Assembly (NCBI GenBank): GCA_012719175.1
Contig: JAAYAX010000008.1
Span: 1-64,000, forward strand
Direction: 5' to 3'
DNA: 64,000 nucleotides
From: Methanomassiliicoccus sp.
GTDB taxonomy: Archaea > Thermoplasmatota > Thermoplasmata > Methanomassiliicoccales > Methanomassiliicoccaceae
Part shown: positions 1 to 64,000 of the stretch, piece by piece
Numbering within the stretch: position 1 is the stretch's first letter
Layout: each line of letters begins with the position of its first letter
Made by a program: the position numbers and the translations under genes
The notes under the pieces: model-generated
Told to the model about the DNA's origin: nothing
The model's database searches: none
Seen by the model: the letters and a program-made list of their open reading frames with translations, nothing else

Positions 1-63
1 CCGAGATTTCCACTCGTGACCACAAGTGTCGCATCTGAGCATAACAGAGTCTTGAGCGGTCAT
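1..63 (-). CDS. N-terminus of a zinc-ribbon protein (cut by window edge)
   Basis: Only the first 21 codons are visible. They include C-D-T-C-G-H-E-W, a CxxC zinc knuckle as found at the start of small archaeal zinc-ribbon proteins. The ATG overlaps the TGA stop of the upstream small gene as ATGA, which suggests translational coupling and supports this start. The second CxxC of a ribbon would lie outside the window. No function can be assigned. It probably belongs to the integrated element that ends at the tRNA-Leu. Confidence 0.4.
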   Translation of the reverse strand, partial: MTAQDSVMLRCDTCGHEWKSR

Positions 64-272
64 TTCTCTGAGCCCCCTAGAAGGGGTTCAAACCTGTAGG
101 CTAGGCCATAGGGATAATATGCGGACCGGCAAAGGGTACTTTGTAAACTGAGAGTATGGGCATGAGATAAGCGAGTTGAACTCGCGTTATGCTCGATATA
201 TTCACGCTTGCCTCGTACGTTAAGCTCGTCATACGCTCGTTCTAAGCTCAATACGACCAGTTTTTCGACCAT
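60..272 (-). CDS. small uncharacterised protein (70 aa)
   Basis: This 70-residue frame starts at an ATG with a good ribosome-binding site (GAGGTGAGC, 5 bases upstream) and overlaps the start of the next gene by 4 bases. Those two signals are the main reason to think it is real. The protein is basic and hydrophilic, with a predicted helical start (VEKLVVLSLERAYDEL). It shows no recognisable domain, membrane segment or cysteine motif. It lies in the same direction as the preceding unknown gene, inside the presumed integrated element. A chance frame remains possible. Confidence 0.35.
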   Translation of the reverse strand: MVEKLVVLSLERAYDELNVRGKREYIEHNASSTRLSHAHTLSLQSTLCRSAYYPYGLAYRFEPLLGGSEK

Positions 273-434
273 GCTATGCTCACCTCATATTTTCAATCCA
301 TGTGCGAATACGTGGCTGCGAGGGAACGCGCTTCTCTCTTCGTTGGATAGGGTGATTCGTCGAAAGGAAGGCATACCCCTCTTCAAGCTACCAATCGGCC
401 ACAAGCAAGTCAAGGACCGGGTGAAAATTCGTCA

Positions 435-1481
435 TCAAAAATTAGCACGATTGACCTGACCTAAAGCTGAGCGATGCCCCATCGGTCCCGTTTTTCTCCA
501 GAGGTTGCCTTTCATGCCTATCCTCTTCAAATCGTCGGCGCTTATGGTCCCCAGTGATTCCAGCATATCGATCCGCGACTGAATCTCTGACAGTAATCGA
601 TCGTAAAAAATCATCACTTGCATCCTGGCCGCAGGATCGGCCAGCTCGGAGGAGAATTCGAAGTATCTTTGGCCGACGATCCCAACATCCTGGGCACACT
701 TGATGAGCCGCTTGTGTTTGGTCTTATCATTCAGCACCTGATATCTGAAAGCATATTGAGTGATGTTCTCGGAGGTCTGGCGGAAGAATCTACCAAAGTT
801 TTCGGCAATCTCTGGTCCCTGGTCGCTGTACGCGATGGATCGTGAAAAATTATTCACATTCCAGTATACCTTGAGGAGTTCGATCGCAGCGAGGCGGTCC
901 TTGATTATTTCATCGAGAAGGCTGCTACTCCTGAAATCGTCGAACGCGCCGTTGTGGAACCTGATGACCTCCGGCAATGGCCCCGAAAGCGGCTGGAAGC
1001 GCTTGGGCTTCGAGCGTTTGTTCACGCTGTTCACGGGCACGAGCATCTGTTTGCCGTTGAGGTCGATCGCGTCGACGGCGTTCTCCTCCTTTTCATGAAA
1101 TAAGATGATGTTGATCCACTTCTCCCCATCAGCTTCATTTTTAGTGATATTGACTAAGTCTTTGACGATCTGCTTTTTGAATGCGTATCTCAGCTCCGCT
1201 TTGCCCTCGCCGGTGATGAGCTGCAATTCTTCGATTGTAAGCCCTCTTCCTATACTGTTGCACAAGGTGCGCAAGTATCCGTTGGAAAGAATGAAGATCT
1301 TGGTGGTCGCGTCCAAATCATCAACGAGGCGCCTTCTGTCCCTGGCTGCCAGGGGCTTTATTCCCACCAGCATCCCAGAGATACTGAACATCTCGCGCTT
1401 GACCGCTTCGAGGGCGTCCTCTTGCCCTATTTTGGCCTGAGGATTTGATATTTTAAGGTTTGTGCAATTTTTCGCTGCCAT
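435..1481 (-). CDS. uncharacterised protein of the integrated element
   Basis: A 348-residue soluble, basic, mostly helical protein with no signal peptide or membrane segment. I do not recognise a family. The C-terminal half (about residues 180-330) is rich in charged amphipathic helix sequence. The middle contains a basic patch, NKRSKPKR, that could contact nucleic acid. It is divergent from the recombinase gene, with about 105 bases between the two starts, which fits cargo or a regulator of a tRNA-integrated element. Function unknown. Confidence 0.6.
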   Translation of the reverse strand: MAAKNCTNLKISNPQAKIGQEDALEAVKREMFSISGMLVGIKPLAARDRRRLVDDLDATTKIFILSNGYLRTLCNSIGRGLTIEELQLITGEGKAELRYAFKKQIVKDLVNITKNEADGEKWINIILFHEKEENAVDAIDLNGKQMLVPVNSVNKRSKPKRFQPLSGPLPEVIRFHNGAFDDFRSSSLLDEIIKDRLAAIELLKVYWNVNNFSRSIAYSDQGPEIAENFGRFFRQTSENITQYAFRYQVLNDKTKHKRLIKCAQDVGIVGQRYFEFSSELADPAARMQVMIFYDRLLSEIQSRIDMLESLGTISADDLKRIGMKGNLWRKTGPMGHRSALGQVNRANF

Positions 1482-1588
1482 TTCTACCGTTGATCACTTT
1501 TCAAGGTCTTCTTGTTTCTCCTTCGTAGATCAGAATCGTCCGAAATGGCGACGACAATCCAGCAGGTCAAGCTGACGAGGAGGCGAGG

Positions 1589-2806
1589 ATGCCAGGCGGA
1601 GCGGGGCGGGGGGGTCGAGCGGTCGGAAAGGGTCGCTCGGACGACGAAACCTTAACGAAGCGGCAGCCCCCTCTCCGCTCCGAGGGCGCTAATGCTACGC
1701 ACGGTCGCAGCGGCAGCAGCTCCTCCGTCAGCAGAAAGAAGGGCAGACCGGGCAGAAAGAGGGGGGCGAGGTCAACGGGCCGCTATCCCTTCGTAGCCTG
1801 GATCAACAAATATCTTAGAAACTGTGGATTGGCCGACGAGACGATAAAAGAAAGGAGAAGAAGATTGACGCGAATATTTCACGATCTCCAGCTCCTGGAA
1901 TCGGACGGCAAGATTGGCACGACCAATCCGGAGAAGATGACCGAGAATGAAGTGGGTGCTTTCGTGGACTCATTGATAGCGAGGGGGAAGAAGGGCAAGG
2001 ACTTCGAACATGATGTCACCGCCCTGAACGGCCTCTTGAAAAACGCCAATAATTTGGCGATCGAGTCCCTGAAGAACCGGTACCCGGCCAAGTTCCGCAA
2101 ATCGATCAAGACCGGAAGATATCCTCCCTTGAACGGAGAGGAGTTCAACTTCATCATCCAAGGTGCCGAAAGGGTCGATCCCGCGAACTGGTACAAGATG
2201 GAATCCTACGCCATCGTCGTTCTCGGTCTGGCCTCGGGAGCGAGGCACAAGGAACTGAAGGAAGGAAAGGTCCACGACCTCTGCCTCAGGAGCGGGGACG
2301 AACATTACCACATCGAGCATCCCAAAGGCGAGGATTCCTACGGGGAAACCAGAGACCCGCCCCTGAGACCCGAGTGCCAACCATTCCTGAGAAAATATCT
2401 TCAGAAAAGAAAGGAGATGCTTGTCAAGCGACCGGATAACGAGTTCCTGTTTCCTGCCCTCAGGGACAAAGCCGATGGCAAGCTATCGTCCAACAGCATC
2501 ACTCGGATGGTGCGGTTCGTAGGTCAAGATGCTCAGGTGGTCAAGCTCGACCTCCACAAGTGCCGGAGAACCTTCGGCCAAATGCTCCTTGACGAGGGAG
2601 TGAGCATCGAAGTGGTGAGCGTGCTCATGGGGCATGCGAGCACTGCAATGACGGAGAAGTTCTATTGTCGCCGAAGGCAGCAGCAGGCATCATTTAGCGT
2701 TCGGAACATATGGAGCAAGAATGTCCCGGAGCCGACGCCAAAAACGATGCCAGATGTCAAAAACCCTCTGATTGACAAAAATAGTTGGAATGCTGGATAC
2801 GCTTGA
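1589..2806 (+). CDS. tyrosine recombinase / integrase
   Basis: Site-specific recombinase of the XerC/D-phage integrase superfamily, 405 residues. The catalytic set is complete: Arg219 (GARHKEL), Lys246 (HPKGED), His323-x-x-Arg326 (LHKCRR), His349 (MGHAST) and the nucleophile Tyr359 (KFYCRR). Residues 66-165 form the SAM-like core-binding domain (YPFVAWINKYL onward). The first 60 residues are a Gly/Arg/Ser-rich basic tail. The ATG follows GAGGAGGCGAGG. The stop codon sits directly against the CCA end of tRNA-Leu(UAA), the usual position of an integrase whose element entered the 3' end of a tRNA gene. It would catalyse integration and excision there. Confidence 0.93.
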   Translation: MPGGAGRGGRAVGKGRSDDETLTKRQPPLRSEGANATHGRSGSSSSVSRKKGRPGRKRGARSTGRYPFVAWINKYLRNCGLADETIKERRRRLTRIFHDLQLLESDGKIGTTNPEKMTENEVGAFVDSLIARGKKGKDFEHDVTALNGLLKNANNLAIESLKNRYPAKFRKSIKTGRYPPLNGEEFNFIIQGAERVDPANWYKMESYAIVVLGLASGARHKELKEGKVHDLCLRSGDEHYHIEHPKGEDSYGETRDPPLRPECQPFLRKYLQKRKEMLVKRPDNEFLFPALRDKADGKLSSNSITRMVRFVGQDAQVVKLDLHKCRRTFGQMLLDEGVSIEVVSVLMGHASTAMTEKFYCRRRQQQASFSVRNIWSKNVPEPTPKTMPDVKNPLIDKNSWNAGYA

Positions 2807-2893
2807 TGGTGCGGGGGGAGGGATTTGAACCCACGAACCACTAAGGACGGGATCTTAAGTCCCGCACCGTTGGCCAGGCTTGGTTACCCCCGC
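2807..2893 (-). tRNA. tRNA-Leu(UAA)
   Basis: On the minus strand the sequence folds as a class II tRNA. The acceptor stem GCGGGGG pairs with CCCCCGC. The anticodon stem CGGGA/TCCCG encloses loop CTTAAGA with anticodon TAA. A long variable arm and the T-loop GTTCAAATC follow. CCA is encoded. The 3' end abuts the stop codon of the tyrosine recombinase, so the gene probably doubles as an attachment site. I see no intron. Confidence 0.95.
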
Positions 2894-3059
2894 GGTGACT
2901 GGGGGCACTTATCAGGTCGCTTCATTTAACCTTTTTCCTTCATGGAAATGGATCGTCCAGCTCGCCTAACCAAATCTTTTCATCTTGATCGAACGGATAC
3001 CTATATCCTATCTCATAGATCGATGCTCGCCCATGAAAGCAATCTCACACATGCTCATC

Positions 3060-3815
3060 TTACCATCTATCATAGATGAAGGCAAAACCGATTATGCCGA
3101 TGAATGCGATGACCGGCAGAATGGGAGCCCAGGCGGGTGGTTCAGGATCCTTTGTAATGCCGCCACCTGTCGTGCCTATGTAGTACTGAACACCCGAGGC
3201 GTTGGCATATACGCTGTAGAGATACATCGAGCCCTCCCCGCCCGGCTCTACGACCTCGAAAGCCGGCTCGCTCAGCCACAGATACGGGAGGAAGTCGCTA
3301 CCGTTCACCGAGCGGTAGACGGTGTAGCCAGTTATCTTCGATAGGTCGCTCCCGGCCATCGTGTAATTCATGGAGTTGATGATGGAGCCGTTCGCTGTCG
3401 AGCCGCTCGAGCCATAGGATGAGTTCGAATAGATGTTCAGTATCTCCAGGTTGAGCACTCCTACCGCCACGATGCTCGTCCCGTTCAGCGCTTGCACTAT
3501 GAACTGGTAGGTCCCACTGCTCAGGGCAGGTATGACCGCGACCGAAACGTCGATCGTCGCCCCTTCCGCGTAGCGGACCAGAGTGCCGTTCGGACCCTGA
3601 TAGAAAACGGAATAGCCCGAGGCAGGGTGGTCCCAGATCAGTTTGACCGTATAGCTCGAAGCGCTAGTTATCTCAACATGATCCACCGTCACCTCGAAGT
3701 GTTCCATTTCGCTCATCACCTCATCCGCTGAGACCGGTGGCATTGTTGCTATGCATGCTACCAGCACGGATACGAGCAAAGAGAGAACGGTCACGAAGCT
3801 CGACCATCTGCTCAT
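3060..3815 (-). CDS. secreted, C-terminally membrane-anchored protein
   Basis: A 251-residue protein with an N-terminal signal peptide (residues 1-30, ending near PPVSA-DE) and a C-terminal membrane anchor (about 229-247, ILPVIAFIGIIGFAFIY) followed by a short charged tail. The extracellular part is Ser/Thr/Asn-rich with several NxS/T sites, and contains two fibronectin type III-like stretches (KLIWDHPASGYSVFY and ITGYTVYRSVNGSDFLPY). It is a likely cell-surface protein that binds or scaffolds. No enzymatic motif is visible. No ribosome-binding site precedes the ATG; an AAATATGC box about 30 bases upstream suggests a leaderless transcript. Confidence 0.75.
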   Translation of the reverse strand: MSRWSSFVTVLSLLVSVLVACIATMPPVSADEVMSEMEHFEVTVDHVEITSASSYTVKLIWDHPASGYSVFYQGPNGTLVRYAEGATIDVSVAVIPALSSGTYQFIVQALNGTSIVAVGVLNLEILNIYSNSSYGSSGSTANGSIINSMNYTMAGSDLSKITGYTVYRSVNGSDFLPYLWLSEPAFEVVEPGGEGSMYLYSVYANASGVQYYIGTTGGGITKDPEPPAWAPILPVIAFIGIIGFAFIYDRW

Positions 3816-4030
3816 AAATTTCGTTCTTTAGAATGAAAACATTGCATATTTACCACTATTGTCCCAAGTAAGAATGCTCACGAGCAGGCCTGAGGTCCTC
3901 TTCAATATGATTGTTGATGAGCATCGGTGCTATCGATGGCAAGATATCACCCAACGCCACACCATCCCTGCTTCCATTGAAATGCTAGGTATCGTCATTT
4001 CGGCCGCTGCCGACGATTCTCAATTCTTAT

Positions 4031-4066
4031 TGTCACGTTTGATTTGCAGATGTGCACCTTTTTTAA
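4031..4066 (+). promoter_or_regulatory. promoter block of first 7TM kinase, shared with the second
   Basis: This block (TCAC, then G, TTTGAT, TG, spacer, TGTGC, ending in the TATA-like TTTTTTAA) matches, almost base for base, a block ahead of the next kinase gene. The conservation ends at the TATA-like box. That places the transcription start near 4090 and argues that the in-frame ATG inside the block is not the start codon. Confidence 0.55.
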
Positions 4067-4106
4067 GGTAGTTCGGTCCGTCAGCGAATACGGTGATGCC
4101 TCCCTG

Positions 4107-5774
4107 TTGACCTACACGCCCCTCATTTGGCTGCCCCTGCTGGCAGCGGCCGGTGCGGTCGCCTTATATGTCTTCAGCCACAGGTATTCTGACGTTCCCG
4201 AGACTAGATATTTACAGTTCCTGATAATAATCACCGCCGCGTGGTCGGTGCTGCAGGCGGTGAACCTTTCCTTCACGGACATGGAGAGCAAGGTGTGGCT
4301 GACGCGGCTGAGGTTCCTGTTCGCGCCCTTCGTGTGCGTGACCCTGTTCTGCCTCATGATGACCCACTGTGGACGGGGCTCGTGGATCACCCCCCTGCGG
4401 TTCGCGCTGCTGTGCGTGGTGCCCCTGCTGACACTGGTACTGGCGGAGACAGGCGACCTGCACGACCTGTTCCTCACCGCTCCAAGCATGGGCGAGGGCG
4501 AGAGCATGGTGCGGTTCGAGACCGGTCCGTGGTACTGGGTGTACCTCTCCTACGCCCTGGGCCTGATCTTCGCTTCCGTGGTCCTGGTGATAGATTCCAT
4601 GCGCGGGGCCAGCAGGCTCTACCGCAAGCAGTCCGTGGTCCTGCTGTTCGCGTTCGTGCCGCCGGCGGTGTACAACTTCACCGACAACTTCCGCCTCCTG
4701 CAGCCGATGAGCTTGGACCTGTCCCAGCTGATGCTCATCATCTCCGGCGCCATCCTCGCCTGGGGCCTGTTCCGCTATCGCATCCTGGACGTCAAGCCGA
4801 TAGCGCGCGGCGAGGTCGTGGAGCACATGACCGACGCCTACCTGGTGCTCTCCCCTGACGGTAAGATAGTCGATTACAACACCATTGCCGGGGACCTCAT
4901 GGTGCAGCAGGGTAGGGACGCCATCGGGCACAGCATAACAGAGATGCTGCCGTTCGGCACCGATATCGTGAACATGATCACCTTGGGCAAGAGCAAGGGC
5001 GACGTCTCCGTCAGCGGTGCCCAGCCGAGGTCCTACGAGGCGTCGATCATGCCCGTATCCGTCAGGAACGAGAATGTGGCGCACGTCGTCCTGCTGCGTG
5101 ACATAACCGACCGCAAGAACATGGAGGAGGCGCTGCGCACCGCCAACTACCGCCTCGGCCTGCTTTCCACCATAACGAGGCACGACCTGCAGAACAAGCT
5201 CACCGCCATCAACGGCTACTCCATGCTGGCCCGCCGGGCCTCCGATTCGGAGAAGACGGACAAGTTCCTGATGCGCCTGGACCAGGTGTCCGCGTCCGCG
5301 AGCGAGATGATCCAGGCGACCAAGGAGCAGGAGTCCCTGGGCCTGAAGCCGCCGACGTGGTACGCCGTGGACGATCTCTTCGTCAAAGCGGCGCACCACA
5401 TGAACATGGAGAACGTGAAGGTCCGTTCCACCGTGGGAAACGTCAGCGTGCTCGCCGACCCCATGATCGAGAAGGTCTTCTACAACCTTCTGGACAACTC
5501 CCTGCGGCACGGCGAGAAGGTCACGTCGATATCGCTGGAGCGCCACGAGACCGATGAGGGGCTGCTGATCGAGTATACCGATGACGGCGTGGGAGTGCCC
5601 GATGAGAACAAGGAGCGGATATTCGAGAGGGGGTTCGGCTCCAACACCGGGCTGGGCATGTACCTCATACGCGAGATACTCATGATCACTGGCATCACCA
5701 TAGTGGAGCGCGGTACCCGTGGCGCGCGCTTCGAGCTCCGGGTGCCGCACGGGCGCTACCGCTTCTCCACCTGA
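4107..5774 (+). CDS. membrane sensor histidine kinase (7TM-PAS-HATPase)
   Basis: Signal-sensing kinase in the membrane. The first ~220 residues form about seven hydrophobic segments of the archaeal histidine kinase N-terminal 7TM type. A PAS domain follows (VEHMTDAYLVLSPDGKIVDYN to LLRDITDRK). The phosphoacceptor box is ITRHDLQNKL with His359. The ATPase has N-box NLLDNSLRHGE and G-boxes DDGVGVP and GFGSNTGLGMYL. I chose the TTG at 4107, because the in-frame ATG at 4050 lies upstream of the TATA-like box; the start is uncertain. The gene is a tandem paralogue of the next one. Neither has a receiver domain and no response regulator is nearby. The signal is unknown. Confidence 0.85.
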   Translation: MTYTPLIWLPLLAAAGAVALYVFSHRYSDVPETRYLQFLIIITAAWSVLQAVNLSFTDMESKVWLTRLRFLFAPFVCVTLFCLMMTHCGRGSWITPLRFALLCVVPLLTLVLAETGDLHDLFLTAPSMGEGESMVRFETGPWYWVYLSYALGLIFASVVLVIDSMRGASRLYRKQSVVLLFAFVPPAVYNFTDNFRLLQPMSLDLSQLMLIISGAILAWGLFRYRILDVKPIARGEVVEHMTDAYLVLSPDGKIVDYNTIAGDLMVQQGRDAIGHSITEMLPFGTDIVNMITLGKSKGDVSVSGAQPRSYEASIMPVSVRNENVAHVVLLRDITDRKNMEEALRTANYRLGLLSTITRHDLQNKLTAINGYSMLARRASDSEKTDKFLMRLDQVSASASEMIQATKEQESLGLKPPTWYAVDDLFVKAAHHMNMENVKVRSTVGNVSVLADPMIEKVFYNLLDNSLRHGEKVTSISLERHETDEGLLIEYTDDGVGVPDENKERIFERGFGSNTGLGMYLIREILMITGITIVERGTRGARFELRVPHGRYRFST

Positions 5775-5833
5775 GCGTCGTTAGGTCACGCGCATCCATG
5801 CTCCGTGGACGGTCATCGGCCGACATTCTCATT

Positions 5834-5870
5834 TTTCACATTTGATATGTGGAGGTGTGCGATTTTATAG
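5834..5870 (+). promoter_or_regulatory. promoter block of second 7TM kinase
   Basis: The sequence TTTCACATTTGATATG, then GGAGGTGTGC and GATTTTATAG, is aligned with the block upstream of the first kinase. TTTTATAG is the probable TATA box, which puts transcription initiation near 5892. Identity continues well upstream of the TATA box, as expected for a shared factor site or a recent tandem duplication. Confidence 0.5.
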
Positions 5871-5929
5871 CTAGCTCGAAAATCCGATGACGGGAGAGGG
5901 TTCCTGTAGCGTTCACGTTCACACCCTAC

Positions 5930-7582
5930 GTGCTGATACCCGTTCTGGCGGCGATCATCTCCGCGTCCCTGATAGTGTACACCAGGAAGCACGCGGCCCT
6001 CGCGGTGACCAAGTACTTCACCGTCATCGCCGTCATCGGACTGGCGCTGTCCCTCCTGGGCGTGGTGGACGTATGCCTCACCGACGTGGGCGAGAAGTTC
6101 CTCATCCTGCAGCTGAAGTTCCTGTTCACCCCTTTCCTGTGCGTGGCGGCCTTCTGTATGCTGGCCACGCACAGCGGGCGGCGCTCGTGGCTGTCCCTTC
6201 CGCTGATCGTCCTGCTGAGCGTCATACCGGTCATCTCGGTTCTGCTGGCCATGACCGCGCAGTGGCACGACCTGTTCTTCTATGACCCCGTCATCCAGGG
6301 CACAGGGCCGTTCACCCTGAGCTACAGCGGCGGGGTGATGTACACCCCCTACATCTACTACTCCAACGTCCTTCTGTTGATCGCCGCCATCCTGCTGATA
6401 GACTCCATCCGCAGGGGCGACCGCCTGTACCGCATCCAGGGGCTGGTGATCCTCCTGGCGTTCCTGCCCCCGTTCACCGTGGACATGCTGGACAGCATGA
6501 GCACCAATCTGTCGAGCAATATCGACCTGTCCCCGTTTTCCATCGTCCTCACAGGCTCCATCATGTTCTGGGGCCTGTACCGTTACCGCATCCTGGACGT
6601 GAAGCCGGTGGCCCGGGAGGAGGTCATCGATAACATGTCCGACGCCCTGGTGGTGGTGGACACGGACGACAGGCTCATCGACTATAACAGCATCACCGCC
6701 AAGCTGCTTGTGGGAAAGGAGGGCAAGGCCATAGGGTCCCCTCTCTCGGAGGCGTTGCCGTTCGGGCAGCAGCTGGAGGACATGATCTCGAGGCGGGAGA
6801 ACAAGGGCGACATCACATTGAACGGGGAGAAGGTCACCAGCTACGAGGCGTCCATAATGCCGGTCAGCGTGCAGGGACAGGACCTGGCGCGGATCATCAT
6901 GCTGAGGGACATAACCGACCGGAAGCTCATGGAGGAGGAGCTGCGCACCGCCAACGCCCGCCTGAGCATCCTATCCAGCATCACCCGCCATGACCTGGGG
7001 AACAAGCTGACGGCCATCGAGGGTTACACCATCCTAGCACGCGAGACCAAGGACCGCGCGCAGTTGGACGAGTACCTGACGAGGCTTAGGCAGGTATGTG
7101 CCTCGGCCAACCAGCTCATCCTGTTCGCGCGAGAGTATGAGAAGGTGGGCATCGCCGCCCCGGGGTGGTTCTCCCTTAGAGACCTTTTTTCCCACGCCGT
7201 GGCGCAGAACAGCGTCGGCGACGTGAAGGTGGAGTCCAACATCGACGGCATCCGCGTGTACGCGGACGCCATGATCGAGAAGGTGCTGTACAACCTCGTG
7301 GACAATTCCTTGAGGCATGGCAGGGACGTCACCACGCTGTCCCTGAACCGCATGATGGACGGCAGCACCCTGGTCATCGAGTACACCGATGACGGGGTAG
7401 GAGTGCCGGCAGAGAACAAGGAGCTGATCTTCAAGCGCGGCTTTGGCTCCAACACCGGGCTCGGTCTCTTCCTTACACGAGAGATCCTGGCGATTACGGG
7501 CATGGAGATCGCGGAGACCGGCGTCAACGGCGTGCGGTTCGAGATCAGGGTGCCCCCGGGACGTTACCGCATCGACACCTGA
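5930..7582 (+). CDS. membrane sensor histidine kinase, paralogue of the preceding gene
   Basis: Same architecture as its neighbour: about seven membrane segments in the first 220 residues, a PAS domain (IDNMSDALVVVDTDDRLIDYN to MLRDITDRK), the H-box SITRHDLGNKL with His354, and an ATPase with NLVDNSLRHGR, DDGVGVP and GFGSNTGLGLFL. The two proteins are near-identical in the catalytic half and differ most in the sensor, as expected after a duplication followed by change of ligand. GTG is the first usable in-frame start, since a TGA closes the frame at 5888. No ribosome-binding site is evident. No response regulator is adjacent. Confidence 0.85.
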   Translation: MLIPVLAAIISASLIVYTRKHAALAVTKYFTVIAVIGLALSLLGVVDVCLTDVGEKFLILQLKFLFTPFLCVAAFCMLATHSGRRSWLSLPLIVLLSVIPVISVLLAMTAQWHDLFFYDPVIQGTGPFTLSYSGGVMYTPYIYYSNVLLLIAAILLIDSIRRGDRLYRIQGLVILLAFLPPFTVDMLDSMSTNLSSNIDLSPFSIVLTGSIMFWGLYRYRILDVKPVAREEVIDNMSDALVVVDTDDRLIDYNSITAKLLVGKEGKAIGSPLSEALPFGQQLEDMISRRENKGDITLNGEKVTSYEASIMPVSVQGQDLARIIMLRDITDRKLMEEELRTANARLSILSSITRHDLGNKLTAIEGYTILARETKDRAQLDEYLTRLRQVCASANQLILFAREYEKVGIAAPGWFSLRDLFSHAVAQNSVGDVKVESNIDGIRVYADAMIEKVLYNLVDNSLRHGRDVTTLSLNRMMDGSTLVIEYTDDGVGVPAENKELIFKRGFGSNTGLGLFLTREILAITGMEIAETGVNGVRFEIRVPPGRYRIDT

Positions 7583-7583
7583 T

Positions 7584-8924
7584 TCAGTACGGCACGTGGT
7601 CCTGGCGTGCTCGTCTCAGCCAATCGTCCAGTATCTCTTCGAGGTCCGGCCTCCCTATTTCCGCGATCTCGTACCTGGCGCGCACCAGGGGCTTGTTCAC
7701 CGTGAGCACCCGGCGAAGGTCGATGGGCGTGCCCGTGACCACGACGTCGCAGTCCGTGCTGTTGATGGTCTCCTCCAGCTCCCTGACCTGCTCGGGCGTG
7801 TACCCCATGGCCGGTAGTACCCTGGTGAGGTGCGGGTACTTCTCGAAGGTCTCGGCGATGGAGCCCACCGCCGTCGGCCGGGGGTCCACGATGATCGCTC
7901 CCTGGTCCTCCGCGGCGATTAGACCAGCGCCGAAGGACATCCCGCCGTGCGTTACCGTGGGACCGTCCTCCACCACCAGGGCACGCTTCCCCCGCACCTC
8001 CTCCGGGCGATCGACGCTTATGGTGGACGCCGCCTCCATGATCCTCGCTCCGGGGTTGAGGCGCTTGCAGTTCTCCTTGACGGTGAGTATGTTCTTCCTG
8101 TCGGCCGTCTGCACCTTGTTGATGATTATCAGGTCGGCCATGCGCACGTTGACCTCGCCTGGATAGTAGGAGACCTCGTGGCCTGGACGGTGGGGGTCGG
8201 CGATGACGATCTTCAGGTCGCTGCGGTAGAACGGTGTGTCGTTGTTCCCCCCGTCCCACACGATGACATCGGCCTCCTTCTCCGCCTCCCGTAGGATGCG
8301 CTCGTAGTCGACCCCGGCGTAAACGATTATTCCGTCGTCGATCAGAGGCTCGTACTCCTCCCTCTCCTCGATGGTGGTCTCGTGGCGGTCCAGGTCCTCG
8401 TAGGATGCAAATCTCTGTGATATTTGCTGACACAGGTCGCCGTAGGGCATGGGATGCCGTATGGCCACGACCTTCAGGCCCTTGGAGCGCAAGATCCTAC
8501 AGATCTTTCTGGTGGTGGGGCTCTTTCCCGAACCGGTGCGCACCGCGCACACGCTCACCACCGGAACGACGGAGCGCAGGACGATACGCTCGTTACCCAT
8601 GAGACGGAGATCGGCGCCGGTGGCCAGGACCAGGGAGGCCTTGTGCATCACCTCATCGTACGACAGGTCGGAGTACGCGAGGACGACCTGCTCCACCCCT
8701 CGCTTGCGTATTAGCTCGGGAAGTTCGTCCTCCGACAGGATGGGAATGCCCTCAGGGTAGCGCTCCCCGGCGAGCTGCGCTGGATAGCACCGCCCCTCGA
8801 TGTCCGGTATCTGCGCGGCGGTGAAGGCCACAACCTCATAGCAGGGGTCGTCCCGGAAGTAGGTGTTGAAGTTATGGAAGTCCCTCCCCGCCGCGCCCAT
8901 GATGATCACCTTGGCCGTCCTCAT
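7584..8924 (-). CDS. cpgS: cyclic 2,3-diphosphoglycerate synthetase-like GTPase
   Basis: A 446-residue protein of the archaeal CpgS/COG2403 family. The N-terminal half is a Rossmann-like domain (VIIMGAAGRDFHNFN). A P-loop (RTGSGKSPTTRKI) opens the C-terminal nucleotide-binding half, which also contains VWDGGNNDTPF and VEDGPTVTHGGM. In methanogens this family makes the thermolyte and phosphate store cyclic 2,3-diphosphoglycerate; some members have unknown substrates. I start at the ATG after AGGCGGTGC rather than 13 codons upstream. It is convergent with the kinase pair, with one base between the stops. Family is clear; substrate is inferred. Confidence 0.85.
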   Translation of the reverse strand: MRTAKVIIMGAAGRDFHNFNTYFRDDPCYEVVAFTAAQIPDIEGRCYPAQLAGERYPEGIPILSEDELPELIRKRGVEQVVLAYSDLSYDEVMHKASLVLATGADLRLMGNERIVLRSVVPVVSVCAVRTGSGKSPTTRKICRILRSKGLKVVAIRHPMPYGDLCQQISQRFASYEDLDRHETTIEEREEYEPLIDDGIIVYAGVDYERILREAEKEADVIVWDGGNNDTPFYRSDLKIVIADPHRPGHEVSYYPGEVNVRMADLIIINKVQTADRKNILTVKENCKRLNPGARIMEAASTISVDRPEEVRGKRALVVEDGPTVTHGGMSFGAGLIAAEDQGAIIVDPRPTAVGSIAETFEKYPHLTRVLPAMGYTPEQVRELEETINSTDCDVVVTGTPIDLRRVLTVNKPLVRARYEIAEIGRPDLEEILDDWLRRARQDHVPY

Positions 8925-9079
8925 TACTGCACCGCCTATCAATTCGCACCAGCGGTTTATCATACCTTTCCCTTGGCCGGTCGAGGAACGGTCCCATGGA
9001 ACGGCCCAGGGAAAGAATGAATACCGTCAGAGAGAATGCTGATGCGTTTCCGCCATGGCGGCGGTGAGGAGGACCGAGG

Positions 9080-9574
9080 ATGAAGGGGATGGTGGCCTAT
9101 GACAGCGTTAACGGGAACACTAGGCAGGTGGCCGAGGCCATCGCTGAGGTGCTGAAGGATGGAGGTTTGGACGTGGAGATCTTCTCGGTCAAGGACCGGG
9201 CACCGGCAGAGGTCACTGGTGACGTGCTGTTCATCGGCTCCCCCACCCGGGGAGGGAAGATGACCAAGCCCACCAAGGTGTTCGTGGAGGGCCTGAACGC
9301 GGAGGTGTGGAGGGGCAAGGAGGTCATCGCTTTCGACACCCTGGGGCCGCTGTCCAAGGATGCGGAGAGGAGGAGGAAGCAGCTTGAGAGCATCGACGTC
9401 GGGAAGAACGCGGCCACTACCATCCGGAACGCAGGGGAGGAGCGGGGGATCAACTTCCATCCCCAGCTTCTGCACTTTGCGGTGGTGGGCATGTGGGGCC
9501 CCCTGGCCGATGACGCGTTGGATAAGGCGAGGGAAGTCGCTCGCGAGATAATGGTAGGACTGCGGAAGCCTTGA
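9080..9574 (+). CDS. flavodoxin family protein
   Basis: A 164-residue flavodoxin-fold protein. The phosphate-binding loop YDSVNGNTRQVAEAI is at residues 6-20 and the second FMN loop follows IGSPTRGGKMTKP. It probably carries FMN and acts as a low-potential one-electron carrier or small redox module. It begins with ATG after GAGGACCGAGG. It stands upstream of the zinc-ribbon and cooT genes, in the same direction and close to the acetyl-CoA synthase cluster, so it could serve the corrinoid or nickel enzymes. That link is inference from position only. Confidence 0.85.
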   Translation: MKGMVAYDSVNGNTRQVAEAIAEVLKDGGLDVEIFSVKDRAPAEVTGDVLFIGSPTRGGKMTKPTKVFVEGLNAEVWRGKEVIAFDTLGPLSKDAERRRKQLESIDVGKNAATTIRNAGEERGINFHPQLLHFAVVGMWGPLADDALDKAREVAREIMVGLRKP

Positions 9575-9671
9575 TCAATCGCGGGAACGCGTGCAGATAA
9601 GGTGTTCCACACCCGCACGGTGCTAGAGGCTAGGAAAAAGGCTATTACGCCCATTGGCGTATTGTGGGTCC

Positions 9672-10109
9672 ATGAGCTATCGCCTTCCGCCGGCAGAAGT
9701 GATAGCGATAGCTATTTGCGACGTCCTGCGGGAGCACGGGCCCATTGCCTCGCAGCGCCTGTTCACCGATTTCGTCCGTGAGAAGCTCAGGTACATCAAC
9801 GATGAGTACACGGTGACCGAGGAACGAGTGCGCAAGATCGCCCTGCAGTCCGGGCTGGTGCGGGTGGAGATCGCCACCAGGGACACGGGCATCAAGATCA
9901 AGGGAGGCCGCTGCCCGGTGTGTAACTCCCGCCTGCGCAGGGTAAAGAACGAGACCATCTATGGAGGCACCGTCACGTTAGGGTTCAAGTGCGTGTCCTG
10001 CCCCCTCACCATGGGCGCCACCCGCCGCGTGCCTACGAGATACACTTTCCATGAGGCCAAGCCCCGCGGCCCCTGTCGCCAGAGCAGGCACACCCAGCAC
10101 CGGCTGTGA
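9672..10109 (+). CDS. conserved-looking HTH/zinc-ribbon protein, function unknown
   Basis: A 145-residue protein. The N-terminal part (LPPAEVIAIAICDVLREHGPIASQRLFTDFV) reads as a helix-turn-helix-like fold, followed by a zinc ribbon with CPVC at about residue 80 and CVSC near 110. The arrangement suggests nucleic acid binding, perhaps a small regulator. The tail is basic and His/Arg-rich. The ATG at 9672 is preferred over the upstream TTG at 9654. It is followed closely by cooT. No family name can be given with confidence. Confidence 0.6.
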   Translation: MSYRLPPAEVIAIAICDVLREHGPIASQRLFTDFVREKLRYINDEYTVTEERVRKIALQSGLVRVEIATRDTGIKIKGGRCPVCNSRLRRVKNETIYGGTVTLGFKCVSCPLTMGATRRVPTRYTFHEAKPRGPCRQSRHTQHRL

Positions 10110-10147
10110 AGCACGTTCTTTATAGTCCTGGGACCGATGCCCGGTAC

Positions 10148-10342
10148 ATGTGCGAGTCCACGGTGTTCCTGGAGGAGGGCGGAAAGGTCAGGGAGATCAT
10201 GAGGGACGTCACCAGGATCGTCATGAGGGACGGGGACGCGGTCTGCACCGACATATTGGGGGAGCAGATGGTCCTGGAGTCCGTCGTTCTCATGGAGGCC
10301 AATCTGCTGAGCCATGGGATCGTGTTCGTCAAGGTGGTCTGA
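10148..10342 (+). CDS. cooT: CooT family nickel-binding protein
   Basis: A 64-residue protein beginning M-C-E-S-T-V-F-L, the N-terminal signature of the CooT family. In Rhodospirillum rubrum, CooT binds nickel through the cysteine at position 2 and helps mature carbon monoxide dehydrogenase. Residue pattern and length match, with one further cysteine at position 33. I start at the ATG that puts Cys at position 2; the frame is open further upstream but gives an atypical N-terminus. Lying 2 kb from acsB and 7 kb from cooC, it plausibly supplies nickel to the acetyl-CoA synthase or a CODH encoded elsewhere. Confidence 0.8.
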   Translation: MCESTVFLEEGGKVREIMRDVTRIVMRDGDAVCTDILGEQMVLESVVLMEANLLSHGIVFVKVV

Positions 10343-10452
10343 GCACAGCTCGATGTTGCCATTGCCTTGAAAATGTGACATGTCCAAGTGGACGTTTAGC
10401 TGTCCTAAAGGGCCTTGTGAACCTAACTGTCCCAAAACGATCCTTAACTCCA

Positions 10453-10490
10453 GAAAAGGAAAAAAGAGAGCGGGTGGGACCCGCATTTTC
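10453..10490 (-). terminator. intrinsic-type terminator of the acetate transporter gene
   Basis: Immediately after the transporter stop, the minus strand holds a perfect 6-bp inverted repeat GCGGGT/ACCCGC with a 3-base loop (10470-10484), followed by TCTCTTTTTTCC. A GC hairpin plus a T tract is a plausible transcription terminator. It may also act on the plus strand, since A/T runs flank both sides. Confidence 0.6.
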
Positions 10491-11132
10491 TCATAACGCT
10501 TCCGAGGTCTCGGCCTCCGACCTCGCCTCTGGGGGGATTTTGATCATTATAGGTGCGACCATCTTCCCAAAGGTGGTGTTCAAGGTTATTGCGCAACCCA
10601 GATAGATAGCCATGGCGCCTACGAGAAGACCCCACCATCCGGATACGGTCGCCAAGAACTCGCTGCCGGTCAGGACCTGCAGCCCCACGAGGAGGAACAT
10701 GACCGATGCGAAGAATATGGTGATCGTCAGCAGCCGGCAGGGGTGCTTCAGGGTGATCACACCGAGAGATAGCACAATGATAGCGAACATCAGCATGAAC
10801 GTACCGAGCTCGTTCGCCGTGGGCATGTCGGAAAGTCCCACTCTGGGCATCATCATCAGAGCTGAGAAGGCCCATGCGAACACACCTATCGCTCCGAAGG
10901 CGAAGAGCGTGAACAGCTCACCTCTCTTCCAGCCCATGTACGCCACGAGGATGAACCCGAAGCCGGAGAAGAATACCATCGCCAGCACCATTCCGCCAAG
11001 CGGATATATCTGCAATGAGCTCAGGGACAGGAGGACCGCGAGCCAGCCTAGGAGCAAAGCTCCCAATGCCTCAGGACCCGCTGTTGTTTCCACGATCCGA
11101 ACCCTAGTTTCCACTACCTTTTCATCAATCAT
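10491..11132 (-). CDS. GPR1/FUN34/YaaH (SatP) family acetate transporter
   Basis: A 213-residue membrane protein with six hydrophobic segments, for instance ALGALLLGWLAVLLSL, GGMVLAMVFFSGFGFILVAYM and LFTLFAFGAIGVFAWAFSAL. The order and spacing of polar residues match the AceTr/SatP family of acetate/succinate channels. The start is the ATG after GAGAGGATC; an in-frame codon 18 residues upstream would add a non-membrane stretch. It is divergent from the ACT-domain gene and acs operon across a region holding three inverted repeats. Acetate uptake or release would connect directly to the acetyl-CoA synthase encoded next door. Confidence 0.8.
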   Translation of the reverse strand: MIDEKVVETRVRIVETTAGPEALGALLLGWLAVLLSLSSLQIYPLGGMVLAMVFFSGFGFILVAYMGWKRGELFTLFAFGAIGVFAWAFSALMMMPRVGLSDMPTANELGTFMLMFAIIVLSLGVITLKHPCRLLTITIFFASVMFLLVGLQVLTGSEFLATVSGWWGLLVGAMAIYLGCAITLNTTFGKMVAPIMIKIPPEARSEAETSEAL

Positions 11133-11154
11133 ACAGATCCTCTCGAACCGATCT

Positions 11155-11173
11155 CTGGTCCAAATCGGACCAG
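11155..11173. promoter_or_regulatory. inverted repeat 1 upstream of acetate transporter
   Basis: Perfect inverted repeat CTGGTCC-aaatc-GGACCAG. It lies 23 bases ahead of the transporter start and has the same layout (short arms, 5-base AT-rich spacer) as the two repeats that follow. It is probably an operator for a dimeric regulator. Confidence 0.5.
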
Positions 11174-11190
11174 TTGGATTATACATCCAA
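11174..11190. promoter_or_regulatory. inverted repeat 2 (TTGGAT-n5-ATCCAA)
   Basis: Perfect palindrome TTGGATTATACATCCAA with 6-bp arms and a TATAC spacer, directly adjoining repeat 1. A near-identical copy occurs 54 bases further on. The centre could also serve as a TATA element for the divergent gene. Confidence 0.6.
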
Positions 11191-11243
11191 TATGGGCGTC
11201 AAAGAGAAGGGGGATATATACCGATTGCTCGTGCCTTTATTGA

Positions 11244-11260
11244 TTGGATTAAACATCCAA
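11244..11260. promoter_or_regulatory. inverted repeat 3 (TTGGAT-n5-ATCCAA)
   Basis: Second copy of the palindrome, TTGGATTAAACATCCAA, differing from repeat 2 at one spacer base. Two near-identical palindromes 70 bases apart between divergent genes are typical of operator pairs. The candidate target genes are the acetate transporter and the ACT-acs operon. Confidence 0.6.
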
Positions 11261-11563
11261 GTACTTCTGGAGGTTGGTAATCGTTCTGGGGAGGTGCCCT
11301 GAGGACACAAGGTGGTCTCGGTCACTACTCTCACTAGTGTGAATTGTATGGACAGAAAGGCAGGTACGACTTCGATATCGTGCTGCGAAGCTTGAGACCC
11401 TGGGCCGTCTATGTGATGACGATAGGGAAGAGGGTCCGAAATGGATGGAACCATCGGATCTTACATAAGGGGAACCGGAGCAGGAAAGAAGGTTGCCGAT
11501 AATGTTCGTACCCGATTGCCAATCTTTATCAATGTCGATGATATTTGGCGTCCCGGTCAGCTC

Positions 11564-12496
11564 ATGAGACTCTGGCAGTTCGGAAGGTTGCACGGGAACA
11601 AGATCAAGATCAACGAGGAACTGGGGCAGGCACTGGGATTGGTGAACGGAAGCCAGGTCTTCAGCGCCATGTTCCGGTATGACTACAACGGATCTACATC
11701 CTACGAACTGGTGCTCTCCACGTTCGGGCCGGAAAACTACCGGCAGCTGTGCCAGCTCACCATCCAGATGATCGACAAGCCGGGCGCATGCGCTCAGGCC
11801 TCGAACTTCCTGGCGGACCGTAACGTGGACATCCTCAACTCTGTATCACTAAGCAACATCTCCGGCGTGTCCATGACCTGGAAGATGCTCGCCGACCTCT
11901 CGTACTACGGGGAGCCCAGCGAGCTGAAGGCCGAGTTCGATTCACTGAAGAAGGCGAGGACCTCGGCCGTGGACCTGGTGGATACCATCGACATCGAGGT
12001 CTCGCACATCGCGGACCGTTATAACAAGGGCGCTGCCGCCGGCTCCAAGACCGTCAAGACTAAGCCCATAAAGAGGAAGCACAAGACCGCCACCATCATC
12101 GCCCATGATGAGTTCGAGGTGCCCCAGGAGTTCCTAGACGAGATAAAAGACCTGAAGGACGGGCAGCCTCTGATGTTCGTGGGAGATATGGAGTCGTACG
12201 TCCTCTCGATCACGTTCCTGGAGCCGGAGGCCGAGCTGGTGCGCCTCTCCCTGGTCATACCGGACAAGCCGGGCGCCATCGCCCGGGTGGCCGATACTTT
12301 GGGAAGGCATAACATTAACATGGTATCGCTGCAGAGCGAGGTCCTGGTGTTCTATGAGTCCATGACGTTGGACATCATCGCCGATGTCAGCAAGAGCACC
12401 GTGGAGGAGGGCAAGCTGCGCTCCTCGCTTGAGGAGGTCCTGGCCCTCCAGAAGGGACGGTACTTCGTGGACGAGATCGAGAACATCGTCCTATAG
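11564..12496 (+). CDS. ACT-domain protein upstream of the acetyl-CoA synthase operon
   Basis: A 310-residue protein with two ACT domains, the first around residues 60-140 (LCQLTIQMIDKPGACAQASNFL) and the second near 220-300 (RLSLVIPDKPGAIARVADTLGRHNINM). The short N-terminal part (KIKINEELGQALGL) resembles an AbrB-like swapped-hairpin DNA-binding segment, though that is tentative. ACT domains usually bind amino acids or small ligands. I use the ATG at 11564, with TATA-like CTTTATCA about 35 bases upstream; the frame is open back to an ATG at 11441. It precedes acsB by about 130 bases and may regulate it. Confidence 0.65.
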   Translation: MRLWQFGRLHGNKIKINEELGQALGLVNGSQVFSAMFRYDYNGSTSYELVLSTFGPENYRQLCQLTIQMIDKPGACAQASNFLADRNVDILNSVSLSNISGVSMTWKMLADLSYYGEPSELKAEFDSLKKARTSAVDLVDTIDIEVSHIADRYNKGAAAGSKTVKTKPIKRKHKTATIIAHDEFEVPQEFLDEIKDLKDGQPLMFVGDMESYVLSITFLEPEAELVRLSLVIPDKPGAIARVADTLGRHNINMVSLQSEVLVFYESMTLDIIADVSKSTVEEGKLRSSLEEVLALQKGRYFVDEIENIVL

Positions 12497-12624
12497 CCGC
12501 GGTCCGGGGTTGCAGGCGAAGGGTTCAAGAGGCCTGGAGGGATGTGAATGTGCTCCCATGGCACATGCGACCGTGAAGAACGCGGCCTGAGCGCATGTGA
12601 CCGAGAGATCAGGCAGGAAGGACC

Positions 12625-14775
12625 TTGAGCACCGACACCACCATTCCCAACCAAGACGTATTCGCACTGGCTATCGAAGGCTCGCGCCTCGCACTCGACC
12701 TGGCGGAAACGATGGTACGGGAGGCCATAACGAGGTTCGGGGAGGACCGGGCGGTGGAGTTCCCGGAGACCTGCTACGAGCTGCCGGCCATATTCGCCTG
12801 GGACGGGCGGGACACGAGCACGCTGGGAAAGCTCCTGCCGATAGTGACATCGTATAAGGAGAAGGTCAGCGGGACCGTGGACATCGCCAACGCCCTGGCC
12901 GCGGGGGAGGCCACCATGGTGGCGGCGGAGATAATCGAGGCCGTGAAGTACGTTAACAATCCTGAACCGTACGACGGCACCCCCTATTCTGGCTTCCTGC
13001 CGGATCGTATCATAAGGGAGCTGGGCTTCGCCTTCGTGGACGACACCATCCCCGGGGCGGCCGTGATCGTGGGCAGGAGCCCTGATGCCGATGCGCTCGC
13101 CCGCACCGTCCGGGACCTGCAGTCCAAGGGGCTGATCATCCTCGCCTGCGGTGATGTCATCGAGCAACTGCTGGCCAGCGGCACGCAGGTGGGGGAGCGC
13201 TTCCGACTTTACCCTGTAGGCACGGGCACACAGATCGTGCACGCGCTCAACTTCGCCATCCGCGCCGGCCTGTCCTTCGGCGGCATCCAGAGAGGCGATC
13301 GCGAGGGCATCGCCTCCTATCTGGCGAAGCGGCCCAAGATCGTTGTCCTGGAGTATGGTTCGTTGGATCCCGTCCTCGCGGGCGCGGCCATGGCCGCGGT
13401 GCTCAATGGTGCCACCATCGTCACCGACCAGCCGGTGGAGGGCGTGCCCGAGAAGCTCATCCACGTCAAGGAACTGGACAAGATGGTGCAGGAGGCCATA
13501 GAGGCTAGGGGCATCAAGGTCCGACTGGCCCCGGTGGACATTCCCGTGGCCTACGGTCCCGCGTTCGAGGGTGAGGTGGTGCGCAGGCCGGACACCTATG
13601 TCGAGGCGGGGGGCGCGGCCAAGACGCTGACCTTCGAGCTCCTGCGGATGCGCGACGAGGAGGACGTGGAGGACGGCAAGATCACGGTCATCGGTCCCGA
13701 CGTCGACTCCTTGCCGGAGGGCGGCAGGACCATGCTGGCCATCCTCGTGGACGTGTACGGCAAGAAGATGCAGGAGGACTTCGAGGGCGTGCTGGAGAGG
13801 CGCATCCACCTGTTCGTCAACTACGCCGAGGGGGCGTGGCACACCGGGCAGAGGAACGTGCTGTGGGTTCGCCTCAGCAAGCGTTCCGTTGCCGCCGGAT
13901 TGAGGTTCAAGCACTTCGGGGACATCCTCATCACCAAGCTCAAGGAGGAGTTCGGGAACATCGTGTCCCGGGTGCAGGTGACCATCGTCACCGACGAGGA
14001 CGAGGTACGGAAGCGTCTTCCGGAGGCGCTCGATGTATATGCGAAGCGCGATGGACGCATGGCCGACCTCACCGACGAGAAGGTGGACACTTACTTTACA
14101 TGCCTGCTCTGTGCTTCCTTTGCTCCCGATCACGTGTGCATCGTCACCCCCGAGCGCCTGGGGCTGTGCGGGGCGGTGAACTGGCTGGACGCCCAGGCGG
14201 CGGTGGAGATCGATCCCCACGGCCCTAACCGGGCCGTCGTCAAAGGCGAGTGCATAGACCCGGTGAAGGGTCAGTGGAAGGGCGTCAACGAGGCGGTGTA
14301 CGAGAACTCCCATCACAAGGTGGAGAGGTTCAACGCCTACACCATGATGGAAGACCCCATGACCTCGTGCGGGTGCTTCGAGGTCATCGTGGCCATGACC
14401 GCGGACATGCAGGGCGTGATCGTCGTGAACCGCGAGTACCTGGGCATGACGCCCATAGGTATGAAGTTCTCCTCCCTCGCCGGTTCCGTGGGCGGGGGGC
14501 ATCAGACCCCGGGGTTCATCGGCGTGGGGAGAAAATATATTACCAGTCGAAAGTTCATCCCCGCCGACGGAGGCTTCCTGCGCATAGCATGGATGCCCCG
14601 CGAGCTGAAGGAGACGCTGCGCGATCGCCTGCAGAAGAGGGCCGAGGAGCTTGGGGAACCAGGCTTCGTGGACAAGATCGCCGACGAGACCGTCACCACC
14701 GAGGCCGATGGCCTCACAGAATGGATGGCCAAGGTCGATCACCCCGCGCTGAGGATGCCCCCGCTCATATCATGA
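12625..14775 (+). CDS. acsB: acetyl-CoA synthase, bacterial type (AcsB)
   Basis: Makes acetyl-CoA from CO, CoA and the methyl group of the corrinoid iron-sulfur protein. At 716 residues it has the length of bacterial AcsB (about 730), including the N-terminal CODH-contacting domain. Archaeal CdhC is about 470 and lacks that domain. The A-cluster ligands are in place: Cys493, Cys496, Cys505 and Cys515 (CLLC, HVC, LCG) and the distal-nickel Cys582-Gly-Cys584 motif (TSCGCF). The start is TTG, supported by AGGAAGG just upstream. It leads the order acsB-acsD-acsC. No CODH catalytic subunit accompanies it. Confidence 0.95.
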   Translation: MSTDTTIPNQDVFALAIEGSRLALDLAETMVREAITRFGEDRAVEFPETCYELPAIFAWDGRDTSTLGKLLPIVTSYKEKVSGTVDIANALAAGEATMVAAEIIEAVKYVNNPEPYDGTPYSGFLPDRIIRELGFAFVDDTIPGAAVIVGRSPDADALARTVRDLQSKGLIILACGDVIEQLLASGTQVGERFRLYPVGTGTQIVHALNFAIRAGLSFGGIQRGDREGIASYLAKRPKIVVLEYGSLDPVLAGAAMAAVLNGATIVTDQPVEGVPEKLIHVKELDKMVQEAIEARGIKVRLAPVDIPVAYGPAFEGEVVRRPDTYVEAGGAAKTLTFELLRMRDEEDVEDGKITVIGPDVDSLPEGGRTMLAILVDVYGKKMQEDFEGVLERRIHLFVNYAEGAWHTGQRNVLWVRLSKRSVAAGLRFKHFGDILITKLKEEFGNIVSRVQVTIVTDEDEVRKRLPEALDVYAKRDGRMADLTDEKVDTYFTCLLCASFAPDHVCIVTPERLGLCGAVNWLDAQAAVEIDPHGPNRAVVKGECIDPVKGQWKGVNEAVYENSHHKVERFNAYTMMEDPMTSCGCFEVIVAMTADMQGVIVVNREYLGMTPIGMKFSSLAGSVGGGHQTPGFIGVGRKYITSRKFIPADGGFLRIAWMPRELKETLRDRLQKRAEELGEPGFVDKIADETVTTEADGLTEWMAKVDHPALRMPPLIS

Positions 14776-14791
14776 AGAAGGAATGGTCCCT

Positions 14792-15739
14792 ATGGTAGAA
14801 GTGCCGGTCCCCAAGGAGAAATGGTCAGGTAAGGTCGGAACGGTGACGCTGGGTGCGTCCACCGCCGATAGTGGAGAGAGAAAGGTATTGTCCATCGGCG
14901 GGGAGACCGGAATGCCCTTCCTATCGTACGAGGGTCTGGGGAACAGGCAGCTCATCGCCGGAGAGGTCGTCGACGATACCACCGACCTCATAGAGGTGGC
15001 GGTCCGCCCGTTCGGCGATGTCATCAACGATCCGGCCGCATGGGCCAGGAAGTGGGTGGACGAGTTCGGCGCGGACCTGGTGTGCCTGCGGCTGCGCTCC
15101 ACCAACCCCGAAGGGAAGGACTCGTCACCGGAGGACGCGGCCCAGACCGTCCTCAAGGTACTGGCGGCCGTGGACGTTCCCGTCATCGTCTACGGCTGCG
15201 GGCACGAGGAGAAGGACGCCAGGACCATGGAGGCGGTGAGCAACGCCTGCGCCCAGGTGCGCTTGCTCCTGGGCCAAGCGGAGGAGAACGCCTACAAGAC
15301 CATCTCCGCGGCCGCCATGTCCAACCACCACGCCCTCATAGCGTACTCGAACCTGGACATTAACCTCGCCAAGCAGATCAACATCCTGCTGAGCGACTTC
15401 GGGGTCAAGGCCGAGAACATCGTGATGGACCCCCTGATGGCCGGCCTGGGCATGGGCTTGGAGTACTCGTACTCGGTCAACGAGAGGATACGTATGGCCG
15501 CCCTCATGGGCGACCGCATGCTGCAGGTGCCCATGCTGTGCGACGTGACCTCGGCCTGGGAGGCCCGGGAGGCCTCCGAGGAGAACGCCGCCTGGGGCGA
15601 CGTGGTGGAGAGAGGGAAGTGGTGGGAGGCGGCGACCGGCCTGGCCGCGCTGCTCTCAGGCGCGGACCTGCTCATCATGCGCAGCCCCCTGGCAGCAGTG
15701 GTTCTGAAGGATGCCATCAACGATCTGAGGGGTGAGTAA
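14792..15739 (+). CDS. acsD: corrinoid iron-sulfur protein small subunit (AcsD)
   Basis: Small subunit of the corrinoid iron-sulfur protein, which presents the methyl group to acetyl-CoA synthase. The 315-residue TIM-barrel protein has the family pattern (PFLSYEG, VPVIVYGCGHEEKDA, HALIAYSNLDINLAKQ, ENIVMDPLMAGLGMGLEYSYSVNERIR). Its length fits bacterial AcsD; archaeal CdhD is about 100 residues longer. AGAAGGA lies 9 bases before the ATG used here; the ATG three codons upstream would have no spacing. It follows acsB by 16 bases and is followed by acsC at 1 base. Confidence 0.93.
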   Translation: MVEVPVPKEKWSGKVGTVTLGASTADSGERKVLSIGGETGMPFLSYEGLGNRQLIAGEVVDDTTDLIEVAVRPFGDVINDPAAWARKWVDEFGADLVCLRLRSTNPEGKDSSPEDAAQTVLKVLAAVDVPVIVYGCGHEEKDARTMEAVSNACAQVRLLLGQAEENAYKTISAAAMSNHHALIAYSNLDINLAKQINILLSDFGVKAENIVMDPLMAGLGMGLEYSYSVNERIRMAALMGDRMLQVPMLCDVTSAWEAREASEENAAWGDVVERGKWWEAATGLAALLSGADLLIMRSPLAAVVLKDAINDLRGE

Positions 15740-15740
15740 C

Positions 15741-17063
15741 ATGGCCACGGCCATTGAGATCTTCAAGCTCCTGCCCAAGAAGAACTGCGGAAAGTGCAAC
15801 TTCCCCACGTGCCTGGCCTTCGCCATGCAGCTAGCCAGTTCCAAGGCCAAGCTGGCCGACTGCCCCTACGTGACTGAAGAAGCAAAGGCCAAGCTGGAGG
15901 CGTCCTCCGCTCCGCCCATACGGCTCATAACCATCGGAGCGGGTGAGAGAAAGGTGGAGATCGGCGATGAGACCGAGCTGTACCGCCATGACAAGAAGTT
16001 CTTCCATGCCACCCGGTATGCCATAACCATCTCCGACCAGGCCTCCGAGAAGGATATCGTGGCCAAGCTCCGCAAGGCTGCGGACCTCAGGTTCGAGAGG
16101 GTGGGGCAGATGCTGTCCCTGGACATGCTGGCGGTCCGCAACGATTCCCATGATCCGGTGAAGTTCGCAGAGGTCGTCAAGCGGGTATCGCGCGAGAGCG
16201 CCCTGCCGCTGATCCTCATGTCCCACGATCCTGAGGCCATTCGCGCCGCGGCATCGGCCACGAACCTCTCCCGACCCCTCATCTACGCCGCCACGACCGA
16301 CAATATCGAGGGGATGGCCGCGGCCGCCAAGGAGCTGAAGTATCCTCTAGCCGTGAGGCACGACGACCTCAACGGGCTTGCGGACCTGGTGGAGAAGGTC
16401 AAGGCCGCAGGGGTCGAGGACCTGGTCCTGGACCTGGGCGCGGAGAATCTGCAGGAGACGCTGGAGAGGAACACCATCGTCCGCAAGAACTCCATCAAGA
16501 AGACGTTCCGCGGGCTAGGCTATCCCATACTGACGAACGTCATCGGGAGGGAGCGGGGCCTGGCCATGGCGCTTATTTCCACCATGAAGTACGGCGGCAT
16601 CGTGCTCATGGAGGACCTGGACCCGGCGCATGCGTTGCCCCTGTTCGTGATCCGGCAGAACATCTACACCGATCCCCAGGTGCCGATACAGGTCAAGGCC
16701 GGACTGTACCCCATCAACAATCCGGGGAAGGACGCGCCCATCCTGTTCACGGTGAACTTCTCCCTGACGTACTTCACCGTGGCCGGGGACATCGAGAAGA
16801 GCCGCATGCCCGCCTGGTTGCTGGTGGTGGATACCGAAGGACTGTCCGTGCTGACCGCGTTCTCCGCCGGTAAGCTTACCGCAGAGAGCGTGGCCGAGGC
16901 GCTGAGGTCCACCGAGACCATGGCCAAGAGCGAGAAGGGCGTGCTCATAATCCCCGGTATGCTTTCCCGCATGTCCGGGAAGCTGCAGGAGGCCACCGGC
17001 CTCAAGGTCATCGTCGGTCCGAAGGAATCGTCCGGCATCCCCAAGCTGCTGAAATCGCAGTAA
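15741..17063 (+). CDS. acsC: corrinoid iron-sulfur protein large subunit (AcsC)
   Basis: Large subunit of the corrinoid iron-sulfur protein. It carries the low-potential [4Fe-4S] cluster that reactivates Co(II) and, at the C-terminus, the cobamide-binding domain. The cluster motif is at the N-terminus: Cys16, Cys19, Cys24 and Cys41 (NCGKCNFPTC, then ADC). The 440-residue length is that of the bacterial protein. GAGGGGTG precedes the ATG, favouring it over a GTG three codons upstream. It is the last gene of the acs operon and faces cooC. Confidence 0.93.
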   Translation: MATAIEIFKLLPKKNCGKCNFPTCLAFAMQLASSKAKLADCPYVTEEAKAKLEASSAPPIRLITIGAGERKVEIGDETELYRHDKKFFHATRYAITISDQASEKDIVAKLRKAADLRFERVGQMLSLDMLAVRNDSHDPVKFAEVVKRVSRESALPLILMSHDPEAIRAAASATNLSRPLIYAATTDNIEGMAAAAKELKYPLAVRHDDLNGLADLVEKVKAAGVEDLVLDLGAENLQETLERNTIVRKNSIKKTFRGLGYPILTNVIGRERGLAMALISTMKYGGIVLMEDLDPAHALPLFVIRQNIYTDPQVPIQVKAGLYPINNPGKDAPILFTVNFSLTYFTVAGDIEKSRMPAWLLVVDTEGLSVLTAFSAGKLTAESVAEALRSTETMAKSEKGVLIIPGMLSRMSGKLQEATGLKVIVGPKESSGIPKLLKSQ

Positions 17064-17268
17064 GGTCTGAGAAGAGGTGTGATTATCGTCCCGCCCTCAT
17101 CTAAGGTCATGGGCCGAAGAATGATAGCCATTCGACGATGAAGGCTGATCTCTTACAGCACGGGTGGTAGCCCTTTGGATGGTGATCAACGCCACGATCC
17201 GCTAGCTGGACGGCGCTGTGCTGGTAATGTAGGCATACAAAGCCAGGACGAACACATCACTGCCTGGA

Positions 17269-18012
17269 TCACTTCAGCTCAGAGATGAGACGCTGCACCG
17301 CTTCCCGCAGCATGCTGTCCTGGGGGAGCGACGTGAGCTGCGAACTGCCCATGGCCAGTTCCTCCAAGGCAGCGTCGTGCGGCAATAGGAACGTCTTGGA
17401 GAAGCCTGGCGGAACGACGTCCTTGACCTTCGCCGGTAGCTCCCCGCGGATGCGGTTGATGATCAGAACGCTCTTCCCGATGTCGATCTCCATGTCCTTG
17501 GATAAGGACAGTATCCGGGAGGCGGTCTCCAGTCCCATCTTGGTGGCGTCCGATACCACCATGAGGACGTCCATGCGCTGGCATGTCCTCCGGGAGAGGT
17601 GCTCCATCCCTGCCTCGTTATCTATCACCACGTGACCGTACTGGCTCATGATCTCGTCGAGGAAGGTGCGCAGGAGGTTGTTCACGTAGCAGTAGCAGCC
17701 TCGGCCCTCGGAGCGGCCCATGGTCACCAGGTCGAAGTCCGTACCTTCCTCCATCGCCAGCCGAAGCTGGTACATCGCCTCCTGGTGCTTGGAGCCTGTT
17801 ACGTCCTCGGACCGCCTTACCAGTTCCTCGCGAAGGTCGCCGATGGTCCTCTCCACAGTGATCCCAAGCTTCTCGCCCAGGTTGGAGTTGGGATCGGCGT
17901 CCACGGCCAGTATTACTTTCCCGGTTCGCGCGGCGAGCTCCTGCACCATAAGGGCAGATAGGGTCGATTTGCCGACCCCTCCCTTTCCTGCCACGGCGAT
18001 GATGAACGTCAT
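17269..18012 (-). CDS. cooC: CooC/AcsF-type nickel-insertion ATPase
   Basis: ATPase that helps load nickel into CODH or acetyl-CoA synthase. It has the deviant Walker A GKGGVGKST at residues 9-17 and Cys106-Tyr-Cys108 (GRGCYCYVN), the metal-binding CxC that forms the dimer site in CooC. DADPNSNLG follows the Walker A strand, as in the MinD/CooC group. Length is 247 residues. The ATG lies just past the stop of the core methionine synthase gene, so the two are co-transcribed; the in-frame extension upstream lies wholly inside that gene. Confidence 0.9.
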   Translation of the reverse strand: MTFIIAVAGKGGVGKSTLSALMVQELAARTGKVILAVDADPNSNLGEKLGITVERTIGDLREELVRRSEDVTGSKHQEAMYQLRLAMEEGTDFDLVTMGRSEGRGCYCYVNNLLRTFLDEIMSQYGHVVIDNEAGMEHLSRRTCQRMDVLMVVSDATKMGLETASRILSLSKDMEIDIGKSVLIINRIRGELPAKVKDVVPPGFSKTFLLPHDAALEELAMGSSQLTSLPQDSMLREAVQRLISELK

Positions 18013-18013
18013 G

Positions 18014-19036
18014 TCACTCCAGGGAGTGCCGTGTCCGAAGCTCCGCCGATGTCTCCACCAACAGGTCCAGGACCTTCGCTCCGACCTCGGCGTCAAGGCC
18101 GCCCAGACCGCACTGCGGCGTGAGCAGCGACTGCCGCAGGAGCATCTCGCGGTCCAACCCCTTGTTGACCAGGGATGTCATGAGCTCCTCGACCTTATCT
18201 GCCAATGATGACGCGTTCTCCTGGAGGAACGGCTCCTCATGGTTGGGCACGATGCCCCAGGCGAGGCTCCCACCGTTCTGGAGGAAACGGTCCACCTCCT
18301 CCGGGTAGAGGGATATGGTGTAGCCGTAATCGTAGGCGTCGAACGACAGGACGTCGATGCCCATGCTCATCACGAACGGCCAGTCGGTATTGGCGCAGCA
18401 GTGGATGCCCGTCATCCCCTCCAGGCCGGTGGTGACCTCCGCTATCCACGAGGTCACGTCCGCCTGCGAGACGGAGGCGAAGGGCGTGCCGATGATCGAG
18501 AGGTACGGCTCATCTATGAACAGGATGGTCTCCGGGCACTTCCTGCGCAGCTCCCTCTCCTGCCATCTGGCCATGAGGTTCAGGCTCTTGCGTATAATCT
18601 CCGCGTACGCCTCGTCGTAGATTACCGGCTTGTCGTCCAGGTCCGTTACCTGTAGGCCCAGGGACACTGGTCCAGTGATCTGTCCTTTGACCGCACGCGC
18701 CGATGACGGCAGCTCCCGGGACATGAACTCATGGAAGCCGGAGAAGCCGTACTGGGGGAACGCGAACAGGTCCACGTTGTCCTCCAGGATCTTGGTGTAG
18801 ATGGCCTCGGGATCGTAGTCCGCAAGGTTCACCCGGATCTTCTTCTTGTCATTGTCCACCTGCACGCCGGGCAGCCCGCTCATGAACTGGACGTACATGT
18901 TCTCCTGGAACCCCACCTGCGGAAGCTGGGGCCACGTGGGCACGGTGACGAGCTTCTCCAGGACGAGGTCCACGGCTTTCGCTGGATCGGTGCAGGGAAG
19001 GGATCCGATAACGGTGGGAGCGCAGTTCCAGGCCAC
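18014..19036 (-). CDS. core methionine synthase (MetE C-terminal-domain protein)
   Basis: A 340-residue protein that consists only of the catalytic barrel of cobalamin-independent methionine synthase. The zinc ligands are visible: His212-x-Cys214 (GIHCCANTDW), Glu176 (IDEPYLS) and Cys309 (TPQCGLGG). In Dehalococcoides a stand-alone core MetE takes the methyl group from the corrinoid iron-sulfur protein. This gene's place directly upstream of cooC and opposite acsC suggests the same reaction: methyl-CFeSP plus homocysteine to methionine. The start is GTG. A TATA-like CTTTATCT lies about 25 bases ahead, so the message may be leaderless. An alternative is another zinc methyltransferase of the UroD/MetE group. 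Confidence 0.8.
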   Translation of the reverse strand: MAWNCAPTVIGSLPCTDPAKAVDLVLEKLVTVPTWPQLPQVGFQENMYVQFMSGLPGVQVDNDKKKIRVNLADYDPEAIYTKILEDNVDLFAFPQYGFSGFHEFMSRELPSSARAVKGQITGPVSLGLQVTDLDDKPVIYDEAYAEIIRKSLNLMARWQERELRRKCPETILFIDEPYLSIIGTPFASVSQADVTSWIAEVTTGLEGMTGIHCCANTDWPFVMSMGIDVLSFDAYDYGYTISLYPEEVDRFLQNGGSLAWGIVPNHEEPFLQENASSLADKVEELMTSLVNKGLDREMLLRQSLLTPQCGLGGLDAEVGAKVLDLLVETSAELRTRHSLE

Positions 19037-19092
19037 GCTCTTTCAATATACCGAGCTTAGATAAAGTTTCTGTGAGGCGGAGGATGGCACCT

Positions 19093-19773
19093 TTACGCGA
19101 GGGATACGATCCGCTGGAACAGGGGGAGCAGCTCGTCCAAGGCCTGGAAGATCCTCTCCTTGATCTCAGGAGTGATGCTGCCCTCCGGCCATACCTTGGT
19201 CAGGGTGGCGTCCATGCCCCAGTGGTATTCCCCGCCGTGGGAGCGGAAGGAGGGGTTGAGGAAGCCGTTACTGGACAGCGCCCAGGCCATGGACTTGGTC
19301 CTCTGGTCCTCGAGCACGCCCTGCACGAACTGGCTGCGGTCGCCCTCGGGAGAGGAAAGGTAGTGGAAGCCGCAGCACACACCTGGGCTCAGGTTCCCCT
19401 GCCGGTCGCGAACCATGCCGACCTCAAGGAACATCTCCGGCTCCACGCGGGCCTCGCCCCTGTAGAAGTCCTTCCTGAGCATGACCGCGGAGCAGCTGGC
19501 CCCCACCGCGCCGTGATAGTTGAAGGGGGAGCCCTTGATCACGAAGCGCTCCTCCAGACCGCGGGAGCGGACATATTCGTTCAGGGTCGCTTTGAGGTAG
19601 CCCCAGTAGCTCGCCTCATGCTCCGACGTGAACGCCTGGTCGGCAGCGCCGATGATCTCCTTTACGGCCCTCTCCGCCTCTTCCTTGGAGGATTTGGGAC
19701 CGGTGCGGCCGGATTCCAGGATCTGCTTGGCCATGACGATGATGGAGTTAAAAGGGGATGTGTGAGGGGACAT
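19093..19773 (-). CDS. uncharacterised protein between core-metE and the corrinoid activator
   Basis: A 226-residue soluble protein that I do not recognise. It contains Cys residues in GASCSAVM and GVCCGFHYL, and several conserved-looking turns (FVIKGSPFNYHGAVGAS, SHGGEYHWGMDATL). There are no membrane segments, and the C-terminus (ITPEIKERIFQALDELLPLFQRI) is helical. The ATG follows AAGGTG at 6 bases; a GTG three codons upstream is also possible. It lies in line with core-metE and the reductive activator, so it may act in corrinoid or methyl-transfer chemistry. Nothing in the sequence proves that. Confidence 0.6.
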   Translation of the reverse strand: MSPHTSPFNSIIVMAKQILESGRTGPKSSKEEAERAVKEIIGAADQAFTSEHEASYWGYLKATLNEYVRSRGLEERFVIKGSPFNYHGAVGASCSAVMLRKDFYRGEARVEPEMFLEVGMVRDRQGNLSPGVCCGFHYLSSPEGDRSQFVQGVLEDQRTKSMAWALSSNGFLNPSFRSHGGEYHWGMDATLTKVWPEGSITPEIKERIFQALDELLPLFQRIVSLA

Positions 19774-19925
19774 GGATGACACCTTTTCTCGATTTTGATT
19801 ATACTATGTTTTGTGGACCTTTGAACGATATTTCAATCCTTTTACTCTTCAGATTAATATTGGAATCAACGATGCTAAATTGACCTGAAGAATGTAAGAA
19901 AATGGCGCGTGATGGACCTAACGGT

Positions 19926-21812
19926 CTAATCCCTTACTTGCAGCCCCCGGGCGGCCTCGATCCTCTTCCGCACCTCGGGGAACAGGTCCATATCGGTGTG
20001 TGGCAGGAACAGCGCTGAGGAGTACTGGTCGAAGAACGCTTGCGAGGAGGACAGGTCCACGTAGGTCGTGGCGCGGTATATGTCCAGGGCCTCGGCCCTC
20101 ATCCTCTCGGAGAGGAGGCACAGCTTGGAGCCTCCCAGGGAGGCGTTGCCTAGGAACTGGAAGCGATCGCGCGGCACGTCCGGAAGGAGGCCGATGACCT
20201 GGGCGTTGTCGATGTCGATGTGCTGACCGAAGCCGCCGGCGATGTACAGCCGGTCAACGTCGCTAAAGGCCTTGTCCACGCTCTGAAGAAGCACGGAACA
20301 CCCGGCGTAGATGGCCGCTTTTGTTCGGATGACGTTGGCGATGTCATCGTCGCTTACGGCGATGTCCCTCTTTCCCGCCTCATGGTGGACGACGAACTCC
20401 ATGCCCCGTCCGGAGGACCGCACCCTCTCCGAAGCGGCGGTCTCGATCCTCCCCTTCTTATCGATGTACCCTCGCAGGAACATCTGGGCGATGAGGTCGA
20501 TGAGGCCCGAGCCGCATATTCCCCGTGGGCGCTTCTTCCCTATGATGGTGATGTCGATGTCCGTCTCTGTTATCTTGATAGTGTCTATGGCCCCGCCCAT
20601 GGCGCGCATGCCGCAGGAGACCTCCCCGCCCTCGAAGGCCGGCCCCGCGGAGGTGGAGCATCCCACCATCCACTCCTTGTTCCCCAGCACCACCTCGCCG
20701 TTGGTGCCCACGTCGATCAGGAGGGACAGCTCGTCCCGGAGGTGCATGCCCGAGAGCAGTATGTCCGCGGTGATGTCACCGCCCACGTAGGACGCTCGGC
20801 CGGGCACGCAGTACAGCGGAGCTCCGGGAAGGGAGCGGATGCCGATGTCCGATGCAGGCAGGACAGGCGGCACGTTGGTGGTGGATATGTATGGAGCGTA
20901 GCGGATGCTCGTGGGGTCCAGGCCCAGCAGCATGTGCACCATGGCGGTGTTGCCCCCCACGGCGATGGAGGCGATGTCGGTGTCGCAGGTCCCGGAGTGG
21001 AAGCGCCTCCTCTTGTCCCTCTCCGCGCACAACTGGGTGATGAGCCCGTTGACGGTGTCTAGCACCAGCTCGTTGAGCCTCCCCACTCCCTTCTCCTCGG
21101 CGTACGCGATTCGGGACAGCACGTCCTCGCCGCATACCAGCTGGCGGTTGTAGTCGGACGCCTGCGCCACCGTCTTCCCGGTGTTGAGGTCCACCAGCTC
21201 CGCCACCACCGTGGTGGTGCCGATGTCCACGGCGATGCCGTAGTTGGCCAGGGTCTTGGACCCTTTCTCGATGGCCATGAGCCTGTGGATTTCGTCCCAT
21301 CGGGACATCATCAGGGAGAGCTGCCAGCCGCCCTCCCGCAGTACCTGGGGCAGCTCCCGCAGCAATGTAAGGGGCACCTCCAGGGAGGGGGTCTCCAGGG
21401 CGTCGATTACCCTCTCCAGGTCGCCGCGGTTGTCCTCCATGCTGGGGTCGGAGAGGTCCAGGCGGCGGCACACCGTGAGGGGTGTCAGCTCCCCGGCCTC
21501 CCGGCCGTTGTACGCGGCGAGGATCTGGTGCTCGCTGATCTGTGATTCCTCGGGGATGAACACCGACACCTCGCCCCTTATCTTGGTCTGGCAGGCAAGA
21601 CGGTACCCCAGATCGTACTCCTCCCTGCTGAGCTTGCCCAACTCCGATTCGCTGGGACCGTCCACTATGACCAGGCACTTGTTGCAGGTCCCCTTCCCCC
21701 CACATACGCTGTTGATCTGCGCGCCCATCGCCACCGCGGCGTCCAGGACCGTTTCCCCATCCTCGACCTCGGTCATCATCCCGCCCGGAAAGAAGGTCAC
21801 CCTGTGGGACAT
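19926..21812 (-). CDS. reductive activator of corrinoid proteins (RACo/RamA-like ASKHA ATPase)
   Basis: Restores inactive Co(II) corrinoid protein to Co(I) using ATP. The N-terminal [2Fe-2S] domain has Cys37, Cys43, Cys46 and Cys74 (SVCGGKGTCNKC, then LACQ). The rest is the actin-like ASKHA fold, with phosphate loops GIAVDIGTTTVVAELVDL and LLIDVGTNGEVVLG and an adenosine region IYIAGGFGQHI. Length (628 residues) and single plant-type [2Fe-2S] domain match bacterial RACo of the acs operon; methanogen RamA carries [4Fe-4S] clusters instead. The partner is probably AcsC/AcsD, encoded 3-6 kb away. Confidence 0.88.
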   Translation of the reverse strand: MSHRVTFFPGGMMTEVEDGETVLDAAVAMGAQINSVCGGKGTCNKCLVIVDGPSESELGKLSREEYDLGYRLACQTKIRGEVSVFIPEESQISEHQILAAYNGREAGELTPLTVCRRLDLSDPSMEDNRGDLERVIDALETPSLEVPLTLLRELPQVLREGGWQLSLMMSRWDEIHRLMAIEKGSKTLANYGIAVDIGTTTVVAELVDLNTGKTVAQASDYNRQLVCGEDVLSRIAYAEEKGVGRLNELVLDTVNGLITQLCAERDKRRRFHSGTCDTDIASIAVGGNTAMVHMLLGLDPTSIRYAPYISTTNVPPVLPASDIGIRSLPGAPLYCVPGRASYVGGDITADILLSGMHLRDELSLLIDVGTNGEVVLGNKEWMVGCSTSAGPAFEGGEVSCGMRAMGGAIDTIKITETDIDITIIGKKRPRGICGSGLIDLIAQMFLRGYIDKKGRIETAASERVRSSGRGMEFVVHHEAGKRDIAVSDDDIANVIRTKAAIYAGCSVLLQSVDKAFSDVDRLYIAGGFGQHIDIDNAQVIGLLPDVPRDRFQFLGNASLGGSKLCLLSERMRAEALDIYRATTYVDLSSSQAFFDQYSSALFLPHTDMDLFPEVRKRIEAARGLQVRD

Positions 21813-21907
21813 GCGCTCAGGACCTCCTCAGGGAATGATGTAGGTTTTGGTCGATCGACAGCATCGGAGGAAGTTCGAGGGAGGGAGCGCCTGCCATGGT
21901 CATGCCC

Positions 21908-23374
21908 TCATCCCAGGAACCCACGGAGATGGGCGGCCCGGAGCACGAACTCTCCCATGCCCTTGCCCGTGCTGTTCTTGAGGTTGTTCATGATCTGCGA
22001 GGTTATCTGGCGGTGCATCTCGTCCACCTCGTAATCGATCTCCAGATTGTCCACGGCCATGCGCACCTTGAGGGGCAGCATCTTCATGGAATCGGGGTTC
22101 ATGTACCGCAGGGCGTCGCGCATGTTGTCATCGAAGTGGGGGCTGAGCTGCCGCAGGTAATCCAGGTCGGTGTCGTCCAGGGCGTCCAGGCCCAGGACCT
22201 CGGGCGGTATGCCCAGGGAGTAGAAGGCACAGCAGAAGCTGATGGCCCGCGGCAGCTTGATGCCCTCGAGGCTGCGGGAGTACCCGAACAGACCGATGTG
22301 CAGCTTCCTCTTGCGGCGTGCCGGCACATAGTTGGCGGCCTCGTTGACCAATGGTGCGAGCTTTATGATCTGCTCCCGGTAGGAGTTGGCACACCTCTCG
22401 ACGATATCCTTGCACCTCCCCACGTCTACTTCGACGGCCGGAGAGCGTGTCCCCTCGTTGATCCTCTGGATCCCGCTGCGAACCTCGTCGTGGGAGTAAT
22501 CGTACTTGAAGGCGGACTGTACCGTGAACGTCTGCACGGAGGGGTACTCCTTCATGAGGGCCTCCACGTTGGTAGGCTTGAGATTTCCGCGGAAGGGGGC
22601 GGAGCCCACCCCGATGATCGGCTGAATGCTTACCCCTGTCTCCTCCTCCAGGAGCTGGAGGTTGTACAGCGCGGCCTTGTTCATGAGGATGGCGCCCGCC
22701 TGGCCATAGTTCATGGCCGGGTCCGACCGTGCCAGGAACACCCTCTGGTACTCCAGGTCCTTGTCCTGCATGTACTTGCGGGTGATGTGGTGCGCGTCCA
22801 GCATGTGCTCCAAATCCTCGAAGAGAGGTATGACATTGATCTCGTCGGGTTCGAAGGTGCCTATCCACTTGGAGAGCTCTACGCTGTCCTTGCTGAAGGT
22901 CATGTGCTGCTTCCCCACCACGAAGTCCTTGTAGTAGTGGTACACGCGGTCCAGGGAGGCGGCGGAGGCGGTCATGGGGAGGATGACCTCGAAGATCGGA
23001 GGGACCTCGTTCTGGTAGAACAGCTTGGCGGTATCGAACGATCGAGGTATGGACTCCAGCGTCTCCAGGAGGATCTTGGCGTCGTCCTTCTCCACGCTGG
23101 GGTTGGGGACCCTCAGGGTGAGGAAGACGTCCTTCCCCAGCTGCTTGTCCCGGAAGTACCAGTCGTACTTCGACAGCAGCTTCTTGATGACATAGTTGTC
23201 CACCTCCTTCCCCTCACAGTCCCACATCTGCTCCTCGCAGTCAAGGTGCGAGAACACATAGTAGGCCTCCTGGATCTCGTCCTCGCCTCCCAGCTCCGAG
23301 CTCTCGGAGAAGAATGGAGCGTTTACGTTGTCCGGATGTTGGGTGCTCATGCATCGGGGGATTTTTCGTTTCAT
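21908..23374 (-). CDS. ppcA: phosphoenolpyruvate carboxylase, archaeal type
   Basis: Carboxylates phosphoenolpyruvate with bicarbonate to oxaloacetate, feeding the partial TCA cycle. At 488 residues it belongs to the short archaeal PpcA family, not the 900-residue bacterial enzyme. Family sequences include the N-terminal PRCMSTQHPDN and PIFEVILPMTASA, GVGSAPFRGN and VQSAFKYDYSHDEV. The start ATG follows GAAAGTGAT. A HTH gene and a gamma carbonic anhydrase gene lie just upstream in the same direction, which makes sense because the enzyme uses bicarbonate. Confidence 0.92.
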   Translation of the reverse strand: MKRKIPRCMSTQHPDNVNAPFFSESSELGGEDEIQEAYYVFSHLDCEEQMWDCEGKEVDNYVIKKLLSKYDWYFRDKQLGKDVFLTLRVPNPSVEKDDAKILLETLESIPRSFDTAKLFYQNEVPPIFEVILPMTASAASLDRVYHYYKDFVVGKQHMTFSKDSVELSKWIGTFEPDEINVIPLFEDLEHMLDAHHITRKYMQDKDLEYQRVFLARSDPAMNYGQAGAILMNKAALYNLQLLEEETGVSIQPIIGVGSAPFRGNLKPTNVEALMKEYPSVQTFTVQSAFKYDYSHDEVRSGIQRINEGTRSPAVEVDVGRCKDIVERCANSYREQIIKLAPLVNEAANYVPARRKRKLHIGLFGYSRSLEGIKLPRAISFCCAFYSLGIPPEVLGLDALDDTDLDYLRQLSPHFDDNMRDALRYMNPDSMKMLPLKVRMAVDNLEIDYEVDEMHRQITSQIMNNLKNSTGKGMGEFVLRAAHLRGFLG

Positions 23375-23420
23375 GATATCACTTTCTCTCTGGTGCGAAC
23401 TAACCTATGTACCCTGTTCT

Positions 23421-23690
23421 TCATTGGACTATCTCCTCATTTCTGAGATCTGATAGCACAGCCTTTCCCTTCTCCGTCAATATGTACCGTTTCCAGGTCT
23501 GTTTCTCCGGGGTCAGGCACTTCAACAGGCCTTTCTCCTCGAGCTCATGGATTGCACGACTGACGTTCTGAATGGAGCGCCCGGTTCGCTGGGATATCTC
23601 CGTCGCACTGAACGGCCCTACTCCTTCCAATGCCCTCATGACGTCCAGCCTTCTATCTATGCTCAGTATCCATTGGGTAAGATCCTTCAA
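23421..23690 (-). CDS. small winged-helix transcriptional regulator
   Basis: An 89-residue MarR/ArsR-like winged helix. Helix-turn-helix FSATEISQRTGRSIQNVSRAIHELEEKGLLKCL is at residues 27-59, followed by the wing KRYILTEKGKAVL. It has no ligand domain. The TTG start is used because GAGGTGAGGGAG lies just upstream, while the ATG above it is in another frame. Located between carbonic anhydrase and PEP carboxylase, it may regulate one of them. Confidence 0.75.
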   Translation of the reverse strand: MKDLTQWILSIDRRLDVMRALEGVGPFSATEISQRTGRSIQNVSRAIHELEEKGLLKCLTPEKQTWKRYILTEKGKAVLSDLRNEEIVQ

Positions 23691-23717
23691 GGCGCTCCCT
23701 CACCTCTGTCATATCGC

Positions 23718-24287
23718 TTAATTTCTTTGATGCTCTCCACCGAATAACCGGTTCAAATCATCCGCTCTTGATCTTCGGTACATGGATGCGAGCTCGATGT
23801 TCATCTCCCGCACGGACTCGGCGAACCGACGATAGTGCACCGGTACTTCTGGAAGATCCTCCCCCGCCGGAGCGCCATCGAGGATGGCACCATTGCAGAC
23901 GAGGCGGGAGCGGGGAACGTTCGTGTTGATGACCAGTGCACGGTGCAGGACCACGCAGCCATCCATCAGGATGCAATCGAAAGCTATCGATCCAAAGCCG
24001 ATGAAGCAACCCTTCCCGATCGTGCACGGCCCGTGGACGATGCAGCCATGGGCGAGAGTGCTGCCGGCGCCGATATGCACGGTGGAGCCGCTCAATGCAT
24101 GGACGATGACATTGTCCTGAATGTTGCACTCATCCTCGATAACTATCTTTGAACCGGGCTCATCCGCGCGGATCGATGAGTTGGGAGCTATGTAGACCCC
24201 CCGGCCTATGGTCACGTCTCCCAGTATGGAGGAGGACGGATCGACGTATGCTCCCTGATCAATTTTCGACTCCTTCAGCATCAGCAT
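23718..24287 (-). CDS. gamma-class carbonic anhydrase / left-handed beta-helix protein
   Basis: A 189-residue hexapeptide-repeat protein (VDPSSSILGDVTIGRGVYIAPNSSIRAD and later turns) of the gamma carbonic anhydrase group. The metal ligands are conserved as His63, His80 and His85 (IVHALSG, LAHGCIVHGP), matching His81, His117 and His122 of Methanosarcina Cam. The acidic loop with the proton-shuttle Glu of Cam appears shortened, as in CamH-type members, so activity is likely but not certain. A signal peptide is absent, so it acts in the cytoplasm, where it could supply bicarbonate to PEP carboxylase. Confidence 0.8.
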   Translation of the reverse strand: MLMLKESKIDQGAYVDPSSSILGDVTIGRGVYIAPNSSIRADEPGSKIVIEDECNIQDNVIVHALSGSTVHIGAGSTLAHGCIVHGPCTIGKGCFIGFGSIAFDCILMDGCVVLHRALVINTNVPRSRLVCNGAILDGAPAGEDLPEVPVHYRRFAESVREMNIELASMYRRSRADDLNRLFGGEHQRN

Positions 24288-24480
24288 GCGTACTTACCTT
24301 GTAACAGGTATCGATTCTAACTATATGAAACAATATGAAAGATTATGAGAAATTATCAGGATGTTCCATCTCCATGCTTCCATCGTGCCTCACGTGGCGC
24401 ATGGTTGCTCCTCCTTATGGAGAGGTATCGGTCTTTGATGTGATCCTGCACCGATCGTCTCTCGCTGCTACTCACGATCA
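24288..24480. other. intergenic region
   Basis: It contains the promoter of the carbonic anhydrase gene (an AT-rich stretch near 24310-24350 with repeated ATGAAA/ATGAGA words) and no convincing coding sequence on either strand. Confidence 0.4.
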
Positions 24481-24951
24481 TCACTGGATCGGTTGGACCG
24501 ACGTCATGATCTTAGAGTACAGGATTATCTTGCCATCGACTATCTCTGGAGTCCTGGTGTAGATCTCGATCATGGGGCCCAGTGCTCGGTGCCCTTGGAC
24601 CTGGATGAACTCCGACAGCACCATATGGGCACTGCCCAGTTCGCTGCCCGTGCCCTTGAAGGAGAGGGTGGCCACCTTCATTGCCGGCAATGTCCTGGTC
24701 TTGATGCCACCGGAGGCCTTCCCCGGTCCCCTGAAGGTGATGGCGATCTCACTTCGGCACTGCTCCCGGGGGACTCTCTGGGGATCATCAAGGTAAATGC
24801 CCATGGGGCAGTAGCCAGGCTTCACCCCGTTCTCCTTGGCCCAGGCGAACAGCTCTCCCATATGGTCGCCCCAGGGTATGTCATCGTAGGGTCCCCGGTG
24901 CTCGATGTAGGCGATCTGGGCCTCCTTCCTATCCTCGAACTTGGGTTTCAC
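24481..24951 (-). CDS. GyrI-like small-molecule-binding protein
   Basis: A stand-alone GyrI/AraC effector-binding-type domain of 156 residues: AQIAYIEHRGPYDDIPWGDHMGELFAWAKENG, then CPMGIYLDDPQRVP and the second strand set KVATLSFKGTGSE. Such domains bind hydrophobic or cationic ligands, and some hydrolyse cyclopropanoid compounds. No DNA-binding part is attached. The start is GTG, after GGAGAACGG. Neighbouring genes give no clue to the ligand. Confidence 0.8.
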   Translation of the reverse strand: MKPKFEDRKEAQIAYIEHRGPYDDIPWGDHMGELFAWAKENGVKPGYCPMGIYLDDPQRVPREQCRSEIAITFRGPGKASGGIKTRTLPAMKVATLSFKGTGSELGSAHMVLSEFIQVQGHRALGPMIEIYTRTPEIVDGKIILYSKIMTSVQPIQ

Positions 24952-25186
24952 GGTCCGTTCTCCGGGCCTACCGTAACCCGAACATGGGGATAACGGTTGC
25001 CTGCCTGCCTCTGTGTTTCGACTTCATAATGGATAAATAGGGACTCTTGAACCACGCCCCAGCCACCGAAGACATGATCGTCGGTCCTTCTCGCGAGACC
25101 TGTGTGCATGGAGCTGAGATGCCCGAACACCCTATGACGGCGCTGAATGTCCGATGTGGGCAAAACTGGCATGGTCTGGATGAAAC

Positions 25187-26128
25187 TTACTCCTCGTGAG
25201 GGGACGTCTGCTGATCAGCGAGATCCTCCACATCCCGCCTCTTCCGTCGGATCAGCACGAACGCCGCCACGATGGCCCCTACCACCACGGCGATGGCGAG
25301 GATGACTGGGACGACATCTCCGATGTCCAGGGTGTTGAGGACATCATGTGCGGCCGCGCTCCCCTCATGGGGATAGGGGCTCTCCGACGACCAGTCGCTC
25401 CATTCATTGCCCTGTCCCTCATAGGTCCAGGCGTTCACGCCTTGATCGAAGGCCTGGGGGTGCTCGGTATGGTAGCTTGCGCCTGCCCCATTGTTGTCGA
25501 TGAAGGTGTTTTCAAAGATGGTGTTCCCATCGCTGCTGGAAAGGTAGAGGCCGTAGTCCCCGGACCTCCCCACCGTGTTGCCGGAGATGGTGTTGCCAGG
25601 GGACGTGCACAGCTCCATCCCATTATACAGGGAATCGGTGATGGTATTTCCGGCGATCGCGATGTCGCACGACGATATCAGCAGCAACCCCGTCTGGCAG
25701 GAGGAGATGGTGTTGTCGGAGATGGTGCAGTTCCTGGATGTGTACATGAAGAAGGCGCAGAAGCAGCCATCCATCGTTGAGCTCCGGATGGTCACGTTGG
25801 ACGCTCCGGTCACCTCGATCGCATAACTGGATGTGCTACTGATGGTGCAGTTCTCGATGACAACATGCTTGCTCGTCCCCGAAATGAAGATCCCCAGCCC
25901 GTTCGGTGGGTTGTCGATCACAATATCAGATATGACGTACGGGTTCGAAGGTGTTCCATCCCCCGGCCAGCCCCTTGCGGTCGCCTGCGTTGCCAGCTCG
26001 GAATCGCTGATTATTGATATCTGGCTGGTCGTGGACGCGTTGACCGTGGCCACGCTCATCGTCGATGCTAGAAGAGCGACTGACAGCAGCAGCAAGGTCA
26101 GGGAAAACGCAGAAGCTGTGATCTTCAT
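25187..26128 (-). CDS. secreted beta-helix (NosD/PbH1-type) membrane-anchored protein
   Basis: A 313-residue surface protein. A signal peptide (residues 1-32) is followed by a conserved entry motif (GWPGDGTPSNPYVISDIVI), then right-handed parallel beta-helix repeats with recurring N-T-I-S-x-N and N-C-T-I-S turns (about residues 70-220). A C-terminal membrane helix (PVILAIAVVVGAIVAAFVLI) and a basic anchor RRKRR close it. Such archaeal proteins often bind carbohydrates or act in the cell envelope. The ATG is chosen after GAAGGACC; a 12-codon upstream extension would spoil the signal peptide. It is monocistronic. Confidence 0.82.
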   Translation of the reverse strand: MKITASAFSLTLLLLSVALLASTMSVATVNASTTSQISIISDSELATQATARGWPGDGTPSNPYVISDIVIDNPPNGLGIFISGTSKHVVIENCTISSTSSYAIEVTGASNVTIRSSTMDGCFCAFFMYTSRNCTISDNTISSCQTGLLLISSCDIAIAGNTITDSLYNGMELCTSPGNTISGNTVGRSGDYGLYLSSSDGNTIFENTFIDNNGAGASYHTEHPQAFDQGVNAWTYEGQGNEWSDWSSESPYPHEGSAAAHDVLNTLDIGDVVPVILAIAVVVGAIVAAFVLIRRKRRDVEDLADQQTSPHEE

Positions 26129-26316
26129 GGCGGTCCTTCGGGCACGCACGGCCCCATTCCCCATTTTTTCTTGGAGGTACGGGCGCCGTGCTTAGGACCC
26201 ATAACGTCCAGGTATAAGATTTGGGTTTTCCTCGTTATCAATTCCAGTAATGACGTATGGGTCTTGCGCTCCTTTATGCTCTCCAGGGGCACATAACGGT
26301 TCGAGGTGACGTGAAC

Positions 26317-26547
26317 ATGGGCCGCAGGGATAGCACAGGAAAGGATCACCGCAAGAAGTTGCGAAGAAAGCTGGGGAAGCGCGTGGACATATTGGAGGCG
26401 AGGGTCGAGCGCCTGGAGGCAGCAGTGGGGCTGCGGGACAGCGTCGAGGATGGGCGTTCGTGCTGCGATGACCTCATCGGGTGCCTGGACGATTGTGTGA
26501 CCGACGTCAAGGAGCTGCGCCAGAGGGTGAGAGATGCCCGCTCCTAG
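26317..26547 (+). CDS. small coiled-coil protein, possible antitoxin of the PIN gene
   Basis: A 76-residue protein starting at an ATG with GAGGTGA 7 bases upstream. It is highly basic at the N-terminus (GRRDSTGKDHRKKLRRKLGKR), then forms a heptad-like coil (VDILEARVERLEAAVGLRDSVED), then carries three Cys residues (SCCDDLIGCLDDC). Its 3' end overlaps the PIN gene start by 14 bases, the typical arrangement of toxin-antitoxin pairs. It does not resemble a standard VapB. The DNA-binding and coil layout fits an antitoxin or a PIN partner; this is inference. Confidence 0.6.
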   Translation: MGRRDSTGKDHRKKLRRKLGKRVDILEARVERLEAAVGLRDSVEDGRSCCDDLIGCLDDCVTDVKELRQRVRDARS

Positions 26548-27055
26548 GGTCGTGGTCATCGATACCAACGTCATCATCGATGCGTTCGTCCGCTCGGGTG
26601 ACGGCCGCAGCCTGGGCTCCATCGAGCTGCTGAGGAGGGTGGAGAAGGGAGATCTCATTGGTGTCCTCCCCACCCCCGTCCTCGTGGAGATATACTATGT
26701 GGTGCTGGACACGACCAAGGACCCCGGCCGCGCCCAGAGGACGCTGAGAACGCTGCTGCAGCTTCCGAACATCATGGTCCAGGCGGTGGAGGGACACCAT
26801 GCGATGGCGGCCGCTGAGATAATCCAGGAGAGCAACTATGTTCGCTTGGGGAAGGGGGACAAGCTCGGCCGCAGGTCCCAGGGGCTCTCCACGGTCGACG
26901 CCCTGGTACTGGCAATCGGTCGCAGTATCCCGGACGCAGTGGTTTGTTCCAACGAGGGGCGCTTCTCCCAGGTGCGATCGGTCCGCACCATGCGGCCGCG
27001 GGAGATCGCCGGAGTGCAGGATCGGGGATACCCGCTCAATGGCGGAAGACCCTGA
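26534..27055 (+). CDS. PIN-domain ribonuclease (VapC-like)
   Basis: A 173-residue PIN-domain protein. The first acidic residue lies in VVVIDTNVIIDAFV; later acidic positions are PVLVEIYY and LSTVDALVLAIGRS. The final strand VVCSNEGRFSQV is typical. PIN nucleases cut RNA in a metal-dependent way and most act as VapC toxins. The ATG has GAGGGTGAGAG directly upstream and lies inside the preceding small gene. Its 3' end overlaps the convergent purH by 20 bases. Assignment to a toxin role depends on that small gene being its antitoxin. Confidence 0.82.
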   Translation: MPAPRVVVIDTNVIIDAFVRSGDGRSLGSIELLRRVEKGDLIGVLPTPVLVEIYYVVLDTTKDPGRAQRTLRTLLQLPNIMVQAVEGHHAMAAAEIIQESNYVRLGKGDKLGRRSQGLSTVDALVLAIGRSIPDAVVCSNEGRFSQVRSVRTMRPREIAGVQDRGYPLNGGRP

Positions 27056-28592
27056 CGCCAGTGAACACCATGGCCATCCCGTGCTCGTCGGCGGCGTCGA
27101 TCACTTCCTGATCACGTATGCTTCCTCCAGGCTGGATGATGGCGGTGGCCCCGGCCTTGGCGGCCTCGTCGACCCCGTCGCGGAAGGGGAAGAAGGCGTC
27201 CGAGGCCATGACCGATCCCTGGGCATTCTCCCCGGCCTTGTGGGCCGCGATGAAGGAGGAGTCTACCCGGGACATCTGACCGGCCCCTATGCCCACGACC
27301 CTCTCTCCCTTCGCCAGGATGACGGTGTTGGACCAGATGTGCTTGCAAACGCGGTTCGCGAACAGCATGGTCTTGATCTCCTCCTCGGTGGGGGCGCGCT
27401 TGCTCACCACCTTTAGGTTCTCCGCCGTGACCTGCCCATTGTCCGCGGTCTGCACCAGCATGCCTCCCTTGATGTACTTCATCTTGACCTTGGGAGCATC
27501 CTCGAGGGTGATGGGTCCGGGCGTGGTCATCAGACGGATGTTCTTCTTCTTGCTGAGCAGTTCCAGAGCTTGAGGGTCGAAGGAGGGGGCGAAGACTATC
27601 TCCACGAAGTGCTTGGATATCTCCTCCGCGGTCCTGAGGTCGCACTCACGGTTCAGCCCGATGATGCAGCCGTAAGCGGCCAGGGGGTCGACGTTATAGG
27701 CCACCATGAACGCATCGTAGATGTGGTCATCGCAGGCTATGCCGCAGGGATTGGTATGCTTGATGACGGCGGCGCATGCGCGGTCCTCGAACTCCCGCAA
27801 AAGGGAAAGCGCGGACTCTATGTCCAGTATGTTGTTGAACGACAGCTCCTTGCCGTGCAGCTGCTTCATGCGTGCCACGGCCACCCCGGTCGCGAACGGG
27901 TCCCCGTAGAACGCCGCCTGCTGGCTGGGATTCTCCCCGTAGCGGAGGTCCTGCACCTTATCCATCCCCACGTTGAGGGTCTGGGGGAACATGGGGCCCG
28001 GGAAGGTCCCACCCAGGTGCTGGGCGATGAGCGCGTCGTAGTTTGCCGTCGCCCGGAAGGCCTCCAGCATCAGCCCCTGCAGCGTCCCCTCGCCCAGATG
28101 GCCCTGGGAGGCGCTCATCTCTTCCAAGAGGGGTACGTACCGGGAGGGGTCGGTGACCACCGCCACTGACCTGTAGTTCTTGGAGGCCGCGCGAATGAGG
28201 GAGGGACCGCCGATGTCGATGTTCTCTATCACCTCCTCCAGGGAGACGCCGGGCTTGAGGACCGTCTCCTTGAAGGGGTAGAGGTTCACCACCACCATGT
28301 CGATCTTCTTGATCTTCATTCTCTCCAGCTGATGCATGTGCTCGGGCAGGTCCCTGCGTGCCAACAGCCCCGCGTGTATGTTGGGATGGAGGGTCTTCAC
28401 GCGCCCATCGAGCATCTCCGGGAAACCAGTGACGTCGGAGATGCTCACCGTCCTCACCCCGTTCCTCTCCAGTAGCAGTGCCGTGCCGCCAGTGGAGATT
28501 ATCTCCACACCGTGCTCCTTAAGTCCGCGTGCGAAATCGATTATGCCGTCCTTGTTGGAAACGCTGATCAGGGCGCGTTCGATCTTGACCAA
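27036..28592 (-). CDS. purH: bifunctional AICAR transformylase / IMP cyclohydrolase
   Basis: Catalyses the last two steps of IMP synthesis, with 10-formyl-tetrahydrofolate as formyl donor. The N-terminal MGS-like cyclohydrolase ([41 protein letters not shown]) is followed by the transformylase ([43 protein letters not shown]). The start is TTG, supported by GGAGG 7 bases upstream; length 518. Many archaea instead use PurP, which takes free formate, and PurO. A folate-dependent PurH therefore fits the Fhs/FolD enzymes encoded in this window. Confidence 0.93.
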
Positions 28593-28766
28593 AGTCTTGC
28601 CTCCAGATTCACGAAGGGCCAACTGAGAGAACAGTTGCCGAGGCTATATGTTGCGGTGGTTCATAAACATAACTTCAAGACGCCTCCTCCATGGACGCCG
28701 GTGATGACCGGTCCAGCGATGGACGTGTAATTACCAGAACTGATTTATTAATAATAACATTTTAAA

Positions 28767-30473
28767 ATGACTGGTCCGGTTGGTGTCATGATGTCACTGA
28801 GGTTGTTGGAGTGGCTCATCCTGGGCATCCTGATCCTGACATGCCTGCTCTTGGCGGCCAAGACGTTCAGGAAGGAGAAGGGACGGCTGCGGTCGCTTTT
28901 CATCATCCTCATGCTCACCTTCTGCGGCCTTTTTTCCACGCTGGCCCTGGACCTGTGGGTGGAGAGCATGGATGTCAGGGTCTTCCTTGGGGGCTTGCAG
29001 GTCCTGCTGTTCTCCATCGCCTGCATACTGCTGCTCTTCTTCGACCTGGAGTATGCTGGAAAGGGCAGATGGCTCACGGTCAGGAACGTTATCCTGGTAT
29101 CCCTGGTCCCGGCCGCGTCCATGGCGCTGTACTGGACGAACGATCACCATCACCTCTTCTATAACTGGGTGAGCTTCAACGTCGTGCAGGACACCGTGGA
29201 GATGTATACTGACTATGCTACCGTGTTCTTCCTCCTTTATCTGTACATCCATGCGCTCACCATCGTAGGCAGCCTGTTCGTCTTCTACCTGTTCAGCAAC
29301 ACCCCCAGGACGCAGAAGAAGCAGACCGGCATTGTGCTGGCGGCCTCCTGTCTCCCTTGGCTCGTGAGCACTGGAGAGGTCACTTTCTACATGTCAGGGT
29401 CTTACATCGACGTACTGATGAACTTCTCATCCCTCACGCTGGCAGCAGTCCTTTATTATATCGGGACCTTCACCTTCAAGCACTCCGACGTAACCCCCCT
29501 AAGCTATGACGCGGTGGTGGAGAACATGGACGACGGGGTCATAATCATAGACTCCGACGGCGCCCTGGGCTATGCCAACTCCACGGGCCGTGAGGTCCTG
29601 GGCCTCGGCCCTGAGGTCATGGGCAGACCGGCCGAGAACGTGCTGGTACCTCTTGGCTTGGGGCCGTTCTGTGGAGGCCACGCGGCCTCATCCCACGAGA
29701 AATGGTTGAACGACAGGATGTTCAACGTGAAGACCCGCCACATCCCCGGGTCCAGCGGTGTGGTCCAGGGTCATCTCATAGTGATACGGGATGTTACCGA
29801 GGAGCGCAGGGCCAAGGACTCCCTACGCCTGGCGAACGATAAGCTGGGCCTGCTGTCGATGGTGGCCAGGCATGACATGATGAACAAATTGGTGGTCCAG
29901 CGAGGATACCTGGAGCTGGCCGGGTACAACAACGGGGGCAGGCTGACGGAGGAGCGGCGCCAGATAATGCTTTCCAACGTCGAGGACATGGAGAACATCA
30001 TGATCTTCACCCGCGACTACCAGTGCCTCGGCCTGAAGAGCCCGGAGTGGCAGCCCCTCGGCCCCATGGTTTTGGTCGCAGAGAGGACGGTGCACCCCCC
30101 GGGCATCGACGTCCTCATCGATGCCCAGAAAGTGGAGCTGTACGCCGATCTCATGCTGCAGAAGGTGTTCACCAACCTCCTGGACAACTCCGCCCGCCAC
30201 GGGGAGAGGGTTAGCGTCATCCACGTATGGACGGAGGAGAACCAGGACCTCAGCCTTTCGGTCCTCTACGAGGACAACGGAGTGGGCGTGCCCATGGAGG
30301 AGAAGGAGAAGATATTCGAGCTAGGCCACGGCCGCAACACCGGCCTGGGCATGTACCTCTCGCGGCAGATATTGGGCATCACGGGATCGACCATCACGGA
30401 GAAGGGACGGCCCGGCCAGGGCTGCACCTTCGAGATCCTGGTGCCCCCTGGTAAATGGAGAAAGGCATCGTGA
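28767..30473 (+). CDS. membrane sensor histidine kinase (third 7TM-PAS kinase)
   Basis: A 568-residue kinase with about seven membrane segments in the first 240 residues, a PAS domain (VVENMDDGVIIIDSDGALGYAN to VIRDVTEERR), the H-box MVARHDMMNKL with His369, and an ATPase with NLLDNSARHGE, EDNGVGVP and GHGRNTGLGMYL. It shares architecture with the two tandem kinases near 4-7.5 kb but is clearly more distant. No response regulator is adjacent. A TATA-like TTTATTAATAATAAC lies just upstream. If transcription starts about 25 bases after it, the later ATG at 28788 may be the real start. Confidence 0.85.
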   Translation: MTGPVGVMMSLRLLEWLILGILILTCLLLAAKTFRKEKGRLRSLFIILMLTFCGLFSTLALDLWVESMDVRVFLGGLQVLLFSIACILLLFFDLEYAGKGRWLTVRNVILVSLVPAASMALYWTNDHHHLFYNWVSFNVVQDTVEMYTDYATVFFLLYLYIHALTIVGSLFVFYLFSNTPRTQKKQTGIVLAASCLPWLVSTGEVTFYMSGSYIDVLMNFSSLTLAAVLYYIGTFTFKHSDVTPLSYDAVVENMDDGVIIIDSDGALGYANSTGREVLGLGPEVMGRPAENVLVPLGLGPFCGGHAASSHEKWLNDRMFNVKTRHIPGSSGVVQGHLIVIRDVTEERRAKDSLRLANDKLGLLSMVARHDMMNKLVVQRGYLELAGYNNGGRLTEERRQIMLSNVEDMENIMIFTRDYQCLGLKSPEWQPLGPMVLVAERTVHPPGIDVLIDAQKVELYADLMLQKVFTNLLDNSARHGERVSVIHVWTEENQDLSLSVLYEDNGVGVPMEEKEKIFELGHGRNTGLGMYLSRQILGITGSTITEKGRPGQGCTFEILVPPGKWRKAS

Positions 30474-30532
30474 TAGCCCATGCTGACGATGACAACGCAT
30501 GCCACAGGCGAACAAGGTCAGGGTACGAGCCC

Positions 30533-30874
30533 TTAGATCTCTTCGTTGTCGGAGATGGCACCGGCGCTCTCGAGCAGGCGGAACAGCTCCATCATGGGCA
30601 GGACCACGGTCATCTTATCCATCATGATGTACACCTCGCCGTCGGATAGGAACAGGTCGGCCACCTGACGCTGGAACTCGCCGGGCTTGAAGCTGGAGAC
30701 CCAGTCGAGCACCCTCTCCTCCTCGTCCCAACCGTCCTCCGGCTCTCCGAAGGCCACGTCGATGACGGCGTTCTCGGACATCACTGGCTCGAGGCCTTCC
30801 TCCTCCATCTCCTCCTCGTCGTCCTCTTCGTCGGCCCCTTCTTCTTCCCAATCCTCGTCCTTCTCACGTGCCAT
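30533..30874 (-). CDS. small acidic protein, unknown function
   Basis: A 113-residue protein. Residues 1-30 are almost entirely Glu/Asp (DWEEEGADEEDDEEEMEEEG); the remainder is a short folded part (VLDWVSSFKPGEFQRQVADLFLSDGEVYIMMDKMTVVLPMMELFRLLESAG). It has no zinc, nucleotide or membrane motif. It is divergent from acsE across about 135 bases. I do not recognise the family. Confidence 0.55.
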   Translation of the reverse strand: MAREKDEDWEEEGADEEDDEEEMEEEGLEPVMSENAVIDVAFGEPEDGWDEEERVLDWVSSFKPGEFQRQVADLFLSDGEVYIMMDKMTVVLPMMELFRLLESAGAISDNEEI

Positions 30875-31008
30875 GATAGCTCACTCCGGAACGATCTTCC
30901 TTCAACCTATAGGCCGTAGGTGCTACTTCTAACCTGCAGGGACCCTCCCGCTCATGGCCTCTCCCTTCTCGAGACGTGCAAAAGCCTTTTATCAGGAGGC
31001 GGCCCTCA

Positions 31009-31797
31009 ATGGCCGATACCATGCTGATCATCTCAGAGAGGATAAACGGGTTGTTCACTTCCGTGGGGAAGGCCATCGACAAACGGGACGCCAAGTTCAT
31101 CCAGGACCTGGCCCTCCGGCAGGTGGAGTGCGGGGCCCAGGCGCTGGACGTAAATGTAGGTCCCGGTCGCGATGATGGCCCCGCGGCAATGGAGTGGCTG
31201 GTATCCACGGTGCAGGAGGTGTCCTCTCTGCCGCTGTCCCTGGACACATCCGGTCCCAAGACCATGGAGGCAGGCCTCAGGGCCGCCAAGAACCATGTCA
31301 TCATGAACTCCACCACCGCCGAGGAGAAGAAGATGGCCAAGTTCTTCCCTCTGTGCAAGGAGTTCGATGCGGAGATCATCTGCCTTTGCATGGACGAGAA
31401 GGGCGTTCCCAACTCTGCTGAGGCCAGGGCGGAGATGGCCATGCTCATGATAACTAAGGCCATGGAGTACGATATCATGCCCGAGAGGCTCTACCTCGAT
31501 CCCTTGGTGCTTCCGACCAGCGCGGCCCAGGACCAGGGAAGGAAGATAATCCAGGCAGTGCAGATGTTCCAGACCCTAAATGAGCCGGCCCCCCGCACGG
31601 TGGTGGGCCTCAGCAACGTGTCCAACGGTACCAAGCAGCGCAGCCTGCTAAACCGCACCTTCCTGGCCATGCTGATGGGCTCCGGCCTCAGCGCTGCCAT
31701 CTGCGATCCCGAGGACCAGGAGCTCATGGACATCATCAAGGCAGGTCAGGTACTCATGAACGAGAGGCTATACTGCGATGATTTCCTCCGGGACTGA
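31009..31797 (+). CDS. acsE: methyl-tetrahydrofolate:corrinoid iron-sulfur protein methyltransferase (AcsE)
   Basis: Transfers the methyl group from 5-methyl-tetrahydrofolate to the cobalt of AcsC/AcsD. The 262-residue pterin-binding TIM barrel has the expected start (LIISERINGLFTSVGKAI), the pterin-site strand ALDVNVGPG, the DTSGPKTMEAGL segment that follows, and NVSNGTKQRSLLNRTFLAM near the end. Length equals that of bacterial AcsE. An AGGAGG precedes the ATG and a TATA-like CTTTTATC lies about 25 bases before the coding start. It stands alone, 14 kb from the acs operon it should serve. Confidence 0.9.
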   Translation: MADTMLIISERINGLFTSVGKAIDKRDAKFIQDLALRQVECGAQALDVNVGPGRDDGPAAMEWLVSTVQEVSSLPLSLDTSGPKTMEAGLRAAKNHVIMNSTTAEEKKMAKFFPLCKEFDAEIICLCMDEKGVPNSAEARAEMAMLMITKAMEYDIMPERLYLDPLVLPTSAAQDQGRKIIQAVQMFQTLNEPAPRTVVGLSNVSNGTKQRSLLNRTFLAMLMGSGLSAAICDPEDQELMDIIKAGQVLMNERLYCDDFLRD

Positions 31798-31829
31798 GAG
31801 CAGGACAATCCTGATGAAAGGATCGAGAA

Positions 31830-32630
31830 TTGGGAGATCTGCGTGAGCTGGTCATCGTGAACTGTGATCACAAAACACCGAGGGTCTATTCCCATTCCTC
31901 CCTGAGCTGCTTCGAGCAATGCCCTCACAAGTATCAGTATAGGTATATTGAAGGCTTGGAAGCGGAGCGCAGGGGCATCGAGGCCTTCTCCGGCTCCATA
32001 GTGCATCTGGCCCTGCAGCACCTTCATCAGCGGGCAGATGAGGGCGAGGTGCTGGGAGAGGAGGACATTATCGCCTTCCTCCGGGACAGGTGGGAAGAGA
32101 ACATGGGCGATGATGTCGTCATAGTGAAGAAGGACATGACGAGATCTGATCACCTCAGGAGGGCGGAGGCGGGGCTCCGTGCCTATCACCGCCACTACCA
32201 CCCCTTCGATCGCGGATGCACCGTAGGGCTGGAGCACGGCATCAAATTCAAGGTCCAGGGGGACAGGGAGCACTCTCTCGTGGGCTACATCGATCGTCTC
32301 ACCGAGGCTGGCGACGGGGTGTTCGAGATCCATGATTACAAGACCGGTAAGAGGCTGCCCACCTCCGCCGACCTTAAGAATGATCGCCAGCTGGCCCTTT
32401 ACGAGATAGGTGTCCGTCAGAACTATCCTCAGGTGAAGGAGGTTCGCCTGGTGTGGCATTTCATATCTCACGACAAGGAGATGACATCATGCCGCACCGC
32501 GGAGGAGCTGACCGACCTAGAGCGGGGCGTGGGAACGCTTATCGATAAGATCGAGAGCTGTCAATGCTTCCCCTGTCGTGCCGGTTCACTCTGCCGATGG
32601 TGCGAACACAGTGACCTCTGCCAGCATTAA
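31830..32630 (+). CDS. PD-(D/E)XK nuclease with Fe-S cluster (RecB/Cas4-like)
   Basis: A 266-residue nuclease of the RecB/Cas4-like group. The N-terminal motif YSHSSLSCFEQCPHKYQYRYI precedes the nuclease core with GSIVHLALQ, VGYIDRL and FEIHDYKTGK, where Asp and Lys form the PD-(D/E)XK site. Four Cys (Cys in FEQCPHK, then CFPCRAGSLCRWCEHSDLC at the C-terminus) are arranged as a [4Fe-4S] cluster as in AddB/Cas4. No cas genes or repeats are present, so it is more likely a DNA repair nuclease. The start is TTG after GAAAGG; a GTG nine codons on is the alternative. Confidence 0.8.
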   Translation: MGDLRELVIVNCDHKTPRVYSHSSLSCFEQCPHKYQYRYIEGLEAERRGIEAFSGSIVHLALQHLHQRADEGEVLGEEDIIAFLRDRWEENMGDDVVIVKKDMTRSDHLRRAEAGLRAYHRHYHPFDRGCTVGLEHGIKFKVQGDREHSLVGYIDRLTEAGDGVFEIHDYKTGKRLPTSADLKNDRQLALYEIGVRQNYPQVKEVRLVWHFISHDKEMTSCRTAEELTDLERGVGTLIDKIESCQCFPCRAGSLCRWCEHSDLCQH

Positions 32631-32733
32631 TGCGAGGCAATAGGAATTTATATAAAATCATAGTTCTATTTTATTAATATTATACTATAGTTACAGTTAT
32701 CTTTTTTGATATAATTATTACTATTTAATAGAA

Positions 32734-32782
32734 AAGTATATAAATAGAAAGGTACCAAAGAGGTACCAAACCTTTTGGGGGG
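32734..32782 (+). promoter_or_regulatory. promoter and leader of the large secreted protein
   Basis: A strong TATA box (GTATATAAATAG) is followed by a direct repeat GGTACCAAA (32751-32759 and 32762-32770) and a run of six G. The G run lies 8 bases before the inferred start codon and can act as the ribosome-binding site. The preceding 90 bases are extremely AT-rich. The layout suggests a highly transcribed gene. Confidence 0.6.
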
Positions 32783-32790
32783 TTTACAAC

Positions 32791-34836
32791 ACGAAGAATG
32801 CAACGAAGATACTAGCACTAGCGCTCGCGCTAGTGGTGATGACCAGCGCCGTCGCCTTGGTAGCTTTACAGGGAACTACGACGACCGGTGCTGCTGACCA
32901 GGGATCCGACGATCTGAACACGTCGACCCCGGTCTCTGAGGACCAGAATCCTGAGTTGGTAGACCAGACCCCGGCTGAGAATGAGGAACAGAACGATATC
33001 CCAGCAACCACCACAATTTCTGCGGATAAGACCGCCGATGGTTTCTGGACTAAGACCATCCTGTATACCTGGACCATTGACAAGACCGTGTACGAGAACG
33101 ACTACGTGGTTCTTGCCGATGACTGCAATGGGTATGACCTCATGATCGAGCCCGGCGAGTGCGCTGTGATCTCTTACCTGATCACCGCTGACAGGTCCTG
33201 CCCAGTTGTGACCGAGAAGATCGGTGTTATGGGGACCATAACGGTAACCAACACTGGCTGCGCGGACACCCAGAGCCTGACCATCGTGGACACCATACAG
33301 ATACTGGTGGATGATTGTGTCGGATACGAGGACTACGTGAGCTTTGCCGTGGATATCTCCAGCCACCCCATCCTGGCGGCCGGTGAATCCTACTGCTACA
33401 GCTACTGCTTCGAGTTCGATGCTGTCGAGGGTGCATGCTACCGCAATGTCGCTGACGTGACCATCTGCAACTTCGAGGGTTATGCTGGCGAGATGTACGG
33501 CGTTGAGGCCATGGACGGGTTCAACCTGCCCTGCGAGCCCGAGGTCACCATAATCGATGACAACGCCTGCATCGTGGACGAGATCGGTGCCATCCCCAGC
33601 GGCTTCTGTGTCGAGGCCCTCACTGGTGTTGGGCCCTGGTTCGTGAACGGTGACGAGTGCTCTCACTTCGAGGTCTCCGTCAACCTGCAGGTGACCAATG
33701 TCGACGCCTGCCGCGACAAGATCTACACCATCTGCAACACGGCCATCCTGAGCCTTGAGGATTCTTGCGGGGAGATCTCCGACAGTGAGCCCATCGTGAT
33801 CTACGGTGGCTACCTGGAGACCACCCTTGCCGTCTGCAAGACCGCTGATGTGTCCTGGAGCGAGTACATCCAGCTAGGCCTGAACTTCCCCGACGCTGCC
33901 CTGGCAAGCCAGGTCAGCCAGGAGGACGTTGAGTTCGCCGAGACCGCAGACCCCGTCCTGATCGATCAGGTCGTGCTCAGCGATATTGGTACCTTCACCG
34001 TCGTCGGTGGCATCACCGTTGTCAACACCGGTGCCTACGCCACCCAGGGCCTTGTGCTCACTGACACCATCCAGATATGGAACGGTGAGTGCTGGATCGA
34101 TGTCGCTTCCATCAACGTTGACACCTGCGCTATGCCCATTCTGTGCCCCGGTGAGAGCTACACCTACGCATATGAGGTGACCTTCACCCTGGAGAACGTG
34201 GCCTTCATCGACTTCGATGAGACCCCGCTGCAGAACGTCGCCTACGCCAGCATCTGCAACTACGATGACGACGCTGAGGTGGATGGAGTTTACTTCTATC
34301 TGCCCCTGGAAGTGCCCTTCCTGCCCACCATGCTGACCATGGAGACCTCGGTGGTCTATGGCGCCAGCACCATTGCTCCCCTGAGCGATGACTGCAACGG
34401 CCCCCAGATGGAGTTCGCGACCGAGCTCAACTACCACCAGATCGTCCAGATCGTCTTCGGTGAGGAGACCGTTATCAGCACCATGACCGACATCTCTGTC
34501 GTCACCACCGTGACCTACACCAACCAGTGCGACAGTGTCTGCAAGGAGCTGAAGACAGCCATCTACAACGAGGGCACCACCAAGATCCTCGGTGACGAGA
34601 AGTGCGGCCAGATCGGATTCCAGACCGTGACCCACGACGACGAATGCATGACCATCTGCCTCAACGGCCAGGAAGTGGAAGTTGACATGAGGGCTCTGCT
34701 CGCTGCCTGCAACCAGGTCTCTGTCTGCATTGGTGATGACGGCTTCGCCATCACCAACGACCAGATGATGTTCTACGGAGCGTACGCATGCTTCGTGGTG
34801 GCCGAGGAGCCGGTCGAGCCTAACAACGACTTCTGA
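32791..34836 (+). CDS. large secreted Cys-rich acidic protein, apparent ACG start
   Basis: A predicted exported surface protein of 681 residues with repeated immunoglobulin-like (DUF11-type) units, e.g. MGTITVTNTGCADTQSLTIVD, then GGITVVNTGAYATQGLVLTD. It is rich in Asp, Glu and Cys, with no C-terminal membrane anchor. Reading back from the first GTG reveals a clean signal-peptide start, (ACG)-K-N-A-T-K-I-L-A-L-A-L-A-L-V-V, with GGGGGG 8 bases ahead and no ATG, GTG or TTG available. The GTG at 32833 would remove the basic n-region. Either ACG is used as start or a base was changed from ATG. It may be an S-layer or sheath component; this is inference. Confidence 0.7.
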   Translation, partial: TKNATKILALALALVVMTSAVALVALQGTTTTGAADQGSDDLNTSTPVSEDQNPELVDQTPAENEEQNDIPATTTISADKTADGFWTKTILYTWTIDKTVYENDYVVLADDCNGYDLMIEPGECAVISYLITADRSCPVVTEKIGVMGTITVTNTGCADTQSLTIVDTIQILVDDCVGYEDYVSFAVDISSHPILAAGESYCYSYCFEFDAVEGACYRNVADVTICNFEGYAGEMYGVEAMDGFNLPCEPEVTIIDDNACIVDEIGAIPSGFCVEALTGVGPWFVNGDECSHFEVSVNLQVTNVDACRDKIYTICNTAILSLEDSCGEISDSEPIVIYGGYLETTLAVCKTADVSWSEYIQLGLNFPDAALASQVSQEDVEFAETADPVLIDQVVLSDIGTFTVVGGITVVNTGAYATQGLVLTDTIQIWNGECWIDVASINVDTCAMPILCPGESYTYAYEVTFTLENVAFIDFDETPLQNVAYASICNYDDDAEVDGVYFYLPLEVPFLPTMLTMETSVVYGASTIAPLSDDCNGPQMEFATELNYHQIVQIVFGEETVISTMTDISVVTTVTYTNQCDSVCKELKTAIYNEGTTKILGDEKCGQIGFQTVTHDDECMTICLNGQEVEVDMRALLAACNQVSVCIGDDGFAITNDQMMFYGAYACFVVAEEPVEPNNDF

Positions 34837-34860
34837 TCAGAGGTACGATCAGGCTGACCG

Positions 34861-34900
34861 TCCCAAACCCTTTCCCCTTTAACCTTTTTATGTTTTTATT
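34861..34900 (+). terminator. probable transcription termination region
   Basis: Pyrimidine-rich tracts (CCCTTTCCCCTTT, CCTTTTT, GTTTTTATT) follow the stop of the large secreted protein. Successive T runs are the usual archaeal termination signal. I see no hairpin here. Confidence 0.5.
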
Positions 34901-35089
34901 GAGAGATGAGGATTGTCCTAAGAGATAATTAAATTGCAAATAAAAATACATCATTATCTTCCAGGATTATTTGTATCTGGCTAGAATATATTTTGATAAT
35001 AATCTAAAAAGATAAGAATATATACTACTTGCTCCAAAGAGTATTTGAGGCCCCTAGGGGGGGTCAAGAACCACAGGAGGTGAAACTAG

Positions 35090-35179
35090 ATGTTTGAGAT
35101 GGTGTACTTCACTGGATCCGTAATCTTCCTTGCGGCCAGCTTCACCTACATGAAGATCAGATCGGGCAGGCGCCACTAA
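35090..35179 (+). CDS. 29-residue membrane micropeptide A
   Basis: A tiny gene encoding 29 residues: MFEMVYFTGSVIFLAASFTY then MKIRSGRRH. It has a single hydrophobic segment and a basic C-terminus, so it should sit in the membrane with the tail inside. Evidence that it is real: a strong ribosome-binding site (GGAGGTGA, 6 bases ahead), a TATA-like AATATATAC about 70 bases upstream, and a paralogue 870 bases away with the same leader, the same reading frame and a matching 3' hairpin. I know of no family. Confidence 0.75.
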   Translation: MFEMVYFTGSVIFLAASFTYMKIRSGRRH

Positions 35180-35215
35180 ATGTGTGGGTGTGCCCTTCTT
35201 ATCGCAAACTCAACA

Positions 35216-35235
35216 GGGGGCTCGCAAGGGCTCCC
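35216..35235 (+). other. GCAA-tetraloop RNA hairpin after micropeptide A
   Basis: GGGGGCTC (35216-35223) can pair with GGGCTCCC (35228-35235) around a GCAA (GNRA) loop: eight continuous pairs, including a G-U at position 4 and a U-G at position 7. It lies 36 bases after the stop codon. The second micropeptide gene has an equivalent hairpin with compensating changes. It could be a transcript-end structure or a regulatory RNA element. Confidence 0.65.
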
Positions 35236-35334
35236 AATAAACCGATTCCCATCGAGATGCTTTTTACAGTTTCTCATGATAGGGTATAACGTTCGACAGG
35301 GCCTATCTGCGATCAATGGCCCCGTCGTCACTTG

Positions 35335-35598
35335 TTAATCAGCGTTCTTGACACGATCTAGCCTCCTCTTTACAATAAACAGCCTTTCTGAAAGAAGAGG
35401 CGATAACTGGATCTCCTTCTTCTGGCTCGACGATTCGAGCTGAAGCTGTCCGAGTCTTGAATGAAAAGAATCCACGATGATCTGCAGCTCTAACGGACCA
35501 AGATGGATATCGGGATGTTCGTGGCATCTAAGATCTAATGAGAATGGGCAATCCTTTCCCGAAAGAATATTTTCATGAAGGTCATCTAGAAAGTGCAT
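35335..35598 (-). CDS. small uncharacterised protein between the micropeptide genes
   Basis: An 87-residue soluble protein (MHFLDDLHENILSGKDCPFSLDL onward), with a HEH segment, one or two Cys, and a charged helical C-terminus (LSPLLSERLFIVKRRLDRVKNAD). AAGAGGAT lies 2-3 bases before the ATG, rather close, and a TATA-like CTATAAAG is also near. It is antiparallel to its neighbours and AT-rich like the whole island. No family recognised; it may be a horizontally acquired gene or a chance frame. Confidence 0.45.
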   Translation of the reverse strand: MHFLDDLHENILSGKDCPFSLDLRCHEHPDIHLGPLELQIIVDSFHSRLGQLQLESSSQKKEIQLSPLLSERLFIVKRRLDRVKNAD

Positions 35599-35962
35599 CA
35601 ATCCTCTTTATAGAGATACATTATCTCGTTGGGGGGTTGTTCAAACTATCATTAGATGATGCACCATGAAGCCGCATCTGAGTTCCATTCAACGCAACTA
35701 GTGTCGGCAATCGAGCTATCTGAGAACAAAAAATATCATTAATGGTTATCTGTCAATACTTTCCGCTCGACCACTTATAGTGATAATGCATAACACGGTA
35801 ATTGTTTACATATAGTAATAATTATCATAATTTTTTAACATTTGATTAATCAAACAAATAATTATTTTATTATTATGTAATAAGATAATGATAAATACAC
35901 CTTATTGCCAATTAGAACAATAGCCCTTGGGGGGGTAATGAACCAAAGGGAGGTGATGACGG
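35599..35962 (+). promoter_or_regulatory. AT-rich intergenic region with promoter and leader of micropeptide B
   Basis: This 364-base stretch has no convincing gene. Its right end contains a TATA-like GATAAATAC (35890-35898), a run of seven G (35929-35935) and a leader, GAACCAAAGGGAGGTGA, that matches the leader of micropeptide A nearly base for base. The rest is strongly AT-rich (for example 35800-35890) and may hold factor sites or a DNA bend. Confidence 0.5.
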
Positions 35963-36049
35963 ATGGAATGGGTATATTTCACCGGATCAATTATATTCCT
36001 GGCAGCCACCTGGACCTACATGAAGTTCAGCAGCGGCAGGCGCCGGTAG
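35963..36049 (+). CDS. 28-residue membrane micropeptide B
   Basis: Paralogue of micropeptide A: MEWVYFTGSIIFLAATWTYM then KFSSGRRR. Positions VYFTGS, IFLAA, TYMK and SGRR are identical. Differences are conservative, and many codon third positions differ, which indicates selection on the peptide. It has a GGAGGTGA ribosome-binding site 6 bases upstream. A single membrane helix and an Arg-rich cytoplasmic tail are expected. Function is unknown; possibilities are a subunit of a membrane complex, a signalling peptide, or a type I toxin-like peptide. Confidence 0.75.
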   Translation: MEWVYFTGSIIFLAATWTYMKFSSGRRR

Positions 36050-36083
36050 GCGTGCAGTGTTGGCTTCCATACCAAACACGACC

Positions 36084-36103
36084 GAGGGCCTGCAAAGGCT
36101 CTC
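36084..36103 (+). other. GCAA-tetraloop RNA hairpin after micropeptide B
   Basis: GAGGGCCT (36084-36091) pairs with AGGCTCTC (36096-36103) around a GCAA loop. It begins 34 bases after the stop codon. Compared with the hairpin after micropeptide A, pair 2 changes G-C to A-U and pair 8 changes C-G to U-A (both sides substituted), pair 7 U-G to C-G, and the G-U at pair 4 is kept. Confidence 0.65.
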
Positions 36104-36198
36104 TACGCCCTCTATATTATTCTCTTCCTCACTTTTTTACTTGATCTCATATCCAAAGTAATCTACGCATGATCGCATCTGTCACGAGGTCACGGCTT

Positions 36199-37110
36199 TC
36201 AGGGCCGTGGAAGCAGCCCGCTCTGCTCAGCTATGGTGGGCACCATCTCCTCCCAGCCGATGGCCATTATGTGGACGCCGTGAACACCGGGGATGGTCCT
36301 GAGATGATCGATCGTCTCCACGCAGATCTTTATCCCTTCCTTCTTGGGATCGGACGCGGACTTCATCCTCTCCAGCACCTCATCGGGCACGCTCATGCCC
36401 GATACCTTGGTCTTCATGTAGCGCGCGGCATTGGCGGACTTCAGCGGCACCACTCCTGCCAGGATGTGCACCTGCTCGTCCAGCCTTCTGGCTCGAACAT
36501 CGGTCATGAAGCGCTCGAACCGTTCCAGGTCGAAGATGGCCTGGGTCTGAACAAAGTCCGCTCCGGCCTTGACCTTCTTGGCCAGGCGGGCCACACGGTA
36601 CTCGAAGGGGTCGGCGAAGGGGTTGGCGGCGGCCCCCAGGTAGACCTTGGGACGCTCCTCGATGGTATCTCCCCCCCATACCAATCCCTGGTCTCTCATC
36701 TGGCGGAAGACCATTAGCTGCTGAATGGGATCGATGTCGTATACGTTCCTTGCTTCCTTCTGGTTCCCGAATGTCTGATGGTCACCGGAGAGGCACAGAA
36801 CGTTCTTTATGCCCAGGGATGCCGCCCCCAGAAGGTCGGACTGCATGGCGATGCGGTTGCGGTCGCGGCATGTCATCTGCATCACCGGTTCGGCTCCCTC
36901 CTGCAGGCACGCGACGGAGGAGGCCATGGACGACAGTCGCACAATGGCTGTCTGGTTATCAGTGAGGTTGAAAGCCTCTGCGCATCCCATCAGCGCCCGG
37001 ACCTTCTTCCTCATGCCCTCAGTGCTGGTCGACTTCGGAGGGGCTATCTCCGCTGTCACGGCGAAGGTGCCGCTCTCCAGTACCCTCTCGAGATTGCTGC
37101 CAGACTTCAT
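36199..37110 (-). CDS. metF: 5,10-methylene-tetrahydrofolate reductase (MetF)
   Basis: Reduces methylene-H4F to methyl-H4F, the substrate of AcsE. It is a 303-residue TIM barrel with the MetF pattern: VTAEIAPPKSTSTEGM at the start, FNLTDNQTA, MTCRDRNRIAMQSDLLGA, VLCLSGDH, GADFVQTQAIFDLERF and AGVVPLKSANAARYM. FAD is expected as cofactor. It is the last gene of the hdrA-hdrA-mvhD-metV-metF operon and overlaps metV by 4 bases. Archaea normally use F420-dependent Mer with methanopterin here, so a folate enzyme is notable. Confidence 0.93.
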   Translation of the reverse strand: MKSGSNLERVLESGTFAVTAEIAPPKSTSTEGMRKKVRALMGCAEAFNLTDNQTAIVRLSSMASSVACLQEGAEPVMQMTCRDRNRIAMQSDLLGAASLGIKNVLCLSGDHQTFGNQKEARNVYDIDPIQQLMVFRQMRDQGLVWGGDTIEERPKVYLGAAANPFADPFEYRVARLAKKVKAGADFVQTQAIFDLERFERFMTDVRARRLDEQVHILAGVVPLKSANAARYMKTKVSGMSVPDEVLERMKSASDPKKEGIKICVETIDHLRTIPGVHGVHIMAIGWEEMVPTIAEQSGLLPRP

Positions 37111-37811
37111 GGCGATCCCTCCCTCGCCCTCATCTCCTCCTCGCCCTGAACGACCAAGGGGCGGACTATTCGCCTTGGCCCTCCGGAGCGGGATGGAAGC
37201 CAGTTCTTGGGGGGTATGTTCTCCTCCAGAAGGTCCAGGCGGCCCAGTCGCTGGAGGCTATGGAAGATGAGGTCCCAGGCGCAGGCGGTGTCCAGGTTCA
37301 CCTCGCACTTGCCGTTCTGGGAGCCACCGCAGGGGCCGTTCAGCATGGACTTGGAGCAGCGGGCCAGGGGGCAGATCCCCCCAGTGAGATGAAGTACGCA
37401 GTCGCCGCAGCCGGCACACTTTTCCAGGTAGATGCCCTGCTCCTCCAGAGCCCCCATGTTGGAAGTGTTGAGGCCCGGAACGACCATGGTCATGGGGTAC
37501 ATCTCCTGCACCACCTGCGCTCCCACCCCGCAGGCGAGGGAGAGTACGATCTCCTGGTCCTGCAGGTGAGGTGCCATCTCCTGCACCCACTCCTTCTCGC
37601 ACTGCCGCTCCAGTGTCATTTCGGTGACTTCGATGTGGCGCCCCTCTGCCGCTGCCTTGAGGCGAAGCGCCTCGGCGGTGGCGGCGACCTCCTTCTCTCC
37701 CCCCGCATGGCATATGGCCACGCATGAGCGGCATCCGGCGATCAGGACCTTGCTTCGTCCTTCCAGCATCCTCAATATCTGACCCAGGTCCTTTCTCTCG
37801 GCGATTATCAT
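37107..37811 (-). CDS. metV: MetV-type zinc/iron-sulfur partner of MetF
   Basis: A 234-residue protein of the methylene-tetrahydrofolate reductase C-terminal-like family, found next to metF in acetogens such as Moorella, where it is required for MetF activity. Cysteine motifs are plentiful: GCRSCVAICHAGG, SLACGVGAQ, EKCAGCGDCVLHLTGGICPLARCSKSMLNGPCGG. They point to zinc and an Fe-S cluster. Overlaps of 4 bases with both neighbours imply a single translation unit. It probably passes electrons from the HdrA/MvhD module to MetF. Confidence 0.88.
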   Translation of the reverse strand: MIIAERKDLGQILRMLEGRSKVLIAGCRSCVAICHAGGEKEVAATAEALRLKAAAEGRHIEVTEMTLERQCEKEWVQEMAPHLQDQEIVLSLACGVGAQVVQEMYPMTMVVPGLNTSNMGALEEQGIYLEKCAGCGDCVLHLTGGICPLARCSKSMLNGPCGGSQNGKCEVNLDTACAWDLIFHSLQRLGRLDLLEENIPPKNWLPSRSGGPRRIVRPLVVQGEEEMRAREGSP

Positions 37812-38212
37812 CGGTCCCCCTCCAGTATCCTGATTGGCCCCAGAGCTTGTGCCAGCTCCTTCGTCTCCTTTACCGCCTCCAGCCAGTATGAGTTCTGGTT
37901 CGAGGCCAGGTTGAACATGACGATCCTTCGAGGGTCCAGCCCCAGCTGTGAGAGCAGGGAGCGGGCCTCGTCCACCCTGCGCCGGGCATGGTAGTTGCCC
38001 GTCCTGTTCTTGCAGTTGCCTTCCAGGCAGGCGATGACCATCACTATCTGAGATCCAGTACGAAGCGCCCGGAGCATCATGACCTCGTCGATCCTTCCCG
38101 AACAGGGGATCTCCACCACGCTCACGCCCTCGGGCAGCTCCTCATCACCGTTCGGCTGCAGGGCCGTCCAGGCGTTCTGGCAGCAGAAGCAGGTTATATT
38201 CGACGTGTTCAT
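37808..38212 (-). CDS. mvhD: MvhD-type iron-sulfur electron carrier
   Basis: A 134-residue protein of the MvhD/FlpD family, which holds a [2Fe-2S] cluster and connects HdrA to hydrogenases, formate dehydrogenases or, in acetogens, MetVF. Cysteine pattern: ITCFCCQNAW at residues 7-15, VEIPCSGRID and ACLEGNCKNRTG. The tail matches the family (NLASNQNSYWLEAVKETKEL). It lies between the HdrA-like genes and metV, with ATGA overlaps on both sides. Confidence 0.9.
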   Translation of the reverse strand: MNTSNITCFCCQNAWTALQPNGDEELPEGVSVVEIPCSGRIDEVMMLRALRTGSQIVMVIACLEGNCKNRTGNYHARRRVDEARSLLSQLGLDPRRIVMFNLASNQNSYWLEAVKETKELAQALGPIRILEGDR

Positions 38213-39291
38213 TCCCCTCCCTCCCTTTGATGGGTACTTAACCCCATGGTTTTGTCCTCAGGTAGTGAGAGGGCCCTGCTGGGGCATCCCCCCACGCACA
38301 CTCCGCAGGCCTGGCACAGGATGCTGTCGATGACCGCCTTCCCCTCGTCTCCGGGCCGGGCGGCGAGGAAGGGGCAGATGCGTGCACAGGTGAGGCAGGC
38401 GGAGCACTTGTCCCGGTCGACCACCGCCACCAATCTCGTCGGGGGGTTCAATGCCAGGGTGACCGCCCGAGCGGCCGCGGCTCTCGCCCTGATCCTGGTC
38501 TCACCCTCCAGCAGCCCGCCTTCTGATGAGGAGCAAATGAACACTCCCTCCTTCATAGTAGATACCGGACCCATGCTCACATGACCCACGGTGACTCCGT
38601 AAGATGTTGATCGGGGCCTGATATGGTCCACCTTATCAGGAACGCCGTCCAAGACCACAAGGTGGGGATTGATGTTCATGGGCACTTCCGAGGGCACGTC
38701 CAGTGCGCTGACGGTCAGAGGATCGGTGGTGATGGTGACAGGGGCATTAGTGCGAACGAAGGTGGCGCCCGCGGCCTGGGCGTCCGCGTACGATAGCTCA
38801 TCCTCCCCGTATGCCAACATCTCCTCGGAAAACAGCCAGACCCTTGGATGCGCAGGCTGAGCACAGGCCTTGATCGCAAGCTCGACAGCCTTGGCGAACG
38901 AGGACCGATCGGCCTCCGGGCCCAGGACTATGGCGAGGCTTTCGACCTCATCCGGTAGCCCATCACAGCAGGCCTGGTGAAGCGTCATGACGTCAGCCTC
39001 ACCAGACGAGATTGGCGGCAGGGGCTCGCTGGCCATGACCACCGCAGAGCAGTGGACCTCAGTGATCTTTTCTGAGCTGACAAGAACGGCGCGGAAATTT
39101 CCCGGACCTCCGTCAAGACGCAACAGCTCGTGGTCTGAGAGCACATCAATACTGAGCAGCTCCTCGGACAGACCGGCACACTGACCCTTAGGTCTCGCCA
39201 GAACCGCCCGCACGCCCTGGTCCCGTACCTCCGTGGCCGCATCCACAGCGGCCTTCCCGGGTCCGATAATCAATATCGTGGGGGCGCTCAA
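38209..39291 (-). CDS. HdrA-like protein, C-terminal half with two [4Fe-4S] clusters
   Basis: A 360-residue protein that completes a split HdrA. It has an N-terminal nucleotide-binding-like segment (TILIIGPGKAAVDAATEV). The second half has a conserved HdrA stretch (YGVTVGHVSMGPVSTMKEGVFICSSSEGG) and two ferredoxin motifs near the C-terminus (CSACLTCARICPF and CQACGVCVGGCPSRAL). The TTG start overlaps the TGA stop of the N-terminal-half gene as TTGA, with GGAGG 7 bases upstream; an in-frame upstream extension would lie inside that gene. It should pass electrons between the flavin subunit and MvhD or MetV. Confidence 0.8.
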   Translation of the reverse strand: MSAPTILIIGPGKAAVDAATEVRDQGVRAVLARPKGQCAGLSEELLSIDVLSDHELLRLDGGPGNFRAVLVSSEKITEVHCSAVVMASEPLPPISSGEADVMTLHQACCDGLPDEVESLAIVLGPEADRSSFAKAVELAIKACAQPAHPRVWLFSEEMLAYGEDELSYADAQAAGATFVRTNAPVTITTDPLTVSALDVPSEVPMNINPHLVVLDGVPDKVDHIRPRSTSYGVTVGHVSMGPVSTMKEGVFICSSSEGGLLEGETRIRARAAAARAVTLALNPPTRLVAVVDRDKCSACLTCARICPFLAARPGDEGKAVIDSILCQACGVCVGGCPSRALSLPEDKTMGLSTHQREGGE

Positions 39292-40304
39292 TCCTCCGCC
39301 TCCAGCAGTCTGGCGGCCATCCCCGCCGCGGCCGTCCCTTCCTCCACGCTCTCCCGGAGGTCCTTCGGACCGCCGCTGGTGCCGGCGATGATGACCCCCT
39401 GTCGGTCTGATCGCAGGTAGCCTAGGGCGTCCAGCTCTATCCCGAAGAGCTCTGCGAGGCGAGAGTTGGCGGAGCATGGGACCATGCCCACGGACAGCAT
39501 CACGATGTCGAAGCTCTCTTCCTCTATGCTCTCCCCCGGAGCGGCGTAGCGGAGCGTGGGCCTCCCCCCGGGGATCACCTCGGCCGGCCGGGAACGCACC
39601 AGGTGGACACTGCTGTCTGCGGCGGACCAGGCCTCGAGGGCCTTCCCAGAATCCTCCAGCGGGCGCCAGTCCATGAAGAAAAAGGTCAGCTTGAGGTCGG
39701 GATGCAGATGCCGCAGCCGCAGCCCCAGCTTGTAAGCGTACTTGCAGCATGCCTTAGAGCAGTATGGTACGCCGCGTTTGACATCGCGCGAGCCAACGCA
39801 CTGGACGATGGCCATCTCCTGAGGGGGCCTGCCGGTCGAAGGCACCATGAGCCGATTACATGTGGCCAGAGCTCGCTCCACGTCCAGCGAGGAAAGGACG
39901 TCAGGGCATTCCTGACTATGGAGCCGGGGGTCCGCGCCGGGATCGAAGGGGGTGCAGCCAGTGGCCAGGATCAACGCCCCGGCCTCCAGCATCGTCCTTC
40001 CCTCAGGCGTGCATACCCTTACAGCTGCACCAGATGGCGTCCAACTGACCTCCTCGACCTCAGCCCCCAGCATGATGCGGACCCTATCGCTCCGAGAGGC
40101 CTCACGGCGAAGGTCATAAGGGTAGCAGGCATCGCAACGCACACAGGCTGGAGAGCCTTTGCACGCAAGCTCAAGAGATCTCCCTCCAAGGGCCGGAGAC
40201 CGCTCCACGATGGTCGAGGCCAAGCCCCGGCGTGATAGCTCCACGGCAGCCGCCAGTCCGGCCGCCCCCCCTCCCACGATAACCACTTGCTTGATCGGAA
40301 CCAC
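39288..40304 (-). CDS. hdrA: HdrA-like flavoprotein, N-terminal half
   Basis: A 338-residue FAD protein equal to the flavin part of heterodisulfide reductase subunit A. It has a Rossmann fingerprint VVIVGGGAAGLAAAVEL, the HdrA cluster CKGSPACVRCDACYPYDL, the AVLILATG-type second FAD loop (ALILATGCTPFDP) and the diagnostic VQCVGSRDVKRGVPYCSKACCKYA. HdrA flavin is the site of electron bifurcation in methanogens. Normal HdrA is one 650-residue chain; here the ferredoxin part is a separate gene. No hdrB or hdrC follow. The start is GTG; a TATA-like CTTAAATATGG lies about 35 bases upstream. Confidence 0.85.
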   Translation of the reverse strand: MVPIKQVVIVGGGAAGLAAAVELSRRGLASTIVERSPALGGRSLELACKGSPACVRCDACYPYDLRREASRSDRVRIMLGAEVEEVSWTPSGAAVRVCTPEGRTMLEAGALILATGCTPFDPGADPRLHSQECPDVLSSLDVERALATCNRLMVPSTGRPPQEMAIVQCVGSRDVKRGVPYCSKACCKYAYKLGLRLRHLHPDLKLTFFFMDWRPLEDSGKALEAWSAADSSVHLVRSRPAEVIPGGRPTLRYAAPGESIEEESFDIVMLSVGMVPCSANSRLAELFGIELDALGYLRSDRQGVIIAGTSGGPKDLRESVEEGTAAAGMAARLLEAED

Positions 40305-40397
40305 CCTCAGGGACCAACGTTCCTAATGTTTTACCATATTTAAGTGTTGGCGGGTGTATGGCCCAAGGCGTTTATACATCAGGACTTATGACTAAGC

Positions 40398-41216
40398 ATG
40401 CGCTGCGCGGCCTTCACAGTGGACGTGGACCGGGATGTGAACGAGCCTCGGGAGGGTGCGGTGGAGGCAGCGTGCAGGGGCAGCCCGGTGCCACGGTACT
40501 CCTCCACCCGGGAGGGCTTGGAGATTATCGTGGACATGCTCGACGAACTAGGTGTGAAGGGCACCTTCTTCATGGAAGGGGAGGCCGCAGAGGTCCTATC
40601 CACGGACATTGACCTGCGGAACCTTCTGAACGGACACGAGGTCGCGGCCCACGGATATGCGCATGAGGACCTCACCGGCGAGAGCACCGGGATCATCCCC
40701 TCGGAAGAATGGCTGGACGCCATCATCGGCCGCTCCCTGGCAGTGATCGAGGATGTGACCGGGGTCCGCCCCCAGGGGTTCCGGGCCCCTTACCAGCACA
40801 TCAATGAGCAGGTGGTAGCGGTCCTGCAGCGCCGGGGCCTGATGTACGACTCGACCCTGTTCGCGGAGATGCCCTCCGGCCTCCATCCCTACCTGCTGCC
40901 TTCTGGGCTCATAGAGGTCCCACTGGCCCAGGGCAGGGATGCCACGGGCAGGCGCATGCAATCGTATCTGTGGCCGCTGCACGAGGGCAGGAGGGAGGTC
41001 AACGACTACCTCCAGCTCATCGACGGGCACGAGGACGGTCTCTTCGTTCTGGCGGACCATAGCTGGCATATTGTGGAATCGCTGAGCGGAGTGAGGTCGC
41101 CCCAACGGGCTGAGACGGAGATAGGCAAGGTGCGGCACATACTCCAGGGTACTCTGGACCGGGGGGTAGAGATCGTGACCCTGAGCAATTATATTCGGAT
41201 GGAGGGAATGCTATGA
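40398..41216 (+). CDS. polysaccharide deacetylase (NodB-like)
   Basis: A 272-residue carbohydrate esterase 4 (NodB homology) protein. The catalytic and metal residues are visible: FTVDVDRDVN (Asp base and ligand), GTFFMEGE, HEVAAHGYAHEDL (two metal His), GFRAPYQHIN and ADHSWHI. There is no signal peptide, so it acts on a cytoplasmic substrate or a nucleotide-linked sugar. TTTATACA lies 20-25 bases upstream of the ATG, suggesting a leaderless message. It overlaps the DUF3786 gene by 4 bases (ATGA). Confidence 0.88.
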   Translation: MRCAAFTVDVDRDVNEPREGAVEAACRGSPVPRYSSTREGLEIIVDMLDELGVKGTFFMEGEAAEVLSTDIDLRNLLNGHEVAAHGYAHEDLTGESTGIIPSEEWLDAIIGRSLAVIEDVTGVRPQGFRAPYQHINEQVVAVLQRRGLMYDSTLFAEMPSGLHPYLLPSGLIEVPLAQGRDATGRRMQSYLWPLHEGRREVNDYLQLIDGHEDGLFVLADHSWHIVESLSGVRSPQRAETEIGKVRHILQGTLDRGVEIVTLSNYIRMEGML

Positions 41217-41875
41217 ACAACGAGGAGTGGTGTCCGGGGATCAAGGAAGAGGTCTACGAGGGTGCGCTGGGGGAGGCCTGGGAAATGCTCAACAACAAGG
41301 ACCTGAGAACAGTTGCCGAACGGTCTGGAGCGACCCTCCGCGACCGGAGGTTGTACCTGCCCACCTTTGGCAGGGAGTGCATCATCGATCCAGTTTGCCG
41401 CTCCATAACCATGGGGGGCAAAGAGGTCAAGCAGCTGGGCGCCATCCTGGTGCTCCACTACCTGGCCAACGCCCTCAATGTTCAACCCTCGGGGAGGACC
41501 GTCCCTTATCGTCAGCTACCGGGTGGGAACCTCCACTACCTGTCTTTCCGAAGCCGGGTGACGGAGGTCATCGGGAGCATGTTCCGTGAGAACCCCAAGC
41601 TGCTCCTGGGCGCGGTGAAGTTGCTGGGGGCCAAGAAGAGGGAGTTTGGTATCACTTCCGTCACCATTCCCGTGTTCCCCATGCTTCCGGTCACGGTGAT
41701 CCTGTGGAGCGGTGAGGACAAGGTCAGGGGCAGCGCCAACCTGCTCTTCGACGATACTGCCTCCCAGATCATGAGCACCGAGGACCTGGCCGCAGTGGGC
41801 TCGTTCGTGGTGACTCAGCTCCTCAAGGTCAAGGCACATATGCTGAAGGACATACGTTCCGTCAACACTCTGTGA
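41213..41875 (+). CDS. DUF3786-type protein
   Basis: A 220-residue soluble protein that looks like a DUF3786 member (ALGEAWEMLNNKDLRTVAERSGA, VPYRQLPGGNLHYLSFRSRV, ITIPVFPMLPVTVILWSGEDKVRGSANLLFDDTASQIMSTEDLAA). It has Cys in GRECIIDPVC. Function is unknown; I recall this family as common among anaerobes with corrinoid and folate C1 metabolism, but that is memory, not a search. It is convergent with fhs with no base between them and translationally coupled to the deacetylase. Confidence 0.7.
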   Translation: MNNEEWCPGIKEEVYEGALGEAWEMLNNKDLRTVAERSGATLRDRRLYLPTFGRECIIDPVCRSITMGGKEVKQLGAILVLHYLANALNVQPSGRTVPYRQLPGGNLHYLSFRSRVTEVIGSMFRENPKLLLGAVKLLGAKKREFGITSVTIPVFPMLPVTVILWSGEDKVRGSANLLFDDTASQIMSTEDLAAVGSFVVTQLLKVKAHMLKDIRSVNTL

Positions 41876-43558
41876 TCAGCTCAGGCCGATGAACCTTCCC
41901 TCATTGGTATAGTCCATCCTCTCGGCCGAGGGCTCTGACGGCAGTCCTGGTATAAGCATGATCTCACCACACAAGGGGATGATGAAACCCGCTCCGGCGG
42001 AGACCAGGACCTCCTTGACGTTGAGCGTCCAGTTGCGCGGGGCGCCCTTGAGCTTGGGGTCGTCGGTTATGGACAGCTGGGTCTTGGCCATGCATACCGG
42101 GAGGTTGTCGTTTCCGGCCAGCTCGATGGCCCGGATGTCCCTCTCCGCGGTGCCGATGTACCGGACATCCCTGGCCCCATAGATCTCGGTGGCGATGATG
42201 CGGATCTTATCCTTGATGGTGAGCCCGACGTCATACAGAAAGTGGAAGTCGCTGGGTTCGTTCCTGAGCACTTCCATGACCTTCTCTGCGAGCTCCCTCC
42301 CTCCCTCTCCGCCATGAGAGTACACATCGGAGAGGGCGCAGGGGATGTCGGCCCGGGCGCAGTGCTCCATCACGGCCTGTATCTCCTCCGGATAATCGCC
42401 CTTGAAGTGGTTGAGGGCCACGACCACCGGCACCCCGAAGCTGCGCACGTTCTGGATGTGCTTGTCGAGGTTGGCGAAGCCCTTTCTCAGTGCTCCCAGG
42501 TCGGCCTCCTCGCAGGTCAGAGCGTCCGCCAGGCAGGCCCCACCATGCATCTTCAAGGCCCGCACCGAGGCCACAATGACCGCGCAGTCCGGTCTTAGGC
42601 CCCCTTCGCGGCACACGATATCGAAGAACTTCTCGGCCCCCAGGTCCGAGGCGAAACCGCTCTCGGTGATCACCACATCGGCCATCTTGAGAGCGTACTT
42701 AGTGGCCAGGAGGCTGTTGTTTCCATGAGCTACATTGGCGAAAGGGAATCCGTGTACGAAGACGGGCTGACCCTCCAAGGTCTGCACCAGGTTAGGCTTG
42801 ATGGCGTTCTTGAGCAGCATGACCATAGCCCCGACGCAGCTCATTTGCCCTGCCAATACTGGATTGCCCATGATGTCATAGGCCACGACGATCTTTTCCA
42901 GACGGCTGCGCAGGTCCTCGACGGACGTGGTCAACGCCAGTATTGCGCTGATCTCGGAGGCGGCGGTGATGATGAAGCCGCTCTCATGAGGGGTGCCCCC
43001 CACGGTCCTCCCTCCCAGCCCTACCACGATGTCGCGAAGTTCGCGACAGTTCATGTCGATGGCTTTCTTCCATACGATCCTTGTCGGGTCGATCTTAAGC
43101 TCGTTGCCCTTCGAGAGATGGTTCTCCACCATCGCGGAGAGCAGGTTGTGGGCCGAGGTCACCGCGTGGATGTCCCCGGTGAAATGAAGGTCGATCTCCC
43201 ACATGGGATACACCTGGGAGCGCCCCCCTCCCGTGGCCCCGCCCTTCAGACCGAAGACCGGCCCCATAGATGGCTCGCGCAACGCGCCCATGACCTTGAC
43301 ACCGATCTTGCCGAGGGCCTGCATGAGCCCGATCGATGTCACAGTCTTTCCCTCTCCCGCCTTCGTGGGAGTTATGGCCGTGACCAGGACCAGTTTGCCA
43401 TCCTCCCTGCCCTCCCGTCGGCGGAGGACCTCCAGGGGGATCTTGGCCATATAACGGCCGTGCGGCTCCAGATCATCCTGGGACAGCCCCACCTTGGTAG
43501 CGATCTCCCCTATGGGCTGCATTATGGCATCCTGAGCGATCTCGATGTCGGCCTTCAT
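41876..43558 (-). CDS. fhs: formate-tetrahydrofolate ligase
   Basis: Activates formate with ATP to 10-formyl-tetrahydrofolate, the first step of the folate methyl branch. The 560-residue length and motifs fit: P-loop ITPTKAGEGKTVTSIGL, REPSMGPVFGLKGGATGGGRSQVYPMWEIDLHFTGDIHA, FVHGFPFANVAHGNNS and LNHFKGD. There is no frameshift and the start ATG is preceded by GGAGG. FolD lies about 750 bases away in the opposite direction and metF about 5 kb away. The product also feeds PurH. Confidence 0.95.
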   Translation of the reverse strand: MKADIEIAQDAIMQPIGEIATKVGLSQDDLEPHGRYMAKIPLEVLRRREGREDGKLVLVTAITPTKAGEGKTVTSIGLMQALGKIGVKVMGALREPSMGPVFGLKGGATGGGRSQVYPMWEIDLHFTGDIHAVTSAHNLLSAMVENHLSKGNELKIDPTRIVWKKAIDMNCRELRDIVVGLGGRTVGGTPHESGFIITAASEISAILALTTSVEDLRSRLEKIVVAYDIMGNPVLAGQMSCVGAMVMLLKNAIKPNLVQTLEGQPVFVHGFPFANVAHGNNSLLATKYALKMADVVITESGFASDLGAEKFFDIVCREGGLRPDCAVIVASVRALKMHGGACLADALTCEEADLGALRKGFANLDKHIQNVRSFGVPVVVALNHFKGDYPEEIQAVMEHCARADIPCALSDVYSHGGEGGRELAEKVMEVLRNEPSDFHFLYDVGLTIKDKIRIIATEIYGARDVRYIGTAERDIRAIELAGNDNLPVCMAKTQLSITDDPKLKGAPRNWTLNVKEVLVSAGAGFIIPLCGEIMLIPGLPSEPSAERMDYTNEGRFIGLS

Positions 43559-43603
43559 GTGCTCCTCCCTGGAAAGGTAACAACCTTAAAAAACAGTTCG
43601 GAC

Positions 43604-44212
43604 CTAGGGTAGGTTCACGCTCAGATTGCTGATGGTCTCCCCTGTCGGGGAGTGGGTCACGATGAGCACGTAGATGCCATCGGCCAATAAACCGCTTACG
43701 GCCTCTATCATCATGAAATCCCCCGCCGTGAGGGTTCCGCTCCCATCCACATCATAGAACGACAGAGTATTGGTCCCATCGGAGGCGGCTGGCAACTCCA
43801 CAGGCGAGCTGTTCACACTGCTATTCAGCCCTATATGGCCTGCAGGCGCCTGGAGGCCGATCAGTACGCTGGAAAATGATAAGCCCTCGACGGGGGATGC
43901 CGAGGTCACGTTGATCCTGATGCCCGAGGACGTTGCGTTACTAGGGGATAACTCCACCGTAGGGGCTGAGCCCTGGCTTCCAGAGGTCAGATCGTAGAGG
44001 ACGTACTCCAGGACGAGGGACGCGATCAATATGACGGTGACAATGAGCACGACGATGAGCACAGTGCGGTCCTTCCTGGGCGTGGCGACGGCAGATGTCC
44101 CAGGTTTGGACTTGGTAACGACCGATGTCCCAGGAGTGAAGTACTCGCCGCACCCGTGGCAGAAGCTGGCATCATCGATGGTCTCCTTCCCACACTTGCT
44201 GCACACGACCAT
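43604..44212 (-). CDS. zinc-ribbon membrane protein with extracellular domain
   Basis: A 202-residue protein. An N-terminal zinc ribbon (VCSKCGKETIDDASFCHGCG) is followed by a basic linker and one membrane helix (RTVLIVVLIVTVILIASLVLEYVLY). An extracellular domain then follows, rich in Ser/Thr/Val, with a calcium-binding-like DVDGSGTLTAGD loop as in pilin-like and dockerin-like proteins. The zinc-ribbon/helix/type IV pilin-like arrangement is common in Thermoplasmatota. Function unknown. Confidence 0.7.
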   Translation of the reverse strand: MVVCSKCGKETIDDASFCHGCGEYFTPGTSVVTKSKPGTSAVATPRKDRTVLIVVLIVTVILIASLVLEYVLYDLTSGSQGSAPTVELSPSNATSSGIRINVTSASPVEGLSFSSVLIGLQAPAGHIGLNSSVNSSPVELPAASDGTNTLSFYDVDGSGTLTAGDFMMIEAVSGLLADGIYVLIVTHSPTGETISNLSVNLP

Positions 44213-44266
44213 CTTGGACCCCTGTGAGCATCATCGCCTGGAAGATATAAAACCCTGACCACGGGC

Positions 44267-44276
44267 AGGGTTATAT
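44267..44276 (+). promoter_or_regulatory. TATA box of folD
   Basis: GGTTATATCC lies about 40 bases before the folD ATG, at the spacing expected for an archaeal promoter with a short leader. Confidence 0.5.
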
Positions 44277-44310
44277 CCGAATTCACCTCTACACCGGGAC
44301 GGTACCGAAC

Positions 44311-45201
44311 ATGGTCGCCACAATTATCCACGGTCCAGATGTCGCTGCGCAGATCAAGAAGGAGCTGAGAGAGAAGATCGCCGAACTCAGGGGGAGGGGC
44401 GTGACCCCGGGCCTGGCGGTCGTGATGGTAGGAGAAGATCCCGCATCCAAGCAATATGTACGCAACAAGGTCAAAGGCTGCGAGGAGCTGGGCATATACT
44501 CGCGTTCCATCATCCTGCCGGAGAGCGCCTCGGAGGATGAGCTGCTGAAGGTCGTGGACGAGCTCAACGCCGACCCGGCCATTCACGGATTCCTTGTCCA
44601 GCTGCCCATCCCCCAGCACATCGATGAGAACAAGGTCCTGATGCGCATCGATCCCGAGAAGGACGCGGACGGGTTCCACCCGATCAATGTGGGCAGGATG
44701 CTCATCGGAAACCCCCAGTTCCTGCCGGCGACCCCGCATGGGATACAGGAGATGCTCATGAGATCGGGGAACGACCCCGAGGGCAAGCACGTGGTGGTGG
44801 TCGGCCGCAGCAACATCGTGGGCAAGCCGATAGCGGCCATACTGATGCAGAAGAAGAAGGGCGCCAATGCTACGGTCACAGTGTGCCACTCACGAACACG
44901 GGACCTGGCATCCCTGGTCAGAATGGGTGACGTGGTCATCGCGGCCATAGGCTCGCCTGGGTTCATCACTGCGGACATGATCAAGCCGGGCGCGGTGGTC
45001 ATAGACGTGGGGACGAACCGCGTGGACGATCCCAGCGACAAGAGGGGCTACCGATGGGTGGGGGACGTCGACTTCGAGAACGTAAAGGAGGTCGCATCCG
45101 CCATAACCCCCGTACCCGGAGGGGTGGGGCCCATGACCATCGTGATGCTGTTAAAGAACACCGTTACCGCCGCATGCCGGGCAGCCGGAATGGACATCTA
45201 G
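44311..45201 (+). CDS. folD: methylene-H4F dehydrogenase / methenyl-H4F cyclohydrolase
   Basis: Interconverts 10-formyl-, 5,10-methenyl- and 5,10-methylene-tetrahydrofolate, using NAD(P). The protein has 296 residues with the FolD signatures YVRNKVKGCEELGI, GFLVQLPIPQHI, HVVVVGRSNIVGKPIA and TPVPGGVGPMTIVMLL. The catalytic Lys lies in the YVRNKVK helix. Together with Fhs and MetF it completes the folate methyl branch within this window. It is transcribed alone from its own TATA box. Confidence 0.95.
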   Translation: MVATIIHGPDVAAQIKKELREKIAELRGRGVTPGLAVVMVGEDPASKQYVRNKVKGCEELGIYSRSIILPESASEDELLKVVDELNADPAIHGFLVQLPIPQHIDENKVLMRIDPEKDADGFHPINVGRMLIGNPQFLPATPHGIQEMLMRSGNDPEGKHVVVVGRSNIVGKPIAAILMQKKKGANATVTVCHSRTRDLASLVRMGDVVIAAIGSPGFITADMIKPGAVVIDVGTNRVDDPSDKRGYRWVGDVDFENVKEVASAITPVPGGVGPMTIVMLLKNTVTAACRAAGMDI

Positions 45202-45335
45202 TCCGGCAGCACCGCTCTCTCCCGGGGGACTCCCAGGCCGGTCATCCAGTGCCCATGGGCATACGCGCCCATCCCCCGCTCCTTGCGTGGTACCCATAGA
45301 AAACTATTAAGAATTCGCGTTCATTCCCTTAATGG

Positions 45336-46007
45336 ATGCTGAGAGAGTGTGTTGACCACGGCTACTTCCGGGGAGAGAAGTGCCCGGTTTGTGATGAAGC
45401 GGGCAAGTTCCTGATGAGCGAAGAGGAGCTTAGCCGCATTGGGAGGACCATGGCCGGGGCCCTCCGTCACTTCCCTGAAAAGTTCGATCTGAAGATGGAC
45501 GAACAGGGTTTCGTGTACATGAGGGACTTCATCTCCGCTATCAAGCGGTACAATCCCCGTTACCACTGGCTGAGACCACACCACATTGTCGCTCTCATCG
45601 AGACCGACCCCAAGGGGCGCTACCAGGTCAGCAACGACCTCATCAGGGCAACCTACGGGCACACATTGGAACTGGACCTGCGTCTGCCCACCGATAACAT
45701 CCCGGAATGTCTTTACTATCCCACCACACCGGAGGAGGCGGACATCATACTGGAGACAGGGCTGAAGCCTTCCGACAGGAAGCTTGTCCACCTCTCCAAG
45801 ACATATGCTGATGCCCTCAACGCCGGTCGGGTCCGCACCGAATCCCCGGTCATCCTGGAGATCGACACCGTAGCGCTGATCGATTCCGGCGAGGAAGTGC
45901 AGCGGGCGGCGAGGACCGTGTACCTAGTGCGTTCCGTTCCCGCAGAGTTCCTCCGAAGGGCGGAGGAGCAAGAAGTCGTCGAGGCCGAACCCACTGAAGA
46001 CGAGTGA
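45336..46007 (+). CDS. kptA: RNA 2'-phosphotransferase (KptA/Tpt1)
   Basis: Moves an internal 2'-phosphate from RNA to NAD. The core starts at RIGRTMAGALRHFPEKFDLKMDEQGFV and includes HHIVALIETDPKGRYQVSN, IRATYGHTL, LYYPTTPEEADIILETGLKPSDRKLVHLS and VRTESPVILEI. An N-terminal zinc knuckle (CVDHGYFRGEKCPVC) is typical of archaeal versions. It is 223 residues long. The ATG lies about 30 bases after an AACTATTAAG box and may be leaderless. Confidence 0.92.
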   Translation: MLRECVDHGYFRGEKCPVCDEAGKFLMSEEELSRIGRTMAGALRHFPEKFDLKMDEQGFVYMRDFISAIKRYNPRYHWLRPHHIVALIETDPKGRYQVSNDLIRATYGHTLELDLRLPTDNIPECLYYPTTPEEADIILETGLKPSDRKLVHLSKTYADALNAGRVRTESPVILEIDTVALIDSGEEVQRAARTVYLVRSVPAEFLRRAEEQEVVEAEPTEDE

Positions 46008-46050
46008 GGACAGGTCATCAGGTTTAGGTCCGCCGAGGCGGACGTGGAGC

Positions 46051-46896
46051 ATGCTCGATCAAGGAACTGGCTCATCGCGGTCTAATGGGTTGGACAAGCA
46101 TGTCCTATCCTTCTATTGGGATGATTTCCAACCCCACCTGCTGTTCTTGGACCGTGTGACCGGGAATGTCGACTCATTGCCCCTGGAACGACTGGCGATG
46201 GAGGTGGGGGAAGGCCGCACATGCGTGGGACGTTTTGACGGAGAACTGTACGTCCCCTGCCCCTCGTCCCGTAAGGTCGGCCGCATCACCTCCTGCAGGG
46301 AGTGCATGGCCCCCTGGATACCGGTGCAGAGCTGCATCTTCGAGCCTCAGTGCAGCGGCGACAGGTGCGATCACCCGGAGTTCTGCCAGCGTCAACATTA
46401 TGTTTACCTGGCCTCGTTCAGCAACATGATAAAGGTGGGCATGACCAGCGTGGGCAGGCTGAGGGAGAGGGCGATAGAGCAGGGGGCGGATGCGGTACGG
46501 CCTCTGTTCATGTGCCGCGACCGCAGAGAGGCCCGGGAACTGGAGAAGGAGACCTCGAGGCGGTTCAAGATCCCACAGGAGGTTAGAGCCGCCAGGATCG
46601 CCGGCACCTGGACCTCGCCCCCCTCCCGAAGCTCCATCGAACATGTCCAGGACCACTATGTCAGAAGGATCGGACGGTGGAAGGAGCCGCTGAACGAGGA
46701 CGTGGTGTTCCTCGATCAATACCCCATCAAAGAGCTCCCGCGGACCGCCCCCCGGCCGGTGGTGACCGCGGGAAAGCATCAGGGGAAGGTCCTGGGGATA
46801 AAGGGCCGCTATATGATGTTCCGGGACGAGACGGGGACATCGCGGCTGCTGGACCTCAGCGACCTGCCCTCCCGGAACATAACCGTCCTGGAGTGA
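46051..46896 (+). CDS. DUF2797 protein with GIY-YIG-like domain
   Basis: A 281-residue protein of the DUF2797 family. It is Cys-rich in the first half (CVGRFDGELYVPCP, ITSCRECMAPW, CIFEPQCSGDRCDHPEFC), which suggests zinc binding. Next comes HYVYLASFSNMIKVGMTSVGRLRERAIEQGAD, a GIY-YIG-like segment, and then REARELEKETSRRF. Function not established; it may act on nucleic acid. The start ATG has only a weak upstream signal, and a TTG 12 codons later is possible. Confidence 0.75.
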   Translation: MLDQGTGSSRSNGLDKHVLSFYWDDFQPHLLFLDRVTGNVDSLPLERLAMEVGEGRTCVGRFDGELYVPCPSSRKVGRITSCRECMAPWIPVQSCIFEPQCSGDRCDHPEFCQRQHYVYLASFSNMIKVGMTSVGRLRERAIEQGADAVRPLFMCRDRREARELEKETSRRFKIPQEVRAARIAGTWTSPPSRSSIEHVQDHYVRRIGRWKEPLNEDVVFLDQYPIKELPRTAPRPVVTAGKHQGKVLGIKGRYMMFRDETGTSRLLDLSDLPSRNITVLE

Positions 46897-47004
46897 GGAC
46901 GTCGACTGGCCTGCAGGTGCCGCGAGGTCCCACGAACGCGGGGCAGAAAGTCATATTTATAAGCACCCTCATTATCGGCCGCTCATCCATCTGGAGCGTT
47001 GATC

Positions 47005-47955
47005 ATGTCCATTGTCCTAACCCCTGATGAGGTCGCTCAGAAGTATGGCAAGCTCTTCTGCAGAGGAGTGTATACCCTGGTCGACGAGAAGAACGGTGTG
47101 GCCACCATCATCGAGGAATGCATGGCCAAGGGCCCTGTGGAGTGGGATGCCGCCAACCGGAAGCGGGCGGGGGGAGCCCTTACCAATGTGAGGGTGGAGG
47201 GTACCACTCTCATAATGGATGCCATCATCGGGGAGGGCGATGTGAGCTTCGGCCCGGCCTCCAAGACCGTGGGCGGGCAGGGGCTGAAGGCCTTGAGGGT
47301 CGACGGCGACAGGGTCATCACCACCTGGGTGGGGCTGGCAGGTGCCAGCGTGGGGATCGGAGCGTGCATGCCTCAGGGCCCCGGGACCATCGAGGCCATA
47401 TATCCCGACGATGTCAAGATCGGCGGCGCCCACCGCGTGGAGGTCAGCGTGGTAACACCTAAGCTGGTGAGGATGATCTATGCCGTTGATGATACTGACA
47501 CCAAGGAGAAGGGCGCCTCCTGGGTGCTGATGTTGCGTTTGGCCCGAGAGGCCCCTGTGGGCCATTACCTGGAACACAAGATCGTGCAGCTCAACCCCAA
47601 TGTTCCCGAGAAGACCACCAACTGCGTGTCCGTGGGCGTCTCCTTTGCCGTGGCGGAGAGGGATATCCCCGCTCTGACTGATTTCGTCGTCGACTTCATC
47701 AGAAAGAACACCTACAGCGAGAACACCACCCTTGCCATATACCAAGGTCTTAAGGTCCCCCAGGAGGTCCAGGACTACGGCCGGGAGGCCAAGGAGCGCA
47801 TCTTCAAGATAAACGACGCGCGCGAGGTGGCCAATCGTAACGGGATCCAGCTCATAGAGATCACAGGCAAGAGGGGGACCATAGGGGCGGTCGCGGGAAT
47901 AGGGTGCTTCGACATGGGGTGGAAGGCGGCGGCCCTGCCCGAGGATATCCTCTAA
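47005..47955 (+). CDS. methanogenesis marker protein 11
   Basis: A 316-residue protein that matches the methanogenesis marker 11 family: IEECMAKGPVEWDAANRKRAGGALTNVRVEG, then MIYAVDDTDTKEKGASWVL, a DDTD motif shared with the tRNA agmatinylcytidine synthase group, then VAGIGCFDMGWKAAALPEDIL at the end. It is otherwise almost confined to methanogens and its function is unproven. The TATA-like ATTTATAA lies about 45 bases upstream. The ATG is used rather than the TTG two codons before it. It is followed by uppS in the same direction. Confidence 0.8.
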   Translation: MSIVLTPDEVAQKYGKLFCRGVYTLVDEKNGVATIIEECMAKGPVEWDAANRKRAGGALTNVRVEGTTLIMDAIIGEGDVSFGPASKTVGGQGLKALRVDGDRVITTWVGLAGASVGIGACMPQGPGTIEAIYPDDVKIGGAHRVEVSVVTPKLVRMIYAVDDTDTKEKGASWVLMLRLAREAPVGHYLEHKIVQLNPNVPEKTTNCVSVGVSFAVAERDIPALTDFVVDFIRKNTYSENTTLAIYQGLKVPQEVQDYGREAKERIFKINDAREVANRNGIQLIEITGKRGTIGAVAGIGCFDMGWKAAALPEDIL

Positions 47956-47970
47956 ATAGCGTGGCACACC

Positions 47971-48786
47971 ATGTCTAATGACAACAGCGAGGGGGCAAGG
48001 CCCATCAAGGACGAGATCTCCCGGGTCATCGCCAGCACCGCTTACAACACGTATGAGAAGCGGCTTCTGAAGGAGGTGCGGGAGAACAGGATCCCGCATC
48101 ATGTAGCGGTGATTATGGACGGCAACCGCCGCTTCGCCAAGGAGTTCGGCCTCACCACCGCCGAGGGGCATATCCGGGGGAAGGACAAGCTCGAGGAGCT
48201 TCTCGATTGGTGCATGGAGCTGGGGGTGAAGGTGCTCACGGTCTACGCCTTCTCCACGGAGAACATGAACCGCGACGCGGATGAGGTGGAGAGCCTCATG
48301 AAGCTGTTCGAGGAGAGCTTCTACCGCCTGGGTGACGATGAGAGGGTCCATCGCCACGAGATCAAGGTCACGGTCCTGGGGCAGAGGGACATCCTGCCGG
48401 ACAGCGTCAATGAGGCGATCGATTACGCTGAGAGGAGGACCGCCGCCTACTCCAACTACTACTACAACATCGCGACGGCCTACGGCTCCCGCCAGGAGAT
48501 AGTGCAGGCGATCAAGCAGATCGCCCAGAAGGTGAAGGACGGGGAGCTGAAGGTGGAAGACATCACGGAGAAGACCTTCTCCAACCACCTGTACACGGCG
48601 GACTTCCCCGACCCCGACCTCATCCTCCGGACCTCGGGAGAGGAGCGCATCTCCAATTTCCTGCTGTGGCAGCTCGCCTATGCCGAGCTCTACTTCACCG
48701 ATGTGTATTGGCCTGGCTTCCGGAGGATCGACTTCCTGCGGGCCATCCGCTCCTACCAGATGCGGCGTCGGCGCTTCGGGACATGA
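47971..48786 (+). CDS. uppS: cis-prenyl diphosphate synthase (UppS-type)
   Basis: Makes a long cis-polyprenyl diphosphate, the lipid carrier for glycosylation in archaea. It has 271 residues: AVIMDGNRRFAKEFGL with the catalytic Asp, EGHIRGKDKLEELLDWCMELGVKVLTVYAFSTEN, and near the end DLILRTSGEERISNFLLWQLAYAELYFTDVYWPGF. It starts 15 bases after the marker 11 gene and is followed by the radical SAM gene. Confidence 0.93.
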   Translation: MSNDNSEGARPIKDEISRVIASTAYNTYEKRLLKEVRENRIPHHVAVIMDGNRRFAKEFGLTTAEGHIRGKDKLEELLDWCMELGVKVLTVYAFSTENMNRDADEVESLMKLFEESFYRLGDDERVHRHEIKVTVLGQRDILPDSVNEAIDYAERRTAAYSNYYYNIATAYGSRQEIVQAIKQIAQKVKDGELKVEDITEKTFSNHLYTADFPDPDLILRTSGEERISNFLLWQLAYAELYFTDVYWPGFRRIDFLRAIRSYQMRRRRFGT

Positions 48787-48839
48787 CAACATTTTTGTAG
48801 AGTACGCCCTTTGCTCCTCACTGCCTCGGAGGCGGCCCC

Positions 48840-50558
48840 TTGCGCAAGGAAGACCTCATATTCTTACACGCTCCCAGCGTTTACGATTTTAGGAAGGAGT
48901 CCATGTTCTACGGCCCGGTCAGCGACCTGGTGCCGTCCACACCGGTCTTCGAGATGTACCCCTTCGGGTTCACCACCATGGCCAACGCCCTGCACAAGGC
49001 CGGGTACAAGGTCCGCATCGTGAACATTGCCAGCATGATGCTGAACGACAAGAAGCTGGACGTCGAGGCCCTCCTCCAGAAGCTGGACGCCGACGTGTTC
49101 GGCATCGACCTTCACTGGCTGCCTCACGCCCACGGGTCGCTGGCGGTGGCGGAGATAGTGAAGAGATACCATCCCGACTCCAAGGTCCTCTTTGGCGGGT
49201 TCTCCTCCTCCTACTATCACGAGGAGCTTATTACCTACCCGCAGGTGGACCTAGTGCTGCGCGGAGACTCCGTGGAAAAACCGCTGGTCACGTTGATGGA
49301 CGCCCTGGCCCAGAAAAGGGACCTGTCCTCCGTGCCCAACCTCACGTGGAAGGATAAGGGAAGGAGCGTGGTCAACGCCCTCACCCACGTGCCCAATGAC
49401 CTGGACTACTTGGACATCGACTACGGGTGGATCATACGCTCCGTCATCAGGCACCGGGACCTGGAAGGGGCCAAGCCGTTCAAGGACTGGGACCGGTACC
49501 CCCTGACCGCCATATTCACCGTCCGGGGCTGCTCCCAGTGCTGCGCGGTCTGCGGCGGGAGCTGCGGGGCCATGAAGCGGGTCCTGGGCAGGACCAGGCC
49601 GGCCTTCCGTAGCCCGGAAAGGGTGGCCCAGGACATCTTCGATGTCCAGAGCTACCTTGACGCCCCGGTGTTCGTGGTAGGGGATGTCCGGCAACACGGA
49701 GAGAAGTACGCGGAGAGTTTCTTCCGCGAATGCAAGTCCCTGGGCATCGACAACCACGTGGTCCTGGAGCTGTTCACCCCCGCTCCGGAGCAGTACTTCC
49801 AGAACGCGAACGACACCTTCGATCGCTACTCCATCCAGTTCTCCCCCGACTCCCACGAGGAGAGGGTGCGTTACGCGCTGGGCCGGAGGTTCGACAACTC
49901 ATCCATGGATAGGAGCATCCGGCATGCTCTGGGAAATGGCTGCCAGCGCTTCGACATGTTCTTCATGATCGGCCTGCCGGAGCAAACCCCGGCCTCGGCC
50001 CTGGGATCAGCGGAGTTCACCCGGAAGTTGTACTCCGACAACAAGAACGACGGACGCCTCTTCGTGTACACCTCCCCATTAGCACCTTTCCTGGACCCCG
50101 GGAGCTTTGCCTTCGAGAACCCTGAGAAGTATGGGTACCGCCTCTTCGCCCGCACCTTGGAGGAGCACCGGAAACGTCTGGCTAACCCCAACTGGAGGGA
50201 CGTCCTCTCGTACGAGACCATCCACATGACGCGAGGCCAGATCGTGGAGGCGTCCTATGAGGCTGCGGACCGGCTCAACCAGGTGAGGGTGGAGGCGGGC
50301 CTCATGACCGTGGAAGAATTGAAAGCACGGCAGGAACGGTCCCAGAGCGCAAGACAGCTCATGGCGGAGGTCGATCAGGCCCTCGCCCTGGACGGAGATG
50401 CAAGGAGGGAGAGGCTTGCCTACCTCAAGGTCAAAGCGGACGAACTGATGGAGTCCACCATCTGTCAAAAGAGGGAGTTGGAATGGGACACTCCGGGGGT
50501 GCTGCGCAGCGTCCCGCGGGTGGTCCGCTCCCTGGTGTGGAAAAAGAAGGGCCGTTAA
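48840..50558 (+). CDS. B12-binding-domain radical SAM protein
   Basis: A 572-residue protein. The N-terminal B12-binding-like domain (LIFLHAPSVYDF, ANALHKAGYKVRIVN, DADVFGIDLHWLPHAHGSLAVAEIVKRYHPDSKVLFGGFSSS) precedes a radical SAM core with VRGCSQCCAVCGGSC, where Cys-x3-Cys-x2-Cys binds the [4Fe-4S] cluster. The C-terminal part, about residues 350-560, is helical. It resembles a family I recall from Thermoplasma (Ta0216-like). The reaction is unknown; a methylation on RNA, lipid or protein is possible. The start is TTG, decided by GGAGG 7 bases upstream. Confidence 0.8.
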   Translation: MRKEDLIFLHAPSVYDFRKESMFYGPVSDLVPSTPVFEMYPFGFTTMANALHKAGYKVRIVNIASMMLNDKKLDVEALLQKLDADVFGIDLHWLPHAHGSLAVAEIVKRYHPDSKVLFGGFSSSYYHEELITYPQVDLVLRGDSVEKPLVTLMDALAQKRDLSSVPNLTWKDKGRSVVNALTHVPNDLDYLDIDYGWIIRSVIRHRDLEGAKPFKDWDRYPLTAIFTVRGCSQCCAVCGGSCGAMKRVLGRTRPAFRSPERVAQDIFDVQSYLDAPVFVVGDVRQHGEKYAESFFRECKSLGIDNHVVLELFTPAPEQYFQNANDTFDRYSIQFSPDSHEERVRYALGRRFDNSSMDRSIRHALGNGCQRFDMFFMIGLPEQTPASALGSAEFTRKLYSDNKNDGRLFVYTSPLAPFLDPGSFAFENPEKYGYRLFARTLEEHRKRLANPNWRDVLSYETIHMTRGQIVEASYEAADRLNQVRVEAGLMTVEELKARQERSQSARQLMAEVDQALALDGDARRERLAYLKVKADELMESTICQKRELEWDTPGVLRSVPRVVRSLVWKKKGR

Positions 50559-50560
50559 GG

Positions 50561-51370
50561 TTAGCTTTTACCCAGCTCTTGGGACCTCTTGGTCGCAGCC
50601 TCCACCGCTTTGATGAAGGCACCGCGCACGGCCGATTCCTCGAGCACCTTTATTGCCTCTATGGTCGTCCCTGCGGGGGATGAGACCATGTCCTTGAACT
50701 GAGCAGGGTGCCCCTTCGTCTCGAGTACGGTCTTGGCCGCTCCCAGAACCGTCTGCGCCGCTAAGATCTGAGATACATCGCGAGGGAGGCCGGCCAGGAC
50801 GCCGCCGTCGGCCATGGCCTCTATAACCATATATATGTAGGCAGGCCCGCTGCCGCTTAGGCCGGTGACCGCATCCAATAGCTTCTCGTCCATGGCAAAG
50901 GCCACACCCACGGAGTCCAGTATGGTCTGGACAGCGTCCTTGTCCTCCTTCTTGGCTGATTTGCCGAGAGCGAAGCCGGATGCGGAGGCGCCGACCAGGC
51001 AGGGCTGGTTGGGCATGACCCTCACGACACGGACGCCCCAGTTGAGGTGAGCCTCGATGAACGATATCTTTACTCCGGCGGCGATGGAAATTACCAGATG
51101 CTCCGCTGTGAGGAGGGGTTTCAGTTCGTCCAGGACGATGGACACGATGTTCGGCTTCACCGCCAGGATTATGGTCTTGGCCTCCTTCACTACCTCCACG
51201 TTATCCGTGGTGACGACCATCCCCAAGGTCCTCGCCATGTACTCCCGCCGCTCAGGCACGACCTCGCTGGCGATCAGGTCATCAGCGGTACATAGTCCTG
51301 AAGAGATCATGCCCTTCATCAACGCCTCAGCCATGTTACCGGCACCAATGAAACCGTACTTTTTGCTCAT
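50561..51370 (-). CDS. proC: pyrroline-5-carboxylate reductase
   Basis: Last step of proline synthesis, reducing pyrroline-5-carboxylate with NAD(P)H. It is 269 residues long: the Rossmann start [18 protein letters not shown], the middle strand [25 protein letters not shown], and the C-terminal dimer motif [23 protein letters not shown] with [12 protein letters not shown]. It is divergent from the fpo cluster across 300 bases and convergent with the radical SAM gene, with 2 bases between the stops. Confidence 0.95.
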
Positions 51371-51669
51371 CCTTTCACCTCAAGACGCCCAGGGCGTGCT
51401 AACGCGTCGCTAATGGTGACGCAACTAATAAACATGTTACCCCGGCCCTCCAACAGCTTCCCTCGCATGTACGGGTGCCGGCGAGCCCGTCTTCGCCATA
51501 TGCACGACCCCCATCGGACTCGCCGAAATATCAAACTATGAAATGTGATAATCAGGGATTTCAAATCCGAGAAAACATCGGTTTTTCATTTAGTTTTTCG
51601 TCTGGCCAGATAACCAGAAAATCGCAATTTTAGCTAACGTATTTATAGAGGCTTACTATTCTCGCTTCA
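51371..51669 (+). promoter_or_regulatory. proC/fpo divergent promoter region
   Basis: No gene is visible. The TATA box of the fpo operon is CGTATTTATAGAG (51639-51651), about 25-30 bases before the fpoA ATG, which suggests a leaderless message. Upstream are two perfect palindromes: GGATTT-c-AAATCC (51556-51568) and, overlapping its end, CCGA-n7-TCGG (51567-51581). They are candidate operators. Confidence 0.55.
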
Positions 51670-52029
51670 ATGCTCTTGGACGCCTATTTGCCAATAGCAA
51701 TCTTTGCCGTGATTGCACTCGGGGTCCCCATCTTCGCCTTCTGGCTTAACCGGTTCTTCAGACCGACCAAGAAGACGGCCTTGAAGACGGAGACCTACGA
51801 ATGTGGAGAGGTACCCATCGGTACGGCGAAAATTCAATTCCACTTCCAGTTCTACATGTTCGCGATAATTTTCGTAGTTTTTGATCTAGTCACTGTTTTT
51901 CTAATGATCTGGGCTTTGGACTTCGCTAACCTTTCCTTCGACGCAAAGATGCTTATGCTTGCATTCTTCGGATTACTTCTGGTCGGGGTCTTCTATGCCC
52001 TTCGGAAGGAGGAGAGAATATGGATCTAA
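51670..52029 (+). CDS. fpoA: FpoA (NuoA-like) membrane subunit
   Basis: First gene of an Fpo-type proton-pumping complex I. The 119-residue protein has three membrane helices (residues 6-26, 58-80 and 90-110) and the conserved loop [29 protein letters not shown]. It overlaps fpoB by 10 bases. All the following fpo genes run in the same direction with tiny gaps, so the cluster is one operon. Confidence 0.95.
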
Positions 52030-52583
52030 GCATGTATCCTCATGCCTTGGCGATGAGCGCCAAGGAGTTCATCGACTGGTCCACTAACGTAATGGACGAC
52101 CTGGTCCGGGCCACAGGTGTCAAGAGGGCACTGGACAAGGTGAGCGACCCCCTGATGAACTGGGGGGTAAGGAACTCGATGTACCCGCTTCACTTCGGTA
52201 TCGCCTGCTGCGCTCTGGAGATGGCAGCATGCTCAGGCCCCCGTTTCGACAACGAGAGGCTGGGTCTGGTGTTCAGGTCCTCCCCGAGACAGTGCGACGT
52301 TCTGCTGGTCAACGGGTGGGTCACCAAGAAGCTTCGTCCAGGCCTAAGGAGGCTGTATGAAGAGATGCCCGAACCGAAATGGGTCATTGCCATGGGCGAG
52401 TGCGCCATTTCTGGCGGCCCGTGGTACGATTCCTACAATGTGGTACAAGGCGTCGATGAGTTCATTCCCGTAGATGTTTACATTCCCGGATGCCCACCGC
52501 GGCCAGAGGCTATGATCGATGGGTTCCTCAAGCTGCACCTCAAGATCAAGGGTCAGGGGATCGGCAAGTTCATGGATGACTGA
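52020..52583 (+). CDS. fpoB: FpoB (NuoB-like) Fe-S subunit
   Basis: Carries the terminal N2-type [4Fe-4S] cluster that reduces the membrane carrier. The 187-residue protein has the cluster residues in [30 protein letters not shown] and [13 protein letters not shown]. The start lies within the end of fpoA. It acts with FpoCDI as the soluble arm. Confidence 0.95.
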
Positions 52584-52593
52584 GGTGGGAGAT

Positions 52594-53058
52594 TTGTCAG
52601 AGAGCACCATATTTACTATAGAACAGGTCAAGAGCAGAATCGCCGAGGCGTTCCCCACCGCGGTCAAGTTCGAGAGCAAGGAAAAGCCCCGTCGCCTGTT
52701 CATGAGCGCGGACAAGGGTTCCCTTTTAGAGCTGTGCAAGCTGCTCAAGGACCAACTGGGTTTCGAACACTGCACCATGGTATGCGGTGTTGACCGCATA
52801 GATCGCTTTCAGTGCGTTTATCACATATCCTCCATCGCCAACAGGATCGTGGTGGAGATAGTAATCGACCTCCCCAAGGACAACCCGGAGATCGATTCTG
52901 TAACGCCCTTGTGGGAGGGGGCCAACTGGCACGAGAGGGAGACCTACGATATGTTCGGTTTCATCTTCGTAGGACATCCCAAGCCAGAGAGGATACTGTT
53001 GCCCGAGGATGTCACCTTCTTCCCGTTGAGGAAGGATTTCAAGGTAGGGGGGATCTAA
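52594..53058 (+). CDS. fpoC: FpoC (NuoC-like) subunit
   Basis: Soluble-arm 30-kDa-type subunit, 154 residues. Family signature: CTMVCGVDRIDRFQCVYHISSI, then TPLWEGANWHERETYDMFGFIFVGHPKPERILLPEDV. GAGGTG lies 6 bases before the TTG used as start, which is favoured over the in-frame ATG inside the fpoB stop region (52576). It is followed by fpoD after one base. Confidence 0.92.
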   Translation: MSESTIFTIEQVKSRIAEAFPTAVKFESKEKPRRLFMSADKGSLLELCKLLKDQLGFEHCTMVCGVDRIDRFQCVYHISSIANRIVVEIVIDLPKDNPEIDSVTPLWEGANWHERETYDMFGFIFVGHPKPERILLPEDVTFFPLRKDFKVGGI

Positions 53059-53059
53059 G

Positions 53060-54145
53060 ATGCCAGAGATGTGGATCAACATGGGTCCTCAGCATCCCAT
53101 GACCCACGGGTTGTGGAACTTGAGGATCAAGGTCGACGGAGAGACCATTACAGATTCTGAGCCCATCATCGGCTATCTTCACCGCGGCTGGGAGAAGGAG
53201 GTCGAGAACCGTACCTACCCTCAGATCATCCCCATGTCCGACCGCCTCTGCTACGGCTCCTCGTTCACCTGGAGCCATGTCTACTGCATGGCGGTTGAGG
53301 ACCTCATGGGTCTGGAAGTGCCGGAGAAGGCCAAGTGGATCAGGGCCATGTCCGATGAGCTTCAAAGGATCGGTAACCACCTGATGTGGCTGGCGGCCAT
53401 CGGTCCGGACCTGGGTAACCTGACCATCTTCCTGTACGCGGTCAGGGAAAGGGAGATGTTCCTAGATCTCTTCCAGGCCCTGTGCGGCGCCAGGATGACA
53501 TATAACTACTGCAGGATAGGCGGCGTGAGGAACGATGCCCCGCCCAACTGGGAGAGGGACGTCCTCCGCACTCTGGACTACTTTGAGAAGAGGATCAACG
53601 AGTACGAGGACCTAGTGGACCGCAATGCCCTCTTCCGCATGAGAATGGAAGGGTTGGCATACATGTCCGGCAAGGATGCCGTGAACCTCGGGGTCACTGG
53701 CCCCAGCCTTAGAGGCAGTGGTGTAAAGTTCGATGTTCGCGAGAACGATCCCTACGAGATCTATGATGAGATCGACTGGCATATGTGCACCCGTGATGAA
53801 GGCGACGTTTACGCCAGATACCGGGTCCGCATCGACGAGATGCGCATGTCCGTTCATATCGTAAGGGAGATCCTCAAGAATATGCCCAAGACCGGACCTA
53901 TCAGGGTCAAGACGCCACGCAACGCGCCTGAGGGAACCGGTATCGGGAGGATGGAGGACCCCCGGGGAGAGAGTTTCATGTATGTGATCGGGGACGGATC
54001 CGACAAGCCTTACCGTCTGAAAGTGAGAAGTCCGTTCTTTGTTACCCTCTCCGCGGCACCTCACATGCTCAAGGGTTACAAGGTCGCGGACGTTCCTGCG
54101 ATCATGGGAATGCTCGATGTATGCATGGGTGAGACGGACAGGTGA
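53060..54145 (+). CDS. fpoD: FpoD (NuoD-like) subunit
   Basis: The 49-kDa-type subunit that forms the quinone or methanophenazine pocket together with FpoB. It is 361 residues long and begins INMGPQHPMTHGLWNLRIKVDGETI, followed by GYLHRGWEKEVENRTY and CYGSSFTWSHVYCMAVEDL. The C-terminus holds a GDGSDKPYRLKVRSPFF motif. It is complete, with no internal stop. Confidence 0.95.
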   Translation: MPEMWINMGPQHPMTHGLWNLRIKVDGETITDSEPIIGYLHRGWEKEVENRTYPQIIPMSDRLCYGSSFTWSHVYCMAVEDLMGLEVPEKAKWIRAMSDELQRIGNHLMWLAAIGPDLGNLTIFLYAVREREMFLDLFQALCGARMTYNYCRIGGVRNDAPPNWERDVLRTLDYFEKRINEYEDLVDRNALFRMRMEGLAYMSGKDAVNLGVTGPSLRGSGVKFDVRENDPYEIYDEIDWHMCTRDEGDVYARYRVRIDEMRMSVHIVREILKNMPKTGPIRVKTPRNAPEGTGIGRMEDPRGESFMYVIGDGSDKPYRLKVRSPFFVTLSAAPHMLKGYKVADVPAIMGMLDVCMGETDR

Positions 54146-54150
54146 TCTAG

Positions 54151-55242
54151 ATGTACCTCGATATTTGGCAATTCCTCGGCGGCCTTGTTCATTGGCTCCA
54201 CGTGGACATAATCGGACCCATCCTCGGATGGATAGGTTTCCACGGACTAGAGAGCTGGTTGGGCAGCCCCGGGGTACTGAACTTCGTTACCATCTTGCTG
54301 GTCGCACTGATCGTTTTCACGGTCGGCATGTTGGTGGCGATCACCCATATCTGGCAAGAGCGTAAGACGCTAGGTCGTCTGATGGACCGCCGCGGTACCC
54401 AGGTCGGACCTATCGGTCTTTTCCAGAACTTCGCTGATGCCCTTAAGGTGCTGGTCAAGGAGGCCATCATCCCTGATGCGGCCGATGCCTTGGTCTATAA
54501 TGCGGCACCGGTCATCATCATCGGCGTTTCCCTGTTCTTGTTCGTGACCATCCCCTACAGCCCGGGATTCTATGTGGCCGATCCAGAAATGAGCGTCCTG
54601 CTCACATTGGCCATCTTCAGCCTGGTCCCCTTCGGAGTACTTATCGGAGGATGGGCTTCCAATAACAAGTACACGCTCATTGGTGGACTCCGTGCCGCCG
54701 CGCAAATAATTGCGTACGAGATACCATTGTTGCTATCCGTTGTCGGCGTCATCATACTGGCCGGTAGCCTGAACTTCATGGACATCGTGGCCTACCAACA
54801 GGCCCATATCTGGATGGTTGTTCCGATGATCCTGGGCTTCGTAACGTTCATAATCTCTATGAACGCCGAGCTGGAGAGGGTTCCCTTCGACCTTCCGGAA
54901 GCAGAGGCGGAGCTCGTAGAGGGATGGATGACCGAGTTCGGAGGCATGAAGTTCGGTCTCATCATGATGTCCGAGTATGCCCGTGGCTTCGTCGGAGCAT
55001 CGATCGCAACGTTGCTGTTCCTCGGTGGCTGGGACATGCCTTCCTTCCTGCAGTTCATTCCCAGTGAACTATGGTTCCTGGCCAAGGTGTTCGCGGTCTT
55101 CGGTCTGTTCATCTGGATCAGAGGCGCGATGCCGAGGGTCAGGACCGACCAGATCCTGTCCATAGGCTGGAAGAGGTTACTGCCCTTGGCGACGATCAAC
55201 ATCTTCATCGCAATAATATTCAAAACCCTGGGGTGGTTCTAA
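54151..55242 (+). CDS. fpoH: FpoH (NuoH-like) membrane subunit
   Basis: Membrane subunit joining the soluble and membrane arms. It has 363 residues, about eight helices, and loop residues RRGTQVGPIGLFQNFADALKVLVKEAIIP and MNAELERVPFDLPEAEAELVEGWMTEFGGMKFGLIMMSEYA, which line the quinone-type channel. It lies between fpoD and fpoI with near-zero gaps. Confidence 0.95.
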   Translation: MYLDIWQFLGGLVHWLHVDIIGPILGWIGFHGLESWLGSPGVLNFVTILLVALIVFTVGMLVAITHIWQERKTLGRLMDRRGTQVGPIGLFQNFADALKVLVKEAIIPDAADALVYNAAPVIIIGVSLFLFVTIPYSPGFYVADPEMSVLLTLAIFSLVPFGVLIGGWASNNKYTLIGGLRAAAQIIAYEIPLLLSVVGVIILAGSLNFMDIVAYQQAHIWMVVPMILGFVTFIISMNAELERVPFDLPEAEAELVEGWMTEFGGMKFGLIMMSEYARGFVGASIATLLFLGGWDMPSFLQFIPSELWFLAKVFAVFGLFIWIRGAMPRVRTDQILSIGWKRLLPLATINIFIAIIFKTLGWF

Positions 55243-55998
55243 ATGGCAGAAGCCCAGAAGACTAGGAAAGAGAAGGAGCTGGGGCTTACTGGATTCATCC
55301 TTAAGCCGATGTTGCTCACCCTTAAGCAAACCATAAAGGCGACCATCAACCGGCCTCAGACCGTCCAATACCCGTGGGAGAAGATCATTCTGCCTGACGT
55401 GTTCCGCGGCCGACCGGGGCTGTTGTTCGACAAATGCATCGGCTGTGGCATCTGCGTACGCATCTGCCCTACTCGCTGCATCGACCTAGTGAGTGTTGAT
55501 GACCTCAAGAAGGAAGAGGACAAGCCAGCAGGAAAGGTCAAGCGGCCCCGGGTGAACGTGGGTCGGTGCATGATGTGCGGATACTGCGCGGAATACTGCC
55601 CAACCAACGCCATGATAGTCACGCCAGAGTACGAGTTGGCATCATGGACCAGGGAGGATATCATCTACGATCCGTACAAACTGCAGTTCCCCGGTGTTCC
55701 CGGGAACGAGGTCCACATCATTGAAGTGCTACCCTCCGAGCTGAAGAAGGAAGGTGTTGTTCCCCGGCCCAATACTGAGAACAAGGACCTTCCGATATTG
55801 GAGGATAAGAAGTGCATCAGCTGCTCGCGATGTGCTAAGGACTGCCCGACAGAGGCGATTGTGATGAAAGAGTTCGGAGTGAATGAGAAGGGCAGGCCGA
55901 TCAAGCGGCCGGTCATCGACAAGGAGAAGTGCGTCTCCTGCGAGACCTGTGTGGAAGTATGTCCCAAGGATGCCCTCACCATGTCGGAGGTGTTGTAA
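55243..55998 (+). CDS. fpoI: FpoI with four [4Fe-4S] motifs (extended)
   Basis: Ferredoxin-like subunit of the soluble arm. Usual FpoI/NuoI proteins are about 130-180 residues with two [4Fe-4S] clusters; this one has 251 residues and four cluster motifs. Cys65-68-71-75 and Cys109-112-115-119 are the normal pair. Cys191-194-197-201 and Cys230-233-236-240 form an added 2x[4Fe-4S] ferredoxin domain at the C-terminus. The linker (residues 140-185) is a standard-looking extension. Since no fpoF is present, the added domain could be the docking site for ferredoxin or for an Hdr-type donor. Confidence 0.92.
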   Translation: MAEAQKTRKEKELGLTGFILKPMLLTLKQTIKATINRPQTVQYPWEKIILPDVFRGRPGLLFDKCIGCGICVRICPTRCIDLVSVDDLKKEEDKPAGKVKRPRVNVGRCMMCGYCAEYCPTNAMIVTPEYELASWTREDIIYDPYKLQFPGVPGNEVHIIEVLPSELKKEGVVPRPNTENKDLPILEDKKCISCSRCAKDCPTEAIVMKEFGVNEKGRPIKRPVIDKEKCVSCETCVEVCPKDALTMSEVL

Positions 55999-56271
55999 TT
56001 GCCGCTCGAGTGGGACCTGATCATATTCCTGTTCATCTCCGCTGTGGCCATCGGGGCTGCCCTCGCAGTCGTCTGGTCCAAGGAGGTCGTGCGCAGTGTG
56101 GTGTTCCTAGCGCTGGTGTTCCTATGCATCGGTTTTACCTATATCTTCCTGAACGCTGAATATCTGGCAGTGGTCCAGATCATGATCTACGTCGGTGCGG
56201 TGTCGGTCCTGATGTTGTTCGGGATCATGTTGACGAAGCGCCGTCTGCTGGGAGGTGACCGCTGTGAATAA
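55999..56271 (+). CDS. fpoJ: FpoJ, N-terminal part (NuoJ-like)
   Basis: A 90-residue membrane protein with three helices (EWDLIIFLFISAVAIGAALAVVW, VVFLALVFLCIGFTYIFL, VVQIMIYVGAVSVLMLFGIML), equal to the first half of NuoJ. The start is TTG. The second half is encoded by the next gene with an 8-base overlap. A split NuoJ is known in methanogen fpo operons. Confidence 0.9.
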   Translation: MPLEWDLIIFLFISAVAIGAALAVVWSKEVVRSVVFLALVFLCIGFTYIFLNAEYLAVVQIMIYVGAVSVLMLFGIMLTKRRLLGGDRCE

Positions 56272-56497
56272 GCGTAATGCGCTTCTCGCCGGCACCCTCG
56301 TGTTGTTCCTGGTAATGATCCTGGGATCCATACTGGCGGCCCAGTGGCCGGCCGGGAACCTTGGTTCGACCAACACCAACGATCTCTCTGACCTGCTCTT
56401 CAACGAGTACGGCATCGTGGTCATGATCGTCGGCATCGTGCTGTTCGTCTCCATGCTGGGAGGCGTATATCTGGCCCAGGAGGAGGATAAGAGATGA
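56264..56497 (+). CDS. fpoJ: FpoJ, C-terminal part
   Basis: A 77-residue protein with two helices (NALLAGTLVLFLVMILGSILA and YGIVVMIVGIVLFVSMLGGVYL), equal to the end of NuoJ. GTG is used as start because GGAGGTGA lies 5 bases ahead; an in-frame GTG inside that ribosome-binding site is less likely. It overlaps fpoK by 4 bases. Confidence 0.88.
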   Translation: MNKRNALLAGTLVLFLVMILGSILAAQWPAGNLGSTNTNDLSDLLFNEYGIVVMIVGIVLFVSMLGGVYLAQEEDKR

Positions 56498-56796
56498 TAC
56501 CAATAGAGTACTTCCTGGGTCTATCTGCGATCCTTTTCGCGATTGGGGCCATGGGCGTGCTTGTGAAGAAGAACGCCATCGTGGTGCTGATGTGCATCGA
56601 GCTGATGCTCAATGCGGCTAACATCAACTTCGTGGCCTTCTCCGCCTATTACAATGACCTGACCGGACAAGTGTTCGCTCTCGTGTCCATCGCCATCGCG
56701 GCGGCCGAGGTCGCGGTCGGTCTGGCCATCATAATGAACCTATACAAGACCCGGGACACCATCGGCCTCGATGAGGTCAGCCTCCTGAGGTGGTAA
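56494..56796 (+). CDS. fpoK: FpoK (NuoK-like) membrane subunit
   Basis: A 100-residue three-helix protein with the conserved membrane Glu pattern of NuoK (VVLMCIELMLNAANINFVAF and AIAAAEVAVGLAIIMNLYK). Its ATG overlaps the stop of the preceding gene. Part of the proton channel of the membrane arm. Confidence 0.95.
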   Translation: MIPIEYFLGLSAILFAIGAMGVLVKKNAIVVLMCIELMLNAANINFVAFSAYYNDLTGQVFALVSIAIAAAEVAVGLAIIMNLYKTRDTIGLDEVSLLRW

Positions 56797-56798
56797 TA

Positions 56799-58787
56799 GT
56801 GTATTGGAGCGAGTTAGCCTGGTTGATCCCCATATTTCCGCTGATCGCGTTCGTGATCGTCGGGTTCCTGGGGAACAAATTGTTCAAGAAAGCTGAAGGA
56901 GGCGGGTATGTGGCGATCGCCATGGCGGCGATTTCCTGCTTCATATCCCTGATGGTAGCTTACGAGATACTTAGCGGCGGATACCCTGGTGAGGTTTTCA
57001 GGCAGAGCCTGTTGTGGATAAACGTCCCCGGACAGGACATCAGCTTCACCTTCAACATGGGCATCTACATCGATACCTTGGCCGCCCTGATGCTGATCGT
57101 GGTGTCCTTCATATCCACCCTGGTAGTCATCTACTCCGTCGGGTACATGCATGAGGAGGGAGAGAAGAAGCGCCGCTATTACGCGGTCATCTCCCTGTTC
57201 ATCGGTGTGATGCTCGGCCTGGTCCTGGCGTCCAACTACCTGCAGATGTTCATCTTCTGGGAGCTGGTGGGCCTGTGCTCTTACCTGCTCATCGGGTTCT
57301 GGTACACCAAGCCCTCCGCCGCCTCCGCGGCCAAGAAGGCCTTCCTGGTCACCAGGGTTGGCGACATAATGTTGATGCTCGGCCTGTTCATCTTCTTCGT
57401 CGGCTTCGGCGGGAATCTGGACTACGAGCACATATTCAACTTTAACTTCGAGGACTTCGTCGGCGGGAACAGCATGCTGACCCTCGGCACCTTCTTCATC
57501 TTTGGAGGTGCGGTCGGTAAGTCCGCCCAGTTCCCCCTGCACGACTGGCTTCCTGATGCCATGGAGGGCCCGACCACGGTCTCGGCCCTTATCCATGCTG
57601 CTACCATGGTCAAGGCCGGTGTGTACCTTGTGGCCCGTTCCTACCCCGTGATGGTAGAGACCCCGGACACGATGCTCATAGTCGCTATCGTCGGAGGCAT
57701 AACTGCGTTGATGGCCGCGACCATGGCGCTGAACAACCCTAATATCAAGAGGGTTCTGGCCTACTCTACCATCAGCCAGCTGGGATACATGTTCCTGGCA
57801 CTAGGTACGGGCGGTTACTTCTTCGCCATGACCCAGGAGGTCAACGCTGGATACACCTCCGGCATGTTCCACCTGATGAACCATGCGTTCTTCAAGGCCC
57901 TGCTCTTCCTGAGCGCGGGCGCTGTCATCCATGCCGTGCACACGGAGGACATGCGATTAATGGGGGGACTGTCGAAGAAGCTGAAGATCACTTCCCTGGT
58001 GATGCTGATAGGTTGCATCTCCATCGCCGGTATCCCGCCGCTGTCCGGTTTCTGGTCCAAGGACGAGATCCTGGCTTCGGTGTGGGAGACGGGAGCGGAG
58101 AATCCCATATTCTACCTGCTCTACATCATGGGCATACTGACCGCGTTCATGACCGCGTTCTACATGTTCCGCCTATGGTTCATGACCTTCAAGGGAGAGC
58201 CCCGTGACCATCATGCATACGACCATGCACACGAGGCCCCCAAGGTGATGTGGGTGCCCCTGGCCATCCTCGCCATCCTGGCGTTCGGCTCGGGTTTCGC
58301 CCTGTTCATGGGCTTCGGGGAGGCCATCATCCCCGGTATAGAAGGCTGGCATCCCCACGCCGAGGACGCAGTGGGCATATTGACCACCATATTCTCGGAG
58401 TGGCAGACCTATCTGTCCATCATCGCGGCGGTCGTAGGTATCTATCTGGCCTACCTGATGTACATGAAGAAGTCCATCAACCCCGATGTGTTCGTGGCCA
58501 CCCCCGCGCGCAAGAAGGTCTATGACTTCCTCCTGGCCCGATACGGCTTCACCGCGGGATATGACTGGATCGGCCTGAAGGTCGTGTACGGTATGTCGCT
58601 CGTAGTGGATTGGTTCGACCGCAAGGTCATCGATGGCATCGTGAACGGCTTCGCCAGCATCACGGTGCGCCTGGGCAACGTCCTGAGAAAGGGGCAGACC
58701 GGGTTCGTTCAGACCTATGCAGGAGTAGTATTGGCGGGTGTCTCGCTGATAGTAATCCTCCTCTTTTTACTCGGAGGCCTGATTTAG
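56799..58787 (+). CDS. fpoL: FpoL (NuoL-like) proton-pumping subunit
   Basis: Large antiporter-like subunit of the membrane arm, about 660 residues and at least 14 helices, with MFIFWELVGLCSYLLIGFWY, GKSAQFPLHDWLPDAMEGPTTVSALIHAATMVKAGVYL and the C-terminal lateral helix region. GTG after GAGGTGG is used. The fpoK stop is two bases away. Confidence 0.94.
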   Translation: MYWSELAWLIPIFPLIAFVIVGFLGNKLFKKAEGGGYVAIAMAAISCFISLMVAYEILSGGYPGEVFRQSLLWINVPGQDISFTFNMGIYIDTLAALMLIVVSFISTLVVIYSVGYMHEEGEKKRRYYAVISLFIGVMLGLVLASNYLQMFIFWELVGLCSYLLIGFWYTKPSAASAAKKAFLVTRVGDIMLMLGLFIFFVGFGGNLDYEHIFNFNFEDFVGGNSMLTLGTFFIFGGAVGKSAQFPLHDWLPDAMEGPTTVSALIHAATMVKAGVYLVARSYPVMVETPDTMLIVAIVGGITALMAATMALNNPNIKRVLAYSTISQLGYMFLALGTGGYFFAMTQEVNAGYTSGMFHLMNHAFFKALLFLSAGAVIHAVHTEDMRLMGGLSKKLKITSLVMLIGCISIAGIPPLSGFWSKDEILASVWETGAENPIFYLLYIMGILTAFMTAFYMFRLWFMTFKGEPRDHHAYDHAHEAPKVMWVPLAILAILAFGSGFALFMGFGEAIIPGIEGWHPHAEDAVGILTTIFSEWQTYLSIIAAVVGIYLAYLMYMKKSINPDVFVATPARKKVYDFLLARYGFTAGYDWIGLKVVYGMSLVVDWFDRKVIDGIVNGFASITVRLGNVLRKGQTGFVQTYAGVVLAGVSLIVILLFLLGGLI

Positions 58788-60281
58788 ATGTTAGAGAACG
58801 TACCCATATTGTCCCTGCTGTTGATCGTCCCGTTCATCGGAGCGATGGCGACCCTCCTGCTGGGAACGTCGCCCAAGGTCGCCAAGTACATGGCCTTGGT
58901 CTTCTCGGGGATAACGTTGATCCTATCGGTGCTCCTGCTGTTCAACTTCTCGTTGAGCTCCGCTGATGCGTTCCAGTTCAGGGAGAACTACGTGTGGATC
59001 CAGCAGCTGGGGATATCGTACAACCTGGCAGTGGACGGGATCAGCCTACCAATGGTCTTCCTGTCCACCTTACTGGTGTTCCTCTCCATCCTGTTCTCGT
59101 GGGACGTGGAAGAGAGGACCAGGACCTACATGAGCCTCATGCTCATACTGGAAGTGGGGGTGCTGGGCGTCTTCATGGCCCTGGACTACTTCCTGTTCTA
59201 CGTGTTCTGGGAGGTCGTCCTCATACCCATGTATTTCCTCATAGCGATATGGGGAGGGCCTAGCCGGGCTTACGCCTCGATAAAATTCTTCATATACACT
59301 CACATAGCGTCGCTGGTGATGCTGCTCGGTATCTTCGCCCTGTACTTCACCGCATCTCCCCTGCTGGGCTCTCCGAGCTTTGGCATGGAGGCGATCGCTT
59401 CGGTGGCAGGCAGCTTCGGTCACGATCTAGCTCTGATCGTGTTCTCGGCGCTACTGTTCGGCTTCATCGTCAAGATGCCGATGGTGCCGTTCCACACTTG
59501 GTTGCCGGACGCGCACGTGCAGGCCCCTACCGCAGGGTCGGTCCTTCTGGCCGGCCTCCTGCTGAAAATGGGGTCGTACGGAGTGATAAGGGTCTGTGTG
59601 ACCACCTTCAACGATCTTTCCCATGAGGCCACTATCATGGTGGCCTTGGCCGTGATCGGCGTAGTGTCCATCATCTATGGGGCGTTCGCCTGCCTGGCGC
59701 AGACCGACCTCAAGAAGATGGTCGCCTACTCCTCCATCAGCCACATGGGGATAGTCCTGCTAGGTATCGCCACCATGACCGAGCTGGGGCTGGCAGCCGC
59801 CGTGTTCCAGATGTTCTCTCATGGTCTGATCACGGCAGTTCTCTTCATGACCTGCGGCATGTTCCAGCATAAGGTGGGTACGAGAGAGATACCCCTGCTA
59901 GGAGGACTGGCACCGAAGATGCCCATCGTGGCCACCATCATGATGATTGGCTTCATGGCCTCTCTTGGGCTTCCCGGACTGGTCGGTTTCATTGCCGAGT
60001 TCTCGGTGTTCACCGCCACCTACGACGCTTTCGATCTGTGGGTGCTGATACCGGTAATGAGCGTCGCAATCACTGCGGCCTATTACATATGGGCCATGCA
60101 GAGGACCATATTCGGGGATCTGACTACAAAGATCGACACCAAGCACATCCATGACTCGTACTGGTTCGAGACCGTGCCGCTGGCAGTCCTCATCGGGCTC
60201 ATAGCTCTGTTCGGTATCTTCCCGTCCCTCATCATGGACATCATCTTGCCGTCGGTTGCACCCCTTGCGGCGGTGATCTAA
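58788..60281 (+). CDS. fpoM: FpoM (NuoM-like) proton-pumping subunit
   Basis: A 497-residue antiporter-like subunit with about 14 helices. Signature sequences include YFLFYVFWEVVLIPMYFLIAIWGG, VKMPMVPFHTWLPDAHVQAPTAGSVLLAGLLLKMGSYGVIR, DLKKMVAYSSISHMGIVLLG and LGLPGLVGFIAEFSVF. Charged residues in the channel helices are present. It starts directly at the fpoL stop. Confidence 0.95.
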   Translation: MLENVPILSLLLIVPFIGAMATLLLGTSPKVAKYMALVFSGITLILSVLLLFNFSLSSADAFQFRENYVWIQQLGISYNLAVDGISLPMVFLSTLLVFLSILFSWDVEERTRTYMSLMLILEVGVLGVFMALDYFLFYVFWEVVLIPMYFLIAIWGGPSRAYASIKFFIYTHIASLVMLLGIFALYFTASPLLGSPSFGMEAIASVAGSFGHDLALIVFSALLFGFIVKMPMVPFHTWLPDAHVQAPTAGSVLLAGLLLKMGSYGVIRVCVTTFNDLSHEATIMVALAVIGVVSIIYGAFACLAQTDLKKMVAYSSISHMGIVLLGIATMTELGLAAAVFQMFSHGLITAVLFMTCGMFQHKVGTREIPLLGGLAPKMPIVATIMMIGFMASLGLPGLVGFIAEFSVFTATYDAFDLWVLIPVMSVAITAAYYIWAMQRTIFGDLTTKIDTKHIHDSYWFETVPLAVLIGLIALFGIFPSLIMDIILPSVAPLAAVI

Positions 60282-60282
60282 A

Positions 60283-61752
60283 ATGGCAATCGATTACAGC
60301 GCACTATATCCCGTACTGGTCATGGTGGTGTTCGCCGCCGCCCTTCCTGCGGTACACGCCGTCGCCAAGTCCAGCCGCGTGCTGGCCGGCGTTTCCCTGG
60401 TGGGCATAGCTGTGACCATGGCCCTGGTGCTGATGCATATTGTATCCGGTGAGTATCCCCCTGCCATCGGCGGCGCCTCCGTGGAGCTGCTGAGGCTGGA
60501 TGTGTTCGCGGCACTGTTCGCATTGGTGTTCCTGGCTGTCGCCTTCTACGTGTCCTTGGCCTCGGCCAGGTACGTAGAGAAGGACCGCCACCAGGCAGAG
60601 TACTTCTCGCTCATCCTGCTGGCCACCGCTGGCATGATGGTCGTGGCCATGGCCGTGGACCTGATAGCCCTGTTCGCGGGCCTCGAGGTCGCCTCCATCT
60701 CCACCTTCGCCCTCGCTGCCTTCCGCAAGAAGGACAAGAGGGGTGCGGAGGCTGGTGCGAAGTACTATGTCATCGGTGGGTTGTCGTCAGCCTTAGCCCT
60801 TTACGGCATATCTCTGCTGTATGGAATAACGGGTACGACCAACATCGCAGGCATCAACACCGCCCTGGCCGGAATGGGCTCGGGACTGGACATCGCCTTG
60901 CTCCTTGCCATCGGCCTTCTGATAGCTGGTTTCGGTTTCAAGGTAGCCCTTGTTCCGTTCCACATGTGGGCCCCGGATGTCTATGAGGGAGCTCCTGATC
61001 CCATCGCCGGTCTGCTCGCAGCAGGCTCTAAAAAGATGGGCATGGTCCTCCTGTTCAAGGTCTTCCTGGTTGGCCTTATCGCCATCAAGGCGGACTGGCA
61101 GCTACTGGCGGGAGTGGTGGCGGTACTGACCATGACGGTCGGGAACGTCATCGCGGTCCAGCAGACCAATATCAAGAGGATGCTGGCCTATTCTTCGGTG
61201 GGTCAAGCGGGTTACATGATCATCGCGCTAGCGGTCGCCACGCCCTATGCGGTCGAGGGCAGCATATTCCACATCATCACCCATGCCTTCATGAAGGGCG
61301 GGGCTTTCATGATCGTGGCCTCGCTCGCATATGTGGCGCTGGGAGAGAACATCGCCAACTACAAGGGACTGGCCAAGAGGGCTCCGTTCCTGGCGATCTC
61401 TATGACGCTGCTGCTCTTCGCCCTGGCCGGCATTCCGCCCCTGTCCGGGTTCGTGAGCAAGTTCGTCCTGTTCTCTGCGGCCATCGATGCTTCGCAGATC
61501 GCGGATCAGAACTGGATGTTCTGGCTTGCTATGGCGGCCATTCTCAACAGCGCGCTGTCCCTGTACTATTACGTCCGCGTGATCAAGTACATGTATGTCG
61601 ACGAGGGGTCCACAAAGGAGAAGATCAAGATCCCCTGGTCGATGACCGCCGCTGTTGCCATCTGCGTCATAGCGACCATCGTCCTCGGTGTGTGGCCCGA
61701 CCCCGTGCTAGATATCTGCGATCAGGCCGCGAGAACACTTTTCGCCGGATAA
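60283..61752 (+). CDS. fpoN: FpoN (NuoN-like) proton-pumping subunit
   Basis: A 489-residue antiporter-like subunit and last gene of the operon. Motifs: LIALFAGLEVASISTFALAAFRKKDKRGAEAGAKYYVIGGLSSALALYG, FKVALVPFHMWAPDVYEGAPDPIAGLLAAGSKKMG, NIKRMLAYSSVGQAGYMI. No fpoF or fpoO follows; the next gene on the other strand is a CBS protein. The absence of FpoF matches the Methanomassiliicoccales type of complex, which is thought to take electrons from ferredoxin or HdrD-like partners. Confidence 0.95.
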   Translation: MAIDYSALYPVLVMVVFAAALPAVHAVAKSSRVLAGVSLVGIAVTMALVLMHIVSGEYPPAIGGASVELLRLDVFAALFALVFLAVAFYVSLASARYVEKDRHQAEYFSLILLATAGMMVVAMAVDLIALFAGLEVASISTFALAAFRKKDKRGAEAGAKYYVIGGLSSALALYGISLLYGITGTTNIAGINTALAGMGSGLDIALLLAIGLLIAGFGFKVALVPFHMWAPDVYEGAPDPIAGLLAAGSKKMGMVLLFKVFLVGLIAIKADWQLLAGVVAVLTMTVGNVIAVQQTNIKRMLAYSSVGQAGYMIIALAVATPYAVEGSIFHIITHAFMKGGAFMIVASLAYVALGENIANYKGLAKRAPFLAISMTLLLFALAGIPPLSGFVSKFVLFSAAIDASQIADQNWMFWLAMAAILNSALSLYYYVRVIKYMYVDEGSTKEKIKIPWSMTAAVAICVIATIVLGVWPDPVLDICDQAARTLFAG

Positions 61753-61761
61753 GAGAGCAAT

Positions 61762-62247
61762 TCAAACCTTTTCTTTCCAACCTCTTAGGGCGTCGAGGAC
61801 GGATATGGTCCCGACCACCTTATCGTTTTTATCAACCACCACCAGGCTGGTGGCGTTCGACAGGTCCATCACCCTCAATGCGTTGAGTATGGTGTCCTCA
61901 TCTCGGATCTGAACGCAGGGTTGGTTACCGGTTAGCATGCAAGCTGCGATGAAGTCCATCATCTTCGCTTCCTTCAAGTTCACCCCCTTGGCCACCAGGC
62001 GCCCGATGTCATTGTCCCCCACCATTCCCAGCAGCTCGTCACCATCCATCACTAGGACCAGGCTGCTGTTCTTCTCGGTCATCTCGTTCAGGACGTCCTC
62101 CAATGAACCGTCGCTCGGTAACCTGGGAGGGTCTCCTCTCATGAAGGCTTTCACCTTCGGCGTCTCATCCTCCTCCATCATTTCTTGCATGGCAATACCT
62201 TCGGAACCGGAGGGATATAGCCTTGCGGGTGCTTCAATCTCTTTCAT
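61762..62247 (-). CDS. CBS-domain pair protein
   Basis: A 161-residue protein with two CBS domains (Bateman module): residues 32-90 (VKAFMRGDPPRLPSDGSLEDVLNEMTEKNSSLVLVMDGDELLGMVGDNDIGRLV) and 97-157 (IAACMLTGNQPCVQIRDEDTILNALRVMDLSNATSLVVVDKNDKVVGTISVLDALR). Such modules usually bind adenosine nucleotides or SAM and report energy status. The partner is unknown. It is convergent with fpoN with 9 bases between the stops. The ATG at 62190, 19 codons in, is a possible start. Confidence 0.85.
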   Translation of the reverse strand: MKEIEAPARLYPSGSEGIAMQEMMEEDETPKVKAFMRGDPPRLPSDGSLEDVLNEMTEKNSSLVLVMDGDELLGMVGDNDIGRLVAKGVNLKEAKMMDFIAACMLTGNQPCVQIRDEDTILNALRVMDLSNATSLVVVDKNDKVVGTISVLDALRGWKEKV

Positions 62248-62385
62248 GAGGTCTCAGACCGCCCTTGGATCCTGAGATGGACAAAGCCAACCGAGGCGTG
62301 TGCCGTCTTGGAGGACGCTGATACCTTTCATTTCTATTTCGCCAGGCCAATAACGATTAAGTAATCCCTCCGTATTATCTCGCGC

Positions 62386-63354
62386 ATGGCAAGCTGGGAC
62401 GCTCATATAAAGGACGAGCTCCGCCTTGTAGAAGAGGAGATCGTGAGGAGCGCCAGCTCGAGGCAGCCCCTTCTCAGAGAGATCGCCATGCACGTCATCC
62501 AGGGGGGCGGCAAGAGGCTGCGGCCTGGAGTCGCTCTTCTCTCCTTCCGCGCTGTGGGAGGGGAGGACACCGGAAGCGTGATCAAGGTCTCCGCCGGGGT
62601 CGAGCTTATTCACTCTGCCACTCTCATTCATGATGACATAAATGACGGTTCGGACACCCGACGGGGCCGCATCGCCGCTTACAAGAGATACGGGATCCAG
62701 AACGCCATCATCACTGGTGACTTCCTGTTCGTCCAGGGGTTCCGTTTGGGTGCTTCCCACGATAGCCGGGAGATCGTGGAAATTGTGGCTGATGCCTGTA
62801 GCGCCATGGCCGAGAGCGAGATCCTGCAGCTGGATGTCGAGCGGGATTCCAGCTTGCCCTTGGAGACGTACATGAGCATCATCGACGGTAAGACCGCTCG
62901 ACCCATAATGGCGAGCGCGATGGTGGGAGCTTATTTCGGCAAGGGTTCGGTTGACCAGATAGATGCTCTGGGAAAGTACGGGCTGAACATAGGCTATGCG
63001 TTCCAGATCGTGGACGACATCCTGGACATCGATGGTAAGGAGACTGCCATCGGGAAACCGCTGGGAATGGACATAATGGACAGCAAGGCCAACCTTCCCC
63101 TGATGATCGCCATGCATGGGAAGGGAAAGGAGAGCGAACGCATCCGGGAGATCTTCAGCGCGCCCAAGAAAACAAAGGAAGAGGTCGATGAGGCCCTGGC
63201 CTTGGTGCGTTCCAGCGGAGCTGTGGATGAGGCCAGGAAGAATGCGGCGGCCTTCAGGGACAAGGCCTTGAGCTCCCTGGATGAGATACCTTCTTCCAAG
63301 TACCGCGACAGCCTGAGGGAGCTGGCGGCCACGGTGCTGGAGCGTAGTAACTGA
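62386..63354 (+). CDS. geranylgeranyl diphosphate synthase-type prenyltransferase
   Basis: A trans-polyprenyl diphosphate synthase for archaeal membrane lipids, 322 residues. It has GGKRLRPG near residue 41, the first Asp-rich motif LIHDDINDGSDTRRG (Asp83, Asp84, Asp87) and the second FQIVDDILDIDG. Chain length (C20 versus C15/C25) cannot be read with certainty. Its stop overlaps the ATG of the geranylgeranyl reductase gene (TGATG), giving a lipid operon. Confidence 0.92.
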   Translation: MASWDAHIKDELRLVEEEIVRSASSRQPLLREIAMHVIQGGGKRLRPGVALLSFRAVGGEDTGSVIKVSAGVELIHSATLIHDDINDGSDTRRGRIAAYKRYGIQNAIITGDFLFVQGFRLGASHDSREIVEIVADACSAMAESEILQLDVERDSSLPLETYMSIIDGKTARPIMASAMVGAYFGKGSVDQIDALGKYGLNIGYAFQIVDDILDIDGKETAIGKPLGMDIMDSKANLPLMIAMHGKGKESERIREIFSAPKKTKEEVDEALALVRSSGAVDEARKNAAAFRDKALSSLDEIPSSKYRDSLRELAATVLERSN

Positions 63355-64000
63355 TGAACACCGACTATGATGTGGTCGTAGTGGGAGCAGGGCCGGCAGG
63401 CAGCACCACGGCCGAGTACGCCGCCCTCGGAGGGGCCCGGGTACTGGTCCTGGAAAGGAAGAAGGCGGTGGGGGAGCCAGTAGCGTGCGGGGAGTTCCTT
63501 CCCTCGACCGAGGAGGTCAAGGCCATAATCCCCAAGGCCGATGATCTGCACCCCCTTTTCGAGGTACCCTCCAACTTGATCTCCAGGCCCATGGAGACGT
63601 TCCGCATCTACTCACCCCGGGATCGCCCCTGGAACATCCCCTTCGATGGATACACAACGGACAGGGACCGCTTTGACAAGCACCTCGCGTCCAAGGCCCA
63701 GAAGGCCGGGGCCACCGTGCTCACCGATGCTCTGGTGACCTCGGTGCAGGGGAACGAGGTCAGGACGCGGGACGAGGTATATCGGGCGAAGGTCATCGTG
63801 GGAGCGGACGGCCCGGTATCTCGGGTGGCCAAGGGCCTTGGCCTCCCGCCCAACAAGGAGCTGTACCCTGCGGTGACCCAGCAGGCCGTGGGAGACTTCG
63901 AGCCGGTCATGGAGATGCACTTCGGGATCGCCCCTGGAGCATATGCCTGGGTGTTGCCCAAGGCGAAGGGCGCCAATGTGGGGGCGGGGATCTCCCCGAG
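63354..64000 (+). CDS. geranylgeranyl reductase family FAD protein (cut by window edge)
   Basis: The first 215 residues of a digeranylgeranylglycerophospholipid or geranylgeranyl reductase. The FAD-binding start VVVVGAGPAGSTTAEYAALGGARVLVLERKKAVGEPVACGEFLP is typical. GYTTDRDRFDKHLASKA and VIVGADGPVSRVAKGLGL follow. It would saturate the isoprenoid side chains of membrane lipids. The C-terminus lies beyond the window. Coupled to the upstream prenyl synthase. Confidence 0.9.
   Translation, partial: MNTDYDVVVVGAGPAGSTTAEYAALGGARVLVLERKKAVGEPVACGEFLPSTEEVKAIIPKADDLHPLFEVPSNLISRPMETFRIYSPRDRPWNIPFDGYTTDRDRFDKHLASKAQKAGATVLTDALVTSVQGNEVRTRDEVYRAKVIVGADGPVSRVAKGLGLPPNKELYPAVTQQAVGDFEPVMEMHFGIAPGAYAWVLPKAKGANVGAGISP

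Follow-up and report, generated by a model that had tools for sequence, protein, structure and literature searches.

Predicted membrane micropeptides encoded beside a secreted-protein gene form a previously unmodelled family in Methanomassiliicoccaceae

A 64,000-nucleotide stretch of a Methanomassiliicoccus sp. genome, hereafter the window, carries two similar and very small open reading frames (ORFs), which raise the question of whether frames this short are genes and, if so, with what their products work. The original prediction, made from the letters of the window, had described a pair of paralogous membrane micropeptides (A and B), and it had located both frames exactly; the TATA box, leader, Shine-Dalgarno sequence (SD) and 3' hairpin said to be common to the two copies were all present (Table 1).

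Table 1. Features of the micropeptide locus, in window coordinates
Feature	Positions	Strand	Remark
Partner gene, ~670-aa secreted surface protein	32809..34836	+	exact start codon uncertain
Promoter A: dyad TAATCTaaaaAGATAA and TATA box ATATATA	35000..35024	+	
5' leader mini-hairpin A, CCCC-UAG-GGGG	35050..35063	+	
Shine-Dalgarno A, AGGAGGTGA	35075..35083	+	9-nt match
Micropeptide A, MFEMVYFTGSVIFLAASFTYMKIRSGRRH	35090..35179	+	29 aa, one hydrophobic segment
3' terminator-like hairpin A, GGGGGCTC-GCAA-GGGCTCCC	35216..35235	+	
Promoter B: dyad TTATGTaataAGATAA and TATA box ATAAATA	35873..35897	+	
5' leader mini-hairpin B, CCC-UUG-GGG	35923..35935	+	absent from copy B single-sequence minimum-energy fold
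Shine-Dalgarno B, GGAGGTGAT	35949..35957	+	9-nt match
Micropeptide B, MEWVYFTGSIIFLAATWTYMKFSSGRRR	35963..36049	+	28 aa
3' terminator-like hairpin B, GAGGGCCT-GCAA-AGGCTCTC	36084..36103	+	

Two micropeptide genes and their expression signals

Copies A and B were 77% identical over 74 nt. The expectation that they differ mainly at synonymous or conservative positions was borne out by a dN/dS of 0.16 (pN about 0.18), with the proviso that several differences were non-synonymous, mostly conservative. Among the 187 window ORFs of 25 to 36 codons, only A and B were preceded by GGAGGTGA within 20 nt, and the pair of micro-ORFs with its shared signals is more than chance. The protein of copy B was the same in the window genome (G000) and in G003, two synonymous changes separating the genes. 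Matches elsewhere to the extended pattern, a run of six G followed by GGAGGTGA, resembled coding sequence or had no peptide behind them, and were set aside.

Family promoters carried a TATCTnnnnAGATA-like dyad (of the TATCT-N4-AGATA kind) at fixed spacing before the TATA box. Over 20 copies, a mean of 4.65 of 6 dyad positions paired, compared with 1.65 in flanking sequence; dyad decay was greatest in the single off-locus copy, G000_C (3 of 6 pairs). Scanning three genomes for the dyad and TATA pattern with at most 2 mismatches returned only the micropeptide promoters and one further site, while a wrong-spacing control with one extra spacer base missed every micropeptide promoter and hit 0 to 4 chance sites in each genome. 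A perfect TTATCTtattAGATAA dyad also lies at L109 (G000:C4:535360), upstream of the gene for another predicted secreted protein (MHKKNGVFKRSIGGGIGIIAVIAMVLVAV...), possibly a second target of the same regulator.

Downstream of the TATA box, from whose spacing the transcription start was placed, 19 of the 20 leaders contained a C3-5/G3+ mini-hairpin of varying loop, which is missing from some single-sequence folds. The complete 9-nt SD, scored against the expected 16S tail complement, was likewise found in 19/20 copies. Within the window, the SD matched over 9 nt in A and B versus a maximum of 8 in 51 longer ORFs (at least 150 aa, with any start in the first 30% allowed). Terminator-like hairpins followed most family copies. 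The expression module of promoter, leader and SD is unusually conserved.

A family recovered by sequence and by position

The census reached 20 copies in 12 genomes, encoding peptides of 26-34 residues, with one or two copies per locus directly downstream of a secreted-protein gene and one copy off-locus. The latter is a third paralogue on another contig of the window genome (G000:C5:151079; L082 around 8080), far from any copy of the secreted-protein gene; no counterpart was found in G003. Besides its degraded dyad, it has an extended C-terminus, GRGGGPPT.

Clear sequence homologues, with E-values reaching 1e-19, occurred in G003, where two copies are arranged as in the window, and in G005, G002 and G006, and all were from the genus of the window. 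A pattern scan of genome contigs returned same-genus homologues only, across the rest of the order the micropeptide profile gave no credible match beyond the genus, and a micropeptide HMM (A1) found nothing outside it in 400 genomes of the class. Weak tBLASTn matches in other families (E 0.07-0.9) were taken as chance, most of them partial or inside longer frames.

In two sister genera, hydrophobic ORFs of 26-34 residues, too diverged for ordinary searches, were recovered by their position at the same locus. G009 had two such copies (MFALPYSFFYSTGVVFFAAWTTIAASGWLPFF and MVALPYSFFYSTGVVFFAAWTVIAASGWLPVFPF) directly downstream of the secreted-protein gene, and each of six genomes of genus g3 had one or two (e.g., MFSFTYLKAFAVIAFTYIAINWGFPING). 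Because profile comparison across genus types was weak (hhalign P-value 0.0036, probability 9%), homology between them rests on shared position, promoter and leader. The peptides had been proposed to belong to no known family, and Pfam, NCBIfam, PHROGs and PDB indeed held no family or structure match at accepted threshold; the only family candidate, YrhK (E 0.063), fell far below its cut-off. On these comparisons, the micropeptides are a real, previously unmodelled family found in one archaeal family, the Methanomassiliicoccaceae.

Pooled pN/pS was 0.37 in the window genus (g1) against 0.74-1.04 in neutral simulation, and 0.24 in g3 against 0.61-1.07, while the two G009 copies gave 0.11; the pairs are non-independent and the sequences short, and the three genera nonetheless agree. 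Pairwise dN/dS was mostly 0.06-0.3. By this codon signature the micropeptide genes are under purifying selection as proteins, which in evolutionary terms marks them as translated products. The homologues in related genomes, together with the copies found by synteny and ratios well below 1, support the earlier reading of the pair as real coding micropeptides.

Across the family, the best 17-residue Kyte-Doolittle mean ranged from 1.25 to 2.09, and all members, shorter than 50 aa and with one hydrophobic segment, fit the general kind of small single-pass membrane micropeptides. We infer single-pass membrane insertion and high expression. Of the helix and Arg-rich tail first described, the single hydrophobic segment held for each copy, while the tail was confined to the genus of the window, C-termini being uncharged in the sister genera. 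Charge was placed differently by genus, as Arg at the C-terminus, as one Lys close to the N-terminus, or not at all, so membrane topology may differ as well. With this differing charge pattern and its restriction to one genus, the tail cannot be the core of function. Peptide sequence diverged quickly, with hydrophobic and aromatic character kept. The restriction of the tail, the third copy, the operator-like dyad and the link to an upstream secreted protein did not figure in the original prediction.

Linkage to a secreted partner protein

The gene upstream of the micropeptides encodes a predicted secreted surface protein, here called the partner. The window copy is acidic (109 D+E versus 14 K+R) and contains 30 Cys, and nine aligned members have 28-50. 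An N-terminal hydrophobic segment is followed by a linker that varies and then by an all-beta body of tandem beta-sandwich domains, modelled with AlphaFold at a mean pLDDT of 78. Fold search gave generic beta-sandwich matches only, with query TM-scores of about 0.1; neither a C-terminal hydrophobic anchor nor a Pfam S-layer domain was seen. Conservation was highest in the N-terminal hydrophobic segment (57%, compared with 46% in the body and 31% in the linker), as expected if this helix itself has a partner. Large multi-domain secreted proteins related to it, with frames of 1016-1772 aa (L160, L162, L165), were encountered both in g3 and in further families within the order.

At window 32776-32840 the partner gene, like its G003 orthologue, has no in-frame ATG, GTG or TTG ahead of the signal segment, and compared with G006, which has a TTG start, a conserved GGGGGG run is followed by a shift of 1 nt; an unusual start, slippage or start-codon loss are possible explanations. 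Most partner leaders bear a GGGGGGTTT element near the gene start (window 32763-32800; L083, L084, L086, L087, L118, L119) and also, beyond the TATA box, a motif resembling TCCAA. Their loose resemblance to the micropeptide leaders suggests shared control.

The partner locus is conserved in the sister genera, between a PD-(D/E)XK gene and metF. Of 147 genomes surveyed in the order, 12 had both partner and micropeptides and 135 had neither. As relatives share history, this co-occurrence amounts to few independent events rather than twelve; within the family, the two are probably jointly absent twice (G001 and G007). The partner profile matched across its length in exactly those 12 genomes, as fragments in two of them, the drafts G013 and G014, and matched one domain only in three further genomes from other families. 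G001, a 99% complete genome of the window's genus, keeps the surrounding gene order, with metF and the PD-(D/E)XK gene about 105 bp apart and both partner and micropeptides missing; G007 is also without both. A search beside partner paralogues elsewhere in g3 genomes found no micropeptides.

On its other side, the window pair abuts a metF-metV-mvhD-hdrA cluster. G010 and G014 gave no metF match yet keep partner and micropeptides; conversely, the metF cluster is present in G001 and G007, which lack the micropeptides. Partner and micropeptides are thus absent together and independently of metF, so the micropeptide forms a unit with the secreted protein rather than with metF. In G005, G006 and G002, a gene for a CxxC-containing protein (MDEKRCWFCRRGKREL...; L083 6971-7849, L084 7104-7904, L088 3023-3844) separates the micropeptide from metF or the metF neighbourhood; it was absent from the other genomes searched.

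Possible role and comparison with known systems

We tentatively favour, at somewhat short of an even chance, a reading in which the micropeptide is a membrane accessory that acts with the secreted partner in the envelope, the interaction being suggested by linkage. Each micropeptide gene would be its own unit, with transcription controlled by the dyad operator adjoining the TATA box; the mRNA would bear a short C-run/G-run hairpin near its 5' end, and the unusually complete SD would drive strong translation. The peptide would then insert into the cytoplasmic membrane and work there with the partner, helping that protein to be exported, retained or assembled in the cell envelope. Strict linkage, fixed dyad-TATA spacing, the 9-nt SD and purifying selection support such a role, and we infer a shared function of micropeptides and partner. 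The off-locus copy, the g3 partner paralogues that have no micropeptide next to them, the small number of independent events and the charge differences among genera weigh on the other side. Clearly more doubtful is a stronger version, a two-part envelope system whose Cys-rich beta-sandwich surface protein would need abundant, dyad-regulated transmembrane micropeptides as anchors or assembly factors, with a peptide that drifts quickly under a nearly fixed promoter and leader.

It is rather unlikely that the micropeptides are dyad-controlled envelope stress or adaptation peptides whose target is the bilayer or some general membrane protein, common regulation alone accounting for the locus shared with the surface protein. 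The dedicated dyad promoter, the strong SD, the leader hairpin and the variation in copy number do suggest a regulated, strongly expressed product, and both the off-locus copy and the quick divergence within a hydrophobic, aromatic character are in keeping with it; the joint gain and loss of the secreted gene and the micropeptides would nevertheless be left unexplained.

Modulation of a membrane energy or C1 enzyme complex, that of the adjacent metF-metV-mvhD-hdrA cluster or another, as by MtrI and MtrR for Mtr, seems improbable. Small proteins that modulate membrane complexes do occur in methanogens (PMC12774963, PMC13370731) and the genes do abut the cluster, but they are linked to the secreted gene and occur independently of metF in both directions.

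A hydrophobic toxin of type I toxin-antitoxin kind, paired with an antisense RNA, is considerably less probable still. Type I toxins include TisB (29 aa), Fst and Ldr, which the micropeptides resemble in length, single hydrophobic helix and tandem copies. They differ from these toxins in their very strong SD, which is not specially sequestered (accessibility 0.30 observed versus 0.20 for the synonymous-codon null, slightly more open), and in their vertical synteny, the locus being stable across three genera. Moreover, no antisense RNA family was detected with Rfam (no credible match, and none above gathering score), and viral contigs gave no micropeptide match at the sensitivity used. On present evidence, the micropeptides are probably not a type I toxin. 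That the RNA (5' hairpin and leader) is the functional product, with the ORF incidental or an attenuation leader peptide, is scarcely credible: the hairpin recurs in nearly all leaders with varying loops, but dN/dS is low and pooled pN/pS far below the null, window and tandem units usually end in their own hairpin, and no co-directional gene follows the last copy to be attenuated.

Methanogen protein-family libraries miss strongly constrained, probably highly translated genes of fewer than 35 codons, and position together with promoter and leader anatomy recovers family members beyond the reach of sequence search. If the link to the surface protein is true, it offers a direct handle on the building of the poorly understood Methanomassiliicoccales envelope, and it supplies a dyad operator from which to look for the regulator.

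Compared with archaeal S-layer and other envelope proteins, the partner is similarly secreted, acidic and apparently built of multiple beta-sandwich domains, and differs in being Cys-rich, with neither a Pfam S-layer domain nor a C-terminal anchor. KdpF, CydX, AcrZ and MgtS are bacterial single-pass micro-subunits of about 28-50 aa, and the micropeptides are like them in size, in having one helix and, as we propose, in working with a larger partner. Those subunits bind integral membrane complexes, whereas the partner linked to the micropeptides is secreted, and each micropeptide gene, unlike theirs, has its own promoter and hairpin. In Methanosarcina mazei, the small proteins MtrI and MtrR modulate Mtr (PMC12774963, PMC13370731); the micropeptides share with them the character of previously unannotated sORF products acting, here by prediction, at the membrane of methanogens, and differ from them in their 26-34 aa, in their link to a secreted surface protein and in belonging to another lineage.
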